DNA of 64,000 bases from Bacillota bacterium (GTDB taxonomy: Bacteria > Bacillota > Desulfotomaculia > Desulfotomaculales > Desulfohalotomaculaceae), in NCBI GenBank assembly GCA_009711615.1, contig VENI01000009.1:248001-312000 (forward strand), read 5' to 3'. Positions 1 through 64,000 of the stretch are shown piece by piece. The notes beneath the pieces are model-generated. The model did no database searches. It was not told the origin of the DNA and saw nothing but the letters and a program-made list of their open reading frames with translations. Both the position numbers and the translations under genes were made by a program. Within the stretch, counting starts at the first letter, position 1; each line of letters starts with the position of its first letter.

Positions 1-263
1 TCCCCATTAATACAAAAACGTTCGCTGTAGCGGTGCAGGTGCGGAGAGATAAACGTGCCCACTTTATACCCTGCCGCCTGTAGAATTGATGCCGTCATGC
101 TGACGGTGGAACCCTTACCGTTAGTTCCTCCCACATGAATAACCTTAATTTTCAAGTGTGGATCTCCTAACCGCCTCAGCAACTCCCTTATTCTGTCTAA
201 TCCCAGATTGATGCCAAATTTAGTCAGGCCTTTTAGGTAGTCTATTGCTTCAAAATAATTCAT
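1..263 (-). CDS. folC: Folylpolyglutamate synthase / dihydrofolate synthase, N-terminal part
   Basis: Cytoplasmic ATP-dependent ligase that adds glutamate to dihydropteroate or folate. Only the first 87 or so codons lie in the window; the rest runs off the left edge. The reading frame starts at an ATG (261-263) with MNYFEAIDYLKGL. It then carries the family P-loop HVGGTNGKGSTVS around residues 43-55, followed by SPHLHRYSERFCING, which is typical of the Mur-ligase-like FolC/MurC superfamily. It follows valS and a HicB-like ORF on the same strand, and valS-folC is a common order in Firmicutes. The ribosome binding site is weak, so translation may be coupled to the gene before it. Confidence 0.9.
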   Translation of the reverse strand, partial: MNYFEAIDYLKGLTKFGINLGLDRIRELLRRLGDPHLKIKVIHVGGTNGKGSTVSMTASILQAAGYKVGTFISPHLHRYSERFCING

Positions 264-269
264 CTTTAA

Positions 270-494
270 TTAGCAGTTATCCTTTATTAACCAGTCTTGA
301 ATGGTTAGGCGCATATTTTCTACCGCTTCCTGGGGTGTATCCCCAACAGTGGCACAACCGGGCAAATCAGGCGTTAGGGCATGATAACCCTCTCCATCTT
401 CGGATTCTTCTACTATTACATTTACAGACATGGTTATAGTAGCTTTTTGTTTCTGGTCATCCTCTTTTAATTCGGTGGTCCATTTTAAAGGCAT
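270..494 (-). CDS. HicB-like (UPF0150) small protein
   Basis: A 74-residue protein with the HicB/UPF0150 partial RNase-H-like fold signature. An N-terminal beta strand (ATITMSVNVIVEE) is followed by GYHALTPDLPGCATVGDTPQEA and a helix ENMRLTIQDWL. HicB proteins are antitoxins for HicA mRNA interferases, but no HicA-like ORF with the usual double-stranded RNA-binding form is visible next to it. It may therefore be an orphan with a different role. AAGGGG lies 9 nt before the ATG. It sits between valS and folC on the same strand and may be cotranscribed with them. The family assignment is good; the function is open. Confidence 0.75.
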   Translation of the reverse strand: MPLKWTTELKEDDQKQKATITMSVNVIVEESEDGEGYHALTPDLPGCATVGDTPQEAVENMRLTIQDWLIKDNC

Positions 495-602
495 GTTAAA
501 AAACCCCTTTCTTAAATGAAAAATTAAAAATGTAAAATGAATAATGATTGCATGTAATTATGTAAGCAACTCGATAAGCATTTACGTAATACAAGGTTCA
601 GC

Positions 603-624
603 GGGCGGGCGTGGAAACCCGCCC
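603..624. repeat. GC-rich intergenic palindrome
   Basis: A 7-bp perfect inverted repeat (GGGCGGG/CCCGCCC) with an 8-nt loop sits right after the valS stop codon, in otherwise AT-rich spacer. It is flanked by CCCTACAAC. It looks like one copy of the short palindromic intergenic repeats common in Peptococcaceae genomes; it lacks a U-tract of terminator quality on either strand. A different palindrome of similar size is at 18376. Confidence 0.5.
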
Positions 625-631
625 CTACAAC

Positions 632-3274
632 TTACTGAAACATTTTCAACCGCTCTGCCAGGGCGGTTTGTTTGCCCAGAAGTTCTTCTTCTTTGGCTTT
701 TTCTTTTTCTACTACGTCTGCCGGAGCCTTGGCTAAAAATCCTTGGTTGTTTAACTTACCCTGAACGCGCTTTAATTCTTTTTCAATACTTTGCAATTCT
801 TTATTTAATCTGGCTATTTCTTTATCAATGTCAATTAGTCCTTTTAGCGGTACTACCACTTCTACTCCCCGGGCAACGCCCATGGCTGCCTGTTCCGGTT
901 TTTCTACCAAGCTCTCTTTTACACTTACAATTGTATTGGCCAGATCCTCTATATAACTGACATTGCCAGATAATACTTTCCTATTCTTAGTATCAGCAGC
1001 TGCCAATATTACATCAGCCACTTTACTGGGCGGAACTTTCATTTCTCCTCTGATTCTTCTAACTTCAGTTATTGTCTCCATCAGCAGGCCCATGGCATTT
1101 TCCACATCTAAGTCGCGTATTTCCGGGTTGTATTCCGGCCAGGGATGGAGCATGATGCTCTCACCCTGGTGAGGGAGATGCTGCCATATTTCCTCGGTGA
1201 TAAAGGGCATGAAAGGGTGCAACAACTCCATGGTGCCCTGTAACACCGTCACCAGCACATGCTGGGCAGTGGCCCGGTCTTCCGGGGTGGTCTTACGGTA
1301 AAGCCGGGGTTTGATCAATTCAATGTACCAGTCGCACAGTTCACTCCAACTGAACTCATAAAGCACCCGGGCTGCTTCCCCCAATTCATAACGTTCCATA
1401 TAATCGGTTACTTCATTTACAGCATTGTGGTAACGACTTAATATCCAGCGATCGGCCAGCGTAAGTTGCCCGCGGTTGGCATTTTCATCGTAATCATCCA
1501 AGTTCATCAGTGCAAATCGGGAAGCGTTCCATAGTTTATTGGCAAAATTTCGAGATTTATCCAGCCGTTCAAAGTGGAATCGCAAGTCATTACCCGGTGT
1601 GTTTCCGGTTACCAGCATAAACCTTAGACTATCAGCACCATGACTTTCAATTACCTCCAGTGGATCCACACCGTTGCCTAAGGATTTGCTCATCTTTCGC
1701 CCTTGGGAATCCAGTACTAAACCGTGTATAAACACTTCTTTAAAGGGAATTTGTTCCATGTGGTGTAACCCAGAGAAAATCATTCTGGCCACCCAAAAGA
1801 AAATAATATCTCTACCGGTCACCAGCACACTGGTGGGGTAAAACTGTTCCAGTTCCTCTGTTGATTCTGGCCAGCCCAGGGTGGAAAAAGGCCACAGGGC
1901 TGAAGAAAACCAAGTGTCTAGAACATCGGAATCTTGCTCCATCTTTCCCCCGCAACTGCTACACTCTGCCGGCTGTTCCTTAGCAGCAATCATTTGATCA
2001 CATTCTTGGCAATAATATACTGGAATACGATGTCCCCACCACAGCTGACGGGAAATACACCAGTCTCTAATGTTCTCCATCCAGTTTAAGTAAATCTTTG
2101 AAAACCTCTGTGGTATAAAACTGATGCTACCGTTTTTAGCAGCTTCAATGGCAGGTTCAGCCAACGGCTTCATTTTTACAAACCACTGTTTTGAGATCAT
2201 TGGTTCCACCACTGTGTCACAGCGATAGCAATGCCCTATTGAGTGTGGATTTTCTTCTATTTCCTGAAGCACCCCAAGCTCTTCTAAATCTTTAACAATC
2301 TGCTTGCGGCATTCATATCTGTCCATTCCCTGATATTTTTCCCCGGCCTCTTCACTCATGAGGCCATCTTTGTCAATCACCTGTACTTGAGGTAAGTTGT
2401 GGCGCTGGCCAATTTCAAAATCATTTGGGTCATGGGCAGGGGTAATTTTTACACAACCAGAGCCGAATGTGGGGTCAACATAGGCATCGGCAATCACAGG
2501 CATTTCCCGGCCCACTAAAGGTAGCACCAAGGTACGGCCAACCATGTGCAGGTAGCGGTCATCCTCAGGATGAACAGCAACTGCCACGTCACCTAACATA
2601 GTTTCCGGCCTAGTGGTGGCTACCACCAGGCTTTCTTCTGGATTATCTTTAAATTGATACTTTAGGTGGTATAGGTTACCCGGTTTTTCGGCATGCTCCA
2701 CTTCTATATCAGAAATGGTGGTTTTGCAATGCGGGCACCAGTTTATTATATAATTATCCTGGTAAATCAATCCTTCATTATAAAGGTTTATAAATACTTC
2801 AATTACTGCATCAGAACATCCTTCATCCATGGTAAACCGTTCCCGTTCCCAATCGCATGAAGAACCCAGTTTGCGTAACTGAGTAGTGATGCGGCTACCG
2901 TAGTTATGTTTCCAATCCCAAACCCGATCTAAAAACTTTTCCCGACCCAAGTCATACTTAGTAGTTCCTTCCTGGCGCAGTTGATCCTCTACTTTGGCTT
3001 GGGTGGCAATGCCAGCGTGGTCGGTACCTGGTAGCCACAAGGTATTGTACCCCTGCATGCGGCGCCAGCGGGTTAGAATATCCTGTAGGGTGTTATCTAA
3101 GGCATGTCCCATGTGTAGCTGCCCTGTAACGTTTGGGGGAGGCATAACAATGCTGAACGGTTGCCGCTTTTTATCCACCGGAGCATGAAAATATTTACTT
3201 TCTTCCCAGTGCTGATACCATTTGTCTTCAACTGTTTTAGGATCATAGGTTTTTGGTAGTTCTTTCTGTGACAT
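632..3274 (-). CDS. valS: Valyl-tRNA synthetase
   Basis: Class I aminoacyl-tRNA synthetase that charges tRNA-Val in the cytoplasm; 880 aa, full length for the family. It starts MSQKELPKTYDPKTVEDKWY. The HIGH-type signature is PPPNVTGQLHMGHAL (about 45-59), and the KMSKS loop is GRKMSKSLGNGVDP (about 525-538). A long CP1 editing domain with TTRPETMLGD lies between them, with a CxxC...CxxC zinc-like element near 425-445. The C-terminus has the Glu/Lys-rich coiled coil typical of ValRS (IDIDKEIARLNKELQSIEKE). A T-box leader lies directly upstream, so expression is predicted to rise when tRNA-Val is uncharged. Confidence 0.98.
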   Translation of the reverse strand: MSQKELPKTYDPKTVEDKWYQHWEESKYFHAPVDKKRQPFSIVMPPPNVTGQLHMGHALDNTLQDILTRWRRMQGYNTLWLPGTDHAGIATQAKVEDQLRQEGTTKYDLGREKFLDRVWDWKHNYGSRITTQLRKLGSSCDWERERFTMDEGCSDAVIEVFINLYNEGLIYQDNYIINWCPHCKTTISDIEVEHAEKPGNLYHLKYQFKDNPEESLVVATTRPETMLGDVAVAVHPEDDRYLHMVGRTLVLPLVGREMPVIADAYVDPTFGSGCVKITPAHDPNDFEIGQRHNLPQVQVIDKDGLMSEEAGEKYQGMDRYECRKQIVKDLEELGVLQEIEENPHSIGHCYRCDTVVEPMISKQWFVKMKPLAEPAIEAAKNGSISFIPQRFSKIYLNWMENIRDWCISRQLWWGHRIPVYYCQECDQMIAAKEQPAECSSCGGKMEQDSDVLDTWFSSALWPFSTLGWPESTEELEQFYPTSVLVTGRDIIFFWVARMIFSGLHHMEQIPFKEVFIHGLVLDSQGRKMSKSLGNGVDPLEVIESHGADSLRFMLVTGNTPGNDLRFHFERLDKSRNFANKLWNASRFALMNLDDYDENANRGQLTLADRWILSRYHNAVNEVTDYMERYELGEAARVLYEFSWSELCDWYIELIKPRLYRKTTPEDRATAQHVLVTVLQGTMELLHPFMPFITEEIWQHLPHQGESIMLHPWPEYNPEIRDLDVENAMGLLMETITEVRRIRGEMKVPPSKVADVILAAADTKNRKVLSGNVSYIEDLANTIVSVKESLVEKPEQAAMGVARGVEVVVPLKGLIDIDKEIARLNKELQSIEKELKRVQGKLNNQGFLAKAPADVVEKEKAKEEELLGKQTALAERLKMFQ

Positions 3275-3370
3275 CGGTTTTCCTCCTTATGTATAGGCCT
3301 TCTTGTTACTATAAAATATATTTCTCCAACAATGAAAAATTAAAAATGAAGGGTGACCTAATTTAGTTAC

Positions 3371-3640
3371 AAAAAAACCCCTTTTCAGTCACAAGGACGA
3401 AAAGGAGCATTATTCCGCGGTACCACCTTGATTCTGGTATGACATTGCAAAAAGGCACACCAACTCTTAATTAGCTGTATCGGGCTACCCGGTTAAGCCT
3501 ACTGGAAATACGTTCGGCGTAACGGCTCAGGGGCGACAGGTTTGCGGTTCGGGCAGGAAACTTTACAGCCAAGAATTTCCCTCTCTGGGCCCAAGGGGCG
3601 CAACCCCTCCCCATCAACACCAATATATACTATTCCTCTA
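3371..3640 (-). promoter_or_regulatory. T-box leader of valS with intrinsic terminator
   Basis: Reading the minus strand, a structured leader of about 270 nt ends in the T-box core AAGGTGGTACCGCGG (about 3416-3430). This is followed by a terminator hairpin CTCCTTTTC...GAAAAGGGG and a T7 run (3371-3407). Upstream is a Stem I-like region that includes an AGAGAGGG element. In T-box RNAs uncharged tRNA pairs with the specifier and the TGGN bulge and stabilises the antiterminator. I could not place the valine specifier codon with confidence without folding. Its position right before valS fits the expected target. Confidence 0.93.
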
Positions 3641-3749
3641 TATATTAATAATTTTAAAAATGGCTGTCAACTTTTGACGGCAAAAATTTTAGGTGCCATA
3701 CTCATTTAATCCTTCATTCTACATTCTTAATTTTATTTAACTGCACAAC

Positions 3750-3774
3750 AAAACCCTGAGTATATTCCCAGGGC
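3750..3774 (-). terminator. Likely terminator after the TIGR04086-type gene
   Basis: On the minus strand GCCCTGGGAATATACTCAGGG forms a hairpin followed by TTTTGTTG. It lies about 50 nt past the stop of the gene at 3823. Confidence 0.55.
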
Positions 3775-3822
3775 TAATGTATCAGTTTTCATTATTCATT
3801 ATTATTTATCCTTGTTCTACAT

Positions 3823-4281
3823 TCATCTAGCACTTACACGGCGTACACGGCGGTATTTCTTCCTGTCTGCAGGAAGGTTTACTCCCGTTATTCCTCCAAT
3901 AACACTAAATATTACTATTGGTAATATACTTCCCACTAAACTTAATTCCAGTTGATGCATTCCCCAGTTTAATGACAGTGCTGCATACAACAGAGCGTAT
4001 GCACTACCAACTATTAATCCGTGTAACAGGCCTTGTTTTCCCGCCACCGCCCCACAAACCATTCCCCCTAAGAATACTGACCCTAAAGTAATCAGTGTTA
4101 GAACTGTGGAGAGGTTGTACGTTGGGGCAGTGCTGATCATTACGTATACTCCCAGTGCTATCATTACTGCCACGCTGATACTTAGTGCCCAAGCAAACCC
4201 CAGAATTACAGCACCAAGATTAATAGTCTTCTCCCCTTTAATTTTAGGTGCAGACCAGGTTAATAAAGTCAACCGTTTCAT
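3823..4281 (-). CDS. TIGR04086-type small membrane protein
   Basis: A 152-residue integral membrane protein with four predicted helices: about 22-47, 57-80, 85-100 and 112-133. The Gly-rich helix pair (LGSVFLGGMVCGAVAGKQGLLHGLIVGSAYAL) resembles the TIGR04086 / YrzE family, which is found mainly in spore-forming Firmicutes. No function is established for the family. It stands alone between the valS leader and a divergent lipoprotein-like gene. The Lys/Arg-rich C-terminus (DRKKYRRVRRVSAR) is presumably cytoplasmic. Confidence 0.75.
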   Translation of the reverse strand: MKRLTLLTWSAPKIKGEKTINLGAVILGFAWALSISVAVMIALGVYVMISTAPTYNLSTVLTLITLGSVFLGGMVCGAVAGKQGLLHGLIVGSAYALLYAALSLNWGMHQLELSLVGSILPIVIFSVIGGITGVNLPADRKKYRRVRRVSAR

Positions 4282-4436
4282 TTACATCCCCCTTATTGAA
4301 TATTATTACTAAATTACTATGCTTGTCTGTGGCATTAAATACGGACAGGCTAAAATTTTATCATGAATTTTTATTAGAGTAATAGAATTATATGGAGATA
4401 ATTTCAGGCACTACTTTTTTTAAGGGGGATAGTCAT

Positions 4437-5525
4437 GTGAAGAAAAGATTGCTTGTTATATTAGCAATAGTAGTAATTCTTTCTGGCTTAGTGTATACCA
4501 GGTATATATTCACCAAAGATACGGAAGAAATAAAGATTCCCGTAATTCACTTAGTAGAAGAAAGGCGAACCCCACTTTTTATACCACATTATGTTGCCCT
4601 TAATTTGGGGTTCTTTACAGAGCAAAACATAGATGTGCAATGCAGCACGGTACAAGAAGGTGAAGACGCACTGCAACTGCTTTCTGAAAACAGAGCAGAT
4701 GTAATTCTAGCTGGCCCCGGTCAGGCTATTTTGACCGGCCCCCCAAGGGAAACCAACAACCCAGTGGCCTTTGCGGAAGTTACTAAGCGGGATGGAGCCT
4801 TTATTATGGTAAGGGAAGACAAGTCAAATTTTCAGTGGACCGATGTTAAAAGAAGAACTATTATTACCGGCCCTGCCACCGAAGATACCAGCCTAGTGCT
4901 TGAGTATATTCTAAGACAGCACAAAATCTCACCCAACTGGGAGGTAAACGTTATCGAGAATCTTCCACCTAGTTTAAGGCCTGGCACGTTCATGTCCGGC
5001 ACCGGCAGTTTTCTAGTGGTGGAAGAGCCAGAAGCAGGACGACTTGAACGTCAAGGTATTGGTAAAGTAGTGGCTTCATTGGGACAGGAGGCTAACAGCA
5101 TGCCGGCATCAACATACATGGCCAACCCCAGTTACCTGGACTCCAACAGTCAAGACGTACAAAAACTGGTTAACGGTTTGTATAAAGCCCAGCAATGGAT
5201 AAAATATCACACTCCTGATGAAATAGCAGCAGCAGTAAAAAAATCATTTCCTGGCTACGACAGTACTGAATTAGTGCAAATAATTAAGCGTTATCAACAA
5301 ACAGACTTATGGAGCCTCAAACCGATAATTATTAAAAACAGCTATGAGAATCTTTATCAAGCCGTTAAAAATTCCGGTGAGTTAGTTAATAATGTCAGCT
5401 ACAGCAAGGCGGTTACCAACCGTTATGCTAAAAAAGCCGTTAAAGATATTCATTATGTGCCGGAAGATAAGCAAAAACCAAAACCGGGGTTAAACTGGCA
5501 GTACATAAAGAGTTTATTTAATTAA
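4437..5525 (+). CDS. Orphan NMT1/SsuA-type ABC substrate-binding protein
   Basis: Extracytoplasmic solute-binding protein of the NMT1/THI5-like (SsuA, TauA, ThiY) fold, about 362 aa. The GTG at 4437 is preferred over the ATG at 4392: AAGGGGG sits 8 nt before it, and it places KKRLLVILAIVVILSGLVY as an N-terminal export or anchor segment with no lipobox Cys. Motifs seen are PHYVALNLGFFTEQNIDV, then ADVILAGPGQAIL and an EEPEAGRLERQGIGKVVASLG stretch. No permease or ATPase is next to it, unlike the full cassette at 23.8-26.4 kb. It may share that transporter or act as a sensor. The ligand is unknown. Confidence 0.8.
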   Translation: MKKRLLVILAIVVILSGLVYTRYIFTKDTEEIKIPVIHLVEERRTPLFIPHYVALNLGFFTEQNIDVQCSTVQEGEDALQLLSENRADVILAGPGQAILTGPPRETNNPVAFAEVTKRDGAFIMVREDKSNFQWTDVKRRTIITGPATEDTSLVLEYILRQHKISPNWEVNVIENLPPSLRPGTFMSGTGSFLVVEEPEAGRLERQGIGKVVASLGQEANSMPASTYMANPSYLDSNSQDVQKLVNGLYKAQQWIKYHTPDEIAAAVKKSFPGYDSTELVQIIKRYQQTDLWSLKPIIIKNSYENLYQAVKNSGELVNNVSYSKAVTNRYAKKAVKDIHYVPEDKQKPKPGLNWQYIKSLFN

Positions 5526-5534
5526 AGTATAAAA

Positions 5535-5564
5535 AAATGCAATCTCTTAAAAGAGTTGGCATTT
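5535..5564. terminator. Bidirectional terminator between convergent genes
   Basis: The hairpin AAATGCAATCTCTT/AAGAGTTGGCATTT has A and T runs on both sides and lies between convergent genes ending at 5525 and 5563. Confidence 0.7.
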
Positions 5565-6693
5565 AATCATTACTTTTGGTATCATCTTTTTCTTTTATAC
5601 CCCTTACTGCTGCCACCACCAACAGCAGCAAGGGTATCAGAAATTCAAATATTAGCGCCTGTCCGGGAAGTGCATTGGCTATGTAATCTATTAAACCAAT
5701 TATATTGGACACATATTCTATAGATATTGCTGTCACCACAATGCCAATCGGCGGTATTAGCAACCGGTAATGCTTCACATTAAATAATTGAGCATAGCCT
5801 ATACAGCAAATATAATAGATAATTACTGATTTAATATAAATACCGCCAACCCAAATGGTCATAATAATGGCATCCAAGTGTTCTAAAAAATCACCTATTT
5901 GAATTCGTCTTACCATTTGCAAGGCCGGAAAAGTCATGTTTGCAGTTTGCTGTGGTCCAAACATTCCTATTGCCAATACACCAATTAATAAAAATGCTGC
6001 CAGTATAATCATGGACCAAGAAATTGTACTTGGAACCTTCTGAGGCTGGTTAACATAAGGGATCAGCATTAATATAATAATACCTTCTCCTAAAAATGAT
6101 ACCAGCCTATAGGAACCATTTATCACCGGCACGATTCCTTCTTCCATTATTGGCAGGTAATTATTTATATCGACTTCCGGCAGCACCAACAAACCTACTA
6201 AAAATAGCACACCTATTCCCAATGGCATTAATATCTCTGTAACCCTGGCAATTGTTTCTATTCCTTGATATACAGCATAAGCAGCAATAATAATTAGTAA
6301 GCCATTTAACACTATCAGCGGAGTTTGCTGTAGAAATGAACTTTTAATGATAACCCCAAATTCACCCACTATAAGAAAAAATAGAGAAAGAAAAAAAGCA
6401 TTGACAAAAATAAATGCAAGTATCCAACCCAACCATTTCCCCAGTACCTTTTGACTTATTTGTACTAAGGTGAGACGGGGAAATCTCAAACCTAGTGCCA
6501 CTGCCACCGCTGCCACAACCAAAGCCTCCGCCAATGCAATTAATATAGATATCCATGAATCTCTACCGGCCTGTTGAGCCACAATGTTGGGCAGAAAAAT
6601 ATCTGCTGTCGAAATAATAAATGTAATAATGATGAACATCAGCTGTCGACTAGATATTTTCCCTGGGTCCAATTTAAAAGCATCCAAAGTCAT
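5563..6693 (-). CDS. GerAB/YndE-family spore germination permease
   Basis: Integral inner-membrane protein of the APC superfamily, 376 aa with about ten hydrophobic helices. It matches the B subunit of nutrient germinant receptors (GerAB, GerBB, YndE). Family marks include the start KISSRQLMFIIITFIISTAD and the stretch QQAGRDSWISILIALAEAL. In Bacillus the B subunit binds the germinant and works with GerA and GerC partners in the spore inner membrane. Neither a GerA nor a GerC gene is adjacent, so this is an orphan B subunit. It supports a spore-forming host. Confidence 0.9.
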   Translation of the reverse strand: MTLDAFKLDPGKISSRQLMFIIITFIISTADIFLPNIVAQQAGRDSWISILIALAEALVVAAVAVALGLRFPRLTLVQISQKVLGKWLGWILAFIFVNAFFLSLFFLIVGEFGVIIKSSFLQQTPLIVLNGLLIIIAAYAVYQGIETIARVTEILMPLGIGVLFLVGLLVLPEVDINNYLPIMEEGIVPVINGSYRLVSFLGEGIIILMLIPYVNQPQKVPSTISWSMIILAAFLLIGVLAIGMFGPQQTANMTFPALQMVRRIQIGDFLEHLDAIIMTIWVGGIYIKSVIIYYICCIGYAQLFNVKHYRLLIPPIGIVVTAISIEYVSNIIGLIDYIANALPGQALIFEFLIPLLLLVVAAVRGIKEKDDTKSND

Positions 6694-6850
6694 ACAGTCA
6701 CTCCCGCAGAATTATATACTATTAAGCATTTAGAATTCAAAATACTTTATAATTTTCTTTTTATTTTCTCTGATTCTTTTATTCTGACTCCTGTCTCCTG
6801 AATTCTGACTCCTAATATCTACTTATTATTTACCATAAGAGATGAAAAAA

Positions 6851-6876
6851 ATGCCTTGAAACGTATTTCAAGGCAT
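6851..6876 (-). terminator. Terminator after engB
   Basis: A 10-bp stem (ATGCCTTGAA/TTCAAGGCAT) is followed on the minus strand by T7. It ends the lon-engB unit. Confidence 0.85.
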
Positions 6877-6883
6877 TCTTTTG

Positions 6884-7465
6884 CTATATTAAATTATCAA
6901 TAGCCTTTAACAGTTCATTACGACCTGCTCTAGTTGTGGCAGACGTAGCAACAAGTTGGTGCTCCGGCTTTACATTTAGTTGACGTTTTATACTGGCCAG
7001 CTGTTTAATGCTCTGGTTTTTGGAAAGCTTATCGGTCTTGGTCACCGCAATTACCGCTGGTTTGTCATAGTGACAAACCCACTGGTACATTTGGTGATCC
7101 AGTTTAGTGGGGTCGTGGCGGGCATCCACCAACATTACTACTCCACGCAAGTTTTCCCTTTTACTTAGGTAATTCTCTATCATTTGTCCCCATTTTAGCC
7201 TTACCTTTTCTGGCACCTTAGCAAAACCGTAACCTGGTAAATCTACCAAATGAAATTGTTCGTTAATCAAGAAAAAATTAATCAGTTGAGTGCGCCCGGG
7301 GCTTTTGCTGGTACGAGCCAAACCTTTGTGATTAACAAGCATGTTAATCAGAGATGACTTGCCCACATTGGAACGGCCAGCAAAGGCCACTTCAGGCAAC
7401 TTACTTTTTGGGTACCCGCTATCGTCAACAGCACTGGTTACAAAACTAGCAGAAACTATTTTCAT
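6884..7465 (-). CDS. engB: Ribosome-biogenesis GTPase EngB (YsxC/YihA)
   Basis: A 193-aa TRAFAC-class GTPase needed for assembly of the 50S subunit. G1 is [13 protein letters not shown] (about 29-41), G3 is [10 protein letters not shown] (about 75-84) and G4 is TKTDKL (about 141-146); SATT near 174 fits G5. It overlaps the lon stop codon by 4 nt, so translation is probably coupled to lon. The lon-engB pair is conserved in Firmicutes. Confidence 0.97.
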
Positions 7466-9882
7466 GAAGGAATTACTGATCCTCCCTGTTGTATTTCTTC
7501 CACTTGTTGCTCTTCATAGTTTACCTCTTTGGAATCCCCTGAAGATTTGCGGGCTCTTTCTTTTTCTGGTGCCTTTAAAGCTATTTTCAGTACAGAATCC
7601 ATGTGTTCAACAAATTTAAATTCCATTCTGCCTTTAACGTTATTAGGTACATCTTCCATATCCTTTTTGTTATCAATGGGAAGAATAACAGTCTTACAGC
7701 CTGCCCGTCTGGCAGCAAGCACTTTCTCTTTAATGCCTCCCACCGGCAGCACCCTGCCACGCAGTGTTATTTCACCGGTCATGGCTACTTCCCGGCGAAC
7801 CCTGCGTCCGGTTAATACAGATGCTAAGGCGGTTGTCATGGTAATGCCGGCCGAAGGCCCATCTTTTGGTATGGCACCCTCTGGTACGTGTATGTGAATG
7901 TCGTATTTCTCAAATACCTCAGAGCTTATGTTCAGTTCCTCTGCTCTACTACGCACATAACTCAATGCAGCCTGAGCCGACTCTTTCATTACATCTCCCA
8001 GTTTGCCGGTCAGCGTTAACTTACCTCTACCTTTATATGTGGTAACCTCAATGCTCAGTGTATCACCGCCCACCTCTGTCCAAGCGAGACCAGTAACCAC
8101 TCCAACAGAGTCTTCCTTCTCAGCCATGTTGTAACGGAATCTAGGAACACCCAAGAATTTTTTTAAGTTCTGAGCAGTAATCTTAACTTTTCTATTTTCA
8201 TCTTGAACAATCCGCTTGGCAGCTTTTCGGCATAGAGAAGCAATGCTGCGCTCTAAATTCCGTACCCCAGACTCCCGGGTATATTCTTGAATCACTTTAC
8301 GCACAGTGTTTTCAGATATATGGGTGGAATCCTTGGGCAATCCATGATCTTTTATCTGTTTTGGCAATAGGTGCCGCACTGCAATTTGTAATTTTTCTTC
8401 TTCGGTATAGCCAGCTATATCAATTACTTCCATCCGATCTAGCAGCGGCCGGGGAATGTTAAACTTGTTGTTAGCGGTGGTGATAAACATTACATTGGAT
8501 AAGTCAAAAGGTATTTCAATGTAATGGTCAGAAAAATTATTATTTTGCTCAGGGTCCAACACTTCTAGTAATGCTGACGATGGATCCCCGCGGAAGTCCA
8601 TGCTCATTTTATCTATTTCATCCAACAGGAATACGGGGTTTCTGGAACCAGCCTGTTTCATTCCTTGGATAATTCTACCGGGCATGGCGCCCACATAAGT
8701 TCGGCGGTGACCCCGAATTTCAGCTTCATCTCTTACACCGCCAAGGGAAATGCGGACAAATTTACGTTCCATGGCCCTGGCCACTGAACGACCCAAAGAT
8801 GTTTTACCCACTCCAGGGGGCCCTGCCAGGCATAATATTGAACCCTTCATCTTCTTGGCCAACTTGCGAATAGCCAAATATTCCACAATACGATCCTTTG
8901 GTTTCCTCAAACCGTAATGGTCTTCATCCAGTATTCTTTCAGCGGATTTTATATCCAGTCGGTCCTTGGTGGATTTGCTCCATGGAAGGGAAATCACCCA
9001 TTCAATATAATTTCGAACCACCGAGGCCTCAGCAGCCATGGGAGGCATCTTTTCCAGTCGCTCTACTTCTTTTAAGACTTTTTCTTCAACTGTTTTGGAA
9101 AGTTTAGCTTTGCTGATGCGTTCCCGCAGTTCTTCTCCCTCTGCTGCCCGGTCGTCCTTATCTCCCAGTTCTTTCTGAATAGCTTTCATCTGCTCCCGCA
9201 GATAATATTCTTTTTGGTTTTTTTCCATCTGCTTTCGCACACGTACATTTATTTTACGCTCTAGTTCCACTATTTCTAGTTCTTTTGCTAAAATTGCACA
9301 CAACTTTTCAAGGCGGGGAATAATAGCTGCCGCCTCCAACACCCTTTGTTTCTCCTCAATTCGAAGCGACAGATGGGAAGCAACTATATCTGCTAAGCGG
9401 CCTGGTTCTTCCAAGTTAACCACCGAAACAACTGTTTCTGGGGAAATACGCTTAGAAAGCTTGACATATTGCTCAAACTGATACACCAAGTTACGCATTA
9501 ATGCTTCAATTTCGCTGTCTTTTTCAAATTCTTCGGAATACTGCTCAATCTGCACCTTAAAGTAAGGGTCATCATCCTGGTATTCAACTATTTCCGCCCT
9601 GGCAATACCTTCCACCAGCACCCTGATGGTACCTCCTGGCAGTTTTAATAGCTGTTTTACCTCGGCAACAGTACCGATTTTATAAATGTCATCTTCAACG
9701 GGTTCATCGGTCTGAGCATCCTTTTGGGTAGCAAGAAAAATATGGCGATCATCGGCCATTGCTTCCTCAATTGCCTGCACTGATTTTTCCCTACCCACAT
9801 CTAAGTGAATTACCATGTAAGGGAAAACCAGTATACCTCTTAACGGTAGCAGGGGTAGTACTCTTTCAGTTGATTCTAACAT
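7462..9882 (-). CDS. lon: ATP-dependent protease Lon (LonA)
   Basis: Cytoplasmic AAA+ serine protease that degrades misfolded and regulatory proteins; about 806 aa. The ATG at 9882 ([16 protein letters not shown]) is the likely start: GAGGAGG precedes it, and the longer GTG frame would place that Shine-Dalgarno inside the gene. Order: LON N-domain (about 1-200), coiled region, AAA module with Walker [10 protein letters not shown] and Walker [10 protein letters not shown], then the LonA protease domain with catalytic Ser in [10 protein letters not shown] and catalytic Lys in [14 protein letters not shown]. The C-terminal 40 residues are charged and poorly conserved. Upstream is the related lonB. 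Confidence 0.98.
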
Positions 9883-10002
9883 GTTGCACCTCCTCAGCAC
9901 TTAGTGTATGTCTGGTGCTTAGCAAACTGAATGTTAAAGCGATAGGAATATTTTATCATATCAGTCCGCCTGCTTCCATGACAATAAATGTTAAAAGACC
10001 GA

Positions 10003-10026
10003 GAAACCCAGCAAAAGCCGGGTTTC
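10003..10026 (-). terminator. Terminator after lonB
   Basis: On the minus strand GAAACCCGGC-TTTT-GCTGGGTTTC is followed by TCGGTCTTTTAA. Confidence 0.75.
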
Positions 10027-10076
10027 CTGAGACTTTATTTAGATAATCTTAAATAATTGATACCCACAGCTTATTT

Positions 10077-11795
10077 TCAAGTTTTAGGAACTATTTGGCC
10101 ATTTATTATAGAAGATGCTGTTAAAACTTCCACAGGATTTTTTACAATGCTTTTCTTCTCCTCAGAAATAGGATATAAAAGTGCTCCTTTTATTACATCC
10201 TCTAGTTTTTCCACTGGAATAACTTCAATTCCCTTTAATTCCGAAAATAATTTTTGATTATTTTCATAGGGTATGTATACTTCAGTGGCCCCTGCCTGGC
10301 GGGCAGCATTTACCTTAGCCACCACGCCCCCCACCGGTTTGACCATCCCTCGGATGGAGACTTCACCGGTCATGGCAGTTTTATTATCCACCGGTATGCC
10401 AGTTATGGCAGAAAAAACTGCGGTGGCAATACTCACTCCTGCAGAGGGACCATCCACTGGTGCCCCACTGGGAAAATTAATGTGGATGTCATAATTTCGA
10501 TAATCTACTTCCATAACTCGTCGTAAAACAGTGAGTACGTTCTCCACTGAACCGCGGGCCATACTTTTACGCCTTAGTTTCTTGCCACTACCGCCCGTTT
10601 CCTCTTCTTCGACAACACCTGTGACCACCAGTTTACCCTGACCTTTACTGGCCGGAATAGCTGTAGCTTCTAGTTCCAGTACCGCACCCATGTTGGGACC
10701 AAAAACAGCTAAACCATTTACAACGCCCACCTGAGGTGTTTCTGGCACTTTTTTATCCATCCGGGGCGAGTAACGCCCACTATGAATTACCCACTCTACA
10801 TCACTGACCTTAATTTCGTCGCGGTGCTCTGTAATGGCCAATCCAGCTGAAATTTGCACCAGATTAACCGCTTCCCGACCATTAGTGGCATATCGTTTAA
10901 TCTCATCAACCACCCCTTCTTGCAGTGGCATATTAATTTTATCTGCCGCATTCTGAGCAATTACTGAAATTTCGTCACTTAATAACGGACGGAAGAAAAT
11001 TTCTAAACACCGGGATCGAATTGCCGGTGGTATTTCTTCAGGCGTTCTGGTGGTAGCTGCAACCAGGCGAAAATCTGCTGGTAGACCGTTTTGAAATATA
11101 TCATGTATATGATGCGGAATATTGGTATCCTCTGAACTATAATAAGCACTCTCTAAAAATACTTTGCGATCTTCCAGTACTTTTAATAGTTTATTCATTT
11201 GTATGGGATGCAGTTCACCAATTTCATCAATAAACAACATTCCCCCATGGGCCTTTGTCACTGCTCCCTGCTTAGGTTGAGGAATACCAGCCATCCCCAT
11301 TGCCCCTGCCCCCTGATAAATGGGATCGTGTACCGAACCTATCAATGGGTCAGCTATACCCCGTTCATCAAAACGGGCAGTTGCACCATCTACTTCACAA
11401 AATTTGGCATTTTCCTTAAAGGGTGACGAAGTGCATTTTTTAGCTTCTTCCAAAACCACACGGGCTGCAGCGGTTTTCCCCACTCCTGGTGGACCATATA
11501 CAATAACGTGTTGAGGATTTGGTCCACAGAGCGCTGCACGTAATGATTTTAAGCCCTCCTGCTGTCCGATAATATCATCAAATTTTGTTGGCCTAGTTTT
11601 TTCTGCTAACGGTTCTGTTAAGGCAATGCTCCGTAGACGCTGCAACTTTTCCAATTCTTTTTTAGATTCTCTCTCAACTGCGTTTTTATTGCCCTGTTGA
11701 GTTTTTAATAAGTTCCAAAAATAAAGGCCTATTACTACGGCAAAAAATACTTGAATAAAGGTTAATATGCCACCAAGGCCGCTAAATTCATGCAT
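10077..11795 (-). CDS. lonB: LonB-type ATP-dependent protease (sporulation-associated)
   Basis: A 572-aa Lon-family protease lacking the large LonA N-domain. It begins with a single membrane segment (about 9-28, GGILTFIQVFFAVVIGLYFW). A Walker [13 protein letters not shown] and Walker B MLFIDEIGELH follow, then the Lon protease domain with Ser in PVDGPSAGVS and Lys in GGVVAKVNAARQAG. In Bacillus LonB is made in the forespore; the presence here of sigK and germination genes agrees. It lies between lon and clpX on the same strand but has terminators on both sides, so it is probably its own unit. Confidence 0.95.
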   Translation of the reverse strand: MHEFSGLGGILTFIQVFFAVVIGLYFWNLLKTQQGNKNAVERESKKELEKLQRLRSIALTEPLAEKTRPTKFDDIIGQQEGLKSLRAALCGPNPQHVIVYGPPGVGKTAAARVVLEEAKKCTSSPFKENAKFCEVDGATARFDERGIADPLIGSVHDPIYQGAGAMGMAGIPQPKQGAVTKAHGGMLFIDEIGELHPIQMNKLLKVLEDRKVFLESAYYSSEDTNIPHHIHDIFQNGLPADFRLVAATTRTPEEIPPAIRSRCLEIFFRPLLSDEISVIAQNAADKINMPLQEGVVDEIKRYATNGREAVNLVQISAGLAITEHRDEIKVSDVEWVIHSGRYSPRMDKKVPETPQVGVVNGLAVFGPNMGAVLELEATAIPASKGQGKLVVTGVVEEEETGGSGKKLRRKSMARGSVENVLTVLRRVMEVDYRNYDIHINFPSGAPVDGPSAGVSIATAVFSAITGIPVDNKTAMTGEVSIRGMVKPVGGVVAKVNAARQAGATEVYIPYENNQKLFSELKGIEVIPVEKLEDVIKGALLYPISEEKKSIVKNPVEVLTASSIINGQIVPKT

Positions 11796-11883
11796 ATCGC
11801 TTAAAACCTCCCTTTAGTTAGAACTACTAAAAGTAGTATTGCTGTAATTGAATTTTTTTATCCATTATGAGGAAATAAAAAAA

Positions 11884-11897
11884 ACCGCTTTAGCGGT
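11884..11897 (-). terminator. Second hairpin between clpX and lonB
   Basis: A short stem ACCGCTTTAGCGGT is followed by T8 on the minus strand (and T5 on the plus strand). It is a second stop after clpX. Confidence 0.6.
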
Positions 11898-11953
11898 CTT
11901 TTTATCACAATCTTTAAGTGTAATATTCCGAACGATAGTATAAAAAATACTAA

Positions 11954-11981
11954 GGCTTCCACCTTCATCTTGGTGGAAGCC
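11954..11981 (-). terminator. Terminator after clpX
   Basis: A 10-bp perfect stem GGCTTCCACC/GGTGGAAGCC lies directly after the clpX stop, followed by a T-rich run. Confidence 0.85.
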
Positions 11982-11988
11982 AGATTTT

Positions 11989-13233
11989 TTAAGCACTTTC
12001 TTCTTTCTTCTTATCAGAAGTCACAATAATTGGTTTTTCTTTTCTATTAATGCAGTCAGGTGTTATCACACACTTGCCAATATCTTTTCTAGATGGTAGG
12101 TCATACATAATGTCCAACATCACATCTTCCAATATAGCTCTTAAACCCCGGGCTCCAGTGTTACGCTCCAGTGCTTTCTTAGCCACAGCAATTAGTGCAC
12201 CGTCTTGATATTCCAACGTTACACCATCCAGTTCGAACAGCTTTTCATATTGCTTGGTTAGAGCATTCTTGGGCTCTGTTAGGATACGCACCAGCGATTC
12301 CTTATCTAGTGCATCCAGGGTTACTATCACCGGCAGACGCCCTACAAACTCAGGAATCAAGCCATATTTAAGGAGATCTTCAGGCAGAACATTCTTTAAA
12401 ATATCTCCAATTTGTTTCTCTTCCTTTGTTTGTATGTCGGCACCAAAACCCATAGTTTTCTTGCCAATGCGGTTTTGAATTAGCTTATCAACACCGTCAA
12501 AGGCTCCACCGCAGATAAACAGTATGTTGGTGGTATCCAACTGGATGAACTCCTGGTGTGGGTGCTTGCGTCCTCCCTGTGGGGGAACACTGGCCACTGT
12601 TCCTTCTAGTATTTTCAGCAGTGCCTGTTGTACACCTTCCCCAGATACATCCCTGGTAATGGATGGGTTCTCAGACTTGCGTGCAATTTTATCAATTTCA
12701 TCAATGTAGACAATACCTTTTTCAGCCTTTTCTACATCATAATCAGCAGCTTGAATAAGTTTTAACAGAATGTTTTCAACATCTTCACCTACATAACCCG
12801 CTTCGGTAAGAGAGGTTGCATCGGCGATGGCAAAGGGCACATTTAACAACCGAGCCAATGTTTGAGCTAAAAGTGTTTTACCACTTCCGGTTGGCCCCAT
12901 CATAACAATGTTACTTTTCTGCAGTTCCACATCCTCAATCTTGTTACCCAAATTGATACGCTTGTAGTGATTATAAACAGCTACTGCCAGTGATTTCTTG
13001 GCTGAATCTTGACCTATTACATACTGTTCCAAAATATCTTTTATTTCCTTAGGTTTTGGAATTTCCCCAATATCTAGACCCAGATCTTCACTTAACTCTT
13101 CCTCGATTATTTCATTACACAGTTCAATACACTCGTCACAAATATATACTCCCGGCCCTGCTACCAGCTTCTTAACCTGGTCCTGCAGTTTACCGCAAAA
13201 TGAACACTTTAATTGTCCCTTGTCACTAAACAT
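11989..13233 (-). CDS. clpX: ATP-dependent unfoldase ClpX
   Basis: A 414-aa AAA+ unfoldase that delivers proteins to ClpP. The N-terminal zinc-binding domain is present (CSFCGK...CDEC, about 11-38). Walker A is GPTGSGKT, Walker B is [10 protein letters not shown], the sensor/pore region contains [11 protein letters not shown], and the ClpP-binding IGF-like loop appears as KTMGF. The length is normal. It starts 15 nt after clpP ends on the same strand, so clpP-clpX is one operon, with tig upstream. Confidence 0.98.
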
Positions 13234-13248
13234 CGTAACACCTCTCTT

Positions 13249-13839
13249 TTATTTCTCCCGTGCCTTGATCACCTCATCGATGATTCCGTATTGCTGCGAT
13301 TCATCAGCAGACATAAAGAAATCCCGTTCGGTGTCCTTGGCAATCAAATCTAAAGGTTGCTTGGTGTGTTCAGACAACAACTTGTTTAGAATTTCCTTCA
13401 TACGCAAAATTTCTTTAGCATGAATATCAATGTCTGTGGCCTGACCCTGTACACCACCCATAGGCTGGTGAATCATAATGCGAGAATAAGGTAAAGCATA
13501 TCGTTTTCCTGGGGCACCAGATGCCAACAAGAAGGAACCCATGCTTGCCGCTTGGCCAAGGCAGATAGTTGATACATCAGGCTTTATGTACTGCATGGTA
13601 TCATAAATAGCCATACCAGCTGTTACTACCCCACCCGGGGAATTAATATACAGATGGATATCTTTTTCTGGATCTTCAGCCTCTAAAAAAAGCATTTGTG
13701 CAATTAATAAATTTGCAACATGATCATCAATTTGACCGCCAATAAAAATAATGCGATCTTTCAGCAACCGGGAATATATATCATAAGAACGCTCACCGCG
13801 GTTGGTCTGTTCAACTACTATTGGTACTAATTGCGACAA
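13249..13839 (-). CDS. clpP: ATP-dependent Clp protease proteolytic subunit ClpP
   Basis: A 196-aa serine peptidase that forms the tetradecameric chamber used with ClpX. The catalytic triad is visible: Ser in [14 protein letters not shown] (about 98), His in [10 protein letters not shown] (about 123) and Asp in [12 protein letters not shown] (about 172). The N-terminal propeptide is very short ([12 protein letters not shown]). It lies between tig and clpX, the usual order in Clostridia. Confidence 0.98.
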
Positions 13840-13901
13840 AATTGCTCGCCTCCCTGGTTCTATTATGATCTTATTCTGATACTACCTCATTTGTGCTATT
13901 A

Positions 13902-15209
13902 TTATTCTGCTTCATTTTTTTCTATTATATTTGCTTGTTCTGTCAAGTGGTCCATTACTTTACGTTTTAAAATATCTTCTTTTATTACATTTAAGTTGCC
14001 AATGGATTCTAAAGTAAGTTTTAACTGTTCTGGTTCCTGTTGAAACTGAGGAGCCATCATGGCTATCTCTGCATCAACCTCATCATCACTAACATTTACA
14101 TCTTCAACTTTAGCTATTTCTTCTAGAACTAATTCACGACGCACTTCTTTTTCTGCATCGTCCCTCATTTTTTCTTTAAATTCTTCCATTGAAGAGTTGG
14201 TGTATTGCAGGTACTGTTCCAGCCCTAAACCTTGGCTTTGTAGTCTGCTTTCCATGTTCTGCACCATCTCATCGATACGCTGGTCAACCATGGCTTTGGG
14301 GATTTCAACTTCTGCATTCTCCACCGCTTTGTCAACTACATCACGGCTTACCGTGCTATTGGCCATCCGCTCTTTTTCTTCCTTTAACTTATTCAATACG
14401 TCGGCTTTTAATTCCTCTATGGTATCAAATTCACTAACGTCCTTGGCGAACTCATCATCCAGCGGGGCCAACTCTTTACGTTTTATACTGTTCAGCTTTG
14501 TCTTAAAAAGGGCTTCTTTACCAGCCATTTCTTCAGCGTGATAATCCTCCGGGAAGGAAACTTTCACATCTTTTTCTTCTTCCGGTTTCATACCTACCAA
14601 CTGTTCTTCGAAACCTGGGATGAAAGTTCCAGAACCAATCACTAAGGAGTAGTTTTCGGCTTGTCCACCTTCAAATTCCTCTCCATCAATACTACCGTTA
14701 AAGTCAATCATGGCCGTATCGCCGTCCTGTAACTCACCATCTTCAATGGTAATCAGTTGCGCATGACGATTCTGCATGTTTTCCAGTTCTTTCTGTACAT
14801 CGTCATCAGTAACTTCCACTGACTGCTTCTCTATATCAAAGCCTTTATATTCTCCCAGTTTAACTTCTGGCTTTACTGCAACTTTAAGTTTTATTACCAG
14901 TGGTTTACCTTCTTCAGCATCAAGGCTTTCCACATCAGGTTGACCAATGGGTGAAATACCTGTTTCTTCAATGGCATCTTGAAATGCTTTAGGAAAAATT
15001 TCTTCAACAGCTTCTTGGTGCAGTGCGTCTTTACCAACATACCGCTCTACTATCACTTTTGGTGCTTTACCCTTACGAAAACCAGGAATATTCACCTGAC
15101 GTGCTACTTTCTTTGCTGCATTATTAACAGCTTTAGAAAAACGGTCTGCATCCACTTCTATTTCCAACATCACTTCATTTTTTTCTAGCTTTTCTGCTGT
15201 TGCCTTCAT
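13902..15209 (-). CDS. tig: Trigger factor
   Basis: Ribosome-associated chaperone with peptidyl-prolyl isomerase activity, 435 aa. The N-terminal ribosome-binding domain includes the signature PGFRKGKAPKVIVERYVG (about 43-60). The FKBP-type PPIase domain spans about 155-245 (DGDTAMIDFNGSIDGEEFEG, VKVSFPEDYHA). The C-terminal arm domain is helical and acidic. It is the first gene of the tig-clpP-clpX unit. Confidence 0.98.
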   Translation of the reverse strand: MKATAEKLEKNEVMLEIEVDADRFSKAVNNAAKKVARQVNIPGFRKGKAPKVIVERYVGKDALHQEAVEEIFPKAFQDAIEETGISPIGQPDVESLDAEEGKPLVIKLKVAVKPEVKLGEYKGFDIEKQSVEVTDDDVQKELENMQNRHAQLITIEDGELQDGDTAMIDFNGSIDGEEFEGGQAENYSLVIGSGTFIPGFEEQLVGMKPEEEKDVKVSFPEDYHAEEMAGKEALFKTKLNSIKRKELAPLDDEFAKDVSEFDTIEELKADVLNKLKEEKERMANSTVSRDVVDKAVENAEVEIPKAMVDQRIDEMVQNMESRLQSQGLGLEQYLQYTNSSMEEFKEKMRDDAEKEVRRELVLEEIAKVEDVNVSDDEVDAEIAMMAPQFQQEPEQLKLTLESIGNLNVIKEDILKRKVMDHLTEQANIIEKNEAE

Positions 15210-15395
15210 TAAACTTGCTCCCCCTTAGATATGTATTAATACTAGATAAATTTACCACTATAAATTATTTTAACCAAAAATTTGCTAACCTAACAATGTA
15301 TTTCTACACTAGACAACTATTTCCTGCTCAAAAGTAAGTTGTGATACTAAAATATACATGTATACATTGTATGATATTAGCATAAATAGAAAAGA

Positions 15396-15415
15396 CCAGG
15401 GTAATAAAACCCTGG
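15396..15415 (-). terminator. Terminator after the tRNA cluster
   Basis: On the minus strand CCAGGG-TTTTATTA-CCCTGG is followed by TCTTTTC, downstream of the last tRNA (Leu). Confidence 0.7.
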
Positions 15416-15481
15416 CAGTTAATTCTAAACTTAAGTATGCAATAAATGTTTACCGTTGTCAATAGTGTGCTTGTTTGTTAT

Positions 15482-15565
15482 TGGTGCGGACGGTGGGAGT
15501 CGAACCCACACACCAGAGGTACTAGATCCTAAGTCTAGCGCGTCTGCCAGTTCCGCCACGTCCGC
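15482..15565 (-). tRNA. tRNA-Leu (anticodon TAG)
   Basis: An 84-nt cloverleaf with encoded CCA. The acceptor pairs GCGGACG with CGTCCGC, the anticodon loop is CTTAGGA (anticodon TAG), there is a variable arm, and the T-loop is GGTTCGACTCC. Its length with a short class II arm fits tRNA-Leu. Confidence 0.95.
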
Positions 15566-15569
15566 ATGA

Positions 15570-15645
15570 TGGTGAGCCATCCAGGATTCGAACCTGGGAC
15601 ACCCTGATTAAAAGTCAGGTGCTCTGCCAACTGAGCTAATGGCTC
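15570..15645 (-). tRNA. tRNA-Lys (anticodon TTT)
   Basis: A 76-nt cloverleaf with encoded CCA. The acceptor is GAGCCAT/ATGGCTC with discriminator A, the anticodon loop is CTTTTAA (anticodon TTT) and the T-loop is GGTTCGAATCC. Confidence 0.96.
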
Positions 15646-15653
15646 ATAAATAA

Positions 15654-15728
15654 TGGCTGGGGTGACAGGATTCGAACCTGTGCATGGCGATTCCAAAGAC
15701 CGCTGCCTTACCGCTTGGCTACACCCCA
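15654..15728 (-). tRNA. tRNA-Gln (anticodon TTG)
   Basis: A 75-nt cloverleaf with encoded CCA. The acceptor is TGGGGTG/CACCCCA with discriminator G, and the anticodon loop is CTTTGGA (anticodon TTG). The U1-A72 pair is typical of bacterial tRNA-Gln. Confidence 0.95.
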
Positions 15729-15747
15729 GCGAATGTGAAGTTTTAAA

Positions 15748-15825
<78 letters not shown>

Positions 15826-15921
15826 AAAATAATTCTTAAGTGAAGTGGCAAAACCACTCACCAAGCGCAATAACTATATTAGCAAAGTCGACAGGTTATG
15901 TCAATAGTTTTTGCAGGGAAA

Positions 15922-17646
15922 TTATTGGTAGTTAGGTAATTCTGCCACCACACGGTTGCGCCCTTCCTTCTTAGCCCGGTATAGTAAATCATCCACCTGG
16001 GTAATTAATCGATCTAAGTCCATGCCATTTATATTACAGTACTCACCAGAAAAACTAGTGACCCCAAAACTCACCGTCAGTTTTATATCTCCTCCGTCGG
16101 TTTTAAATATATGATTAGCAATCTTTAATCGTAATCTCTCTGCTAAATTCTTGGCGTATTCTAGTTTGCTACTGGGAACCACCAGTACAAACTCTTCACC
16201 ACCAAACCTTGCCAAAAGTGCATCCTGTCCGCTGTTTTCAAAAATCACTTCAGTAAGTCCGATTAATACCTGATCTCCTACATGGTGACCGTATTGGTCA
16301 TTAATTCTCTTAAAATAATCAATGTCAAACAGTATTAATGAAAAAGGCATGTTCCTTTTACAAGCAAGTTGTATCTGACTGGAAATATACTCAAAAAGAT
16401 ATCTGCGGTTAAACACTTTTGTTAAGTAATCCGTAGTTGCTATTTGGTCCAACTGCTTGTTGGTTTCTTGTAGTTCCTCTTCAGATGCCAAGAGTTCTTC
16501 ATTTTGGCTTTCTATTTCTTCTTTTTGTTCTTCTAAAGTATTTATAGATTCATTTAGTTGCTCATTTATTCTTTTAATTTGTAAAGACATTTCATTAAAG
16601 GATGATGCCAACTGACTAACTTCCTTATTGCCTTTTATATTAACAGTTACCCCTAGGTCACCGTCCCTAATGTCTTGGGCAGCAGCATTAAGTTTCTCAA
16701 GGGGTTCTGCAAATCGTCGGGACATCAACATTAAAACTGGCATAAAAAGCAATATAATAAAACCAGCAATGCTAATAGTTGATAGCAAAGCCTGCTTTTC
16801 TCTTGGTTCCATAAATGCTTTCACATCTTGTTCTATTACCACAGCCATGTTGGTTACGTTCATAGGTTTATATGCACCATAAACCTCTACACCCCGATAA
16901 TTAATATATTTACCTACGCCACTTATTCCCATCAATGCATTTTTTACACCTGTGCTATCTATTTTCAATCGAAAGTTATTTCGAGACATTGTACCAATTG
17001 TGTTTTTATCTTCGTGCAATGAATTTGATACCATTCTTCTCTGTGAGTCAACAATGTAACTTTCAGTATGTCGACCTAAATTTAAATTCTGCATTATTTT
17101 CGTGATATTATCAATGGAAATACTTGCAAAAAAAACACCACTAACTTGGTGTTCCTTGTACACCGGTGCTGCAAAAACAATTACCGGTGTGTATGAAAAC
17201 CGGTTGTAGATTAAATGAGATATGCCCTTTTTTCCTTCGAGGGCTTGTTTAAAATACTGTCTATCTTTGATGTTTATCCCATGATGATAACTGGTTGCCA
17301 CCTGCACATTCCCCTGTAAATCTGCAACTCCCATATCTTGTATATCAATATTTTTATATATTATATCTTTCAGATATTCTTTAATTAACTCCTCATCTCC
17401 AGTTTTTAACTGCTGAGATGAACTTATAGTAGAAATTAGAGTCATTTTTTGCCAAAACCAATTTTCTATAAAGTAAGCTTGTTTTTCCACCACTGCCTGC
17501 AGCATAACATGTGTTTGATCATCTAAGTTATCTTTTAACTGGTTGTAATATAACATTGCTCCAATGGATGTAGATAATGCAATAATTACAAGCATGCCAA
17601 AAAGCAGAGTGGTTCTTATTCTGCCTTGAAAAATGTTATTTAGCAT
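15922..17646 (-). CDS. Membrane diguanylate cyclase (Cache-HAMP-GGDEF)
   Basis: A 574-aa sensor enzyme that makes c-di-GMP from two GTP. Order: TM1 (about 11-31), an extracellular dCache-like sensor (about 35-280), TM2 (about 288-308), HAMP (about 309-365), a coiled-coil linker rich in Glu and Gln, and a GGDEF domain (about 405-570). The active motif is RFGGEEFVLV. An RxxD inhibitory site five residues before GGEEF is not present (the equivalent residues are SGQD), so product feedback may be lacking. An HD-GYP hydrolase and a c-di-GMP riboswitch elsewhere in the window are possible partners. Confidence 0.95.
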   Translation of the reverse strand: MLNNIFQGRIRTTLLFGMLVIIALSTSIGAMLYYNQLKDNLDDQTHVMLQAVVEKQAYFIENWFWQKMTLISTISSSQQLKTGDEELIKEYLKDIIYKNIDIQDMGVADLQGNVQVATSYHHGINIKDRQYFKQALEGKKGISHLIYNRFSYTPVIVFAAPVYKEHQVSGVFFASISIDNITKIMQNLNLGRHTESYIVDSQRRMVSNSLHEDKNTIGTMSRNNFRLKIDSTGVKNALMGISGVGKYINYRGVEVYGAYKPMNVTNMAVVIEQDVKAFMEPREKQALLSTISIAGFIILLFMPVLMLMSRRFAEPLEKLNAAAQDIRDGDLGVTVNIKGNKEVSQLASSFNEMSLQIKRINEQLNESINTLEEQKEEIESQNEELLASEEELQETNKQLDQIATTDYLTKVFNRRYLFEYISSQIQLACKRNMPFSLILFDIDYFKRINDQYGHHVGDQVLIGLTEVIFENSGQDALLARFGGEEFVLVVPSSKLEYAKNLAERLRLKIANHIFKTDGGDIKLTVSFGVTSFSGEYCNINGMDLDRLITQVDDLLYRAKKEGRNRVVAELPNYQ

Positions 17647-17746
17647 AATCTACTCCCCCATATATTTACTACTCTTAAATGATTTAACACTCGGTCACAA
17701 AATCCTGCACAAATCTTTCAATTAAAAAATGATTCTACAATAAAAA

Positions 17747-17774
17747 ATAAACCCGGTTGTAATACCGAGTTTAT
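17747..17774 (-). terminator. Terminator after HIT gene
   Basis: Imperfect 12-bp stem AATAAACTCGGT/ACCGGGTTTATT followed by TTTTTATT on the minus strand; it overlaps the last codons of the HIT gene. Confidence 0.7.
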
Positions 17775-18256
17775 TTTTCTTTTTCTAATTGTTCTTTTAG
17801 TTTTTGATATGTTAACTCTAGCCCTTCAGAAATCACTCTTACATCACCAATCACCGGCATAAAGTTAGTGTCACCGCCCCACCGGGGCACTATGTGAATA
17901 TGAAAATGTCCTGGTATGCCAGCGCCCGCAATTTTGCCCAAGTTAGCACCAACATTAAAACCATCTGGATTAAAAGCGTTGCGAAGCATAGTCACCATTT
18001 TCTGGGTCATCTGAAAAAGTTCCAATGACTCTTCATCTGTCAGGTCAGTCATATCACCCACATGCCGTTTAGGTGCAATGAGCAGATGGCCATTATTATA
18101 GGGATATATATTTAGTAATACAAATGTCTTATCCCCCCGCAGCAGCACATAATTTTCTTCATCTGCATCTGATTGTAGTTTGTCGCAAAAAATACAGTCC
18201 GAGCCTTGGTCTTTACCAATATATACCGTGCGCCATGGCGCCCAAATGCGATCCAT
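17771..18256 (-). CDS. HIT-family nucleotide hydrolase/transferase
   Basis: A 161-aa histidine-triad protein. The catalytic motif is HFHIHIVPRW (about 115-124, HxHxH). An N-terminal CIFCDK pair of cysteines suggests the zinc-binding Ap4A-phosphorylase-like branch rather than the short HINT branch. The likely substrates are dinucleoside polyphosphates or AMP conjugates; the exact one cannot be read from sequence. It is a single gene, and its stop overlaps a terminator stem. Confidence 0.92.
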   Translation of the reverse strand: MDRIWAPWRTVYIGKDQGSDCIFCDKLQSDADEENYVLLRGDKTFVLLNIYPYNNGHLLIAPKRHVGDMTDLTDEESLELFQMTQKMVTMLRNAFNPDGFNVGANLGKIAGAGIPGHFHIHIVPRWGGDTNFMPVIGDVRVISEGLELTYQKLKEQLEKEK

Positions 18257-18375
18257 GTTACCCCTCCATTTTTTGAATATTTTTTCACAATCTTCTATAT
18301 TATGTATCTATTTCCTGCCGAGAGAAACCAGAATTTAGTAGTGAGGAGTGAGTAGTTAGAATAAAATTTAATACG

Positions 18376-18395
18376 GAACGACGAGGGCGTCGTTC
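18376..18395. repeat. Short perfect palindrome in intergenic DNA
   Basis: GAACGACG-AGGG-CGTCGTTC is an 8-bp perfect stem with a 4-nt loop. It lies in a spacer that also contains AG-rich repeats (GTGAGGAGTGAGTAG). It resembles intergenic palindromes dispersed in related genomes. No gene of its own. Confidence 0.55.
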
Positions 18396-18474
18396 TCTAC
18401 GACTATGTTTTGGCACGTTTCATATTATCCCTACATGCATAATAACATACACACAATTCTTCATTCTTAATTAT

Positions 18475-18687
18475 TCAGTACTTAAGCAACTCAGTAATAG
18501 TGTTAAATTCAATTCTTTTAAATGGATATTTTAAGAGACCCCATCCACCTTCTTTGGGCTGATATGAATCAATCAATATTTCCCGACCGTCGGGTAGTAT
18601 TAAAACATGGTTATGTATAATTCTGTTCTCCAGTTCACTGGCAGTTTTATTATTTAATAATGTTCTTGTGTATAGTGGGTTAAACAT
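18475..18687 (-). CDS. Small hypothetical protein
   Basis: A 70-residue hydrophilic ORF with AAGGGGTGATGCT before its ATG, a good ribosome binding site. It contains HNHVLILPDGREILIDSYQPKEG and ends RIEFNTITELLKY. No known family is recognised. It lies between the HIT gene and sigK, on the strand opposite to sigK. The beta-rich pattern in the middle and good RBS make it a probable real gene. Confidence 0.55.
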   Translation of the reverse strand: MFNPLYTRTLLNNKTASELENRIIHNHVLILPDGREILIDSYQPKEGGWGLLKYPFKRIEFNTITELLKY

Positions 18688-18783
18688 AGCATCACCCCTT
18701 CATTTACTTATTAGACGCAGCACTAGGTACTAACGTTTCATTATTAGATTAATTTTCCAGAATAAATTCCCCCCTTATTTTGA

Positions 18784-18812
18784 CACACTTCTTTGTTCTT
18801 CATCATAGAATA
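18784..18812 (+). promoter_or_regulatory. Candidate SigE/SigK-type promoter before sigK
   Basis: CATAGAATA (18804-18812) fits the mother-cell -10 consensus CATANNNTA. ACACAC about 16 nt upstream can serve as the loose SigK -35 (AC). It lies about 35 nt before the sigK start codon, with AAGGAGGGG between. This would fit mother-cell expression or autoregulation. Motif match only. Confidence 0.4.
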
Positions 18813-18845
18813 AAGCACCTCATATTAATATTAAGGAGGGGTTTA

Positions 18846-19547
18846 ATGTTAGGTGGGTTGGGTACAGTTTTATTAAGTCTGTCACTGCTCAATGGTTTGA
18901 CACTATTAATTTCATATGTTGTCAATAACAGTTTTAAAAAACCACTTAGTGCCGAGGAGACAATTGAATATTTCAAAAAACATCATTCCGGTGACGAAGA
19001 AGCTTTTAATGTTTTAGTGGAAAGAAACCTGCGTTTGGTTGCTCACATAGCAAAAAAATACAAAGAAACCACTGAAGAATCTTACGATGATTTAATTTCT
19101 ATTGGCACCATTGGTTTGATTAAAGCCATTAATACCTTTGATATTAAGCGGGCAAAGTTCTCTACATATGCATCCCGCTGTATACACAATGAGATATTAA
19201 TGTGCTTGCGTAGCAAACAAAAAGACAATGCACTGGTTTCTTTAGAGCAACCCATTGGTTGCGACAAGGAAGGTAATGAGTTGACCTGGGAAAACTGCTT
19301 GGGAACTGATGTGGAAATAGTTTATGAAGAAGTAGAAGCTAACCAAGAATTGGAGCGGCTGAAATCTGCGGTATCCAAACTGCCCCCCAAAGAGAGAAAT
19401 GTAATTATTCAACGGTATGGTTTAAACGGAGATGAACCACGGTGTCAAAGAAAAATAGCTAGAGATATGGGCATATCACGTTCATATGTTTCACGCATTG
19501 AAACCAAAGGCTTAAAGCGTCTAACTCAAATCTTAGCGGTTAACTAG
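18846..19547 (+). CDS. sigK: Late mother-cell sporulation sigma factor SigK, uninterrupted
   Basis: A 233-aa sigma-70 family factor that directs late mother-cell transcription during sporulation. The ATG at 18846 is chosen because AAGGAGGGG sits 6 nt before it; the longer frame from 18780 has no such site. The N-terminal hydrophobic segment (LGGLGTVLLSLSLLNGLTLLISYVV) is the pro-sequence seen in SigK precursors. Region 2 includes NLRLVAHIAKKYKE and DLISIGTIGLIKAINTFD; region 4 is QRKIARDMGISRSYVSRIETKG. The gene is one intact frame with no skin-type insertion. Confidence 0.95.
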   Translation: MLGGLGTVLLSLSLLNGLTLLISYVVNNSFKKPLSAEETIEYFKKHHSGDEEAFNVLVERNLRLVAHIAKKYKETTEESYDDLISIGTIGLIKAINTFDIKRAKFSTYASRCIHNEILMCLRSKQKDNALVSLEQPIGCDKEGNELTWENCLGTDVEIVYEEVEANQELERLKSAVSKLPPKERNVIIQRYGLNGDEPRCQRKIARDMGISRSYVSRIETKGLKRLTQILAVN

Positions 19548-19629
19548 TCGGTTCATGAATGTAAAGGTTCTATTCTAAAAGATTGGAAAATATAATAATT
19601 TGCGGATTGGGTCACGGGGAGGTAAGTAC

Positions 19630-20226
19630 TTGAGGAAGATATCAACAACAGTGATCTTTATTTTGTTGCTTGTTCTATTGGTGGTATGCAAGCCAGTGCA
19701 GGCAATGGCTTCAGAGTATATTATCATTGATAAGGGTACTAACCAACTTGCATACTTTCAAGATAACCAATTGATAAAGGTTTTTCCAGTAGCCACTGGT
19801 AGAGCACCAAGCTTAACTCCTGAAGGAAGTTTCAAAATAATTAGTAAAGTGGTTAATCCAATATATTATAAGTTGAAAATACCGGGTGGCTCTCCCTATA
19901 ATCCTCTGGGATACAGGTGGATGGGAATCGGCGGCGCCTATGGTATACATGGCACTAATAACCCCCGTTCCATAGGCACTTATGCTTCTGCAGGTTGCAT
20001 TCGTATGTACAATAAAGATTCTTACTGGCTATTTCAAAATGTTTCTATTAATACTCCAGTTAAAATTACCAGTGAAGGTGAAAACTATAAAAACCTGTTA
20101 CTAGTACAACAAAAACATAAACAAGAACAAAATCAGAAACGAGAAATAGCTACTGAAGTTTCTTTAAAATCTCTACAAGTCATTTTGGGGATTACTCAAC
20201 CAACCATGATGATGTTAAACCCGTAA
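19630..20226 (+). CDS. Exported L,D-transpeptidase (YkuD family)
   Basis: Cell-wall cross-linking enzyme of the YkuD fold, about 198 aa. The TTG at 19630 is the likely start: GGGGAGG is 7 nt before it, and it begins with LRKISTTVIFILLLVLLVVC, a signal peptide. The catalytic signature is IHGTNNPRSIGTYASAGCIR (HG...S..GC.R), with the nucleophile Cys in AGCIRM. An N-terminal YIIIDKGTNQLAYFQDNQL strand is typical. There is no LysM domain. It follows sigK by about 80 nt, which suggests a role in spore cortex or coat-stage wall synthesis, by position only. Confidence 0.92.
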   Translation: MRKISTTVIFILLLVLLVVCKPVQAMASEYIIIDKGTNQLAYFQDNQLIKVFPVATGRAPSLTPEGSFKIISKVVNPIYYKLKIPGGSPYNPLGYRWMGIGGAYGIHGTNNPRSIGTYASAGCIRMYNKDSYWLFQNVSINTPVKITSEGENYKNLLLVQQKHKQEQNQKREIATEVSLKSLQVILGITQPTMMMLNP

Positions 20227-20254
20227 TAAGGCATGAAATAATTAAGAATGTTAT

Positions 20255-20294
20255 AAGAAAGATAAGAGGTGCTTTTGCACCTCTTATCTTTCTT
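20255..20294. terminator. Bidirectional terminator, 18-bp perfect stem
   Basis: AAGAAAGATAAGAGGTGC-TTTT-GCACCTCTTATCTTTCTT lies between convergent genes ending at 20226 and 20302. Confidence 0.9.
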
Positions 20295-20301
20295 AACCGA
20301 A

Positions 20302-21663
20302 CTATTTAACACCATTACGCTTATTGCTCGGAGACAACAGTATAACTGTGTCTTTTGGTTCTACTTGACGATTGGAAATTAATTTGCGCTCTGTCTCTTT
20401 ACCATTAACCACAGTTACTTCGTATGTTTTTATATAATAACCTTCTCGACCGGGTTCTAGGACTTTCATTTCCCCGGGCTTAAGATCAGAGTTTGTTTTA
20501 TATATTACTTTAGGTTCAATTACTTCCCGATCAGTTTCTGTTTTATATTCAATACTTTGGGTATCTTCCTCGTTACCCAGTATGCTAATTAGCAGTTTGC
20601 CATTATTTACTTTACTGGCAATCATTATCGGATGCTTTCCGTCATTCTTAAATTTAAAATCTTTAATATTACCTGCTATGGTGGCATCTTGACCCGGTGG
20701 TGCATAATCCACCAGTTTGGTGTGTGGGTAACGTTCTTCCACCGGCATTTTTGCGTTTAAAACCACATTATACAATGTGGTTGCCACTTGACAAACTCCT
20801 CCGCCATAGTCATCAACCAATTGATTATTAATAATTACTGGTGCTTTAACATACCCGTTCTCTTTTGTTCTGGGGCCAAGGGTTTTATTTAATGAAAATA
20901 ATTCACCAGGTTTAATGATTACATTGTTAATTTTATCACTGGCAAGTTCTATATTATGAACTCGGCCATCTTTTTTTGTGATATCTATCTCAGTTACAAA
21001 AATTGCAAGAAGCTCATTAATATCCTTCAAATCTTCACTGGTACGCTCTGGTTCTTTTTCCTCTGCTACTAATTTAATGGAAAACTCCCCTGGATTCAGC
21101 CCCTGCAATTCTGCTATTGTTTTTTCAATATCCAGTTTCCGGCCCATTGTTTCCGGGAGCAGTACTACTTGACCTTCGGAGTAAGCCACTTGGGCATTCT
21201 TCGGTTGTCGATTATATTCAGTACTAATTTCCTGAAGGGTTTCCCTTAATGCCTGCTTGTCAAAATGAACAGTTAGCGGAAAGTTCTTTGAACTGGTAAT
21301 CAGACTATAAAACTGATTAATCCGCAGAGGAGATATTTCCTTACCCAATTGATAAGTATTATTTATAACGGTTTCATAGTCATAGGCCAGTTTGATGTTC
21401 TTAAATTGCACTTTCCATTGATCGCCCTCGCCATCGTTAAATACCAAAAAACTGTCTGCAGTGGGCTGTGGAAATTGTTCATGCAGTTTCTCCTTAGCTG
21501 CATCAGGTTTCAACCCACCTACTTGAACCCCGCTAATTGCCGTTCTGGGGGTAATATTGTCCTGATTAAGATAATACGTAGAGGTAGTGGCCAGTGCAAC
21601 ACCTGCTATAACTTGTCCCAGGAGAACAATTGATAATAATATTGAGCCTTTAGCTTTCATCAA
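20302..21663 (-). CDS. VanW-family exported protein with G5 domain
   Basis: A 453-aa surface protein. The N-terminal signal or anchor is GSILLSIVLLGQVIAGVALA. Residues about 30-215 hold a peptidoglycan-binding-4-like region (GVQVGGLKPDAAKEKL). The VanW domain follows (about 240-350, GGGVCQVATTLYNVVL, ERYPHTKLVDYAPPGQDATI). A C-terminal G5-like domain (about 375-445) ends the chain. YoaR-like proteins with this order are common in spore formers; the biochemical role of VanW is not known. The start overlaps the end of the PRC-barrel gene by 14 nt, so the two are co-expressed. Confidence 0.9.
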   Translation of the reverse strand: MMKAKGSILLSIVLLGQVIAGVALATTSTYYLNQDNITPRTAISGVQVGGLKPDAAKEKLHEQFPQPTADSFLVFNDGEGDQWKVQFKNIKLAYDYETVINNTYQLGKEISPLRINQFYSLITSSKNFPLTVHFDKQALRETLQEISTEYNRQPKNAQVAYSEGQVVLLPETMGRKLDIEKTIAELQGLNPGEFSIKLVAEEKEPERTSEDLKDINELLAIFVTEIDITKKDGRVHNIELASDKINNVIIKPGELFSLNKTLGPRTKENGYVKAPVIINNQLVDDYGGGVCQVATTLYNVVLNAKMPVEERYPHTKLVDYAPPGQDATIAGNIKDFKFKNDGKHPIMIASKVNNGKLLISILGNEEDTQSIEYKTETDREVIEPKVIYKTNSDLKPGEMKVLEPGREGYYIKTYEVTVVNGKETERKLISNRQVEPKDTVILLSPSNKRNGVK

Positions 21664-22420
21664 CTGTGTTCATTGTTAAATCAATATACTTATCAGCTTC
21701 GGTAGCTCGCTCAATTGTTTCCGGTGTTACGATGTCTCCCTCTTCTGCTATTATCTCACCATCATCAGTAGTAATTGTTGCGGTTACTTTACGACCAATT
21801 AGATATTCTTTTTGCTTACCTTCGAAAAATTTTAGTGGGTCTTCGCTAGTATTCTCGGTGATTTGTTCAATTTGATCATCTTCATCCTGCTCTGCCTGAT
21901 TTTCCAATACAGAGCTATCCTCTGGTGAAACTTCATCGGTAATGAATTCCTTAAAATCTTTATCCACAATAATCATTTCTCTACCCAATGTAATTACATG
22001 GCTAGTGGGAATGTACCCACCCTGTTCCTGCTCAACACTGGGAACCCACTGGCAGCCAACTATTCTACCAGTCTCTTCATCAACCATTATTTCGTTAATT
22101 CTACCAACAATTGTTCCTTTTTCTGTCATCACCTTGGCATTTATTACCTTTACGTTTTTCTCTTGCAGTTCAACTGCTTCACCACTGGAGGAGAATGGTA
22201 TGATGGTGTTTTGAGATTTTACTGTTAGCGCATCTTCACCAATTCCCACAACATGATCAAATGGTACCAGTTTACTTTCAAATGAGTTTTCCTGTTCTAC
22301 AACAACAAAGTCCACAGTGCCATTACCGGGGTTAATAAGTAGGTCTTTAACAACTCCCAAGTAAGCAACTTCAGCAATACTTAAAACCGGCAGGCTAATA
22401 ATTTCCTTGCTTGTCTTCAC
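21650..22420 (-). CDS. PRC-barrel domain protein
   Basis: A 256-aa soluble protein with two PRC-barrel repeats: about 1-75 (SIAEVAYLGVVKDLLINPGNGTVD) and about 88-160 (AKVMTEKGTIVGRINEIMVDEETG). A Glu/Asp-rich linker and a short C-terminal domain (KVTATITTDDGEIIAEEGD) follow. PRC barrels bind partners in photosynthetic reaction centres and in RimM; in Firmicutes their role is unclear. It overlaps the VanW gene and follows the acidic TPR-like gene closely. Confidence 0.85.
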   Translation of the reverse strand: MKTSKEIISLPVLSIAEVAYLGVVKDLLINPGNGTVDFVVVEQENSFESKLVPFDHVVGIGEDALTVKSQNTIIPFSSSGEAVELQEKNVKVINAKVMTEKGTIVGRINEIMVDEETGRIVGCQWVPSVEQEQGGYIPTSHVITLGREMIIVDKDFKEFITDEVSPEDSSVLENQAEQDEDDQIEQITENTSEDPLKFFEGKQKEYLIGRKVTATITTDDGEIIAEEGDIVTPETIERATEADKYIDLTMNTVDES

Positions 22421-22453
22421 AGCTTGCCCGACTCCTTCCGTTCCAACATTTAT

Positions 22454-23680
22454 TTATTTTATTTTCTTTAAAGTCATGGAAAAAGCCTTCTTTTTGACAA
22501 AATTCGGCACTTGGCTGTAAGGCTTATTAGGTATGTTATTCTGTCGTAATACTTTTATTAAATTATTCAAATAAGTAAGCTTTTCTTTCCATGCCTTAAT
22601 ACCCGGGTGGTCAACCAGATCTGGCTGTTTAATATAAGCAGCTATTATGCTGGCAGCCATAGAATACATACCCATTTGCTGATAAGCATCGCTTATCTCT
22701 GAAACTGCCAGATATTTCAAGTCTGGCGTTGGGTTTTGTTTTAAACCGTTCACCAGCATTTTTACTGCCTCACTATAGTTGCCTTTCTTGGAACCAGCCA
22801 AACCTTTTGATATTAGTTCCTTTGCATCAGGTTCTGCTGGTTTTTCTATGACCTTATCTTCATATTTTTCTTCAATTGTTTGCATATCATCATCGCAGGA
22901 AGCGTTCTCTGGCTCATCATCAATTTCTTCTTGCTCTTCTTCTGGCTCAACTTCATCTTCTGTTACAGAACGAACTATTTCAGTATGTGCATAATGTTCC
23001 GGGGTTTCTTCTTCCTCTTCACTTTCCGTATCTGTCTCATTATTAGGTTGTTCATTATTAGGTTGTTCTTCATTAGGCGGTTCTTCAAGTAATTCTTCAT
23101 CATCATATGTATCTTGCTGTTCCGGATGCTGTTTTACGTGTTTATCTATGCTGTTATTAACATTTTCATTTTCATTTTCCTTACCTACTGCCACTTCCTC
23201 TGCAGCTACTTCCACTTCTACCTTAGTTTCTGATTTTAATTCAGATGGTGTTTCTGACGGTGCTTCTATTTCAGGTTTCATTTCAGATTCAACGGTTATC
23301 GATCTGGTTATTTCTTCATGTGAACTATTTGGCATATCTTTTTCACCCTGCTCTTTCTGTGTACTATCATCTTGTATTGTTACATTTAAAGCAGTTTTAT
23401 CAGTCTCATCATTTTGAATGGTATTCTTCTGTTGACCGTTTAGTTTCAGGGTATAGGGCAACAGAAATACTGCCAGAATGTAAATTACCACTGTATTACT
23501 GGCACCAAGTTGGGATACCGCTGTAGGAAAATAAACTAATAGTACATAACTAAATACAGAAAGTATAATCGCTTTATTTCGCGGTAAATATTTTTTTAAT
23601 AATATGAAATTCACAATAACTACAGCAATAACTGTGGCATAATATACCTGCATAATAACCTCCGTTAAGAGCGTTTCCAA
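22454..23680 (-). CDS. Membrane protein with acidic low-complexity region and helical-repeat C-terminus
   Basis: A 408-aa protein of unknown function. Three N-terminal hydrophobic segments (about 8-80) are followed by a long disordered stretch (about 85-270) that is extremely rich in Glu, Asp, Asn and Pro, with runs such as EEPPNEEQPNNEQPNNE. The C-terminal part (about 275-400) has TPR-like helical pairs (AKELISKGLAGSKKGNYSEAVKML). It could tether partners at the membrane. It lies 34 nt upstream of the PRC-barrel gene on the same strand, making a three-gene envelope cluster with it and the VanW gene. Confidence 0.7.
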   Translation of the reverse strand: METLLTEVIMQVYYATVIAVVIVNFILLKKYLPRNKAIILSVFSYVLLVYFPTAVSQLGASNTVVIYILAVFLLPYTLKLNGQQKNTIQNDETDKTALNVTIQDDSTQKEQGEKDMPNSSHEEITRSITVESEMKPEIEAPSETPSELKSETKVEVEVAAEEVAVGKENENENVNNSIDKHVKQHPEQQDTYDDEELLEEPPNEEQPNNEQPNNETDTESEEEEETPEHYAHTEIVRSVTEDEVEPEEEQEEIDDEPENASCDDDMQTIEEKYEDKVIEKPAEPDAKELISKGLAGSKKGNYSEAVKMLVNGLKQNPTPDLKYLAVSEISDAYQQMGMYSMAASIIAAYIKQPDLVDHPGIKAWKEKLTYLNNLIKVLRQNNIPNKPYSQVPNFVKKKAFSMTLKKIK

Positions 23681-23828
23681 AAATTAGAGGTACTAATTAT
23701 ATTATTTTTCTACAAATAGTTAATTAATCCTCTCCGTTTTACGGTTTTTTTAATTTTATCCTTAATTTTAGTATTATAACTTATAAAATAATGTAGTTAC
23801 CAGTCATATTATATAATTTTTCATAAAA

Positions 23829-23854
23829 AAAGACTGGTTGTTATACCAGTCTTT
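23829..23854 (-). terminator. Terminator after ABC transporter genes
   Basis: AAAGACTGG/CCAGTCTTT stem followed by T7 on the minus strand; it overlaps the stop of the ATPase gene. Confidence 0.85.
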
Positions 23855-24632
23855 AACGTTGCATTGCTGCCGCCTGACTTTCTTCCCACAGCATTTCCAT
23901 AATTTCTTTTTTAATTTCAGAAAACCGGGGTGAAACAGTTACCCGATGATCCCGAGGACGGGGTATATCCACTTTTATTTTTTCTTTTATACATCCCGGC
24001 CGTCGGGACATTACGTATATGTTGTCCGCCAGTAGAACTGCCTCATCAATATCATGTGTTATGAACAAAATAGTGGTTTGCTCTTTTTCCCAAACCCTTA
24101 GCAGTTGCTCCTGCATTACCACCCTGGTTTGTGCATCCAACGCTCCAAAGGGTTCGTCCATCAGCAGCATTTCAGGTTTGTTAGCCAGCACCCTGGCAAT
24201 GGCCACCCTCTGCTTCATTCCACCGGAAAGGGTTTTGGGCAGGGCATCCTCAAAACCTTTCAAACCCACCAGTTCGATATATCGCTGGGAAATCCCCTGC
24301 CGTTCCTTTTTACTGATCCCTTTTATCTTTAAACCAAACTCAACATTTTTCTGCACAGTGAGCCACGGGAACAACGTGTAAGATTGAAATACCATCCCTC
24401 GGTCAGCACCGGGATTGGTGATTTCTACTCCATTCATTCTTACCAATCCGTTCGTGGCCTGTTCCAAACCCGCAACAATATTCAGCAATGTGGATTTGCC
24501 ACATCCGCTGGGGCCCACAATCACCGCCAGTTCATTTTCAGCAACATTGAGATTGATGTTTGACAGCGCTTGAACTTTGGTGGCCCCATTGCCAAATATT
24601 TTATTTACACCGCTTACCTTCAGCCTGCTCAT
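23853..24632 (-). CDS. ABC transporter ATPase, nitrate/sulfonate/taurine type
   Basis: A 259-aa nucleotide-binding subunit. Walker A is VGPSGCGKSTLLN (about 38-50), the signature is LSGGMKQRVAIAR (about 140-152), Walker B is LLMDEPFGALD and the H-loop is ITHDIDEAV. The length and the QSYTLFPWLTVQKNVEFGL Q-loop fit the SsuB/TauB/NrtD group. It overlaps the permease gene by 4 nt. Confidence 0.93.
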   Translation of the reverse strand: MSRLKVSGVNKIFGNGATKVQALSNINLNVAENELAVIVGPSGCGKSTLLNIVAGLEQATNGLVRMNGVEITNPGADRGMVFQSYTLFPWLTVQKNVEFGLKIKGISKKERQGISQRYIELVGLKGFEDALPKTLSGGMKQRVAIARVLANKPEMLLMDEPFGALDAQTRVVMQEQLLRVWEKEQTTILFITHDIDEAVLLADNIYVMSRRPGCIKEKIKVDIPRPRDHRVTVSPRFSEIKKEIMEMLWEESQAAAMQR

Positions 24633-25426
24633 GATTTACCACCAGCCTTTTCACTCCAAGGCACCACCACTTTGGTCATCCACTTGAAGAAATAATCGGT
24701 TAGGAGACCTAATATGCCAATAATGATCAATCCGGCAAAAATGCGATCGGTGGCTAAAAAGCGCTGGGCTTTTAATATCATATACCCTAATCCAGAGTTG
24801 GCAGCAACCAATTCCGCCACCACTAAATAAGTCCAAGCCCAACCAATGGTAATACGCAGACTGTCCATTATACCAGGCAATGATGCCGGCAGTAGTACCA
24901 AGCGATATTGTTGCCACTTACTGGCCCCAAGTGTTGCTGCCGCCCGCATTAAATCTCTGGACACATTGGCCACCACATCACTAACCATCAGCACCAATTG
25001 AAAAAAGGTGCCGAGGAATATAATTACAAACTTTTGCATGTCTCCAATACCAAAATATAGCACTGTTAGTGGTACCAATGCCACCACCGGTAGGTAACGG
25101 GCGAATTCTATGGAGGGCCCAAAAAGGGCTTCTGCATTTTTAGAAGTGGCAATAAGTATTCCCAAGGGTATGGAAACTATTACCGCCATCAACCAACCCA
25201 CCGTTACCCGATACAAACTGGCCAGTGTATATTCAAACAAAATCCCTTCATTGTACATTTCATTAATGGCAACAACCACAGCACCTGGTGTAGGCAAAAA
25301 TAATTCACCAACTAACTTGCCATATGAAAACAGAGACCATAGTGAAGCAATTATAATAAATGAAAACAGGGCCAATCTTCGGTGTTTATTAAATTGTTTT
25401 GCTATTGCAGCCCGTTCTCTTAGCAT
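24629..25426 (-). CDS. ABC transporter permease, SsuC/TauC type
   Basis: A 265-aa inner-membrane permease with about six helices. The cytoplasmic EAA-type loop is present (MRAAATLGASKWQQYRLVLLPASLPGI, about 160-186), followed by LRITIGWAWTYLVVAELVA, which is typical of the sulfonate/taurine family. Its stop overlaps the ATPase start, and the binding-protein gene ends directly before it, forming a SBP-permease-ATPase operon. Confidence 0.93.
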   Translation of the reverse strand: MLRERAAIAKQFNKHRRLALFSFIIIASLWSLFSYGKLVGELFLPTPGAVVVAINEMYNEGILFEYTLASLYRVTVGWLMAVIVSIPLGILIATSKNAEALFGPSIEFARYLPVVALVPLTVLYFGIGDMQKFVIIFLGTFFQLVLMVSDVVANVSRDLMRAAATLGASKWQQYRLVLLPASLPGIMDSLRITIGWAWTYLVVAELVAANSGLGYMILKAQRFLATDRIFAGLIIIGILGLLTDYFFKWMTKVVVPWSEKAGGKS

Positions 25427-26437
25427 TTATTCTGCAGCCTCTTTCACGTAACTGGTATCAATCAATTTATCAATGTCTACTTCACTGTCAATTATTCCTT
25501 TTTGCTGCCAGAATTTACTGGCACGCTCGGTAACTTTGAGCACATTGTCTTCACCTTCTTTGGTGAAGAAGTCCAGATTACCCTCCTTACCAAAGAAGGT
25601 TACCCCTTTGGCCATTTCAGCAACATCTTCTTGCTCAAGTTCCAGTGCCTTGGCCATTATTTCATTGCCTTCCTCCGGGTTCTCACGGTAGTAATCGATG
25701 GCATCAAACCATGCTTTGGTTAATCCCTCTGCCGCTTCTGGATATTCCTGGATAAAGTCACTGCGCATAGTGATCACATCAACAATAGTGCGCGGGAAAT
25801 CCTCACTGCTTACTAACACATGACCACCTTCTCTTTGAGAAGCGTTGGTTAGCCAGGGTTCCCATACCACTGCAGCGTCCAGTTTTCCGGCAACAAATGC
25901 AGCACCTGCATCACTGGCAGTCATTTCTTGAATGTTCATGTCTTCTTCACTAACACCGTATTTTTCTAAAACAGTCAAGAAAAAGAAGTAAGCGGTGGAT
26001 GACTTATCCAAACCTATGGTAGCACCTTCCAAATCTTCCACGCTGGCAATCTCTTCGGTGGCAATTATGCCGTCCCCACCAGATGACTCATCCATGGCAA
26101 ACACAAAGGTTTCTGGTGTCCCTTTGGCGTAGTGAATAACTTCCCTGTCCAACACGTTGCCCAACGCTTGTATTTGTCCGGATGCCAATGCACCGGCATA
26201 CTGAGATTCATCTTCAATCACCAATAGTTCAGGCTTGATGTTATAACTTTCAAAAAAGCCTTTTTCTTGAGCAATATACAGCGGAGCATAACCTACCCAG
26301 GTGGCGTGGGCCAACTTGAATTCTACTGGTTCGTTGCCGGTGGTTTCTGTTTCAGTATCTCCTCCACCGCACCCGACCAGCATCAGCATGGCCATCACTA
26401 AAAGTAATGCTGTTGATATAAATGTTTTCTTAGACAC
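25427..26437 (-). CDS. ABC transporter substrate-binding lipoprotein, SsuA/TauA-like
   Basis: A 336-aa binding protein with a lipobox (LMLVGCGGG, Cys about 23) anchoring it to the outer face of the membrane. The NMT1-like fold shows ATWVGYAPLYIAQEKGFFE and KLDAAVVWEPWLTNASQ. It is first in the operon with a permease and an ATPase. The substrate is probably a small organic anion (alkanesulfonate, taurine or similar); no metabolic gene beside it fixes the choice. Confidence 0.92.
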   Translation of the reverse strand: MSKKTFISTALLLVMAMLMLVGCGGGDTETETTGNEPVEFKLAHATWVGYAPLYIAQEKGFFESYNIKPELLVIEDESQYAGALASGQIQALGNVLDREVIHYAKGTPETFVFAMDESSGGDGIIATEEIASVEDLEGATIGLDKSSTAYFFFLTVLEKYGVSEEDMNIQEMTASDAGAAFVAGKLDAAVVWEPWLTNASQREGGHVLVSSEDFPRTIVDVITMRSDFIQEYPEAAEGLTKAWFDAIDYYRENPEEGNEIMAKALELEQEDVAEMAKGVTFFGKEGNLDFFTKEGEDNVLKVTERASKFWQQKGIIDSEVDIDKLIDTSYVKEAAE

Positions 26438-26573
26438 GTGTAATCTCTCCTCACAATAAATTTAAAAAGTCATATTCTACGTATATTCGACATTTCCTTC
26501 TTGCAGTTAACAGTTTAATTAATTAAAGTTTTAATGAATTTTCGTAGTAACCACTGTGGAAACTGTGGACTGT

Positions 26574-26603
26574 TGTTGATAACTCTGTGGATAAAGTGGA
26601 TAA
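26574..26603 (+). promoter_or_regulatory. Cluster of DnaA-box-like 9-mers
   Basis: TGTGGATAA (26586-26594) is a perfect DnaA box in the reverse sense (TTATCCACA). TGTTGATAA (26574) and AGTGGATAA (26595) each differ at one position. All three point the same way between the ABC operon and the PHP gene end. Confidence 0.4.
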
Positions 26604-26607
26604 CTTT

Positions 26608-27420
26608 TTACCCCAACTTTTTTGCTATTCTTTTTCTATGGTTAAATACTTGCACTTCACTATAACCGACGCTTCGGGCCAGTTCCACCGCCTGGCGGTA
26701 ATCGGCACCCACATCTTCCGGACAGTGAGCATCAGAATTAATCACTATTGGCACACCATGCTGGCAACATTTTTTTAACAACGTTGGCTGTGGATAAATC
26801 TCCCCCACCGGTTTGCGTAGACCCGCTGTGCTTATTTCTATTGTCAATTCGTTATCTGCCAATACTTTTGCCACCCGTTGATACTGTTCTAGTAAAAAAT
26901 TATCATCTGTTGGTATGTACTTAAATATCTTAGCCAAATCTATATGTCCGGCAATATCAAACAATCGACTTTCTGCCAGGCTAACTATCCTATTAAAATA
27001 TTCCACCCACACATCTTCCACTTTTCTTTTATCCCATTCTTCTTTCATTTCATCCAAATCAAAACCCCACTGATCTATCCAGTGTACCGAACCAATTACA
27101 TAGTCAAAGGGATATTCACTAATGAACCGAGAAATTTCCTCTTCCTTTCCTGGAAAATAGTCCATTTCAATGCCAAATTTCACTTTCATTCCTTGTTCCC
27201 TGGCATCACCAATCATAGCCAGGTAGTCTTTCATGGTTTCTGTCTGCCTTTCCTTAACCCAGTTATTCATAAAAATATGACTGGTTTCCACAAACCTGTA
27301 GGCATGCTCAGATATTCCCCACTCTTCTATACCTACCTTTTCAGCCTGCTTTTTAAATTCCCGAAGCCATTCAACAGTGTACGGGCCTCGTTCCACATGA
27401 ATATGATAATCTGTAAGCAT
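26608..27420 (-). CDS. PHP-family phosphoesterase (histidinol-phosphatase-like)
   Basis: A 270-aa metal-dependent phosphatase of the PHP fold. Metal-ligand motifs are visible in order: DYHIHVERG, GISEHAYRF, KFGIEMDYF, DYVIGSVHWI, DIAGHIDLAK and INSDAHCPEDVG. This matches HisJ/HisK-type histidinol phosphatases, though solitary copies often have unknown substrates. The ATG at 27420 is used because the upstream in-frame codons encode an unrelated hydrophobic stretch and AGGAGG lies between. No other histidine-biosynthesis genes are nearby. Confidence 0.88.
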   Translation of the reverse strand: MLTDYHIHVERGPYTVEWLREFKKQAEKVGIEEWGISEHAYRFVETSHIFMNNWVKERQTETMKDYLAMIGDAREQGMKVKFGIEMDYFPGKEEEISRFISEYPFDYVIGSVHWIDQWGFDLDEMKEEWDKRKVEDVWVEYFNRIVSLAESRLFDIAGHIDLAKIFKYIPTDDNFLLEQYQRVAKVLADNELTIEISTAGLRKPVGEIYPQPTLLKKCCQHGVPIVINSDAHCPEDVGADYRQAVELARSVGYSEVQVFNHRKRIAKKLG

Positions 27421-27631
27421 TTTTTTCTGTAAACCTCCTGAGAAAATATTTATACGGACTAATATATATGCAATTAGGGATAAAAGCAATAAGTACTATA
27501 AAGAGAAATATATATTCTAACTGCAAATTTCCTTATATTAAGTTTCTGATCTTAAAAAGGGTTTTTAATGTTAAAATTGAATAAAGTTTCTATTTATATC
27601 ATAATCATGTTTCCCTTAAGGAGGCAGTTTA

Positions 27632-28582
27632 ATGAGCACTAATTCAAATAATAAGGTATTAAAAATTTCAGATTACTCTGATACTGTATTTGAACAGGGG
27701 GATCAAAAAAAAGATATTATGCCTGACCGTTACAAGCTATTGTTTGAATATAGCAGGGATATTATTTTATTTATTCGCACAAATGGAAGTATTGTAGATG
27801 CTAATACCGCAGCTATTAATGCATACGGCTACACATATGATGAATTAACCTCATTATCAATCTTCGAAATACGGGAACAGACTGACATAGAATTATTAAA
27901 ACAGATGAACTCTGCCAAAAGTGAAGGTATACTATTTGAAACATTTCATCGTTGCAAAGACGGCAGTGTTTTTCCAGTTGAAGTTAACTCCCAGGGGGTT
28001 CAAATAGGAAATGAATGCATTTTAATAAGTATAATTCGTGATATTACAAAACGAAAGAACGATGAATATGATCTAGAAAAACTGACTGCAGAGTTAAAGA
28101 AAAAAAAGCAGTTAAATGAAGCTCTAGTTATACTTAACACAATCGGTCAGGTGAAATACGCTAATCCTAAAGCAAAGCAGCTTGTTAGTAATATTTTCAA
28201 AACAGATGAACCAGTTAAGGAACTTTCTATTTTTATTAAGAATAATCTTCAATATTTAAACAGTAATAATCAAGTAGTCGGTAATGGACTTGTTGTAAAA
28301 TTTTATCCTTTTCTCACTTACCCCGACATTAAAATAGCTATCTTAAATAAACAACCACAAAAAGGAAATTTTTTCTGTCTTAAGGGTACTTTAACAACGC
28401 GTGAAATTGAAGTTATAGAGCTTTTAAGTAAGGGACTCAACAATAAAGAAATTGCAACTAAATTATATATTACACCAAACACGGTCAAGCGACATCTAAG
28501 TAATGCATACTGTAAACTAGATGTTTCCTCACGTACAGAACTACTTAGCAAAGCATATCAATTAATGAAAGAGAGTAAATAA
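27632..28582 (+). CDS. PAS-domain LuxR-type transcriptional regulator
   Basis: A 316-aa regulator. The PAS domain spans about 30-145 (YSRDIILFIRTNGSIVDANTAAINAYGYTYDEL, then ISIIRDITKRKNDEYD). A coiled linker leads to a C-terminal LuxR/GerE helix-turn-helix (about 250-310: LTTREIEVIELLSKGLNNKE and TPNTVKRHLSNAYCKLDVSS). There is no receiver domain or kinase. The PAS may sense a small molecule or redox state. A good RBS (AAGGAGG) precedes the ATG. Confidence 0.9.
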   Translation: MSTNSNNKVLKISDYSDTVFEQGDQKKDIMPDRYKLLFEYSRDIILFIRTNGSIVDANTAAINAYGYTYDELTSLSIFEIREQTDIELLKQMNSAKSEGILFETFHRCKDGSVFPVEVNSQGVQIGNECILISIIRDITKRKNDEYDLEKLTAELKKKKQLNEALVILNTIGQVKYANPKAKQLVSNIFKTDEPVKELSIFIKNNLQYLNSNNQVVGNGLVVKFYPFLTYPDIKIAILNKQPQKGNFFCLKGTLTTREIEVIELLSKGLNNKEIATKLYITPNTVKRHLSNAYCKLDVSSRTELLSKAYQLMKESK

Positions 28583-28584
28583 GC

Positions 28585-28619
28585 AAAGACCCTGCGCTAC
28601 TTTAAGCCGCAGGGTCTTT
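28585..28619. terminator. Bidirectional terminator
   Basis: AAAGACCCTGCG/CGCAGGGTCTTT stem between convergent genes. Confidence 0.88.
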
Positions 28620-28653
28620 ACCTTAAAAAGTGGTCATGGGGGCATTATATAAA

Positions 28654-30240
28654 TTAAGAATTATTCACTTCAAATCTATTAACTAGATCATTTAATTCAT
28701 CTGCTAAACTGTTAAGTGTCTCAGAAGAAGCTGAGACTTCTTCCATTGCAGCTGTTTGTTCCTCTGTGGAGGCAGCTACATTTTGCACCCCTGCCGACAT
28801 TTGTTCAGATGCTGATGCTATGTCTTGAATCTTTGATGCCAACCCTTTAACCGAACTATCAATTTCTATAAATACCTCTCCAAGTTCATCAACTGAAACA
28901 TTGATATTATTAACCACCGCGCCTGCATTATTCATCTCTTCCACTGCTCTATCAGTCTCTATTTGAATACCTTTTATAATATCACTTATCTTCTGAGTTG
29001 ATTGATTAGATTCTTCAGCCAGTTTTCTAACTTCTTCCGCCACTACTGCAAATCCCTTGCCAGCTTCCCCTGCTCTAGCTGCCTCTATTGCAGCGTTAAG
29101 TGCTAGTAAGTTTGTCTGTTCAGAAATTTGAGTAATAATATCTATAATCTGCGATATCTGCTTAGACTTTTCATTAAGATTATTTACAATACTTGATACT
29201 TCTGTTGTTACTTCAATGTTTTTCTTAAATTGTTCTTTTACAGTAGTTACCTTGCTTGCACCAGCATTAGCATGCTGCTCTGCTATATTAGAAGCATTTG
29301 TCATCTCTTGAATGTTACTGCTAACTTGATCAACGGTTGTGGAAATTTCACTCATAGTAGATGCATTCTCATTGGCAGATGCTGATGTTTGTTGTGAAGT
29401 TGAATTAAGGTTATGAGCTGATTCTGTAACCACATTACTTTTATCTTTTACTTGTGTTATTAGTTCATTCATCTGGATAATCATATCATTGAAAGCATTA
29501 CCTAATTTCCCAATCTCATCCTTAGACCTAACATTTATTTTTTTAGTTAAATCTCCTTCAGCAGCTTTCCTGGCAACCTCTACCATTGAGTTCACGGGTG
29601 TTGTTATATTCCTCGTAATTACAAAAGCTATGATTGCACCTAGAACCACACTGGCAACACCGCCAAAGATTATTACATTCCTTGTCTCTTGTTCTAATTC
29701 TTTGGCATGGTCTAATCGTTCTTCTAAGAGTGTTTGTTCTGTAGCTATGATATTGTTAAGAACAGCTCTCATTTCATCCATAATTGCTTTACCATTGGCA
29801 CCCTTCACCATATTAATAACCTGGTCAAGTGTCGCAATTTCACTGTTTACTTGACGTCGCAAATCTAATAATGGCGTAGCTGAATGGCTTACCCATTGCT
29901 GTTGATGAACCTGTAATATCTCAAGTCGTTCTTGTTGTTCTGGGTTATCCGAAGTTAATTCTTTTATTATTTTATAGTGATGATTAAAATCTGACTTTCC
30001 ATCGTTAAATGGCTCTAAGAAGTCTTCGTTTCCAGTAATAGCAAAACCCCTAATGCCCGTTTCCATACTTATAAGGCTTTGTAAAATCATATCCGCTTCT
30101 CGCATCACTTCATAAGTATGATTATTCAATTCAACAGCATCGGTTTGAAATTCAAAATCTATATATGTATAAGACAGCACACCCAGCAGCAAGATAATTA
30201 CTAAACCAAAACTAAAATATAGTTTTTTACCAATATTCAT
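28654..30240 (-). CDS. Methyl-accepting chemotaxis protein with CHASE3-like sensor
   Basis: A 528-aa chemoreceptor. TM1 (about 8-26), then an extracytoplasmic all-helical CHASE3-type sensor (about 30-180, with [20 protein letters not shown]), TM2 (about 187-208), HAMP (about 210-262), and a cytoplasmic signalling domain with the hairpin tip [20 protein letters not shown]. The ATG at 30240 is chosen because GGAGGCGGG lies before it and the longer TTG frame includes that site. A c-di-GMP-I riboswitch with terminator precedes it, so receptor level is probably set by c-di-GMP. Confidence 0.95.
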
Positions 30241-30371
30241 TTTTCCCGCCTCCAAAAAATTGTTGCGTTTAAATTATTAAAGCAAAGAATTAACTGTCAA
30301 TTTCTATTTTGGTTAGCAAATAATTCTCCCAACAACACCCCCTGCCAACCTACTTTGATCTTACAAAAAAC

Positions 30372-30394
30372 AAAAAGCAGCGCAGGCTGCATTT
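30372..30394 (-). terminator. Riboswitch-controlled terminator before the chemoreceptor
   Basis: On the minus strand GCAGC-CTGC-GCTGC followed by TTTTTG lies 20 nt after the c-di-GMP aptamer. It is the probable expression platform. Confidence 0.6.
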
Positions 30395-30410
30395 ATAAAT
30401 TAAATCTAAA

Positions 30411-30490
30411 TAGCAACCTGGCAACCATAGCTAATTAGCTTTAGGCCCACGGTTTTGCGTCCTTGCCTTTCAACAAGTTTGCCCTTTATT
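30411..30490 (-). promoter_or_regulatory. Cyclic-di-GMP-I (GEMM) riboswitch
   Basis: On the minus strand the aptamer reads GGGCAAAC, a CUUG-UUGAAAGG-CAAG hairpin with a GAAA loop, GGACGCAAAACC, GGGCCUAAAGC, a second hairpin, then GGUUGCCAGGUUGC. These are the conserved blocks of the GEMM-I aptamer in the right order and spacing. It precedes a terminator and the chemoreceptor gene. Whether c-di-GMP turns the gene on or off is not decided by the sequence alone. Confidence 0.92.
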
Positions 30491-30548
30491 GGTATTAATT
30501 TCATTATTCGACACAATTATCAAAATTCCTCTTGATCCTGATACTAAA

Positions 30549-30592
30549 AACAACAGACCCAGTAGCTTGAAAAAGCTACTGGGTCTGTTGTT
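30549..30592. terminator. Strong terminator after the polysaccharide deacetylase gene
   Basis: A 20-bp perfect stem (AACAACAGACCCAGTAGCTT and its complement) with a short loop, T-run on the minus-strand side. Confidence 0.9.
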
Positions 30593-31822
30593 TTATTTAT
30601 AGGCTGGGATGGATAACAGTTCATTAACAGTTACAAACTCATACCCCTGCACGCGCAGGGTATAAATAAGTTCAGGCAGTACTGAGACAGTGTCGCTTAA
30701 GTCCTGACCGCCTCCAGCAGAGTGGAATAGTATAATGGAACCACCTTTAACATTGGGTAGGGCATTAATTAAGATTTGATTTACGTCGTTGGCTTCTTTC
30801 CAATCCACTGTATCAACTGACCAGTTAATAACTTTATAGTTAAGATCCTTCATATCCTGAAGCATTTCACTGTTAACTGCACCATAAGGTGGCCGGATTA
30901 ATCCCGTACGCTTGCCGGTTATCTGATAGATACTATTCTCAGTATCCAGCACTTCACTTTGTCTGCTTTGTTCTGATATTTTCGCCAGGTTTGGGTGTGA
31001 CCAAGAATGGCTGGCCACCACATGGCCTTCGTTCTGCATCCTGTTTACTATCCAAGGGTATTGGCTTGCTCTTTCACCCATCAAAAAGAATGTTGACGGT
31101 ACACTATATTTTTGCAACACATCCAGAACTTGATCAGTGTACGCACTATCAGGACCATCATCAAAGGTTAGGGCTATCTTGTTAGTATAAGAAGACCCCT
31201 GTCTAAAGAAGGTTCCTTTAAATTCCTCAACATAATTGGGTGGGGCTTGATATACAGGCTGTGGAATTGTCAATTCTTGTCCAACGTACAAGTAATCCCA
31301 ACTATTTAACCCATTAGCTGCAGCTAAAGCATCTATACTTACACCATGCTCTTGAGAGACTTTATACAAACTATCACCATATTTTACCTGGTAAGTATTT
31401 GGTTTTGGTTTTGGTGCAGGTTGGCTGACTTTTTCACTGGGAATAGAAAGCACCTGACCGGGGTAAATTTCATTCCAATTGCTCAAGTTATTCTCTGCTG
31501 CCAGTGCCTCCATGCTTACTCCAAGTTTGTTTGAGATTATATATAAGCTTTCGCCAGACTGCACTTGGTAAGTGTTAGAATTAGAAGGTTCCGGTTTCGG
31601 TTCAGGAATAATTAACACCTGGTTTACAAACAAGTTACTGGGAGTACGCAGGTACTTGTTATTAGCCAATATTTCTTCTACTGTCACCCCATACTGCTTG
31701 CCAACTAAATAAAGAGTTTCACCGCTTTTCACTCGGTGAACTTGATCTGCATAGGCAACATTAACCTGTATTAGCGTGGAAACAAGCAAAACTAACAGTA
31801 CTAGTTTTACAGATTTTCTCAC
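30593..31822 (-). CDS. Secreted LysM polysaccharide deacetylase
   Basis: A 409-aa exported enzyme. A signal peptide (VKLVLLVLLVSTLIQVNVAYA) is followed by three LysM repeats, about 27-72, 82-127 and 141-187, each of the form Y.V..GE.L..... They bind peptidoglycan. The NodB-type deacetylase domain (about 208-400) has ALTFDDGPDS (catalytic Asp), SHSWSHPNL (metal-binding HxxxH) and IRPPYGAVN. The likely action is removal of acetyl groups from cell-wall or cortex glycans. It stands alone with a strong terminator. Confidence 0.95.
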   Translation of the reverse strand: MRKSVKLVLLVLLVSTLIQVNVAYADQVHRVKSGETLYLVGKQYGVTVEEILANNKYLRTPSNLFVNQVLIIPEPKPEPSNSNTYQVQSGESLYIISNKLGVSMEALAAENNLSNWNEIYPGQVLSIPSEKVSQPAPKPKPNTYQVKYGDSLYKVSQEHGVSIDALAAANGLNSWDYLYVGQELTIPQPVYQAPPNYVEEFKGTFFRQGSSYTNKIALTFDDGPDSAYTDQVLDVLQKYSVPSTFFLMGERASQYPWIVNRMQNEGHVVASHSWSHPNLAKISEQSRQSEVLDTENSIYQITGKRTGLIRPPYGAVNSEMLQDMKDLNYKVINWSVDTVDWKEANDVNQILINALPNVKGGSIILFHSAGGGQDLSDTVSVLPELIYTLRVQGYEFVTVNELLSIPAYK

Positions 31823-31935
31823 ATTTGACCCTCCTTTCTAATATCTTAAATTAATTTGTATTCCAACGACTATTTTCGAGCAAAACCTACATAATGCCTT
31901 TATGTAAGTAATGGGATGATTGGTATAAAAAACAA

Positions 31936-31955
31936 AACCGGGCAGATGCCCGGTT
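31936..31955 (-). terminator. Terminator after DUF2512 gene
   Basis: AACCGGGCA/TGCCCGGTT stem followed by TTGTTTTTTAT on the minus strand. Confidence 0.85.
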
Positions 31956-31969
31956 AAATCATTCATTTA

Positions 31970-32335
31970 TTAAACTCTGTCCCTTTCCTGCAACATACCG
32001 TTTCGTTCAAGATAATTGCGAAATACAAAGCCACCTACAGCTAAAACAAAAAAGAACACCAAACCAGCAGTGGTATTAACTTGAACCGCCGGAATTTGTA
32101 ATGATACTAACGACAAAATACTGGTACCAATGATACCATCCACAATAGAAGCAGAAATGTTCCCAATATAACGGTACAATATCAGGTCACTTACCAGGAA
32201 AGTAATTATTGTGGTGGCAGTGCCAATAACCAAAGACCAATACCAGTTACTGCCCGGCATAAAACTAAAAGCCAGCAATGCCGTGGCCACTGCTAGTATA
32301 AACTTACCTATTAACACAGCATATGTGTTGTCCAT
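31970..32335 (-). CDS. DUF2512 (YndM-like) membrane protein
   Basis: A 121-aa integral membrane protein with four helices (about 7-27, 32-53, 60-80, 86-106). The pattern FLVSDLILYRYIGNISASIVDG matches the DUF2512/YndM family of spore-forming Firmicutes, whose function is unknown. It is monocistronic with its own terminator. Confidence 0.8.
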   Translation of the reverse strand: MDNTYAVLIGKFILAVATALLAFSFMPGSNWYWSLVIGTATTIITFLVSDLILYRYIGNISASIVDGIIGTSILSLVSLQIPAVQVNTTAGLVFFFVLAVGGFVFRNYLERNGMLQERDRV

Positions 32336-32416
32336 ATAAACACCCTCTTCTTAGTATTATTCATTATACTTTCCCCAGTAGGAGGATTATTATAAATACC
32401 CTTTTTAGATAAAAAT

Positions 32417-32444
32417 AAACCCACTTAAAATACGAAGTGGGTTT
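32417..32444 (-). terminator. Terminator after the Cys-rich ORF
   Basis: AAACCCACTT/AAGTGGGTTT stem with T-run on the minus strand. Confidence 0.85.
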
Positions 32445-32619
32445 AAGGTTTCTTCTCTTGGTAGCAAACACATTTGTTTCCGGTGGTTCTTAACACAACA
32501 GCTGATGGAATCCCTCCAGTCTTAAAGCCGTATGCTTTACACCCCCGGGGATATTTTTTATTCCATGTCACATAAAAATACCTGCACTTCTGACAGTAGA
32601 TACGCTCATTCTTGGACAT
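32443..32619 (-). CDS. Small Cys-rich, probably zinc-binding protein
   Basis: 58 residues from the ATG at 32619, which has GGGGG 7 nt before it. The cysteine pattern is CQKC near residues 9-12, C near 26, then CVC near 51-53. Similar short proteins in Clostridia are often labelled uracil-DNA glycosylase in databases, apparently by error, since no glycosylase fold fits in this length. The likely property is metal binding; the role is unknown. Confidence 0.6.
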   Translation of the reverse strand: MSKNERIYCQKCRYFYVTWNKKYPRGCKAYGFKTGGIPSAVVLRTTGNKCVCYQEKKP

Positions 32620-32708
32620 ACTAAACCCCCATTCCCACCCATTAATATAATAAATCTTCTTCACAGTTGCAAGGTAAAATAGATGTTATAACGAAAACAT
32701 TCACAGAG

Positions 32709-32717
32709 TTATCCACA
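32709..32717 (+). promoter_or_regulatory. Single perfect DnaA box
   Basis: TTATCCACA in the divergent spacer between the small Cys-rich gene and the DUF3298-type gene. A single site can occur by chance. Confidence 0.3.
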
Positions 32718-32843
32718 CTTTATTAACAGCTTGTGCAAAAGTAGCTAAAATTTAAATTATACATAATAAATTGGGACCCATTTACCCTATAACCATATTA
32801 TATATAGTAATATTTAACTAAATAATATAATGGGGGTAGGGGT

Positions 32844-33530
32844 ATGAAAAAATTTCTTTCGGTATGCCTACTAATGCTAATAATTCTTTTTAGTGTTAGC
32901 TGCGAGGCAAAACCTGAACAAATCACGGTAACAGGAAAGATAATCCAAGCATCAGGTGTAAGCGTGGATGTAGATTTTAATATTCCTGTAATATCTGGAA
33001 TGAAAGATAAGAACTTGCAAGATAAACTTAACGCCCAATTTATGCGAAAAGCAGAAAACCTAGAACAGGAAATTGAAGCTGCTGCCCAAGAATATTGGGA
33101 GGAAACTAAAATAGATCAACAAGAACAGCCTCGGTTCGGTGCTGTTATAGATTACAACACTGCATATAACAACAAAGGACTGTTAAGCATCAATGTGAAA
33201 TATTATAGATATACGGGAGGTGCCCACGGAAGCACCATTATGGAAACATTAAACTTGGATGTTGAAAATGGAAAGATACTGCAAATAAATGACTTCTTTA
33301 AACCAGGGGAAAATGCACAAGAAATTGCATTGCAAGAAATTCACAACCAAATAGACAAAAATGAAGATATGTACTTTCATGACGTGGTAGAAGTACTAGA
33401 TTCACTACCAGAAGACCAACCATTTTATATTAACGGCGAGCACATTGTAGTTTATTTTCAACAGTATGAGATTGCCCCATATGCAGTTGGTATACCGGAG
33501 TTTAAAGTGCCAGTTACAGCAATGCCTTAA
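32844..33530 (+). CDS. DUF4163/DUF3298-domain lipoprotein
   Basis: A 228-aa exported protein. A lipobox-like end to the signal peptide (LFSVSCEAKP, Cys about 20) suggests a lipoprotein. The N-terminal half fits DUF4163 (ITVTGKII...DVDFNIPVISG). The C-terminal half fits DUF3298 with YRYTGGAHGSTIMETLNLD, LQINDFFKPG and VVYFQQYEIAPYAVGIPEF. The pair occurs in RsiV-type sensors and in free wall-associated proteins; here there is no sigma factor beside it. The binding target is unknown. Confidence 0.85.
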   Translation: MKKFLSVCLLMLIILFSVSCEAKPEQITVTGKIIQASGVSVDVDFNIPVISGMKDKNLQDKLNAQFMRKAENLEQEIEAAAQEYWEETKIDQQEQPRFGAVIDYNTAYNNKGLLSINVKYYRYTGGAHGSTIMETLNLDVENGKILQINDFFKPGENAQEIALQEIHNQIDKNEDMYFHDVVEVLDSLPEDQPFYINGEHIVVYFQQYEIAPYAVGIPEFKVPVTAMP

Positions 33531-33629
33531 CTTAAATAATATAAATAACTAGTTTTTTTATATAACTACTGACGTCATTGTAGGAATTTTGTTATAATGA
33601 TATAAAATTTCTACAGGAGGTCACTACTC

Positions 33630-33836
33630 ATGGAACGTTATAATTTATGGACTCACTACCCTGATCCAGTGAATATGAAAAAAGACAAAATCATCTCCAA
33701 ACAGATACAGTATCGATCTGTACCCCGTATTGGTGAAAAAGTGGTTCTTCAAAGCGAAGTATTTGCTGTAACTGATATTATTCACGAGATCGATGAAAAT
33801 AGAATAATCATAAAACTGGAGTTTACAAATTGGTAA
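33630..33836 (+). CDS. Small hypothetical protein
   Basis: A 68-aa ORF with an AGGAGG Shine-Dalgarno 10 nt upstream and its own terminator. The C-terminal half looks like a small beta barrel (RIGEKVVLQSEVFAVTDIIHEIDENRIIIKLEF). No known family is recognised. Confidence 0.6.
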   Translation: MERYNLWTHYPDPVNMKKDKIISKQIQYRSVPRIGEKVVLQSEVFAVTDIIHEIDENRIIIKLEFTNW

Positions 33837-33841
33837 AGAAC

Positions 33842-33878
33842 AAAGGCACCAACTGCCCGGATAGCCGTTGGTGCTTTT
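33842..33878 (+). terminator. Terminator
   Basis: GGCACCAAC...GTTGGTGC stem followed by TTTT after the 68-aa ORF. Confidence 0.8.
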
Positions 33879-33951
33879 ACTTATTTTGCAAGCTTAATCA
33901 TGAATTAGAAATTGATTTAACAGCAAATTAGATAACATGGAGGGAAAAGGT

Positions 33952-34446
33952 TTGAAAACTGCCATAATCTTTGCATCAACCCATGGTACCACAGAAAAAT
34001 TATCACAATTGCTTAGTGAGCAACTTACTGGAGAAGTTCAACTAGTAAACTTAAAGAAAAAAACAAAGGTAATTCTTGATGAATTTGATGCTATAATAAT
34101 TGGCGGTTCAATTCATGCTGGAGGCATGCAACAAAAAGTAAAACAGTTTATTGAAAAAAATAAAGAAGTTTTACTCGCCAAAAAAATAGGTCTTTTTCTT
34201 TGCTGCATGTTTGACGGCGAACAAGCACAAAAGCAATTTGAAACAGCATACCCCAAAGAACTTAGATGTGCATCTATTTCCAATGGTCTATTTGGTGGAG
34301 AATTCATCTTTAAAAAAATGAATTTTGTAGAAAAGTTAATAGTAAAAAAAGTCAGCGGGGTAACCAGTGACGTTTCCAAGATTGATATTAAAGCAATTGA
34401 AAAGTTTGCCAGTGATTTCAATCATTCTAACCGATGGTCTTCTTGA
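33952..34446 (+). CDS. Flavodoxin-domain protein (HemG-like)
   Basis: A 164-aa protein with a flavodoxin fold. The phosphate-binding loop is FASTHGTTEKLS near the N-terminus. The second loop is DAIIIGGSIHAGGMQ, which is typical of the flavodoxin_5 / HemG-like group. The TTG at 33952 is chosen because GGAGGG is 7 nt before it; the ATG at 33937 overlaps that site. It probably carries FMN and acts in electron transfer; a protoporphyrinogen oxidase role cannot be claimed, since no heme genes are near. It overlaps the convergent gene by 25 nt. Confidence 0.8.
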   Translation: MKTAIIFASTHGTTEKLSQLLSEQLTGEVQLVNLKKKTKVILDEFDAIIIGGSIHAGGMQQKVKQFIEKNKEVLLAKKIGLFLCCMFDGEQAQKQFETAYPKELRCASISNGLFGGEFIFKKMNFVEKLIVKKVSGVTSDVSKIDIKAIEKFASDFNHSNRWSS

Positions 34447-34721
34447 GTGTAACTAATATTTTCTAATTTTCCAAGCCACTCTTCCCTGTATATAATTACA
34501 TTGGGTTGTTCTTTATCTTCACCTTCACGCACATCAATAAGACCCTGTGATTCAAGCAGTTCCATTGCATCTCTAACTTCGAATTCAGAGTATCCTAACT
34601 CCCTACCCATGTTCCGGGCCGGGTATATTAACATTCCATCGGGGTTGGATTTTTCTGAAATAAATATTAAAACATTGCGAGATATTTCATCAAGCTTAGC
34701 TAACATAGCAGATTTAAGCAT
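34422..34721 (-). CDS. Winged-helix DNA-binding protein
   Basis: A 99-aa protein from the ATG at 34721, with GGAGG 9 nt upstream. The pattern ISRNVLIFISEK...YPARNMGRELGYSEFEVRDAM...LLESQGLIDVREG is a typical winged helix, resembling the N-terminal domain of replication or GntR-like regulators. No effector domain is present. The last 25 nt overlap the convergent flavodoxin gene. Confidence 0.65.
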   Translation of the reverse strand: MLKSAMLAKLDEISRNVLIFISEKSNPDGMLIYPARNMGRELGYSEFEVRDAMELLESQGLIDVREGEDKEQPNVIIYREEWLGKLENISYTQEDHRLE

Positions 34722-34863
34722 TAATACCACCTCCAGTTATTATTATTGCCAGATTATATGGTAAATCATAATTGGAAAAATTAATAAATAAGTATCTAGT
34801 TGACATAAGGGTGAAACTTTGTTATTATTTTATTTGCGCTAAGCGCAATAAACTATAAAACTT

Positions 34864-34940
<77 letters not shown>

Positions 34941-34951
34941 GCTAAAAGCTA

Positions 34952-34979
34952 GACACCGCAAGCATTTGCGGTGTCTTTT
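34952..34979 (+). terminator. Terminator of tRNA-Arg
   Basis: GACACCGCAA/TTGCGGTGTC perfect stem followed by TTTT. Confidence 0.9.
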
Positions 34980-35505
34980 ACTTTCTAGCCAAACTAGCGA
35001 AATCAGCGAAATGGGGACAATCTAGGGACACCTTTGACAAAATGACACCTATAGAAACCACACCTCCGATTCAGAATATCACGATACAGGCTTGATTGTG
35101 CTATTTTTGAAAACGACATAAAACTTGATGTTGAGTGTGTAATGACCGAGTCTCTCATTCCTCACTACAAAAAGCGAACGACAGGAAAGGAACAAGATGC
35201 TTGAATAAAAATTGGTGGAATGTAATACGATTTACAGGCAGCCAAATAAATAAAAACGCCAACCGCTGTGTCGAAAGATTAGAATTAATATAACTTATAA
35301 TAATTAAGGGTGTCCAGGTGCAATGGGCGCCCTTTTATTATTGCTATATGTACGTTTGTGTTTTGGTGAATATATGAGGCTGACCAGCCCAACTGCCTCG
35401 GTCTGGGGTCAGAGCTACCTGCTATATTACATTCTCACGATACCTTAAGCCCGTGCTAAAAAACAGCACCGGCTTTTTCTTTAACTGCTATATTTTCGCT
35501 TGGAA
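34980..35505. other. Gene-free stretch with relics
   Basis: No intact gene is seen. On the plus strand around 35075-35210 a broken frame reads RYRLDCAIFENDIKLDVEC. It resembles the C-terminal nuclease-like domain of some superfamily I helicases (VDFAI...IECDG), then stops. Two hairpins follow. One is at about 35307-35337 (AAGGGTGTCC/GGGCGCCCTT with T4). The other is at 35449-35479 (AGCCCGTGCT/AGCACCGGCT with T5) and looks like a terminator without a gene. Confidence 0.4.
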
Positions 35506-35580
35506 GCCAGAGTGCCTTATCGGCACACTGGCAAAAACCTCAACCCCACTCCCCCCGACCCCAATCATAGGGCGCGGGAA
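35506..35580 (+). repeat. Dispersed hairpin repeat, copy 1
   Basis: Begins with a long hairpin GCCAGAGTGCC...GGCACACTGGC (11-bp arms, one A-A mismatch). C-rich single-stranded sequence follows, ending ATCATAGGGCGCGGG. A second copy with the same order of elements is at 36556. It lies upstream of the six-helix membrane protein. Confidence 0.65.
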
Positions 35581-35772
35581 CGTTCAATAAAAGTAGCCCC
35601 TCCCGCTCTTTCCATTATACCCGACACCTCTTCGCCACCCGTCAACTGCGCGGATGCACTTCATTATTTAGATGCTTTCAATTGTAGTGTGACTTATACT
35701 ATAAAGGAAAATAAATTACCTTTATTAAAGCACCCCAGGTTTTTATTGCACACTAGATAGTAAATGAACAGG

Positions 35773-36438
35773 CTAGTTAGCCTCGTTATTTGGGGGCTTT
35801 CTTTCAAATATAATGAGTAATAACAAAACAAAGATTTTGCCATCGATAGGTGTAAAGCCTTCTAGGTTTCCTAAAGAAGAGAGTAAACTTAAAAAAAATA
35901 CAATTAAAGCTGTCCAAATATCACGTACAGATGCTCTGCCTTCATCATTTTTGAACAGAAAAGATCTAATAAATATTAGAATTGCAGTTGGAGTACATAT
36001 TGTTAATATATAATTATACGAACAATTGGGATTGATCCAAAAAGGCAATGACAGCAATACAACTAGAATTATAATTAATATATTGTATAGCCAATATGTA
36101 GTATCTGGTTTTGTTTCCCCTTGCTTTATTGAGAAGATAACTTTTTTCAGAGATGAAATTCTTGTTGTTAGCCAATATGCGGTATTTTTTCTGTATATTA
36201 AAATTAATGACTCTAATACGATAAACAATATAAAAAAAGTAAGTAATAATGTTTCATTAGGTAGATAAAAATAAATTACTAAAGCATAAAGAAAGATAAA
36301 TATTCCATGTAACATTGCAATGTCTGCATATTCTCTCTTAAGGCCATCCTTATTGTATGTTTTATATAAAAAACCAACAATCATTGTTAAGAGCCCAATA
36401 ATAGATACTCCAAAAATAAAAACTTTAATTTTCTCCAT
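35773..36438 (-). CDS. Hypothetical multi-pass membrane protein
   Basis: A 221-aa protein with about seven hydrophobic segments (near 6-26, 42-60, 63-82, 116-134, 143-160, 175-192, 200-214). A basic loop (RKNTAYWLTTRISSLKKV) lies around 83-103. GAGGTGACC precedes the ATG. No family is recognised. It is flanked on both sides by copies of a dispersed hairpin repeat, in the accessory stretch after tRNA-Arg, and its AT-rich codon use differs from the core genes. Confidence 0.6.
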   Translation of the reverse strand: MEKIKVFIFGVSIIGLLTMIVGFLYKTYNKDGLKREYADIAMLHGIFIFLYALVIYFYLPNETLLLTFFILFIVLESLILIYRKNTAYWLTTRISSLKKVIFSIKQGETKPDTTYWLYNILIIILVVLLSLPFWINPNCSYNYILTICTPTAILIFIRSFLFKNDEGRASVRDIWTALIVFFLSLLSSLGNLEGFTPIDGKIFVLLLLIIFERKPPNNEAN

Positions 36439-36555
36439 AAGGTCACCTCAAAGCTAACTATATTGAATTGCTTCTAACTTATACCAACGAACTCCTTTGC
36501 AAACTTATAATTTTTGTTTGCACCCTCTGGAATATATGAAATATGCCTTACCTTG

Positions 36556-36620
36556 GCCAGAGTGCCCCGGCACACTGGCCAAAACCCCCTAATCCCTCGA
36601 CCCAATCATGGGGCCCGGGG
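36556..36620 (+). repeat. Dispersed hairpin repeat, copy 2
   Basis: GCCAGAGTGCC..GGCACACTGGC hairpin, then AAAACCCC, CGACCCAATCATGGGGC and CGGGGG. It matches the copy at 35506 over about 65-75 nt with small indels. Confidence 0.65.
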
Positions 36621-36726
36621 GACTTTTACATTTGCACTTATCGAAGCATCCTCCCTCTCAACCTCTTCATTACACCTAAAGCATTTGTTTGCATGGTTGA
36701 AGTAGTTTAAGTTAGCAACAAATCAG

Positions 36727-36786
36727 CGGTACCAAGAACAGAAGTTAAGTTAGGGCAACCATGCCCTAGACTTGTTCTGTGCCGGT
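36727..36786. other. Extended imperfect hairpin of about 60 nt
   Basis: Nested inverted repeats CGGTAC..AGAACA..AAGT.TAGGGCA-ACCA-TGCCCTA.ACT.TGTTCT.GTGCCG. No coding frame spans it. The minus strand contains TTGGTACCGCT, similar to a T-box core, but no tRNA synthetase or amino-acid gene is downstream on that strand. It may be a decayed regulatory RNA or a small mobile element end. Confidence 0.4.
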
Positions 36787-36931
36787 CATTACTGGCAGTC
36801 CCCCCGCATAACAGTACTTATTAGTTTACATTCAAATACAAAAATATTGGAAACAATATACAGGAGTTTCATAGCTGTCATATAATAAATATATATTAAA
36901 CTTTTGTAAGGAGGTGTCTTAAATAGACTGG

Positions 36932-37096
36932 TTGTTAATAATAATGGCAGCTTTGCTTGGAAGCGCAATGCTACTTCTTGATTCATACAATCACTTACCG
37001 CGAGTATTAAAAAAGAAAAAGTATGTTATCTTTTCGATCATTGTTGGTGTTATAACTTTTGCAATACATGATCTAATTAGTATTATTAATGCTTAG
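36932..37096 (+). CDS. Small two-helix membrane protein
   Basis: About 50-54 residues, starting at the TTG at 36932 or the ATG at 36944. AGGAGG is at 36910-36915, a little far from either. Two hydrophobic segments, LLIIMAALLGSAMLLLDS and YVIFSIIVGVITFAIHDLIS, are separated by a basic loop RVLKKKKY. It overlaps the next small gene. No family is recognised. Confidence 0.5.
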   Translation: MLIIMAALLGSAMLLLDSYNHLPRVLKKKKYVIFSIIVGVITFAIHDLISIINA

Positions 37097-37121
37097 GAAA
37101 TGTTATAGGAAGATGATTACT

Positions 37122-37328
37122 GTGAACCTTACAACAGCAACATTAGTGGCCCAGGCCTTTAACCTTATTATATTTCTTTTATTAATTACCGCCATTGGCT
37201 ATGTGGTTTATTCTGTTGTAAATAAAATACCAAAAAGAATAGAAGAAAACACAAAAATAAATCAAGAATTGATCAGAAAGCTTGACTATATAATTGAACA
37301 GTTAGAAGAACAGAAAAAAGCTAATTAA
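37122..37328 (+). CDS. Small membrane protein with coiled-coil tail
   Basis: About 68 residues from a GTG at 37122 (AGGAAG upstream); the ATG at 37113 is an alternative. One transmembrane helix (AFNLIIFLLLITAIGYVVYSVV) is followed by a charged amphipathic tail (NKIPKRIEENTKINQELIRKL) that should form a coiled coil. This architecture is common in small phage-like or sporulation-associated peptides. Function unknown. Confidence 0.55.
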   Translation: MNLTTATLVAQAFNLIIFLLLITAIGYVVYSVVNKIPKRIEENTKINQELIRKLDYIIEQLEEQKKAN

Positions 37329-37400
37329 ATGTTACTGGCTTAATATAATCAACGCCAGTGTAGCGGTACTTCTGAAAGCACTGGCAATTGCTCAGTAAAG

Positions 37401-37823
37401 GTGTTGTTCTTATTGGAATTAAGAAAATACATATTAGTTATTAGTATGGTTTTAGTGATCTCACTTTCGGGTTGTTCTGGGAGTAACCAGCACCAACTAC
37501 CTACAATTGGTATTAGCCTTAGACTTATTGAAACGGGTACAGACTACTGTGAATTAGAATGGCATGTGGAAAATAAGTCGGATATAACTGCTACATTTCT
37601 TGATGGAAACATAGAGCAATATGAGGTAAAAAACATAGCCACACATAAAAAATATACCAGCAAAAAGAATCATACTACAGATATTGTTCTTCACAAGGGT
37701 GATAAATACAAAAATACTGTTCTGTTTAGCAAATTAGAAAAAGGCAGTTATAGGTGCTCCTTTTGGGCCAAATCAGAAGAAGGCACAACAGGAAAAATGA
37801 AGTTGTCATTTGAAATTGAGTAA
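37401..37823 (+). CDS. Hypothetical lipoprotein
   Basis: About 140 aa with an N-terminal signal ending in a lipobox ISLSGCSG (Cys about 27). The mature part is beta-rich (ISLRLIETGTDYCELEWHVENKS). It could be a BsuPI-like or immunoglobulin-like domain, but the match is loose. The start codon (GTG 37401 or TTG 37404) is uncertain. It overlaps the next lipoprotein frame slightly, so the two are probably co-expressed. Confidence 0.55.
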   Translation: MLFLLELRKYILVISMVLVISLSGCSGSNQHQLPTIGISLRLIETGTDYCELEWHVENKSDITATFLDGNIEQYEVKNIATHKKYTSKKNHTTDIVLHKGDKYKNTVLFSKLEKGSYRCSFWAKSEEGTTGKMKLSFEIE

Positions 37824-37845
37824 CAAGAATTTTCAGGAGGATATC

Positions 37846-38757
37846 GTGATAAAAAGGAATATATTATCTCCACTTTGCATGCTAATATTAATACTGTTAA
37901 TCGGCTGCACCAAGGAAACCAGCACTTCTAATTTAACTACATTGGATAGCCTTATATATAACAAAGACAAGGTTAACGCTGTCCTAATATTTAAGGGCCA
38001 AGAAGGTACTCCCTCCAAAACAATTAGTAATGATACTGAGGTTATGGAATTTATAAAACAGATTAAAGAACTAGAAGCTAAGCAATTATCTAAAGGAGAA
38101 GATATTGCCTTTATGAAAAAAGGTGAAAAATTAAAAGAGAAAGGTATATTACAGATTAAATTTGTAGAAGAATATCCATTCAACAGTTTAACAAGTGGCC
38201 AAATTTTGGCCTGGCCAGACGGCACAATTTATATTACAGATATGAAAACAATGACTGGGAGCAAAAGAACAGTTTCATATATAACTACATCAAAACACCC
38301 CAAATTTTATGACTACATAATGGGCAAAACTAACCCACATCATATCGATGCAAGCAAAGATAATGACAAGGCAGACCCTCAAAATGTTCATGAAGGGTAT
38401 AAGGTTTTGTATAGTTTTTTAGAACAAAAGAACTTTGATAGCATCACAAATAGTGCTGCAAATGCAGTTATTAAGTTGCCAACTGATTTTAATGCCATTA
38501 AAAATGGGATTAAAATCGGAGAAATACTAAAACACAGAAACCAGTTATCAAAGCAAAACAACTATGACTTTTCAAGCTATCTGGGAAAGAAAGTTAGTAT
38601 TTATACTGCAGCAATTAAAAGCGCTAATAATGATACCTTTGATGTGGTGCTGTTATTATCCGAAAACAAAATAATTGGTTATTGGATTGATTATGGTAAA
38701 AAGGATTCTAAACATAACATGACTGACTTTATCTTACTAGTAAAACTTTTAGGATAA
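37846..38757 (+). CDS. Hypothetical lipoprotein
   Basis: A 303-aa protein from the GTG at 37846, which has CAGGAGG 6 nt before it. A signal peptide with lipobox (LILLIGCTKE) is followed by a domain with VLIFKGQEGTPSKTISNDTEV and a C-terminal half (about 195-300) of unknown type. It is the last of four small envelope-associated genes in tandem, and a terminator follows. No family is recognised. Confidence 0.6.
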   Translation: MIKRNILSPLCMLILILLIGCTKETSTSNLTTLDSLIYNKDKVNAVLIFKGQEGTPSKTISNDTEVMEFIKQIKELEAKQLSKGEDIAFMKKGEKLKEKGILQIKFVEEYPFNSLTSGQILAWPDGTIYITDMKTMTGSKRTVSYITTSKHPKFYDYIMGKTNPHHIDASKDNDKADPQNVHEGYKVLYSFLEQKNFDSITNSAANAVIKLPTDFNAIKNGIKIGEILKHRNQLSKQNNYDFSSYLGKKVSIYTAAIKSANNDTFDVVLLLSENKIIGYWIDYGKKDSKHNMTDFILLVKLLG

Positions 38758-38779
38758 ATAGTTTATAGCAAATAACAGC

Positions 38780-38822
38780 AAGCGTAGAATAGCCCCTACC
38801 GCAAGGTGGCTATTTTACGCTT
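38780..38822 (+). terminator. Terminator of the small lipoprotein unit
   Basis: AAGCGTAGAATAGCC/GGCTATTTTACGCTT stem; it could also stop minus-strand transcripts. Confidence 0.75.
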
Positions 38823-38916
38823 ACTTATAATTCACATGCTGCTGGTTAAGATTCTCATGATAGTGTTCCCATTTAGTAAACTGCTTCACTCCTTTGGGAT
38901 GCTTGTTAACCGTCAT
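38821..38916 (-). CDS. Possible 31-residue microprotein
   Basis: A short hydrophilic frame (MTVNKHPKGVKQF...) rich in His, Asn, Gln and Lys. AGGAGCGG is 9 nt before its ATG and a hairpin lies at its stop. Too short to assign; recorded because the start signal is good. Confidence 0.3.
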   Translation of the reverse strand: MTVNKHPKGVKQFTKWEHYHENLNQQHVNYK

Positions 38917-39035
38917 ATAATTAACCGCTCCTATGTATAACTAGCTCCAGGGCTTCCTGTTAGTAATCCTACTTCTAAACAAGAAAATAATAATAACTAA
39001 TCAGTAGTATATCAAATGTATAGGTAATTAATAGT

Positions 39036-39074
39036 AAATGCGTTACCTGTATTAACGGTGTGGCGCATTTTTTG
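39036..39074 (+). terminator. Orphan terminator-like hairpin
   Basis: AAATGCGTTACC/GGTGTGGCGCATTT stem with T6. No intact gene ends just before it. Confidence 0.5.
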
Positions 39075-39176
39075 TATGTTATGGAATACTGGACCAAGAC
39101 TATGGTGATAATAAAATGTTGATCCCGAACTACAAAGAAGGATAACCATTTTAAGATTTAAGGGGGTTCGTTTCTA

Positions 39177-39335
39177 TTGTTTGACTACATTTTCACTATA
39201 TCTTTTGGTTTAGCTGCTTGAACAGGCGTACTTATACTTTTGAGGGGCTCAAAAGATAGTAAGTTTAGGAAAGGACATGTTATTCTTGGATTTATTTCTA
39301 CTATTCTTTATATTGTAGGTTTTTTTTATAAATAA
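39177..39335 (+). CDS. 52-codon membrane protein frame with one in-frame UGA (selenoprotein candidate or nonsense mutant)
   Basis: The frame starts at a TTG with AGGGGG 10 nt upstream: LFDYIFTISFGLAA, then UGA at codon 15 (39219-39221), then TGVLILLRGSKDSKF and VILGFISTILYIVGFFYK to a TAA. The two halves form a clean two-helix small membrane protein in a single frame. A perfect 8-bp hairpin with a GGG loop starts 15 nt after the UGA, as in bacterial SECIS elements. The alternative is a TGG-to-TGA change of a Trp (AAWTG), which fits the decayed neighbours. It is convergent with the peroxidase at 39365. Confidence 0.45.
39230..39264 (+). promoter_or_regulatory. SECIS-like hairpin after UGA at 39219
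   Basis: Lower stem ACTTA/TAAGT, small internal loop, upper stem CTTTTGAG/CTCAAAAG, apical loop GGG (39245-39247). The loop begins 23 nt after the UGA, inside the 16-37 nt window usual for bacterial SECIS elements. Confidence 0.4.
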
Positions 39336-39364
39336 TATTTTAAGTATCTATTTTTAGAGTTCAC

Positions 39365-39847
39365 TTAACTATTATTAATTAATTTAATTACTTTCTGTTC
39401 AAGCTTTGAAGGCTTTGTGGTTGGGGCAAATCTATCTATTACATTACCCTGCGCATCAACAAGGAATTTGGTAAAATTCCACTTGATAGATTCTCCAAAG
39501 ATTCCTTTCTTTTGCTCACATAAGTATTTGAATAACGGGTGTGCATTAGGGCCTTTCACATCAACTTTTTCAAATATTGGAAAAGTCACTCCAAAGTTAG
39601 TTTGGCAGAAATTCTTTATTTCTTCACTTTTTCCTGGTTCCTGGTTTGCAAATTGATTGCATGGAAATCCTAAAACTTCAAATCTCTCATTACCAATTTT
39701 CTTGTAAAGAGCTTCCAGCTCTTTATATTGAGGTGTAAAACCTCATATGCTAGCTGTATTTACTATTAGCAATACATTACCTTTATATTTCATAAGATTA
39801 ATTATTTCCCCATCAATAGTTTTTACTTCGAAATCATAAATTGACAC
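39365..39847 (-). CDS. Glutathione peroxidase family protein with UGA at the catalytic position (probable selenoprotein)
   Basis: 160 codons from a GTG at 39847 (AAAGAGG upstream). The frame is intact except for UGA at codon 35 (39743-39745), in IVNTAS-I-UGA-GFTPQYKELE. In the family this slot is the peroxidatic Cys or Sec (TASKCGFT or TASKUGFT). The other active-site residues are present: Gln69 in FPCNQFANQEPG, and Trp123 and Asn124 in IKWNFTKFL. Cys81 may be the resolving residue. A hairpin with a GGA apex follows at SECIS distance. Gene finders would annotate only the C-terminal 74 residues. It reduces peroxides with thiol donors. Confidence 0.8.
39706..39724 (-). promoter_or_regulatory. 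SECIS-like hairpin in the peroxidase mRNA
   Basis: On the minus strand AAAGAGCT-GGA-AGCTCTTT, whose loop starts 26 nt after the UGA at 39743. Bacterial SECIS elements lie just downstream of UGA with G in the apical loop. Confidence 0.55.
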
Positions 39848-39949
39848 TTTATAACCTCTTTTCTTGCAATATAGTTAACCCGTCTAAAAGCATAGTTTTA
39901 GGGTGTTGCATATAATGAAAAAATATTCAATTTAGATTTCGGATATTTT

Positions 39950-40064
39950 TTACAACACGTCAACAACCCTGTTGATTGGTATGCATGAAATGATGAAGCC
40001 TTTGATAGCGTCAGAGCACAAACCGGTATTTTTAAGTGTAGGTTATTCTACTTGTCATTGATGT
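39950..40064 (+). pseudogene. Relic of a DUF255 thioredoxin-domain (YyaL-type) gene
   Basis: The plus strand reads LQHVNNPVDWYA, UGA, NDEAFD, then after a frameshift KPVFLSVGYSTCH, UGA, C. These match the conserved N-terminal blocks of the YyaL/DUF255 family (NPVDWYPWGEEAF and KPIFLSIGYSTCHWCHVM). Both UGA codons fall where Trp is expected. The rest of the roughly 600-codon gene is missing. This is clear decay rather than recoding. Confidence 0.75.
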
Positions 40065-40275
40065 GAAAGTAATGAGCTAATTCCAGAACATTATAAGCAC
40101 TAGTTGATTATATGGATATTGTGCATTAACTAACTTTTCTTAACCAAAGCCATATAAAAATCTATTTATAAATTGAAATACCTCTGGAAAAACATGATAT
40201 AGCTATGGTTTCTTTGAATAATTTAATTTTCTATCGGTCAATATACTAAAAGAATGTAATCAAGGGGGTGAAATA

Positions 40276-40437
40276 ATGTCTAATATTCAATGTAGAGTTG
40301 AAGAGTGCCATTACAATCAAAATGAATTGTGCCAAGCTTCTACAATTGAAGTAAACGCAATGGTGAAAGATCATATGGTCAGTACTACTAGAGATACTTC
40401 ATGTGAAACTTTTGTTCCAAAAGTTAAAATGCAATAA
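40276..40437 (+). CDS. DUF1540 Cys-rich small protein
   Basis: 53 residues with the DUF1540 pattern: IQCRVEECHYNQNELCQASTIEV, then a Cys near residue 46. AAGGGGGTG is 5 nt before the ATG and a terminator follows. DUF1540 proteins are small, four-cysteine proteins of unknown role, common in Clostridia and presumed to bind a metal. This one appears intact, unlike its neighbours. Confidence 0.85.
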   Translation: MSNIQCRVEECHYNQNELCQASTIEVNAMVKDHMVSTTRDTSCETFVPKVKMQ

Positions 40438-40445
40438 TAATAATT

Positions 40446-40478
40446 AAAAAACCATCGTATTTACCTCGGTGGTTTTTT
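40446..40478 (+). terminator. Terminator of DUF1540 gene
   Basis: AAAAAACCATCG/CGGTGGTTTTTT stem. Confidence 0.85.
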
Positions 40479-40644
40479 AATTTATTTTCGGAAAAAGACT
40501 AAGTAATAATCTGACTGGCTTTTTAGCCAGGTAATAAATATAGTACCCCAAGAAATGGTTGCCCGCCTTAGTAATATGAAGGCCAGGGCCAGGTGTTAAG
40601 CTTACCGACTGGGTATTACAGCACTGTACATGTTGGTGGCATTG

Positions 40645-40980
40645 TTAATCCTTCTTCTTCACCGAAGTTAGCAGTGTGTAACCAAGAATTATCCCAAATA
40701 CAGTTATGTGGATACGAGAACCAATTAATAATTTACTTCCCGGCAACATAAACCATCTAGGAACCTGATCAGCTAACGGTAAAAAAGGAGCTATATGAAA
40801 GAAAATAACATAAAGGATGGGCAAGCTAACTGCTAAGATCCTCAACCAATCCACAAACCACCGTCCTTGCTTTATTACAGTGCTGGCAAATTGAGGTAGT
40901 GCCAGTATTATCCCAAGTAATATTGAGAAAAAAGCTTGAAAATATACCCTAGGGGCAGGGTCAAAAGTTAAAGCTAACTG
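40645..40980 (-). pseudogene. Truncated membrane protein, N-terminus lost
   Basis: An open frame of at least 112 codons reading ALTFDPAPRVYFQAFFSILLG...WFVDWLRILAVSLPILYVIFF...GSRIHITVFGIILGYTLL, with three hydrophobic segments, ending KKKD. No ATG, GTG or TTG with an RBS is found at its head, and the frame runs into the neighbouring broken gene. Only a 69-codon piece from a GTG at 40854 could be translated as is. It is probably a remnant joined to unrelated DNA near 40980. Confidence 0.45.
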
Positions 40981-40982
40981 TT

Positions 40983-41678
40983 TTGATAAGTGAAGTTCAT
41001 ACGAAACTAGATAATAACAGGATAGAAGTTTCTGGTGTGTTTTTGGGCGAGATAAAAGATACTAGACCTTGGATTCGAGTTCAAGTACATGATAAAACTT
41101 TATTTCGTAAGCCAACTGAATATATAATAAAAGATGAATATAATTTTAAGCCCTTTACTTATGAAAATATAATCAGAAATTTTAATGAAAAAGTTGAAAT
41201 TATAAAACTAAGCTATACCCATAACTTATTAGGGGATTCCGATCTAAAATCAAAATCTTTTAAAGTTAGTAACAGTGATATAACGTTCTATAATTATTTC
41301 AATCCTGCTTCTGACAAATATGAGTTCTATAATTTAAGAACTCCGGCTGTAGAATTTATTACTAAGTTGAAAAATGAAAAGCAGCAAGCAAAAAGCATGA
41401 TCAGTAAAACAGTCAAAAGATTCCCTTGGGAAAACGTTAGTTGTAGAGTAAAACAACAAGATAGGTTAATAATTGATTGTGTTGCTGTAAATTACATCGG
41501 AAATCATAAGAACTTCAGCGGTGTATTTTAGGTTGATTTAGAATACGAATTTAGAGACGAAGAAAATATTGATCAAAGCAGGCACATTGATGCCACTCAG
41601 TTTGTTTATCTAATAGAGGAAGATGGTAAGTGTAAAATTATTGATGTTTCTCCTTTGAGTGAAACTAAGGAAAAATAA
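40983..41678 (+). pseudogene. Amber-interrupted hypothetical gene
   Basis: One frame encodes 182 residues (VHTKLDNNRIEVSGVFLGE...NHKNFSGVF), then TAG at 41529-41531, then 48 more residues (VDLEYEFRDEENIDQSRHI...LSETKEK) to a TAA. The second part is amphipathic and contiguous in frame. The start has no ribosome binding site and the frame is open upstream to 40953, so the 5-prime end is probably lost too. No family is recognised. Pyrrolysine insertion is possible in principle, but decay fits better. Confidence 0.6.
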
Positions 41679-41714
41679 TACCAGACCGCCTTTTAGGCCA
41701 ACAAAAAGGAAGCC

Positions 41715-42002
41715 TTATTTAATTTTTTTGTATCCTGCAATAGATAGGATAAAACCTATCACAATAACAATGACCTTTTGACCGACATTATTGGAACTAT
41801 CAAAAACTAACATACCTATACCAGGCAATACAACAAAAACACCTAATACTAGTAAGTAATAACCGCATAGTTTGCCTAGATTTCCACGCTTCATGTGAGG
41901 AGGAATATTCCCGCCTGTCCAGTGACCAGGATTATACTGTTTATCTGACCACTCCTGTAAATCTTCTATGTTATCATGATCGTCATAGTCCTTTTTTGTC
42001 AC
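41715..42002 (-). CDS. Small hypothetical membrane protein
   Basis: About 95 residues from a GTG at 42002 (GAGGTG is 6 nt before it); a GTG at 42011 is less likely. The hydrophilic acidic N-terminus (KKDYDDHDNIEDLQEW) contains NPGHWTGGNIPPHMKRGN. Two hydrophobic helices follow (CGYYLLVLGVFVVLPGIGMLVF and VIVIVIGFILSIAGY). No family is recognised; the GHW-G-IPPH segment resembles small uncharacterised proteins of Clostridia. Confidence 0.6.
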   Translation of the reverse strand: MTKKDYDDHDNIEDLQEWSDKQYNPGHWTGGNIPPHMKRGNLGKLCGYYLLVLGVFVVLPGIGMLVFDSSNNVGQKVIVIVIGFILSIAGYKKIK

Positions 42003-42280
42003 AGTACTCACCTCAGGTTCTAACCATCAATTACTAATATATAGTAAGTTACATATATAACAAATAAATCCTTCTCCATTCAGGAAAAAGGCCTCCCTCG
42101 TTGTAAAAGATAGCAGTAGCTAATATATAAAACAGCTATATGTTATGATGTTGAAAGAGGTGGTTGAAAGCGAATAAAAAATTAATTATAGGTATTACTT
42201 TATTGTTCATTGTTACAATTTCCTTTGGTTTCTTTTCGTAAGATCTTCCTTTGGCAAAAAAGTAAAGGTGATGATGTATA

Positions 42281-43165
42281 TTGAACTTTTATGTGGATGT
42301 AATAAGTAAAACTATAGATTATATAGAAGATAGCATTGGCGATAAGCTTTCTGTTTATGATTTATCTAAACGCTTTGGAATTTCAGCTTTTCATTTTAAC
42401 CGTATGTTTAAAACGGTTTCAGGAATAACCATGAAACAGTATATTCTCGGCCGAAAGCTTACAATAGCTTTGGAGAGGTTAAAAAAAACAAATCATGCTA
42501 TCATAGATATTGCTCTGGACCTGGGATTTGAGTATCCAGAAGTCTTCAGTCGGGCTTTTAAAAAGCAGTTTGGTGTTTCACCCACCAAATATCGAAAAAG
42601 CACTCTAGGTGTTGAGGGTATTCCAAAAGCTTGCATCATTGAAAGGGAAATAATTAACTACAAGGGTACCTTTGGACTAAAAGGAAACAGCGTATTTCTT
42701 GAAGATCTATCCCTGAGAGGAATTTTTGTTAAAGCCAATACAAAGAATGAAGATTTTCAAAAGAATCTCAAAGCAAAATTGGATAATTTTATTATCACCT
42801 CTTCCGAAACGGATCTACTAAACCAGGAGACATTCTATACTGTGGTGAATTGCCACGGAGAAGAGAATGGTGAATATACGGTTTTTTGCGGCAGAAAACC
42901 TGCTGATAATTCTAATGTAAAGTGTTTTGAAGAACGTTTAGTACCAAAGGGATGGTATGTCTGCTTTGAATATTATGGTGATATGTATGACATTAGGGAG
43001 GTATTTATTGATGACCTTTACAGGTGGATCATCGTTAAAGAAGTCGAACTTAACTCAAATGGAATTGGAATGGTAAATATTTATCAAAAAAATTACCCTG
43101 ATAACAACAATGTCAAGATTCTTATCCCAGTAAAAAAACTATATAGTCAGCAAAAAAAATCATGA
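42281..43165 (+). CDS. AraC-family regulator with GyrI-like effector domain
   Basis: A 294-aa regulator with the DNA-binding part at the N-terminus (about 8-105). Its two helix-turn-helix units are LSVYDLSKRFGISAFHFNRM and AIIDIALDLGFEYPEVFSRA, closing with FGVSPTKYRK. The C-terminal half (about 130-290) fits the GyrI-like small-molecule-binding fold of SoxS/Rob/BmrR-like regulators. The start is a TTG with AAAGGTG 10 nt upstream. The next gene, an esterase, is on the same strand and may be its target. Confidence 0.9.
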   Translation: MNFYVDVISKTIDYIEDSIGDKLSVYDLSKRFGISAFHFNRMFKTVSGITMKQYILGRKLTIALERLKKTNHAIIDIALDLGFEYPEVFSRAFKKQFGVSPTKYRKSTLGVEGIPKACIIEREIINYKGTFGLKGNSVFLEDLSLRGIFVKANTKNEDFQKNLKAKLDNFIITSSETDLLNQETFYTVVNCHGEENGEYTVFCGRKPADNSNVKCFEERLVPKGWYVCFEYYGDMYDIREVFIDDLYRWIIVKEVELNSNGIGMVNIYQKNYPDNNNVKILIPVKKLYSQQKKS

Positions 43166-43239
43166 AGAAGAGCTGCTTACAGTTTAACATTAAACCGATG
43201 GTATAACACCGTCGGATTTTTTTATGGGGATGTGATTAC

Positions 43240-44121
43240 ATGGCAAGTTTACAAAGTGCACTGGTCAGATTTTTATTGAGGAGATCCGATATCTGGAACA
43301 AAACTCTTTCTGACATAAGAAAAGACATGGAAAAGATAAAAAGCAAAGGATTGCCAGACGGAGTAGAGTTTAAAAAAGATACTATTAATGATGTATGTGT
43401 AGAAAAAATAGTTCCTTGCGGAGCATTAAAGAATAAAGCAATTCTTTACTTTCATGGTGGTGGTTTCTGTCTCGGAATTTATTCTTCAAACCGTGAATTT
43501 GTGGCTCGTATTGCAAAAGAGAGTGGTTTGCAAGTCATTTTGGTTGATTATCGCCTTGCACCCGAACACCCTTTTCCAGAAGCACTGGAGGATGCAGTGA
43601 GTGTTTATAAAGGCCTTTTGCAGGAGAGCTGTCATCCAAAGGACATCATAGTGATGGGGGATTCATCGGGCTGTGGGTTAGCTCTGTCAGCATTGTTAGT
43701 ACTTAAACAAAGTAGTATGGCAATGCCCCTGGCAGCAGCCTTTATTACGCCTGTATTTGACTTCACGGGGAAAAGTGAATCTTTTAAAACTAGGGCTAAG
43801 AAAGATCCATTTAAGCTAACAGATCCCCTGGGCATTGCAAAGATTTACGTTGAGGACAATGAGCCGACATCGGCAGTAATATCACCATTATACGGACAAT
43901 TGGACGGACTACCGCCTATGCTTGTTCATGCTGCTGACTATGATGTTTTCTTATGCGACTCGATAAAATTACAAGAAAAAGCACTGAAAGCGGGAATCAA
44001 TATTGAACTAAAGGTATGGACGAAGATGTGGCACATATTTCATATGCAAGCATCGATTGTCCCTGAAGCACAAAAAGCTATGAATGAAATATACACATAT
44101 ATAAATGAGAGATTGAAATAG
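43240..44121 (+). CDS. Alpha/beta hydrolase, HSL-type esterase
   Basis: A 293-aa esterase of the hormone-sensitive-lipase group. The oxyanion motif is FHGGGFCLG (about 71-79). The nucleophile Ser lies in MGDSSGCGLAL (about 141-151), with Asp in HAADYDVF and His in WHIFHMQ as the remaining triad. No signal peptide, so it is cytoplasmic. The substrate is probably a small carboxylic ester. It follows the AraC regulator at 42281 by about 75 nt. Confidence 0.9.
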   Translation: MASLQSALVRFLLRRSDIWNKTLSDIRKDMEKIKSKGLPDGVEFKKDTINDVCVEKIVPCGALKNKAILYFHGGGFCLGIYSSNREFVARIAKESGLQVILVDYRLAPEHPFPEALEDAVSVYKGLLQESCHPKDIIVMGDSSGCGLALSALLVLKQSSMAMPLAAAFITPVFDFTGKSESFKTRAKKDPFKLTDPLGIAKIYVEDNEPTSAVISPLYGQLDGLPPMLVHAADYDVFLCDSIKLQEKALKAGINIELKVWTKMWHIFHMQASIVPEAQKAMNEIYTYINERLK

Positions 44122-44454
44122 ATTAAAGAAAATTCATATACCTTCATCAGTTGTACAACAAGTTTTCTTTAAACCTTTTGTCCGACGATATTCCCATATG
44201 AGAAGAAAACAGTAGCAAATATAATGCTTGTTATGAACTTGTTCATAAAGAGATCACATCTTTCTGTGATAATTATTAATACAAAGGTTTCCTCTCCAGT
44301 AAAAATAATAGAATTAGTGCAAAATTATCTACTAACTGTTATTTCTCAGCGGTTAACTTTAAATCCTTTAGAATTAAACTGAGAAAGAGTATTTTCTTGT
44401 TTTTGTTATAAGTATAATTAACTGTCCATAAAATAACCTATTCACTATAATAAA
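44122..44454. other. Spacer without a recognised gene
   Basis: About 330 nt, AT-rich. No frame with a credible start signal, no RNA motif recognised. It ends in the cstA terminator and closes the accessory stretch. Confidence 0.5.
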
Positions 44455-44487
44455 AAGCGAGAGGTTGTCACCCGCTACCTCTCGCTT
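44455..44487 (-). terminator. Terminator of cstA
   Basis: AAGCGAGAGGT/ACCTCTCGCTT stem followed by TTTATTATAG on the minus strand. Confidence 0.85.
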
Positions 44488-44531
44488 AGTAAGTGGTTCA
44501 ATCTTTATTTGTTCTGAGGCAGAATCCTAAA

Positions 44532-46157
44532 TTATGCTCCAATATCAGCATCCGTTTTTTTGCCCCCAAACAAAACCTTTAAAGCTTGGGTCAGAAGAAC
44601 TAATGCTAACACAAAAAGCAACACAGCAATAACCGCTAATAAATAGTTTGCTTTTGCATAGTTGCTTATGAATACAAAGACCAGTGCACTAAGGGTTACT
44701 GCAAACATGAAAAACATCGGATACTTTGTAGCAGAATTGCTTTGTCCTCTGTTTGCCAACCAAACTGATATTGCCAACAGAGCAAGTGCAGCTAAGAGTT
44801 GGTTTGCAGCACCGAAAATTGGCCAGATAGTTTTCCAACCACCGGATAATGCCAATGTCCCACCGGCAAAAACAGTTATCAGTGTAGCAAAATATTTGTT
44901 TACCAATAAATTACTATTACCTTCTTGAGAATCATTAGCAAATAATTCTTGGAACACAAATCTTCCTAAACGTGTCGCCGTATCTAGACTGGTTAAAGCA
45001 AATGCGGAAACTGCTAACGCAGCAAAGCTTGTTCCAGCTGCAGCGGGAATCCCTAGTTCAGCTAAAAAACTACCGACTCCGGCAGAGAATACACCCACAG
45101 GGCCCCCTGCGTCTAGCAGGCTTACATATTTATCTTGCATTAATATGGCAGCAGTAATTAAAGCAATCACCGCTAAGAAACTTTCAATTAACATGCCACC
45201 GTAGCCTACTACCCTAGCATCCTTTTCATTGTTAAGCTGCTTGGCTGTCGTACCGGAGCTAACCATTGAGTGAAAACCGGAAATTGCCCCGCAAGCAACG
45301 GTAACAAATAAAATTGGGAACATATATCCCAGATTAGTATTTAAAGATGTAACTGCCGCAAACTCTAGCCTTGGATTTGCAACTATCAATCCAACGAACG
45401 CTCCACCCAATAAGGCGTATAACAAGAATGAATTTAAGTAATCCCGAGGCTGTAATAAAATCCATACCGGTGTTACAGAAGCTACGAAAATATAACCTAA
45501 AAGAATGTAAGACCATGTTGCCCCAGGTAAAATAATAGGATAGTTTATACCTATAACTACACATAAAAATAACAACACTACTCCCGCTACCGTTGCAATA
45601 CCCAAAGGTATTTTAAATCTATTAGTTGCAAACCCAAACATAATAGCCAAAACCATAAACAATATTGAAGAAGTGGCTGCTGAAGGGGTTCCTACGAAGG
45701 TGTTAGAAGTAACAATAGTAAATGCCGCAACAACTAATACAAGTGTAAACCAGGCAAAGATTGCAAATAACTTTTTACCACTTTTCCCTAAATTCTTTTC
45801 AATAATATCACCAATAGAATGTCCTCCATGACGTACAGATGCAAACAATGCACCGAAATCATGAACTGCCCCAATAAATATACCCCCTACAACAATCCAT
45901 AAAAATACTGGCAGCCAGCCAAAAATTGCCGCTGTTACTGGCCCAATGATTGGCGCTGCCCCAGCTATGGAGGCAAAGTGGTGACCCAGTACAACTGGAG
46001 CCTTTGCCGGTACATAGTCTACACCATCATACATGGTATGAGCAGGTGTCTTGCGGGTAGAATCAATACCCCACTTTTTTGCCAAGTAACCGCCGTATGC
46101 GATGTAGGCAACAATAAATAGCACCGCCGCTAAAACTACTAATGTTACCGCGCTCAA
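44532..46157 (-). CDS. cstA: Carbon-starvation protein CstA (peptide/pyruvate transporter family)
   Basis: A 541-aa multi-pass membrane protein with about 14 helices. CstA signatures are visible: TPAHTMYDGVDYVPAKAPVVLGHHFASIAGAAPI and FGALFASVRHGGHSIGDIIE, and near the end GAANQLLAALALLAISVWL. It belongs to the shorter CstA class of Firmicutes. Members transport pyruvate or peptides; the substrate here is not fixed. The start is a TTG with GGAGGG upstream. A 171-aa gene of unknown function lies 15 nt upstream and is likely in the same operon. Confidence 0.95.
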   Translation of the reverse strand: MSAVTLVVLAAVLFIVAYIAYGGYLAKKWGIDSTRKTPAHTMYDGVDYVPAKAPVVLGHHFASIAGAAPIIGPVTAAIFGWLPVFLWIVVGGIFIGAVHDFGALFASVRHGGHSIGDIIEKNLGKSGKKLFAIFAWFTLVLVVAAFTIVTSNTFVGTPSAATSSILFMVLAIMFGFATNRFKIPLGIATVAGVVLLFLCVVIGINYPIILPGATWSYILLGYIFVASVTPVWILLQPRDYLNSFLLYALLGGAFVGLIVANPRLEFAAVTSLNTNLGYMFPILFVTVACGAISGFHSMVSSGTTAKQLNNEKDARVVGYGGMLIESFLAVIALITAAILMQDKYVSLLDAGGPVGVFSAGVGSFLAELGIPAAAGTSFAALAVSAFALTSLDTATRLGRFVFQELFANDSQEGNSNLLVNKYFATLITVFAGGTLALSGGWKTIWPIFGAANQLLAALALLAISVWLANRGQSNSATKYPMFFMFAVTLSALVFVFISNYAKANYLLAVIAVLLFVLALVLLTQALKVLFGGKKTDADIGA

Positions 46158-46172
46158 TATTCTTCACCCTCC

Positions 46173-46688
46173 TTATATTTTCTTTTCATTTGGCCTATAA
46201 AATTTCATCACCTCCTTGGCCCTCTTATTAACAAATAGTTGCTCTTTTTTTAAATCCACTAAAATGAGCCTTATAAAGCAGTAACCTTTGAAACCCCAAG
46301 CTAAACTACGGTTATATTTAAATTTCTCAACCTCTGTACAAGCCTCTAATGCAATTTTACCGTTAGTTAGTAACACCCCTGTTATTATTGTTTGAAAATG
46401 TTCGCCTGTAGGGTTAACAACAAGTTCCTTAACAGTTTTCTTTAAATAGTTCTCAAAATCTCGAATATGGGAACGTTCAATATTATGGGATAGTACTTTA
46501 AATAAGCAGTACTCATTATTATCATAGCTCCAAAGTTTAACGTTCTTAACCGCAAAATATTTTTCATTTTTTACATGAGATTTTGCTAAGAGGTCTAATT
46601 TTTCTTTCAGTAAGATTTGATCTTCTTTACTATCAAAATTAGCAGCCAACCTCTTTTTAATTAACGCTAAATAATCACTTGTATTCAT
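46173..46688 (-). CDS. Hypothetical protein upstream of cstA
   Basis: A 171-aa soluble protein with AAGGAG 7 nt before the ATG. It has a helical N-terminus (YLALIKKRLAANFDSKEDQ), then beta-rich sequence (AVKNVKLWSYDNNEYCLFKVL; HFQTIITGVLLTNG). No known family is recognised. It sits 15 nt before cstA and may modify or regulate it; that is by position only. Confidence 0.6.
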   Translation of the reverse strand: MNTSDYLALIKKRLAANFDSKEDQILLKEKLDLLAKSHVKNEKYFAVKNVKLWSYDNNEYCLFKVLSHNIERSHIRDFENYLKKTVKELVVNPTGEHFQTIITGVLLTNGKIALEACTEVEKFKYNRSLAWGFKGYCFIRLILVDLKKEQLFVNKRAKEVMKFYRPNEKKI

Positions 46689-46829
46689 TTGCCATCTCCT
46701 TATTAGCTAAAATGTATAATAATTCAATTAATTTTATATTCATTCCATAAACCTTTAATCATTCCTGCTTATTTGTGTAAATTTTCTAAATATTGCAACC
46801 TGGTATTATATATGCTTAATAAACATAAA

Positions 46830-46849
46830 AAAGAGCCCAAAGGCTCTTT
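46830..46849 (-). terminator. Terminator after HD-GYP gene
   Basis: AAAGAGCC/GGCTCTTT stem followed by TTTTATG on the minus strand. Confidence 0.8.
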
Positions 46850-46861
46850 AAAAATTGCATC

Positions 46862-47473
46862 CTAATCTTTTACATTAAATTTATTTTCCCAGGCAAACTC
46901 ACAAAAGTGATTAATATTTACAGCATCTATTAGGTACGGGTCAAATTGTGATCCCTTATTAATATATATTTCGTTTAATACTTCCTCAATAGTTAAGCTG
47001 TTTCTATAAGGGCGGCTAGAAGTCATTGCATCTATTGAATCACATATTGCAATAATTCTTGAACCTAATGGTATGTCATTACCTTGTAATTTATATGGGT
47101 AGCCACAACCATCCCATCGTTCGTGATGATGTAATACAATTTTAGAAATGTCCTTTAAATGATTTGACTTGTTAAGAATTAAATAGCCAATATGAGGATG
47201 CTTTTTTATTTGCTCCCACTCTTTATCAAGTAATTTTTCTTTTTTACTAAGAATATAATCAGATATCCCTATCTTTCCGATATCGTGTAAATGTGCAGCA
47301 ATATGTACATTTTCTAACTCTATGCCCTTTAAACCAATTCCCTCTGCTAACATCACTGACATCTCAGCTACTCTTTGAGAGTGACCTCGTGTATATATGT
47401 CCTTTGCTTCCAGAGCAGCTATCAAGCATTCTACCACATCATGTAATAGGTACTCTTTATAGCATAAACCCAT
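46862..47473 (-). CDS. HD-GYP domain phosphodiesterase
   Basis: A 203-aa stand-alone HD-GYP protein. Key motifs: HSQRVAEMS, HLHDIGKIGISDYIL (HD), KKHPHIGY, HHERWDGCGYPYKLQGNDIP (GYP) and CDSIDAMTSSRPYR. Enzymes of this type hydrolyse c-di-GMP to GMP or pGpG. No receiver or membrane domain is fused, so the input must come from partners. It is the third gene after a Fur-box promoter, with short spacing to the DUF2325 gene, so iron may influence its level. Confidence 0.93.
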   Translation of the reverse strand: MGLCYKEYLLHDVVECLIAALEAKDIYTRGHSQRVAEMSVMLAEGIGLKGIELENVHIAAHLHDIGKIGISDYILSKKEKLLDKEWEQIKKHPHIGYLILNKSNHLKDISKIVLHHHERWDGCGYPYKLQGNDIPLGSRIIAICDSIDAMTSSRPYRNSLTIEEVLNEIYINKGSQFDPYLIDAVNINHFCEFAWENKFNVKD

Positions 47474-47521
47474 TATTACACCTACTCACAATATTATTTA
47501 TACTAATTATCTTTTAACTAA

Positions 47522-47806
47522 TTAATTCGCTGTTGCCATGATTTTCTGGCTAATTTTAGCCCAAGAGCGATTAGTATAAATTATTGGAATATCATATCTC
47601 TTGGCCTTCTGTTTAATAATACCGTGAATTGAATGGGCTACATAATCGGTAAATACAATAATTAGGTCAGATTCCTTGGGTATCAAAAGGTTTTTTCTTT
47701 TACATTTTCTTCTCCCTTTCTCGTGAATCACTTTATTAAAACCAATTTGTTTTAAATTGTTTTCAATGTTACCTAAATTATCACCACCAACTATAAATAC
47801 AGACAT
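47522..47806 (-). CDS. DUF2325 protein
   Basis: 94 residues from the ATG at 47806, which has GGGGGG upstream. MSVFIVGGDNLGNIENNLKQ and SDLIIVFTDYVAHSIHGIIK match DUF2325, a small Rossmann-like family of unknown function often found near metal or stress genes. A basic CKRKNLL loop may bind nucleic acid or phosphate. It follows the 40-residue Cys-rich gene within about 15 nt on the same strand. Confidence 0.85.
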   Translation of the reverse strand: MSVFIVGGDNLGNIENNLKQIGFNKVIHEKGRRKCKRKNLLIPKESDLIIVFTDYVAHSIHGIIKQKAKRYDIPIIYTNRSWAKISQKIMATAN

Positions 47807-47821
47807 AACATGTCCCCCCAT

Positions 47822-47944
47822 TCAAGAATATTTTTTATTTGAACTTGCCTCTTTACAAGTGCAGTTACTACATGAACAAGTTTTAGGTTTCTTTTTAATA
47901 CTAACTTTTCTAGTGCTAACGAGTTTACTAAACATTTTTTTCAT
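47822..47944 (-). CDS. Small Cys-rich peptide behind a Fur-box promoter
   Basis: 40 residues (MKKMFSKLVSTRKVS..., then KTCSCSNCTCKEASS). The cluster CSCSNCTC has four cysteines within eight residues, suggesting metal or Fe-S binding. AAGGGG precedes the ATG. It is too short for automated ORF finding but has a consensus promoter and Fur box about 60 nt upstream. No family is recognised. Confidence 0.6.
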   Translation of the reverse strand: MKKMFSKLVSTRKVSIKKKPKTCSCSNCTCKEASSNKKYS

Positions 47945-47961
47945 TTAACCATCCCCTTATT

Positions 47962-48013
47962 GATAATAATTATCATTTTCAATAATTATAATTGTCATGC
48001 AAACTTTTGTCAA
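47962..48013 (-). promoter_or_regulatory. Sigma-A promoter with overlapping Fur box
   Basis: On the minus strand TTGACA (48008-48013), a 17-nt spacer and TATAAT (47985-47990) form a perfect consensus promoter. GAAAATGATAATTATTATC (47962-47980) lies just past the -10 and matches the 19-bp Fur consensus at 17 positions. The box covers the start site, so iron-loaded Fur should repress. Confidence 0.85.
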
Positions 48014-48105
48014 TGGTGTGTCCCAGAACTGGTCTAAATTTACAGTGTTACAAACTGTTCATTCTGTCATATTAATACTGAATTCACATGTGAGGAGTAG
48101 TTTTT

Positions 48106-50784
48106 ATGAATAACCATTTCTATAATATGAAAGTAGAAGATGTTAGTAGTAAGTTCAAAACCAATTTAGAAACTGGCCTTACAGAACAAGAGGCTGAAAA
48201 GCGGCAGCAGGAGTATGGTGATAATAAGTTAGAAAAGCATTCTGGCATTTCTCCCTGGGTACTTTTAATAAACCAGTTCCGCAATATTATTGTGATACTG
48301 CTCCTGGTGGCCACTGCAATATCTCTATTTATGGGTGATATTGTGGAAGCGATAGCAGTGTTTTCAGTAATCATCATCAATGCTCTATTTGGTTTCTTTA
48401 CAGAGTACAGGGCCGAGCAAGCAATGGATGCGTTAAAGAAAATGGTGTCTACCTCTGCCAAAGTAATAAGAAATGGGCAGCTTAGCGAGATTCCTGCTGA
48501 AAAATTAGTGCCTGGCGACATTGTGGTGCTTGAAGAGGGGGATAGTGTACCGGCAGATGCACGGGTAGTACAGTCTGATAATCTAGGGGTGATAGAAGCA
48601 TCCCTAACCGGTGAATCAGAATCGGTAGATAAGAATACCACCCCCTTGCAAGAAGAAACGTTGGCTGTGGGCGATAGAACAAATATGGTATACATGAGTA
48701 CTGTGGTGGTACGGGGTAACGGCCGTGCGCTGATAACCGGTACCGGAGGAAACACTGAAATAGGTAAAGTGTCAAACATGTTGGAAGAGGCAGAAGACGA
48801 AGATACCCCATTAGAAAAGAGAATGGCCCGGTTGGGTCACCAGTTGGCCGGTATAAGCATTGCGCTAGCTGTAATTATGATAGTTGTAGGTATTTTGGTA
48901 GGCAGGCCGCTTGTAGAAATGCTGGAGACTTCCATTGCATTAGCCATTGCAGCAGTGCCTGAGGGACTAGTAGCGGTGGCCACTATTACACTGGCCATTG
49001 GGATGAACCGTATGGCTAAGAAGAATGCCATTATTAGAAAGCTTCCAGCAGTGGAAACGCTAGGTTCAACCACAGTGATATGCTCTGACAAAACAGGAAC
49101 TTTGACAGAAAACGAAATGACGCTAGAAGAAATATGGCTTAACGGGAGAAATATTAAAGTTACCGGTGTTGGTTACCAACCAGAGGGGGACTTTTTAGAG
49201 AATAATAATAAAGTTAACCCTAAAGAAGCTGGGCTAAACAAATTGCTGCTTTGCGGTGCCCTTTGCAATAATGCAGTGGTAAATCGCGGCGAGGAAGATG
49301 AGTGGGAAGTGATTGGAGACCCCACAGAAGGGGCATTGGTTGTGGCAGCCCGCAAAATGGGTTTTATTAGGCAGCAGGCCCAAGAAAAAGGCTATAAAGA
49401 GTTAAAGGAAATACCGTTCTCATCGGCCGAAAAGCGGATGGCCATTTATTACAAAATGCCTGATGATAGTAGTGATGTACTGGTTAAAGGTTCACCAGCG
49501 GTGATTTTAGAAAGTTGTTCACATTATCTTAACGAAGATCATGTTAGTCCATTAGACGACATTTTTAAGCAAAAAACTATCCGAGCAAATAAAGAATTGG
49601 CTGGGAAGGGCTTAAGGGTACTGGCGCTAGCATACAAACCAGTGCAGTCTACCGATGAAGACCCTTATTCTGATTTGATTTTGTTAGGTTTAGTGGGAAT
49701 CATGGACCCACCTAGACAAGAGGCCAAGGATGCCATTGATAACGCTGAAAAAGCCGGCATCCGAACCATTATGATTACCGGAGACCAGAAGGAAACTGCC
49801 CAATCCATAGCCCAACGCCTAGGATTAGATAGTGATGATGTCTTAACAGGCAACGAGTTACACAAACTTTCCAAAGCTGAATTGGCGGATGAAGTGGGAC
49901 ATGTAGATATTTTTGCCAGGGTTAATCCTAAAGATAAACTGGACATTGTAGAAGAGTTACAGAAGAAGGGGCAAATAGTAGCTATGACCGGTGACGGAGT
50001 TAATGATGCTCCTGCACTAAAGAAAGCAGATATTGGAGTGTCCATGGGGAAATCGGGAACAGTGGTTGCCAAGGAAGCATCAGACATGGTGTTAACAGAT
50101 GATAATTTCGCGACCATAATTAAGGCAGTACAGGGTGGACGGGTTATTTTTGAAAACATCAACAAATTTATACACTATCTGTTTTCTTGTAATATTAGTG
50201 AGATCATTGTTATATTTTTTGCCTTACTTATTGGTGTTCCGTTGCCATTGGTAGCACTACAAATACTCTGGCTGAATCTGGTTACAGATGTATTCCCCGC
50301 CCTTTCATTGGGTTGGGAACCAGGTGATCGTAACGTGATGGACAAACCACCCCGTGACCCTGACCGGGCAATTTTAACTAATCGTTTCAAGCTGCGTATT
50401 CTGGTTCAAGGTGCTGTGCTGGCAGCTGCCACACTGGGAGCATATCTGTATATGTTAAATACTACTGGAGATATTGGAGTAGCAAGATCAGTGGCCTTTT
50501 TAACACTAGCGTTAGTCCAGTTATGGCATGCCTTCAATGTGCATGGGGACGGAATTATCGAGTTTAATAGAACTCTATTTAATAACAAAATGCTTATGGG
50601 TGCAGTTGTACTGGTGTTAGCACTTCAAGCACTGGCCATTTATACACCGTTTTTAAATCGTATTCTGCAAACTGTACCGTTAAATGCTGGCACATTAGTA
50701 TTCGCATTATTGATTTCCTTTGTACCAATAATAATAATTCAAATTATGAACAGATTAAATTTTTTACGGGAAGAACCAAGCTAA
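48106..50784 (+). CDS. P-type calcium ATPase (type II, LMCA1/SERCA-like)
   Basis: An 892-aa membrane pump that exports or sequesters divalent cations, probably Ca2+. Order: N-terminal cation-ATPase domain, actuator with [11 protein letters not shown] (about 169-179), M4 with [13 protein letters not shown], phosphorylation site [12 protein letters not shown] (about 327-338), nucleotide domain with [10 protein letters not shown], hinge [22 protein letters not shown], and M5-M10 with [13 protein letters not shown] (Asn, Thr and Asp typical of Ca pumps). It is full length. It is divergent from the Fur-controlled unit. Confidence 0.95.
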
Positions 50785-50786
50785 AT

Positions 50787-50814
50787 AAAAGCCAAGGCGT
50801 TTGCCTTGGCTTTT
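50787..50814. terminator. Bidirectional terminator
   Basis: AAAAGCCAAGGC-GTTT-GCCTTGGCTTTT between convergent genes. Confidence 0.92.
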
Positions 50815-51619
50815 AATATAATTTTTTCAACTCTTCTTTTAATAATTGTGTTATACACAATTTTCCTATGTCCAAGTTTTTAGTTTCTATTTGAGATACA
50901 GGCATAATATCTAAAAGGGAATTTGTTATAAATATCTCATCTGCATTTAATAACTCTTCCCTTACATAATGACCAATTTCAATACTTACTCCTAGCTTCT
51001 TTGATATTTCTATTACTTTTCCCCTTATTATGCCGGGTAATATACCACATTCTGAAGAGGGGGTAAATAGTTTATTGTTTTTCACAAAAAAAATGTTTGA
51101 TGTAGTCCCTTCACTAATTTTATTGTAAGTGTTTAAAAAAACAGTTTCATCAAATCCCTTTTGTTTGGCTTCAGAACGAACTAACATGTTTTCTAAATAA
51201 TTATTTGTTTTCACACTAACCAGTATTGATTTGGGATTCCTTCTTAAATTGGTAAAGCAGAGCTTAAAACCCTTGTTATAGTCATCCCTAGTGTATGGGT
51301 TATTTCTTGAAGTTATTATGTAATTACACTGAGTATCACTTTTAAAATAAGTAATTCTTAAAGCACAATTAGAAAGCTGGTTAGCGTCAAGCAACTGATA
51401 ACAATACTTAAGTAATGCACTGGGCTCAGTGTTAAAATTTAACCCAAGAACTTTACAACCTGCTCTTAGTCTATCAATATGTTCATCAAAAAAATATATA
51501 TTATCCTTATGTACTTTCAATGTTTCAAATAGCCCATACCCATAAAGAAGGCCTTCACTATTAGGGTTTATGCAAGGGCTTGAATTATTTACCACTTTAC
51601 CGTTGTAAATTAAATACAT
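50813..51619 (-). CDS. pabC: Aminodeoxychorismate lyase (class IV aminotransferase fold)
   Basis: A 268-aa PLP enzyme that cleaves aminodeoxychorismate to p-aminobenzoate and pyruvate. Fold-type IV marks: LLYGYGLFETLKV near the N-terminus, catalytic Lys in VSVKTNNYLENMLVRSEAKQK, and ISEGTTSNIFFVKNN. D-amino-acid or branched-chain aminotransferase is an alternative for the fold, but pabB and pabA directly upstream point to PabC. It is 23 nt from pabB. Confidence 0.9.
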   Translation of the reverse strand: MYLIYNGKVVNNSSPCINPNSEGLLYGYGLFETLKVHKDNIYFFDEHIDRLRAGCKVLGLNFNTEPSALLKYCYQLLDANQLSNCALRITYFKSDTQCNYIITSRNNPYTRDDYNKGFKLCFTNLRRNPKSILVSVKTNNYLENMLVRSEAKQKGFDETVFLNTYNKISEGTTSNIFFVKNNKLFTPSSECGILPGIIRGKVIEISKKLGVSIEIGHYVREELLNADEIFITNSLLDIMPVSQIETKNLDIGKLCITQLLKEELKKLY

Positions 51620-51642
51620 ATAGAATAAACCTTCCTCATTTA

Positions 51643-53037
51643 TTAATATACAAGCTTACTGTTTAGGGCTTGCATCAAAGCCTTGGCTTTATGAAGGGTT
51701 TCTTGATATTCTAATTCTGGGTCAGAATCCCAAACAATCCCTCCGCCAACTTGAAAATATGCCTTTTCCCCCTTACATAATATAGTTCTAATTGCAATAT
51801 TTAAATCAACATTACCATTAAAACCCAGGTACCCGATAGAACCAGTATATACATTCCGTTGTGTCGGCTCTAATTCATCAATTATTTCCATAGCTTTTAT
51901 TTTAGGTGCTCCTGTAATTGAACCTCCTGGAAAAGTAGCTTTAATGCAATCTATTACATCGCAGTTATCTCTTAATTCACCAACCACAGTGGATACCAAA
52001 TGGTATACTGTTGAGTACTTTTCTAAATTAAATAGTTGAGGAACTTTTACCGTACCACTTTTACAGATTTTCCCTAAATCATTTCTTTCCAAGTCTACTA
52101 TCATTAATAACTCGGCTTTGTCTTTTTCACTTTCTTGTAATTCTTCTCTATTTTTAATATCCGCTTCGATGGTCTTACCCCTTGGCCTTGTTCCTTTTAT
52201 AGGCCTGGTTTCGATCACACCGTTATCTATCTTTATAAATCTTTCTGGAGAACTACTAACAATATATCCTTCACCAAAGTTAATAAAACTAGCAAAAGGG
52301 GCAGGGTTTATTTCTCTTAATCTAGTATATAGCTCAAAAGCTGTTTCAGTTAGCTTACATTCAAAACGTTGAGTAAGATTGGCTTGATAAATGTCACCTT
52401 CTCTAATATAATTCTTTATTTTGTTAACAGCTTTTATATACTGTTCTTTTGTAAAATTCGATTTCAGTAAAGTATCTATGATATTTCTACTTGATTTTGC
52501 AATTACTCTTTTGTTTTTTTGGCCTTGCATAATCTTATTATTTATTTCTTCAATTTTTTGCTTAGCATTATGTTTTATCCCCAGCGATGAAGCATAAACA
52601 TTATCATTAACATGATCCATTATAATCAATCCGTCATAAAAACCAAAGTAACAATCAGGGATATTTATATCATCCTCTGCTGTTCTAGGAAGCTTTTCAA
52701 TATAATGGCATATGTCATAGGCAAGATACCCCACTGCCCCGCCAATAAATGGGATATTATGATGATAATCCATTTTATATTGGTGCATTAACTCTTTTAA
52801 CTTATTAAGTGGATTTCCTGTTTGATAAGTAGCTACACCATTCTCCATTATGCTGATGTGGTTTCCTTTACTCTTAAATACTAAAAAAGGATCATATCCA
52901 ATAAATGAATATTTACCTAAGATATTGTGATCCATACCGCTGTCTAATAAGAAACTGTAAGGTTCATCCTTAAATAATGAATAAATCTCATAACTATTTA
53001 AAGAGGTCTTTATATTTTGTATTAACAATTTATTCAC
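51643..53037 (-). CDS. pabB: Aminodeoxychorismate synthase component I
   Basis: A 464-aa chorismate-utilising enzyme that with PabA makes 4-amino-4-deoxychorismate. It shows [40 protein letters not shown] and the late motif [18 protein letters not shown]. The PIKGT sequence (Lys rather than Ala) indicates PabB rather than TrpE. Anthranilate synthase is excluded further by pabC being next to it. It overlaps the pabA stop by 8 nt. Confidence 0.94.
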
Positions 53038-53635
53038 CTGCTAAGTTTTTAAGATGATTTGTCTGTTTTAAGAAGTTATCCAAAAGATCTAAGCCCATTT
53101 CAGTTAATATAGCCTCCGGATGAAACTGAACTCCTTCTATTAAATATTTCTTATGTTTTATTCCCATAATTTCCCCACCACTTAGTGTTTCTGCAGTTAT
53201 TTCCAAACAATCCGGGAGTGTATCTTTATCTATTATTAATGAATGGTATCTTGTTACATTTAGAGGACTCCTTAAACCTTTAAATATACCAGTATTATTA
53301 TGAATAATCTCATTTACTTTACCATGTACAGGTTCTATGGCTTTTGCAATTTTAGCCCCAAAAACTTGCCCAATTATTTGATGGCCTAAACAGATACCAA
53401 GAATGGGTATTTTACCTTTAAAATGTTCAACTATACTTATACTGACTCCCGCCTCATTAGGTGTACTTGGCCCAGGAGAAATTATAATAATATTTGGTTT
53501 TAGGTCTTCAATATTTTGAAGGGATATTCTATCGTTTCTATATACTAGAACTTCTTCTTTCAAACATTCTAAATATTGAACTAAATTATATGTAAATGAA
53601 TCATAATTATCAACCATTAAAATCATTAATGACAC
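53030..53635 (-). CDS. pabA: Aminodeoxychorismate synthase component II (glutamine amidotransferase)
   Basis: A 201-aa class I amidotransferase. MVDNYDSFTYNLVQYLE, the nucleophile Cys in ILGICLGHQIIGQ and the His-Glu pair in GVQFHPEAILTE are all present. It supplies ammonia from glutamine to PabB; in some Firmicutes the same subunit serves TrpE. It is the first gene of the folate unit pabA-pabB-pabC. Confidence 0.94.
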   Translation of the reverse strand: MSLMILMVDNYDSFTYNLVQYLECLKEEVLVYRNDRISLQNIEDLKPNIIIISPGPSTPNEAGVSISIVEHFKGKIPILGICLGHQIIGQVFGAKIAKAIEPVHGKVNEIIHNNTGIFKGLRSPLNVTRYHSLIIDKDTLPDCLEITAETLSGGEIMGIKHKKYLIEGVQFHPEAILTEMGLDLLDNFLKQTNHLKNLAGE

Positions 53636-53740
53636 CTCTTACATTAACCATTTAGTTATATTTCTACACATAAAAATTAATTAGTATTATAATCTAGTTG
53701 GCAATTATACTATGCAAATTTTCATACAATCTGATATTGC

Positions 53741-53780
53741 AAAGAAGCCCATGCCCAATTCCACAGGCATCGGCTTCTTT
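53741..53780. terminator. Terminator after the thiamine unit
   Basis: AAAGAAGCCCATGCC/GGCATCGGCTTCTTT stem with one mismatch, after the small gene downstream of thiE. Confidence 0.8.
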
Positions 53781-53787
53781 AAAAAAT

Positions 53788-53928
53788 CTAATATTTCGGT
53801 GCCATTTCGCTGGTTACTTCAGGTGCGTTTTCTTGACTGTACTTCGGGTCTTGGTTTATTTTTTGCTTCATCTCTTTGGCTATCTTTTTTGCTTCTGGGG
53901 TGTTAATGTTACCCTGTTTTTTAGCCAC
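53788..53928 (-). CDS. Small hydrophilic protein downstream of thiE
   Basis: 46 residues from a GTG at 53928 with AGGAGGGG 10 nt upstream: VAKKQGNINTPEAKKIAKEM, then KQKINQDPKYSQENAPEVTS. It is lysine- and glutamine-rich with no cysteine. It might be a small acid-soluble spore-type protein, but the diagnostic SASP motifs are not seen. It lies between thiE and a terminator and was too short for standard ORF calls. Confidence 0.5.
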   Translation of the reverse strand: MAKKQGNINTPEAKKIAKEMKQKINQDPKYSQENAPEVTSEMAPKY

Positions 53929-53986
53929 CTGAATAATTCCCCTCCTTATTCTTTATTACTATATAATTTCTTCTAAAGGGGAAATT

Positions 53987-54622
53987 TTATGCTAGTTTTT
54001 CTCTTAAAGCTTTGACTCTTTTAGGAATGTCTTCTGAACCTACTATTTCTGTTATCATAGACACACAGGAAGCACCTTTTTGTTTCACTTCCGCTATATT
54101 GTTTTCTTTAATACCGCCAATGGCCACAAAGGGAAGATTTATGTTTTTAGCCACGTATTCCAAATATTCCAACCCCACCGGGTCGCAAACATCTTTTTTT
54201 GTATTGGTAGCATAAATGGGCCCTACTCCTATGTAATCGGCACCGCGCCTGACAGCATCCTTAGCCTGCTCTGGTGAGTGGGTGGATAAGCCAATAAACA
54301 TTTCTTTATCAATCAATTGACGTACTTCTTCAATAGGCAGGTCATCCTGGCCAATATGTACTCCATCTGCATCCACAGCCATAGCTATGTCAACGTCATC
54401 ATTTACAATAAATGTAACCCCTGCTTCTCTGGTCATTCGCCGTATTTCTTTACACTCTTCATATTTATAAAGCTTTTTCTTTTCCTTTTCCCGATACTGA
54501 ATTATCTTTACACCGGCATTTATTAGCTGCTGCACCACTTCTATGTTAGAACGGCCCAGGGAATACTCCTCAGCCGTGATAGCATAAATATCTGTATTTA
54601 ACAAAATAAAGCCCCCCATCAT
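53987..54622 (-). CDS. thiE: Thiamine-phosphate synthase
   Basis: A 211-aa TIM-barrel enzyme that joins HMP-PP and the thiazole phosphate. It has VKIIQYREKEKKKLYKY, FIVNDDVDIAMAVDADGVHIGQDDLP and YIGVGPIYATNTKKD, all typical of ThiE. Residue-for-residue order is normal and length standard. It is the last enzyme of the operon, starting 1 nt after thiF. Confidence 0.95.
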   Translation of the reverse strand: MMGGFILLNTDIYAITAEEYSLGRSNIEVVQQLINAGVKIIQYREKEKKKLYKYEECKEIRRMTREAGVTFIVNDDVDIAMAVDADGVHIGQDDLPIEEVRQLIDKEMFIGLSTHSPEQAKDAVRRGADYIGVGPIYATNTKKDVCDPVGLEYLEYVAKNINLPFVAIGGIKENNIAEVKQKGASCVSMITEIVGSEDIPKRVKALREKLA

Positions 54623-54623
54623 G

Positions 54624-55247
54624 TTAGTTATTCAGCACCCAGTTTAAAACCACGTCGGCTTGTTTGGCCGCCACCACATTTACCCGTGGTGAAACAGGAG
54701 GACAGTTTTCTGCCACCTCTGATACCATATCGCCAACAATATAAAAATTTTCTTTAATTCGCCGAACTTTTATGACGTCACTATTTCCCCAGCCCGCAAT
54801 GCCTGAAGCAGATACAATCAGTTTTTTGGAATTAACGAAGGATTCCACCAGTATTCTTTTACATCTGGCATTGTCAAATGCCTCCACCACCACCTGACAA
54901 TCTGCAAATACTTCTTTTATATTACTTTCATCTAACTTTTCCTTCACTGCCGAAATGCTAACGTCAGGGTTAATCTGTTGCAAATTTTTCTTTAGGGCTT
55001 CAACCTTTGGTTCACCCACTTGCTTAAGAAAATAGAACTGGCGGTTTAAGTTAGTATAATCCACCTTGTCAAAATCCACCAGAACCATTTGAGTGAAACC
55101 TGAACGAACCAAGCACTGAGCAATGTTAGAACCAAGACCCCCTGCCCCAGCAATACCTACTTTGACACTTTCAATTTGATGTAGTCTTTCTTCACCAAAG
55201 CAGTTTTTTAAGGCCTCTCTAAATTTACTCACATCACATCTCCCCAT
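54624..55247 (-). CDS. thiF: ThiS adenylyltransferase ThiF
   Basis: A 207-aa E1-like enzyme that adenylates the ThiS C-terminus. The nucleotide loop is [17 protein letters not shown] and [18 protein letters not shown] follows. Zinc-binding CxxC pairs seen in many ThiF/MoeB are absent, as in the short clostridial ThiF class. A GTG at 55232 is an alternative start. It overlaps thiH by 14 nt. Confidence 0.93.
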
Positions 55248-56346
55248 TTAAAAATTGCCAATCTTTAAGCACCGGTTGGTAACCCATTTTGTATAGCATA
55301 GTTTTCATTTCTTCTACATCACGTTCATCTGAAATTTGGAACTGCCCGGTGCCGGAACTTTCTTCGCTGTCAGAATGCCCACCCACTTCTGTGCTTACAC
55401 CGGCGGACATTTTAGTTACACCCAGTTTTACAAGGTTATTGCGCAGTTCGGCCCTTTCCCTGGTGGAAAGGGCGATACCAGCCCGGGGCATAAAGAGCCT
55501 TACAGCCAGTATTATTTGCACCAGACTTTTGTCGTTCACATCAAACTTGGGGGTAAACCCACCAACATTAGGCCTTATTCTCGGAATTGATACGCTTATC
55601 TCTGTGTCCAGATATTTGTTTTGCAGATAGTTAGCATGCAGACCTGTGAAAAAGGCTTCTTTGCGCCAATCTTCCAAACCCAAGAGAGCACCAATATTCA
55701 CTCCCCTCATTTTAGCCAGACACCCCCGCTCTGGGGCATCCAACCGGAAGTGATAGTTCTTTTTAGGTCCTTGTGGGTGTAGTTTGCTGTACATTCCCTC
55801 GTCATAAACTTCCTGATATATGGTAAGGCCATCCACCCCGGCATCCACCAACCGTTGATATTCTTCGGTGGTTAAAGGGTAAATTTCTATGGCTATAGAG
55901 TCAAAGTACCTTTTTAAAACCTTAACACAATCGGCAATGTATGATACCGGGCTGTGCTTTGGTGATTCTCCAGTTAAAATTAAAATGTGTCTTAAACCAG
56001 TGGCAGATATGCTTTCAGCCTCTTTTTCCACTTCCGCCAATGTTAGCTTCTTGCGCATTAGGTGGTGCTTGACACTAAAACTGCAATAAACACAGTGGTT
56101 GCTGCAATGGTTGGACAAATACATAGGCGTGTAAAGCTGAATGGTACGGCCAAAATGCTGATTTGTCAGCTGGTGAGCCTTTTGTGCCATCAGCTCCAAG
56201 TGTTCTGCAGCCGCAGGTGATAAAAGTGCCAAAAAATCTTTTTCGTTAATCATGTCCTTACCCAGTATTCTTAAAACGTCACTGTAGGTAATGCTGTTCC
56301 AATAATTCTCAAAGTTAAAGTCTTTTACTTGGCTGTAAACATCATA
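55234..56346 (-). CDS. thiH: 2-iminoacetate synthase ThiH (radical SAM)
   Basis: About 370 aa. It cleaves tyrosine by a radical SAM mechanism to give dehydroglycine for the thiazole ring under anaerobic conditions. The cluster motif is [10 protein letters not shown] (CxxxCxxC). The ATG at 56346 is preferred over the internal ATG at 56253: the extra 31 codons ([20 protein letters not shown]) match the helical N-terminus normal for ThiH and the frame is open. The RBS GGGGGG is somewhat far upstream. It lies between thiG and thiF. Confidence 0.95.
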
Positions 56347-56369
56347 AAAACTAATTTTTTATCCCCCCT

Positions 56370-57137
56370 TTAATCAAGGAAACCCGTTAGGGGTGAGCTG
56401 GCTTCAGCATCTACTTTAACAGGTCCCAAACCAGCCAAATATGCCCTGCGCCCGGCTTCCACTGCCATGCTAAATGCTTTGGCCATGTTCACAGGGTCTC
56501 GGGCAGTGGCCACCGCAGTATTTGCCAGCACCGCCGCTGCTCCCATTTCCATGGCTTCTGCTGCTTCTGAGGGTTTTCCGATACCCGCATCAACAATGAT
56601 GGGTAGATTAATCTCATTTATTAATATGCGGACCATCTCTCTGGTCTGCAATCCCCGGTTGGTACCAATAGGTGCCCCCAACGGCATTATTGCCGCTGCC
56701 CCGGCACTTTCCATATCCTTGGCGCTATACAAATCCGGGTTAACATAAGGCAGTACCACAAAACCTTCCTTTACCAGCATCTCGGTAGCTTTGGCTGTTT
56801 GATAGTTATCCGGAAGCAAGTACTTGTTATCTGAAATAACTTCAATTTTAACCCAGTCCCCGCAGCCGCAAGCCCGTGCCAGTTTAGCAATACGTACCGC
56901 TTCTTCGGCGTTTCTTGCACCAGAAGTGTTGGGTAAAAGGACACATTTCTTTGGTATGTAGCTCAAAATGTTTTCTTCCGGGTTGTTTAAATCCACCCGG
57001 CGCAATGCAACCGTAATTACTTCTACGCCCGATTCATCCACCAATTTAGGAATAAGGGCATTATTAGGGTGTTTGCCAGTCCCTGTAAAAAAACGGTTTT
57101 GAATCTTTTTATCACCGATAATTAATGCATCAGTCAT
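56370..57137 (-). CDS. thiG: Thiazole synthase
   Basis: A 255-aa TIM barrel that forms the thiazole phosphate from DXP, dehydroglycine and ThiS thiocarboxylate. The active Lys lies in [17 protein letters not shown], and [21 protein letters not shown] and [18 protein letters not shown] bind the phosphate. GGAGGAGG precedes the ATG and overlaps the thiS stop. It is second in the thiazole block. Confidence 0.97.
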
Positions 57138-57139
57138 TT

Positions 57140-57340
57140 TTAACCTCCTCCTACAAACTGCAACACTTCTATGTTGTCACCATCTTTAACAGTGGTTTCT
57201 TCCCATTTGCTGCTTTCTACAATATCGTAGTTGAATTCCACCACCACTACATCCAGATTAATATCTTTACATTGTAGAAATTCCAGCAGTGTCATTTCCT
57301 TATTCAATTTTTCTTCCCTGCCGTTAACTTTTATTCTCAA
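57140..57340 (-). CDS. thiS: Sulfur carrier protein ThiS
   Basis: A 66-aa ubiquitin-like carrier. It begins [20 protein letters not shown] and ends in VLQFVGGG, with the Gly-Gly tail that is adenylated by ThiF and thiocarboxylated. It lies between thiD and thiG in the riboswitch-controlled operon. Confidence 0.96.
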
Positions 57341-57359
57341 GTTTACAACCCTCCTCTAA

Positions 57360-58148
57360 CTACTTCTGGTATAACTTAAAAAAGTGATTGGTAGGGCCAA
57401 TGCCTCTTCCTACTGGAAAGGCGTGTTCTATTGCTCCAGTGATATACTCTTTAGCATACTTAACCGCATGTTCTAATTGTAGACCTTTGGCCAGATTAGC
57501 TGCAATGGCGGAAGAATAAGTACAACCGGTGCCGTGGGTGTGTTTATTGGTAAGCCTTTGGGTTCTATATGTGGTGAACTCACTGCCATCATACAATAAA
57601 TCTACAGCATCTCCTTCTAGATGCCCGCCTTTAATAAGCACATTGGAAACACCCATTTCATAAATAGCAAGGGCCGCTTTTTTCATATCCTCTATTGTAT
57701 GAACTTTAAATTGTACAATTACTCCGGACTCATGTAAATTTGGTGTTATCATTCTTGCCAGTGGGAATAAATGTTCTAGCATCGCCTCTCTTGCCTCTGG
57801 CTGCAGCAGATGGTCTCCGCTTTTAGCCACCATTACCGGGTCTAAAACCACTGGTATTCGCGGATAGCCCGTTAGCACTTCTGCTACCGCCTTAATAATA
57901 GAAGAGTTAGATAACATGCCTATTTTTATAGCATCGACCGGCATGTCTTCCAGCACCGATCTGATCTGTAGGGCCACAAAGGAGGATTCCAGTTCCGCCA
58001 CCCCCTGAACACCCTGTGTATTTTGGGCAGTTATAGCGGTTATGGCAGATGCGCCATAAACGCCATTGGCGGCAAATGTTTTTAAATCAGCCTGTATGCC
58101 GGCCCCACCGCCGGAATCGGAACCGGCTATGGTTAGTGCAATTTTCAT
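57360..58148 (-). CDS. thiD: Hydroxymethylpyrimidine (phosphate) kinase
   Basis: A 262-aa ribokinase-fold enzyme that phosphorylates HMP and HMP-P. It shows [35 protein letters not shown] and the anion hole with catalytic Asp-equivalent region [19 protein letters not shown]. It is the first gene of the operon; thiC is not in the window. AAAGGAGAG precedes its ATG and the TPP riboswitch is just upstream. Confidence 0.96.
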
Positions 58149-58170
58149 AATTAATCTCTCCTTTAAAATA

Positions 58171-58316
58171 CTAAAAACCCTTGATAGCTTATATAGCTAA
58201 ACAAGGGTTTGTTGCACAGCCTTGTTTAGCTTCCCTACGCAGACCTTAACCTGATCAGGTTCAAAGAGTCGGGTACTTACCCTCTCAGCCTTATTAAAGG
58301 CTCCCCCAGCTAAACA
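58171..58316 (-). promoter_or_regulatory. TPP riboswitch with antiterminator/terminator platform
   Basis: On the minus strand the aptamer (58223-58316) contains GGGGGAGCC, GGCTGAGAGGGTAAGTACCC, TTTGAACCTGATCAGGTTAA and GCGTAGGGA, the THI-box core. Helix P1 is TGTTTAGCT/AGCTAAACA. An antiterminator can pair GCTAAACAAGG with CCTTGTTTAGC. A terminator pairs AAACCCTTG with CAAGGGTTT, followed by a T-run (58171-58210). P1 and antiterminator share one strand, so TPP binding should favour termination. Confidence 0.97.
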
Positions 58317-58414
58317 CTTTAATATTTATTTTTATATTATTTCGCTACTAGATTTAAAATTCCTTCTAGTTATATTCTCAATAAATAAGCTACCACCTAA
58401 GTGATAGCCCTTAC

Positions 58415-59164
58415 TCATTTTATTTCTTGCTCTAGTATCGACAAGGTTTCATCAGCAATATTAGGATGTTTAATTGACACCTCTACCCGTCTATTCTTAG
58501 CTCTTCCTTCCACTGAGGTATTTGTTGCCACTGGGCGGTATTCACCATAACCAATCGCACTAAACATGTACGGGTTTAGTTGATCATTTTCCAGAAGGAT
58601 ATTCATACAGTTAAGAGCTCTCTTAGAACTAAGTTCCCAGTTAGACTCAAATTCCCTGTTATTAATGGGGCGGTTGTCTGTATGCCCAGACACTACAACT
58701 TCGTAATCTGGGTATCCCGCTAACATATCGCTAATAGCTAGCAGTTTCTCTCTGAATTTCGGCTTAACCGTTGCACTGCCAGAATTAAAAAGAGCATTAT
58801 CACTTATGGTTATAACTAAAGATTCGTTATTAATTTTGGTCTTTAACTCCATAGATAAGTTATTCTCTTTAATGTAGGTGTCAAGTTTAACTTTTAGTTC
58901 TTCCAAATTCATGTCAGTCTGGTTAAGATTCTCTATTTGTGGATCAGTACTATTTTGCGGTTGATACTCTTGTATAATCCCTTGGTCGTTATTAAAAGCT
59001 ACCGAAAAAGCCTCTTGCATTTGCTCAAGCTTTTTGGAATCTACTTCACTGGAGGCAAATAAAACAATGAACAACGCTAACAGTAGGGTAAGTAGGTCAG
59101 CATAGGGTATAAGCCAGGTTTCGTCTATATGGCCATCATCATGATTCTTTTTACTCCTGGCCAT
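58415..59164 (-). CDS. motB: Flagellar motor protein MotB
   Basis: A 249-aa stator subunit. The ATG at 59164 (MARSKKNHDDGHIDETWLIP) is chosen because GGAGGGGG lies just before it. It has one membrane helix with the proton-binding Asp region (YADLLTLLLALFIVLFASS), a plug/linker region, and a C-terminal OmpA-like peptidoglycan-binding domain (GHTDNRPINNREFESNWELS, YGEYRPVATN). It overlaps motA by 14 nt. Confidence 0.95.
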   Translation of the reverse strand: MARSKKNHDDGHIDETWLIPYADLLTLLLALFIVLFASSEVDSKKLEQMQEAFSVAFNNDQGIIQEYQPQNSTDPQIENLNQTDMNLEELKVKLDTYIKENNLSMELKTKINNESLVITISDNALFNSGSATVKPKFREKLLAISDMLAGYPDYEVVVSGHTDNRPINNREFESNWELSSKRALNCMNILLENDQLNPYMFSAIGYGEYRPVATNTSVEGRAKNRRVEVSIKHPNIADETLSILEQEIK

Positions 59165-59951
59165 CCTTAGCCCCCTCCTTACTGGCATAGTATTTATCCA
59201 GTTCCCCAAGTGACAAGAATGAGATTAAGTATTGCTCAATAATTGTTGGTGAAAGGCCTTGCCCCATGGACAGTATACCTTCCATCATCATTTCTTTTAG
59301 TTCTATTTCCCGTTTAGATATTCTTTTTAGCTTATTAGCCATCGGATTCCACAACACATACCCTGTGAAAATCCCCAAAAGTGTGGCCACAAATGCAGCA
59401 GCAATGGAATGACCAAGCTTCTCAATATCATTTAGATTTCCAAGAGCCGCTATTAGCCCCACCACTGCACCAAGTACCCCTAGTGTAGGAGCATAAGCAC
59501 CGGCTTGAGAAAATATTAGTGACCCGGAATTATGCCTGGCTTCGGTGGCATTAATTTCTTCCTCTAGCACAGCCTTAACCATGTCCAAGTCTGTACCGTC
59601 AACGATTAATTGAAGACCTCTTTTCAGAAAATCATCTTCAATATCTTCTAATCTTTCATCTAAGGCAAGCAAACCTTCACGTCGTGTAAAAGTTGATATT
59701 TCAATTAGAGTTTTTATAACCTCTATTTTGGAAAGGGTCTTAGATTTTACAAATACAAGCTTAAATAGTTTAGGAACTCTTTTTAGTTCTTCCGTGGGAA
59801 AAGCTATACTCACTGAAGCTATAGTCCCTACAAAAATAATCAGGAAAGCTGCCGGATTATTTAATGCTCCCAAACTAGCACCCTTTAAAACCATGCCTAA
59901 GCCAACAGCCACTAAACCTAATATCAGTCCAACTACACTAGCCATTTCCAT
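59151..59951 (-). CDS. motA: Flagellar motor protein MotA
   Basis: A 266-aa stator subunit with four membrane helices, of which the last two carry GAYAPTLGVLGAVVGLIAALG and AAAFVATLLGIFTGYVLWNPMA, the channel-forming signature. The cytoplasmic loop has the charged residues that contact the rotor (TRREGLLALDERLEDIEDDFLKRG). With MotB it forms the torque-generating stator. The strong MotA/MotB overlap indicates a coupled unit. No other flagellar gene is in the window. Confidence 0.95.
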   Translation of the reverse strand: MEMASVVGLILGLVAVGLGMVLKGASLGALNNPAAFLIIFVGTIASVSIAFPTEELKRVPKLFKLVFVKSKTLSKIEVIKTLIEISTFTRREGLLALDERLEDIEDDFLKRGLQLIVDGTDLDMVKAVLEEEINATEARHNSGSLIFSQAGAYAPTLGVLGAVVGLIAALGNLNDIEKLGHSIAAAFVATLLGIFTGYVLWNPMANKLKRISKREIELKEMMMEGILSMGQGLSPTIIEQYLISFLSLGELDKYYASKEGAKDGQE

Positions 59952-60063
59952 ACAGATTTACCTTCCTTAGTGACTTATTTTCTTATCGACATATTTCTAT
60001 TTTTAAGACATGATTTCCTTTTTATTTTTGTAATGATTTTCTAAATATTTTATTTTTTAGATC

Positions 60064-61626
60064 TTATCTTACTTTAAACCTCTTAGATATTTGCTCTAAA
60101 TCATCAGCCATTTGAGATAGATTCTGAGTAGTAGAAGAGACTTCTTCTATAGTAGCCGTTTGTTCCTCTGAAGCAGCAGCTACATTTTGCACTGATGAAG
60201 AAATCTGTTCTGAAGCTGAAGATAAGGACATAATGTCTTTGGTTAAGTCCTGAATAGATGTGATAATCCTATCAAATATTTGCCCTACCTCTTGAATTAC
60301 CTGAGAGCCTTCATTTACTTTAATACTGTTTTCGTTCATTGAACTGACCGCCATTTGAGATTCTTGTTGAATTCCCAGAATAAGGGATTTTATATCTTGA
60401 GCTGCATTTGAAGACTGTTCGGCTAGTTTTCTAACTTCCTCTGCCACCACTGCAAATCCATTACCATGCTCTCCAGCCCTAGCTGCTTCTATGGCAGCAT
60501 TTAATGCCAATAAGTTGGTTTGGTCAGCAATCTGCGTGATCATCTCAACAATTTTACTTATTTTCTCGGCAGATTCATTTAAGCCCTTGGTAACTTTCCA
60601 GCTTGCCTCTGTAGATTGATGAATTGATTCCATTTGAGTAAATATCTGTTGGATACCATCATTACCTTCTTGTGCATATTCGCCAGCCTGCTTAGAAGAA
60701 TTTGCAATGCCACTAGCATTAGTATTAAGTTGTTCCACAGTGGTAGCAACTTCATTGGCATTGTTGGCGGTTTCAGTTGCCCCTGCAGAAACATTCTCTG
60801 CACTGGCTGATAACTCCATAGCTGATGATGCAACCAGTTGGGATTTTTCTTGAAGTTGATAGGTAATATCTTGTAGGTTTGCCTGCATTGTATTAAATGC
60901 CTTTGCCAGTTGGGCAGTCTCATCTTTTGTTTTCACTTCTATTTCATTGCCGGTTAAATCACCAGAGGCAATTTTTTCAGCCTCATCCGCTACTAATTTA
61001 ACAGGACGACTTATTGACTGAGCTAAAAACAAGCTTATACCTAATCCTAATAAAATAGAAGCAACAGTTGCGATAATTGTTATATTTAAAACAGTATCAA
61101 CTGTCTCCATACTTTCGTGTGATGATTCTTCCATACGAGTAGTACGATCCTGCTTTAGTTCATTAATAAGTTTGTCGAAGGCATTGGTTAATGGCACCCC
61201 TTCTTCTATTGCAATCTCATTTGCCTTTTCCTCTTGACCGCTACTGGCTAAAGCAGCAATTTTATCTATAAGCATTACTTTATATTCTTGTTGAATATTT
61301 TTAAGCTCTATATATTTTTCTTTATCGCTTTCCTTGGTGGCTGTTGTAATTAACTCCTCAATAATTTTATTATTCTTTTCCACATGTATTTTAATATCTT
61401 CAATAAATGAATCTTGTTTGTAATATAGGTAACCACGTATAGCTGCGGCCTGCGTAACAAAATTATATTGTATATCTGACAATTGTTCATATCTTAATAT
61501 TTGATGGTCCATATTTGAAGTATTATTATCAATTATGTTAACCCCAGTTGATACTGTACCAGCTACTATGGCAAAAATTACTAAGACCGAAATAAATCCA
61601 CTAAGTATTTTAGTTTTTATTTTCAT
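60064..61626 (-). CDS. Methyl-accepting chemotaxis protein (four-helix-bundle sensor)
   Basis: A 520-aa receptor. The ATG at 61626 has GGGGAGGG upstream; the longer frame includes that site. TM1 (about 9-27), a periplasm-equivalent four-helix sensor of the Tar/4HB_MCP type (about 30-170), TM2 (about 172-195), HAMP, and a signalling hairpin with [20 protein letters not shown] follow. No C-terminal pentapeptide tether is seen. It lies downstream of the motAB region on the same strand. Confidence 0.94.
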
Positions 61627-61714
61627 GTACATTCCCTCCCCTTTAGAGTTAATTATAATAATATAAAAAAAACTACTCTTCACCCAAATGGGTGATCTTC
61701 TATTTCAAAATAAA

Positions 61715-61736
61715 AATACCCCGAAAATGGGGTATT
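61715..61736 (-). terminator. Terminator after TauE gene
   Basis: AATACCCC/GGGGTATT stem followed by TTTATTTTG on the minus strand. Confidence 0.75.
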
Positions 61737-61864
61737 ACTATAATTAATAAGCCTCGGCAAGAAATCCGTGAGGATTGACACCTCCAATTTACAATTATAA
61801 TGATTAAAAAGAAAGACTATCGACAGCTGTTAACCTATAGTTCTCGACTTTATTATTCTGGATG

Positions 61865-62623
61865 CTAGGTCGTTACCAACATATAAACTCCAGTAAATAT
61901 TAGTATACCATTAACAAATAAGTGAAAAATTTTTTGGTTAATCCGGTTAAATAAATAGTTTCCTCCTATTACACCAACTGCAACAGCAGGTATTAGTGTC
62001 AGTGATATAGATATTACATTATAACCTACTTTTACAGTTATTAATTGCGAAATCATACTTATGATATAAACAAATATGAAAAATGCTAATGTGGTACTTC
62101 TAACAACTTCCTTCTTAACATTCTTGGCACTAAAGTATACCGCCAGCGGAACCCCTGGCATGCCAACACTTGTAGTAAGCATTCCCGACAAAAAGCCCGC
62201 CAGTAACTGAGTGCCGCTAGCATCAGTCCGATCATCTTGCTGCTTGTGAGACGAAACCTTATGATAGTTATAATACCATTTAATTAACATAAAAGAAGCT
62301 ATTATTAAAACAATAATACTTATTGTTACTTTGAGTATATCTAGACTGACATAAACAAAAAACAATAACCCCAGGGGAACCCCTAAAATGCTTCCATAGA
62401 TAAGTCTTTTTAACATAGCATGGTCTATCTGATGCCATATTTTCTTAATTAAAAAAACCGCCACAAAAAAAGACAGAATAATACTCAGCTGTATAACATC
62501 CCGAGAGTTATAAACCAGTAGCAAAAATGGTGTTGCCACAATGGCAAAGCCAAAACCTATCGCAGACTGCAATACAGATGCTACAAATACAATTATAGCA
62601 GCCAAAAGCAATTCGTACATCAC
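61865..62623 (-). CDS. TauE/SafE-family sulfite or sulfonate exporter
   Basis: A 252-aa membrane protein with about eight helices in two halves. The family marks GFGFAIVATPFLLLVYNSRD (first half) and LSGMLTTSVGMPGVPLAVYFS (second half) are present. Members move sulfite, sulfoacetate or related organosulfur anions; which one is not fixed by sequence. It stands alone. A sulfonate-like ABC importer is at 23.8-26.4 kb but is not linked. Confidence 0.88.
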   Translation of the reverse strand: MMYELLLAAIIVFVASVLQSAIGFGFAIVATPFLLLVYNSRDVIQLSIILSFFVAVFLIKKIWHQIDHAMLKRLIYGSILGVPLGLLFFVYVSLDILKVTISIIVLIIASFMLIKWYYNYHKVSSHKQQDDRTDASGTQLLAGFLSGMLTTSVGMPGVPLAVYFSAKNVKKEVVRSTTLAFFIFVYIISMISQLITVKVGYNVISISLTLIPAVAVGVIGGNYLFNRINQKIFHLFVNGILIFTGVYMLVTT

Positions 62624-62684
62624 TTACCACTCCTAAAAACTATCGGTCTTATAAAAAGTATAATTTCCTAATTAAATAAGAAAA

Positions 62685-62713
62685 AAGCCGAGATATTAGA
62701 TAATTCTCGGCTT
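62685..62713 (-). terminator. Terminator after DsrE-like gene
   Basis: AAGCCGAGA/TCTCGGCTT stem followed by TTTTTCTTAT on the minus strand. Confidence 0.85.
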
Positions 62714-62721
62714 AATAATGT

Positions 62722-63063
62722 TTAGGGTTTAATATAGATGTAGCCATCAGCTTGTTTATTTACAATTTCCGTAATACCACCAGATACTGGTTCAACAAAC
62801 TTTGGTAATAAGTTTACATCTAATGAAAATGCCTGTAAAGCATTGCGACAGGCAGTGAATAAAACTCCACTTTCTTCAGATAAAGTTTGCATCTGATCAA
62901 GCAAATCTTTATCATAGTATGATCCAACTGCACCTGCATTAGCTACCACCTGTATCTGTACTGCTCCCTCATCAACATCCTTTAGATAGTTTTTAATGTT
63001 AGCAATGGCTTTTTGCCAGACCCCGTTATCAGATACATGAAATAACACCTTTACACCGTCCAT
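62722..63063 (-). CDS. DsrE/DsrF-like family protein
   Basis: A 113-aa protein of the DsrE/YchN fold. VKVLFHVSDNGVWQKAIANIK and VQIQVVANAGAVGSYY are typical, and one Cys lies in LFTACRNALQAF near residue 72, the position of the conserved sulfur-relay cysteine in some members. It might act in sulfur transfer or bind a small ligand. It sits directly downstream of pduL and may share its transcript. Confidence 0.82.
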   Translation of the reverse strand: MDGVKVLFHVSDNGVWQKAIANIKNYLKDVDEGAVQIQVVANAGAVGSYYDKDLLDQMQTLSEESGVLFTACRNALQAFSLDVNLLPKFVEPVSGGITEIVNKQADGYIYIKP

Positions 63064-63111
63064 ATTTAAACCCCATTTCTTCTTATTCTAAACTATACTT
63101 ACTACTATTAT

Positions 63112-63786
63112 CTATTTTTTGATTTCTACATAGTCATTATTCCTCAGACAAACAGCGTTAGCTTCGTCAATATCTATGTGCATTTCTAATTTATAATTTT
63201 TATTAACCCGTACTAAAACTTCATGAAACTCGACTCCCCTTGGACCAGAAGCCTTGACAGTAACATGGTCTTTATCCTTAACATCAAATTCCTTGGCGTC
63301 GTCAGGGTGCATGTGGATATGTCGAGCAGCAATTATGCACCCTTCATTGATAGTTGCTGACCCTGCAGGCCCGACTAGGTTAAGCATTGCTGAACCTTCT
63401 AGATCTCCAGAATCACGTATAGGAGCTTTTATTCCTAACTTAAAGCAGTCTGAAACTGAAATTTCTACCTGTGTTTTACTGCGAGTTGGTCCGAGAACCC
63501 GCACTTTTTCAATAACACCCTTAGGACCAACCAGTGTTACTATTTGTTCCGATGCAAACTGGCCTGGTTGTGACAGGTCTTTAAAATTTGTTAATTGTGC
63601 ATCAGATCCAAAGAGTTTAATTAAATCATTATCTGAAAGGTGAACGTGACGATTGGATACACCAACAGGTATTTTATTATCATTTAATTTATCAACCGGA
63701 GTTGGACATTGCTTTTTAGCTATATCGTCTTTTAACTGCTCTATTACAATTTCAGTTATAACATTTACTAATTCATTTGTTTGCAA
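63112..63786 (-). CDS. pduL: Phosphate propanoyltransferase PduL with N-terminal encapsulation helix
   Basis: A 224-aa phosphotransacylase of the PduL type, which converts acyl-CoA to acyl-phosphate. Two beta-barrel halves carry the zinc-binding motifs SNRHVHLSDND (about 43-53) and AARHIHMHPDDAKEF (about 146-160). The N-terminus (LVNVITEIVIEQLKDDIA) is an amphipathic helix followed by a flexible linker, as in encapsulation peptides that target enzymes to microcompartments. The start is a TTG. It is 32 nt from the next gene, an aldehyde dehydrogenase tail. Confidence 0.93.
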   Translation of the reverse strand: MQTNELVNVITEIVIEQLKDDIAKKQCPTPVDKLNDNKIPVGVSNRHVHLSDNDLIKLFGSDAQLTNFKDLSQPGQFASEQIVTLVGPKGVIEKVRVLGPTRSKTQVEISVSDCFKLGIKAPIRDSGDLEGSAMLNLVGPAGSATINEGCIIAARHIHMHPDDAKEFDVKDKDHVTVKASGPRGVEFHEVLVRVNKNYKLEMHIDIDEANAVCLRNNDYVEIKK

Positions 63787-63818
63787 ATTTAATCACCTGC
63801 CTCCTCCCAATGATAAGA

Positions 63819-64000
63819 TTACTGTGCTTTTTGTAGCTGATGGAGGACCTTTTTAACAATGCTGGCTATGTCATCAGAAGAAAATGATGGGTCACAGGAT
63901 TTATTTTCTGAAACTTTTGTATCGGCTTTTTTGATGCCATAGGCCAGTCTCTTAATATTAATCAAATGCTGAGGTCCTAAATTTTCAGATATACTGCTAC
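63819..64000 (-). CDS. C-terminal end of a microcompartment-type aldehyde dehydrogenase
   Basis: Only the last 60 residues are in the window: SISENLGPQHLINIKRLAYG, a linker KADTKVSENKSCDPSF, and SSDDIASIVKKVLHQLQKAQ. The HLINIKRLAYG block is typical of the CoA-acylating aldehyde dehydrogenase C-terminus (EutE/PduP/AdhE-like). The final amphipathic helix after a polar linker is the form of a C-terminal encapsulation peptide. With PduL next to it this suggests a bacterial microcompartment locus to the right. Confidence 0.7.
   Translation of the reverse strand, partial: SSISENLGPQHLINIKRLAYGIKKADTKVSENKSCDPSFSSDDIASIVKKVLHQLQKAQ

Follow-up and report, generated by a model that had tools for sequence, protein, structure and literature searches.

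We found that a very short gene in the window, the 64,000-nucleotide stretch of DNA analysed here, very probably encodes a 52-residue integral membrane selenoprotein, in which the UGA at codon 15 would be read as selenocysteine (Sec). This reading is based on a conserved UGA followed by a conserved hairpin, on coding after the UGA and on the Sec machinery in the genome. The features of the locus are as follows.

39160..39167, + strand: ribosome binding site AAGGGGGT, read from the sequence, 9 nt 5' of the TTG at 39177
39177..39335, + strand: putative small selenoprotein gene of 52 codons, with a TTG start, UGA at codon 15 and a TAA stop; homologue in genome G057 at L010:1495-1653
39219..39221, + strand: UGA of putative Sec15, which lies in predicted transmembrane helix 1; the G057 homologue likewise has TGA here
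39237..39255, + strand: candidate bacterial SECIS hairpin CUUUUGAG-GGG-CUCAAAAG, with the loop at 39245-39247; supported by folding, a blind scan and identity in G057
39333-39335, + strand: TAA stop of the small gene, read from the sequence
39365..39850, - strand: Sec-containing glutathione peroxidase (Gpx), PF00255 at 1.3e-43, with its TGA at 39743-39745; convergent to the small gene

The translated product, with UGA as U, is LFDYIFTISFGLAAUTGVLILLRGSKDSKFRKGHVILGFISTILYIVGFFYK. An earlier sequence-only reading had claimed a 52-codon frame with a good ribosome binding site and UGA at codon 15, and both the coordinates and the binding site were confirmed from the sequence. Standard gene finders would score such a gene as a broken frame.

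When 113 genomes of the order were searched at the protein level with stop codons read through, one relative was found, in genome G057, which belongs to another family within this order. The G057 protein is 69% identical over 52 residues, and its gene also starts with TTG, with the ribosome binding site AAGGAGGT 7 nt before it. TGA occupies codon 15 in both G057 and the window's genome (G000). The 20-nt hairpin segment at 39236-39255 shows zero changes between the two, and the main stem in G057 reaches 9 bp. Third codon positions are changed in 19 of 42 codons outside codons 15 and 18-26, compared with 0 of 9 in codons 18-26 (P about 0.009, hypergeometric over all codons except 15). For codons 16-52, dS is 0.79 and dN is 0.14, resulting in a dN/dS of about 0.2 after the TGA. 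In addition, frame 0 keeps more residues than expected from random placement of the same substitutions, with P values of 0.017 for the whole gene and 0.009 past the hairpin; the same test showed no such excess in the other two frames. Codons 1-14 taken alone show no significant coding conservation against G057. Together, the third-position and frame-0 statistics indicate that both lineages translate the post-UGA sequence in one shared frame, and that the hairpin appears constrained beyond the demand of the protein. The slot at codon 15 had been expected to hold Cys or UGA among relatives; the UGA part stood, being found in both members, whereas no Cys homologue was found. Neither a Trp nor a Cys homologue was detected in roughly 950 genomes searched, and the G057 protein, with TGA, is the one putatively Sec-containing homologue found elsewhere. 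A short similarity, AGGNTAACCA, is also seen 5' of both starts (L010:1450-1490 and window 39137-39165), perhaps a promoter or leader element.

The hairpin is composed of a perfect 8-bp stem capped by a GGG triloop, with 15 nt between the UGA and the stem and 23 nt between the UGA and the loop, all as described in the sequence-only reading. The published model of the bacterial SECIS element (bSECIS) has a loop of 3-9 nt, a stem of 4-16 bp, a distance of 16-37 nt from the UGA, a G within the first two loop positions and an energy at or below -7.5 kcal/mol (PMC13188914). The claimed fit to bacterial SECIS geometry is borne out, as the 3-nt GGG loop with its G, the 8-bp stem and the 23-nt spacing are all inside the limits of this model. 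A 52-nt stretch folds at -11.5 kcal/mol with a z-score of -2.2, and the isolated 44-nt fold starting from 11 nt past the UGA has an energy of -7.3 kcal/mol, slightly above the -7.5 of the model. The G057 hairpin has an energy of -8.2 kcal/mol, yet the minimum of the naked RNA is an alternative fold that pairs the UGA itself. The extra 5-bp lower stem that had been proposed does fold in the window but not in G057, and for this reason it was dropped as part of the SECIS element. Since the two known members are invariant in the hairpin, it contains no compensated pairs. A search of Rfam gave no match.

Both strands were scanned blindly for TGAs with a Watson-Crick stem (at least 7 bp) that carries a G[G/U]N triloop 16-37 nt away. 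Among the 2,087 TGAs of the window, only two qualified: that of the small gene, with 8 bp, and the Gpx Sec codon, with 9 bp. In dinucleotide-shuffled windows, the number of such sites per 64 kb was 0.475; it fell to 0.175 for stems of at least 8 bp and to 0.05 when a usable frame was required. In four other stretches (66 kb), the scan revealed the G057 element and one likely false positive, L082:3272, a probable terminator, so SECIS geometry alone is suggestive and not proof.

The Gpx hairpin UAAAGAGCU-GGA-AGCUCUUUA, with a perfect 9-bp stem and a spacing of 26, was used as an internal yardstick, Gpx being a selenoprotein type already known. In G000 the Sec hairpins of SelD (8 bp, GUA) and Gpx (9 bp, GGA) share their style with that of the small gene. 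The same genome contains a tRNA-Sec with the anticodon UCA. SelB was found above the cut-off in both G000 and G057, and in G057 it is adjoined by SelA, identified by reading frame. SelD with an in-frame UGA is present in all six genomes examined (L072-L077), G000 and G057 among them. The SECIS loops of SelD are GGA, GUA or GUG triloops in five of these six genomes, while that of G057 is a CGGGA loop on a weaker 5-bp stem.

The competing idea from the outset was a decayed gene, in which a Trp codon (TGG) has mutated to TGA and the hairpin has arisen by chance. Similar decay has apparently taken place some 750 nt away, where a remnant at about 39954-40100 (+ strand) contains two TGAs (VDWYA*NDEAFDS and STCH*CES) and a frameshift between its pieces. 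The remnant resembles YyaL/DsbH-type thioredoxin proteins, which have Trp at both TGA positions; it is probably a pseudogene and illustrates the appearance of genuine decay. However, G057 keeps the TGA of the small gene despite substantial synonymous divergence, the sequence after the TGA is under purifying selection with the hairpin unchanged, and the roughly 950 genomes yielded no TGG homologue. Homologues with TGG and no hairpin had been named as the outcome speaking against Sec; the sole homologue, from another family, keeps both the TGA and the hairpin letter for letter. Decay from Trp is thus very unlikely.

A stable hairpin 3' of a stop codon can promote readthrough, and a near-cognate tRNA, that for Trp or another, might decode the UGA in a programmed, hairpin-stimulated and selenium-free manner; the inserted residue cannot be named from sequence alone. 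We regard this as highly improbable, as the hairpins at the Gpx and SelD Sec codons of the same genome have a matching geometry and likewise a G[G/U]N triloop, and both carrier genomes contain the Sec machinery. Given the shared hairpin style and this machinery, Sec is the simplest assumption for the residue. The locus might also consist of two parts, a 14-codon leader ending at the UGA and a hairpin with a regulatory role, in which case the downstream frame would be either unused or separately translated. A leader peptide plus hairpin would be attenuator-like, and a shorter frame might conceivably begin at the TTG of codon 22. However, the in-frame constraint after the UGA acts at the protein level (P about 0.01), the length, the stop position and the two-helix pattern are all kept, and no large gene lies nearby downstream on the strand, which leaves the leader arrangement extremely unlikely.

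The putative Sec-containing product was predicted by AlphaFold2, run on the two sequences, to form helices at residues 2-24 and 28-51 with a pLDDT of 74. The hydropathy values of the two helices, 2.1 and 1.8, are enough for membrane helices. The model thus predicts two transmembrane helices, with Sec15 in the middle of helix 1 within the motif AAUTGVL. The protein has no Cys, and the conserved His34 is at the start of helix 2. According to the positive-inside rule, basic loops sit on the cytoplasmic side; the strongly basic interhelix loop RGSKDSKFRKGH therefore probably faces the cytoplasm. Convincing relatives of the small protein were found in none of Pfam, NCBIfam, PHROG and PDB, and the PDB sequence and fold searches returned generic helical hairpins only. 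Likewise, a comparison with the 119 catalogued families of prokaryotic selenoproteins, which also covered the list of family motifs, gave no match, with no Pfam or NCBIfam domain model above the cut-off, in agreement with the earlier claim that no known selenoprotein family has this form. These comparisons are best read as pointing to a new and very small family of membrane selenoproteins that is Sec-only.

Based on these features, we propose the following course. The ribosome would initiate at TTG 39177, and the SECIS hairpin, 23 nt 3' of UGA codon 15, would recruit SelB with Sec-tRNA-Sec for the insertion of Sec. Elongation to the TAA would yield a helical hairpin of two transmembrane helices joined by RGSKDSKFRKGH and carrying Sec midway along helix 1; this hairpin would insert into the membrane with the basic loop inside. 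As a guess, Sec15 may be the sole redox centre, a membrane selenol reacting with peroxides or with other small lipophilic or sulfur/metal substrates. Its recycling might, again speculatively, proceed via an intermolecular bond, which we propose given that Cys is absent from the protein. For the activity, our guess ranks membrane-embedded selenol redox chemistry first and metal binding second. That the family is little beyond a transmembrane helical hairpin, exists in the Sec form only and uses a lone in-membrane selenol as a redox or metal-binding centre has, in our view, about an even chance of being right.

Comparison with known systems shows partial similarities. As is proposed for the small gene, the Gpx of the window (PF00255) uses the Sec decoding route with a perfect stem and a triloop starting with G, but it is a soluble thioredoxin-fold enzyme of unrelated sequence, adjacent in G000 only. 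The eukaryotic SELENOK and SELENOS are also small membrane selenoproteins, whereas their Sec is close to the C terminus and lies outside the membrane, and their eukaryotic SECIS is in the 3' UTR; we know of no sequence relation between them and the small protein. The motif UxxV of TsoY (NF047643) fits the UTGV of the small protein, a coincidence of motif only, as no NCBIfam match to TsoY was obtained at E values up to 1. The 2026 catalogue contains a bacterial membrane selenoprotein, the putative mercuric transport selenoprotein (MerT-like, PF02411) with the motif C/SxxU (PMC13188914). The small protein is likewise of membrane type, but it has no Pfam match to this family, and its L-A-A-U lacks Cys or Ser at -3. 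Most known selenoprotein families have a thioredoxin fold or a thiol redox motif (PMC13188914), and computational methods that look for selenoproteins in bacteria rely on Cys homologues (PMC12013277). A Cys homologue is the usual support for a new selenoprotein family, and the two members found here are, judged from their codons, both of the Sec form. If this is true, a class of very short Sec-only selenoproteins has been overlooked by searches dependent on Cys homologues, and the question arises what job a single selenol has in the lipid bilayer without a partner Cys.

G000 and G057 are the only carriers found among the genomes of the window's own family (7), the order and class (113), an even sample of the phylum (398), three other classes of the phylum around G115, G116 and G117 (90; samples of 83, 4 and 3 genomes) and the class of G134 (399), the phylum samples partly overlapping. 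The gene is thus sporadic, in 1 of 3 genomes of its own genus and 1 of 110 other genomes of the order. It was not found in the genome contig collection, viral contigs, plasmids or phages. Weak matches at seven loci of the phylum sample, including the two with TGA, were read individually and look like chance or other genes; one candidate, FSFSA*AGVILLLRSSK at L016, seems antisense to an RsgA-like gene and was rejected. The patchiness could result from loss or transfer. SelB of G000 is 57% identical to that of G057, below the 69% of the small protein, and this gap mildly favours transfer or strong constraint.

A likely selenoprotein gene had been placed about 30 nt from the small gene; it is the convergent Gpx, whose stop is 29 nt away. 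A functional link hinted at by this arrangement did not hold up, as the adjacency is not conserved: the G057 gene has no Gpx beside it, so the adjacency in the window implies no shared pathway. In Gpx (NTASIUGFTPQ), a second small hairpin, UGAGGU...ACCUCA, overlaps the UGA upstream of the SECIS element. Further downstream, a small 53-aa Cys-containing frame (MSNIQCRVEECHYNQNELCQASTIEV...) is found at window 40276-40437 (+ strand), which presumably resembles DUF1540-type proteins.
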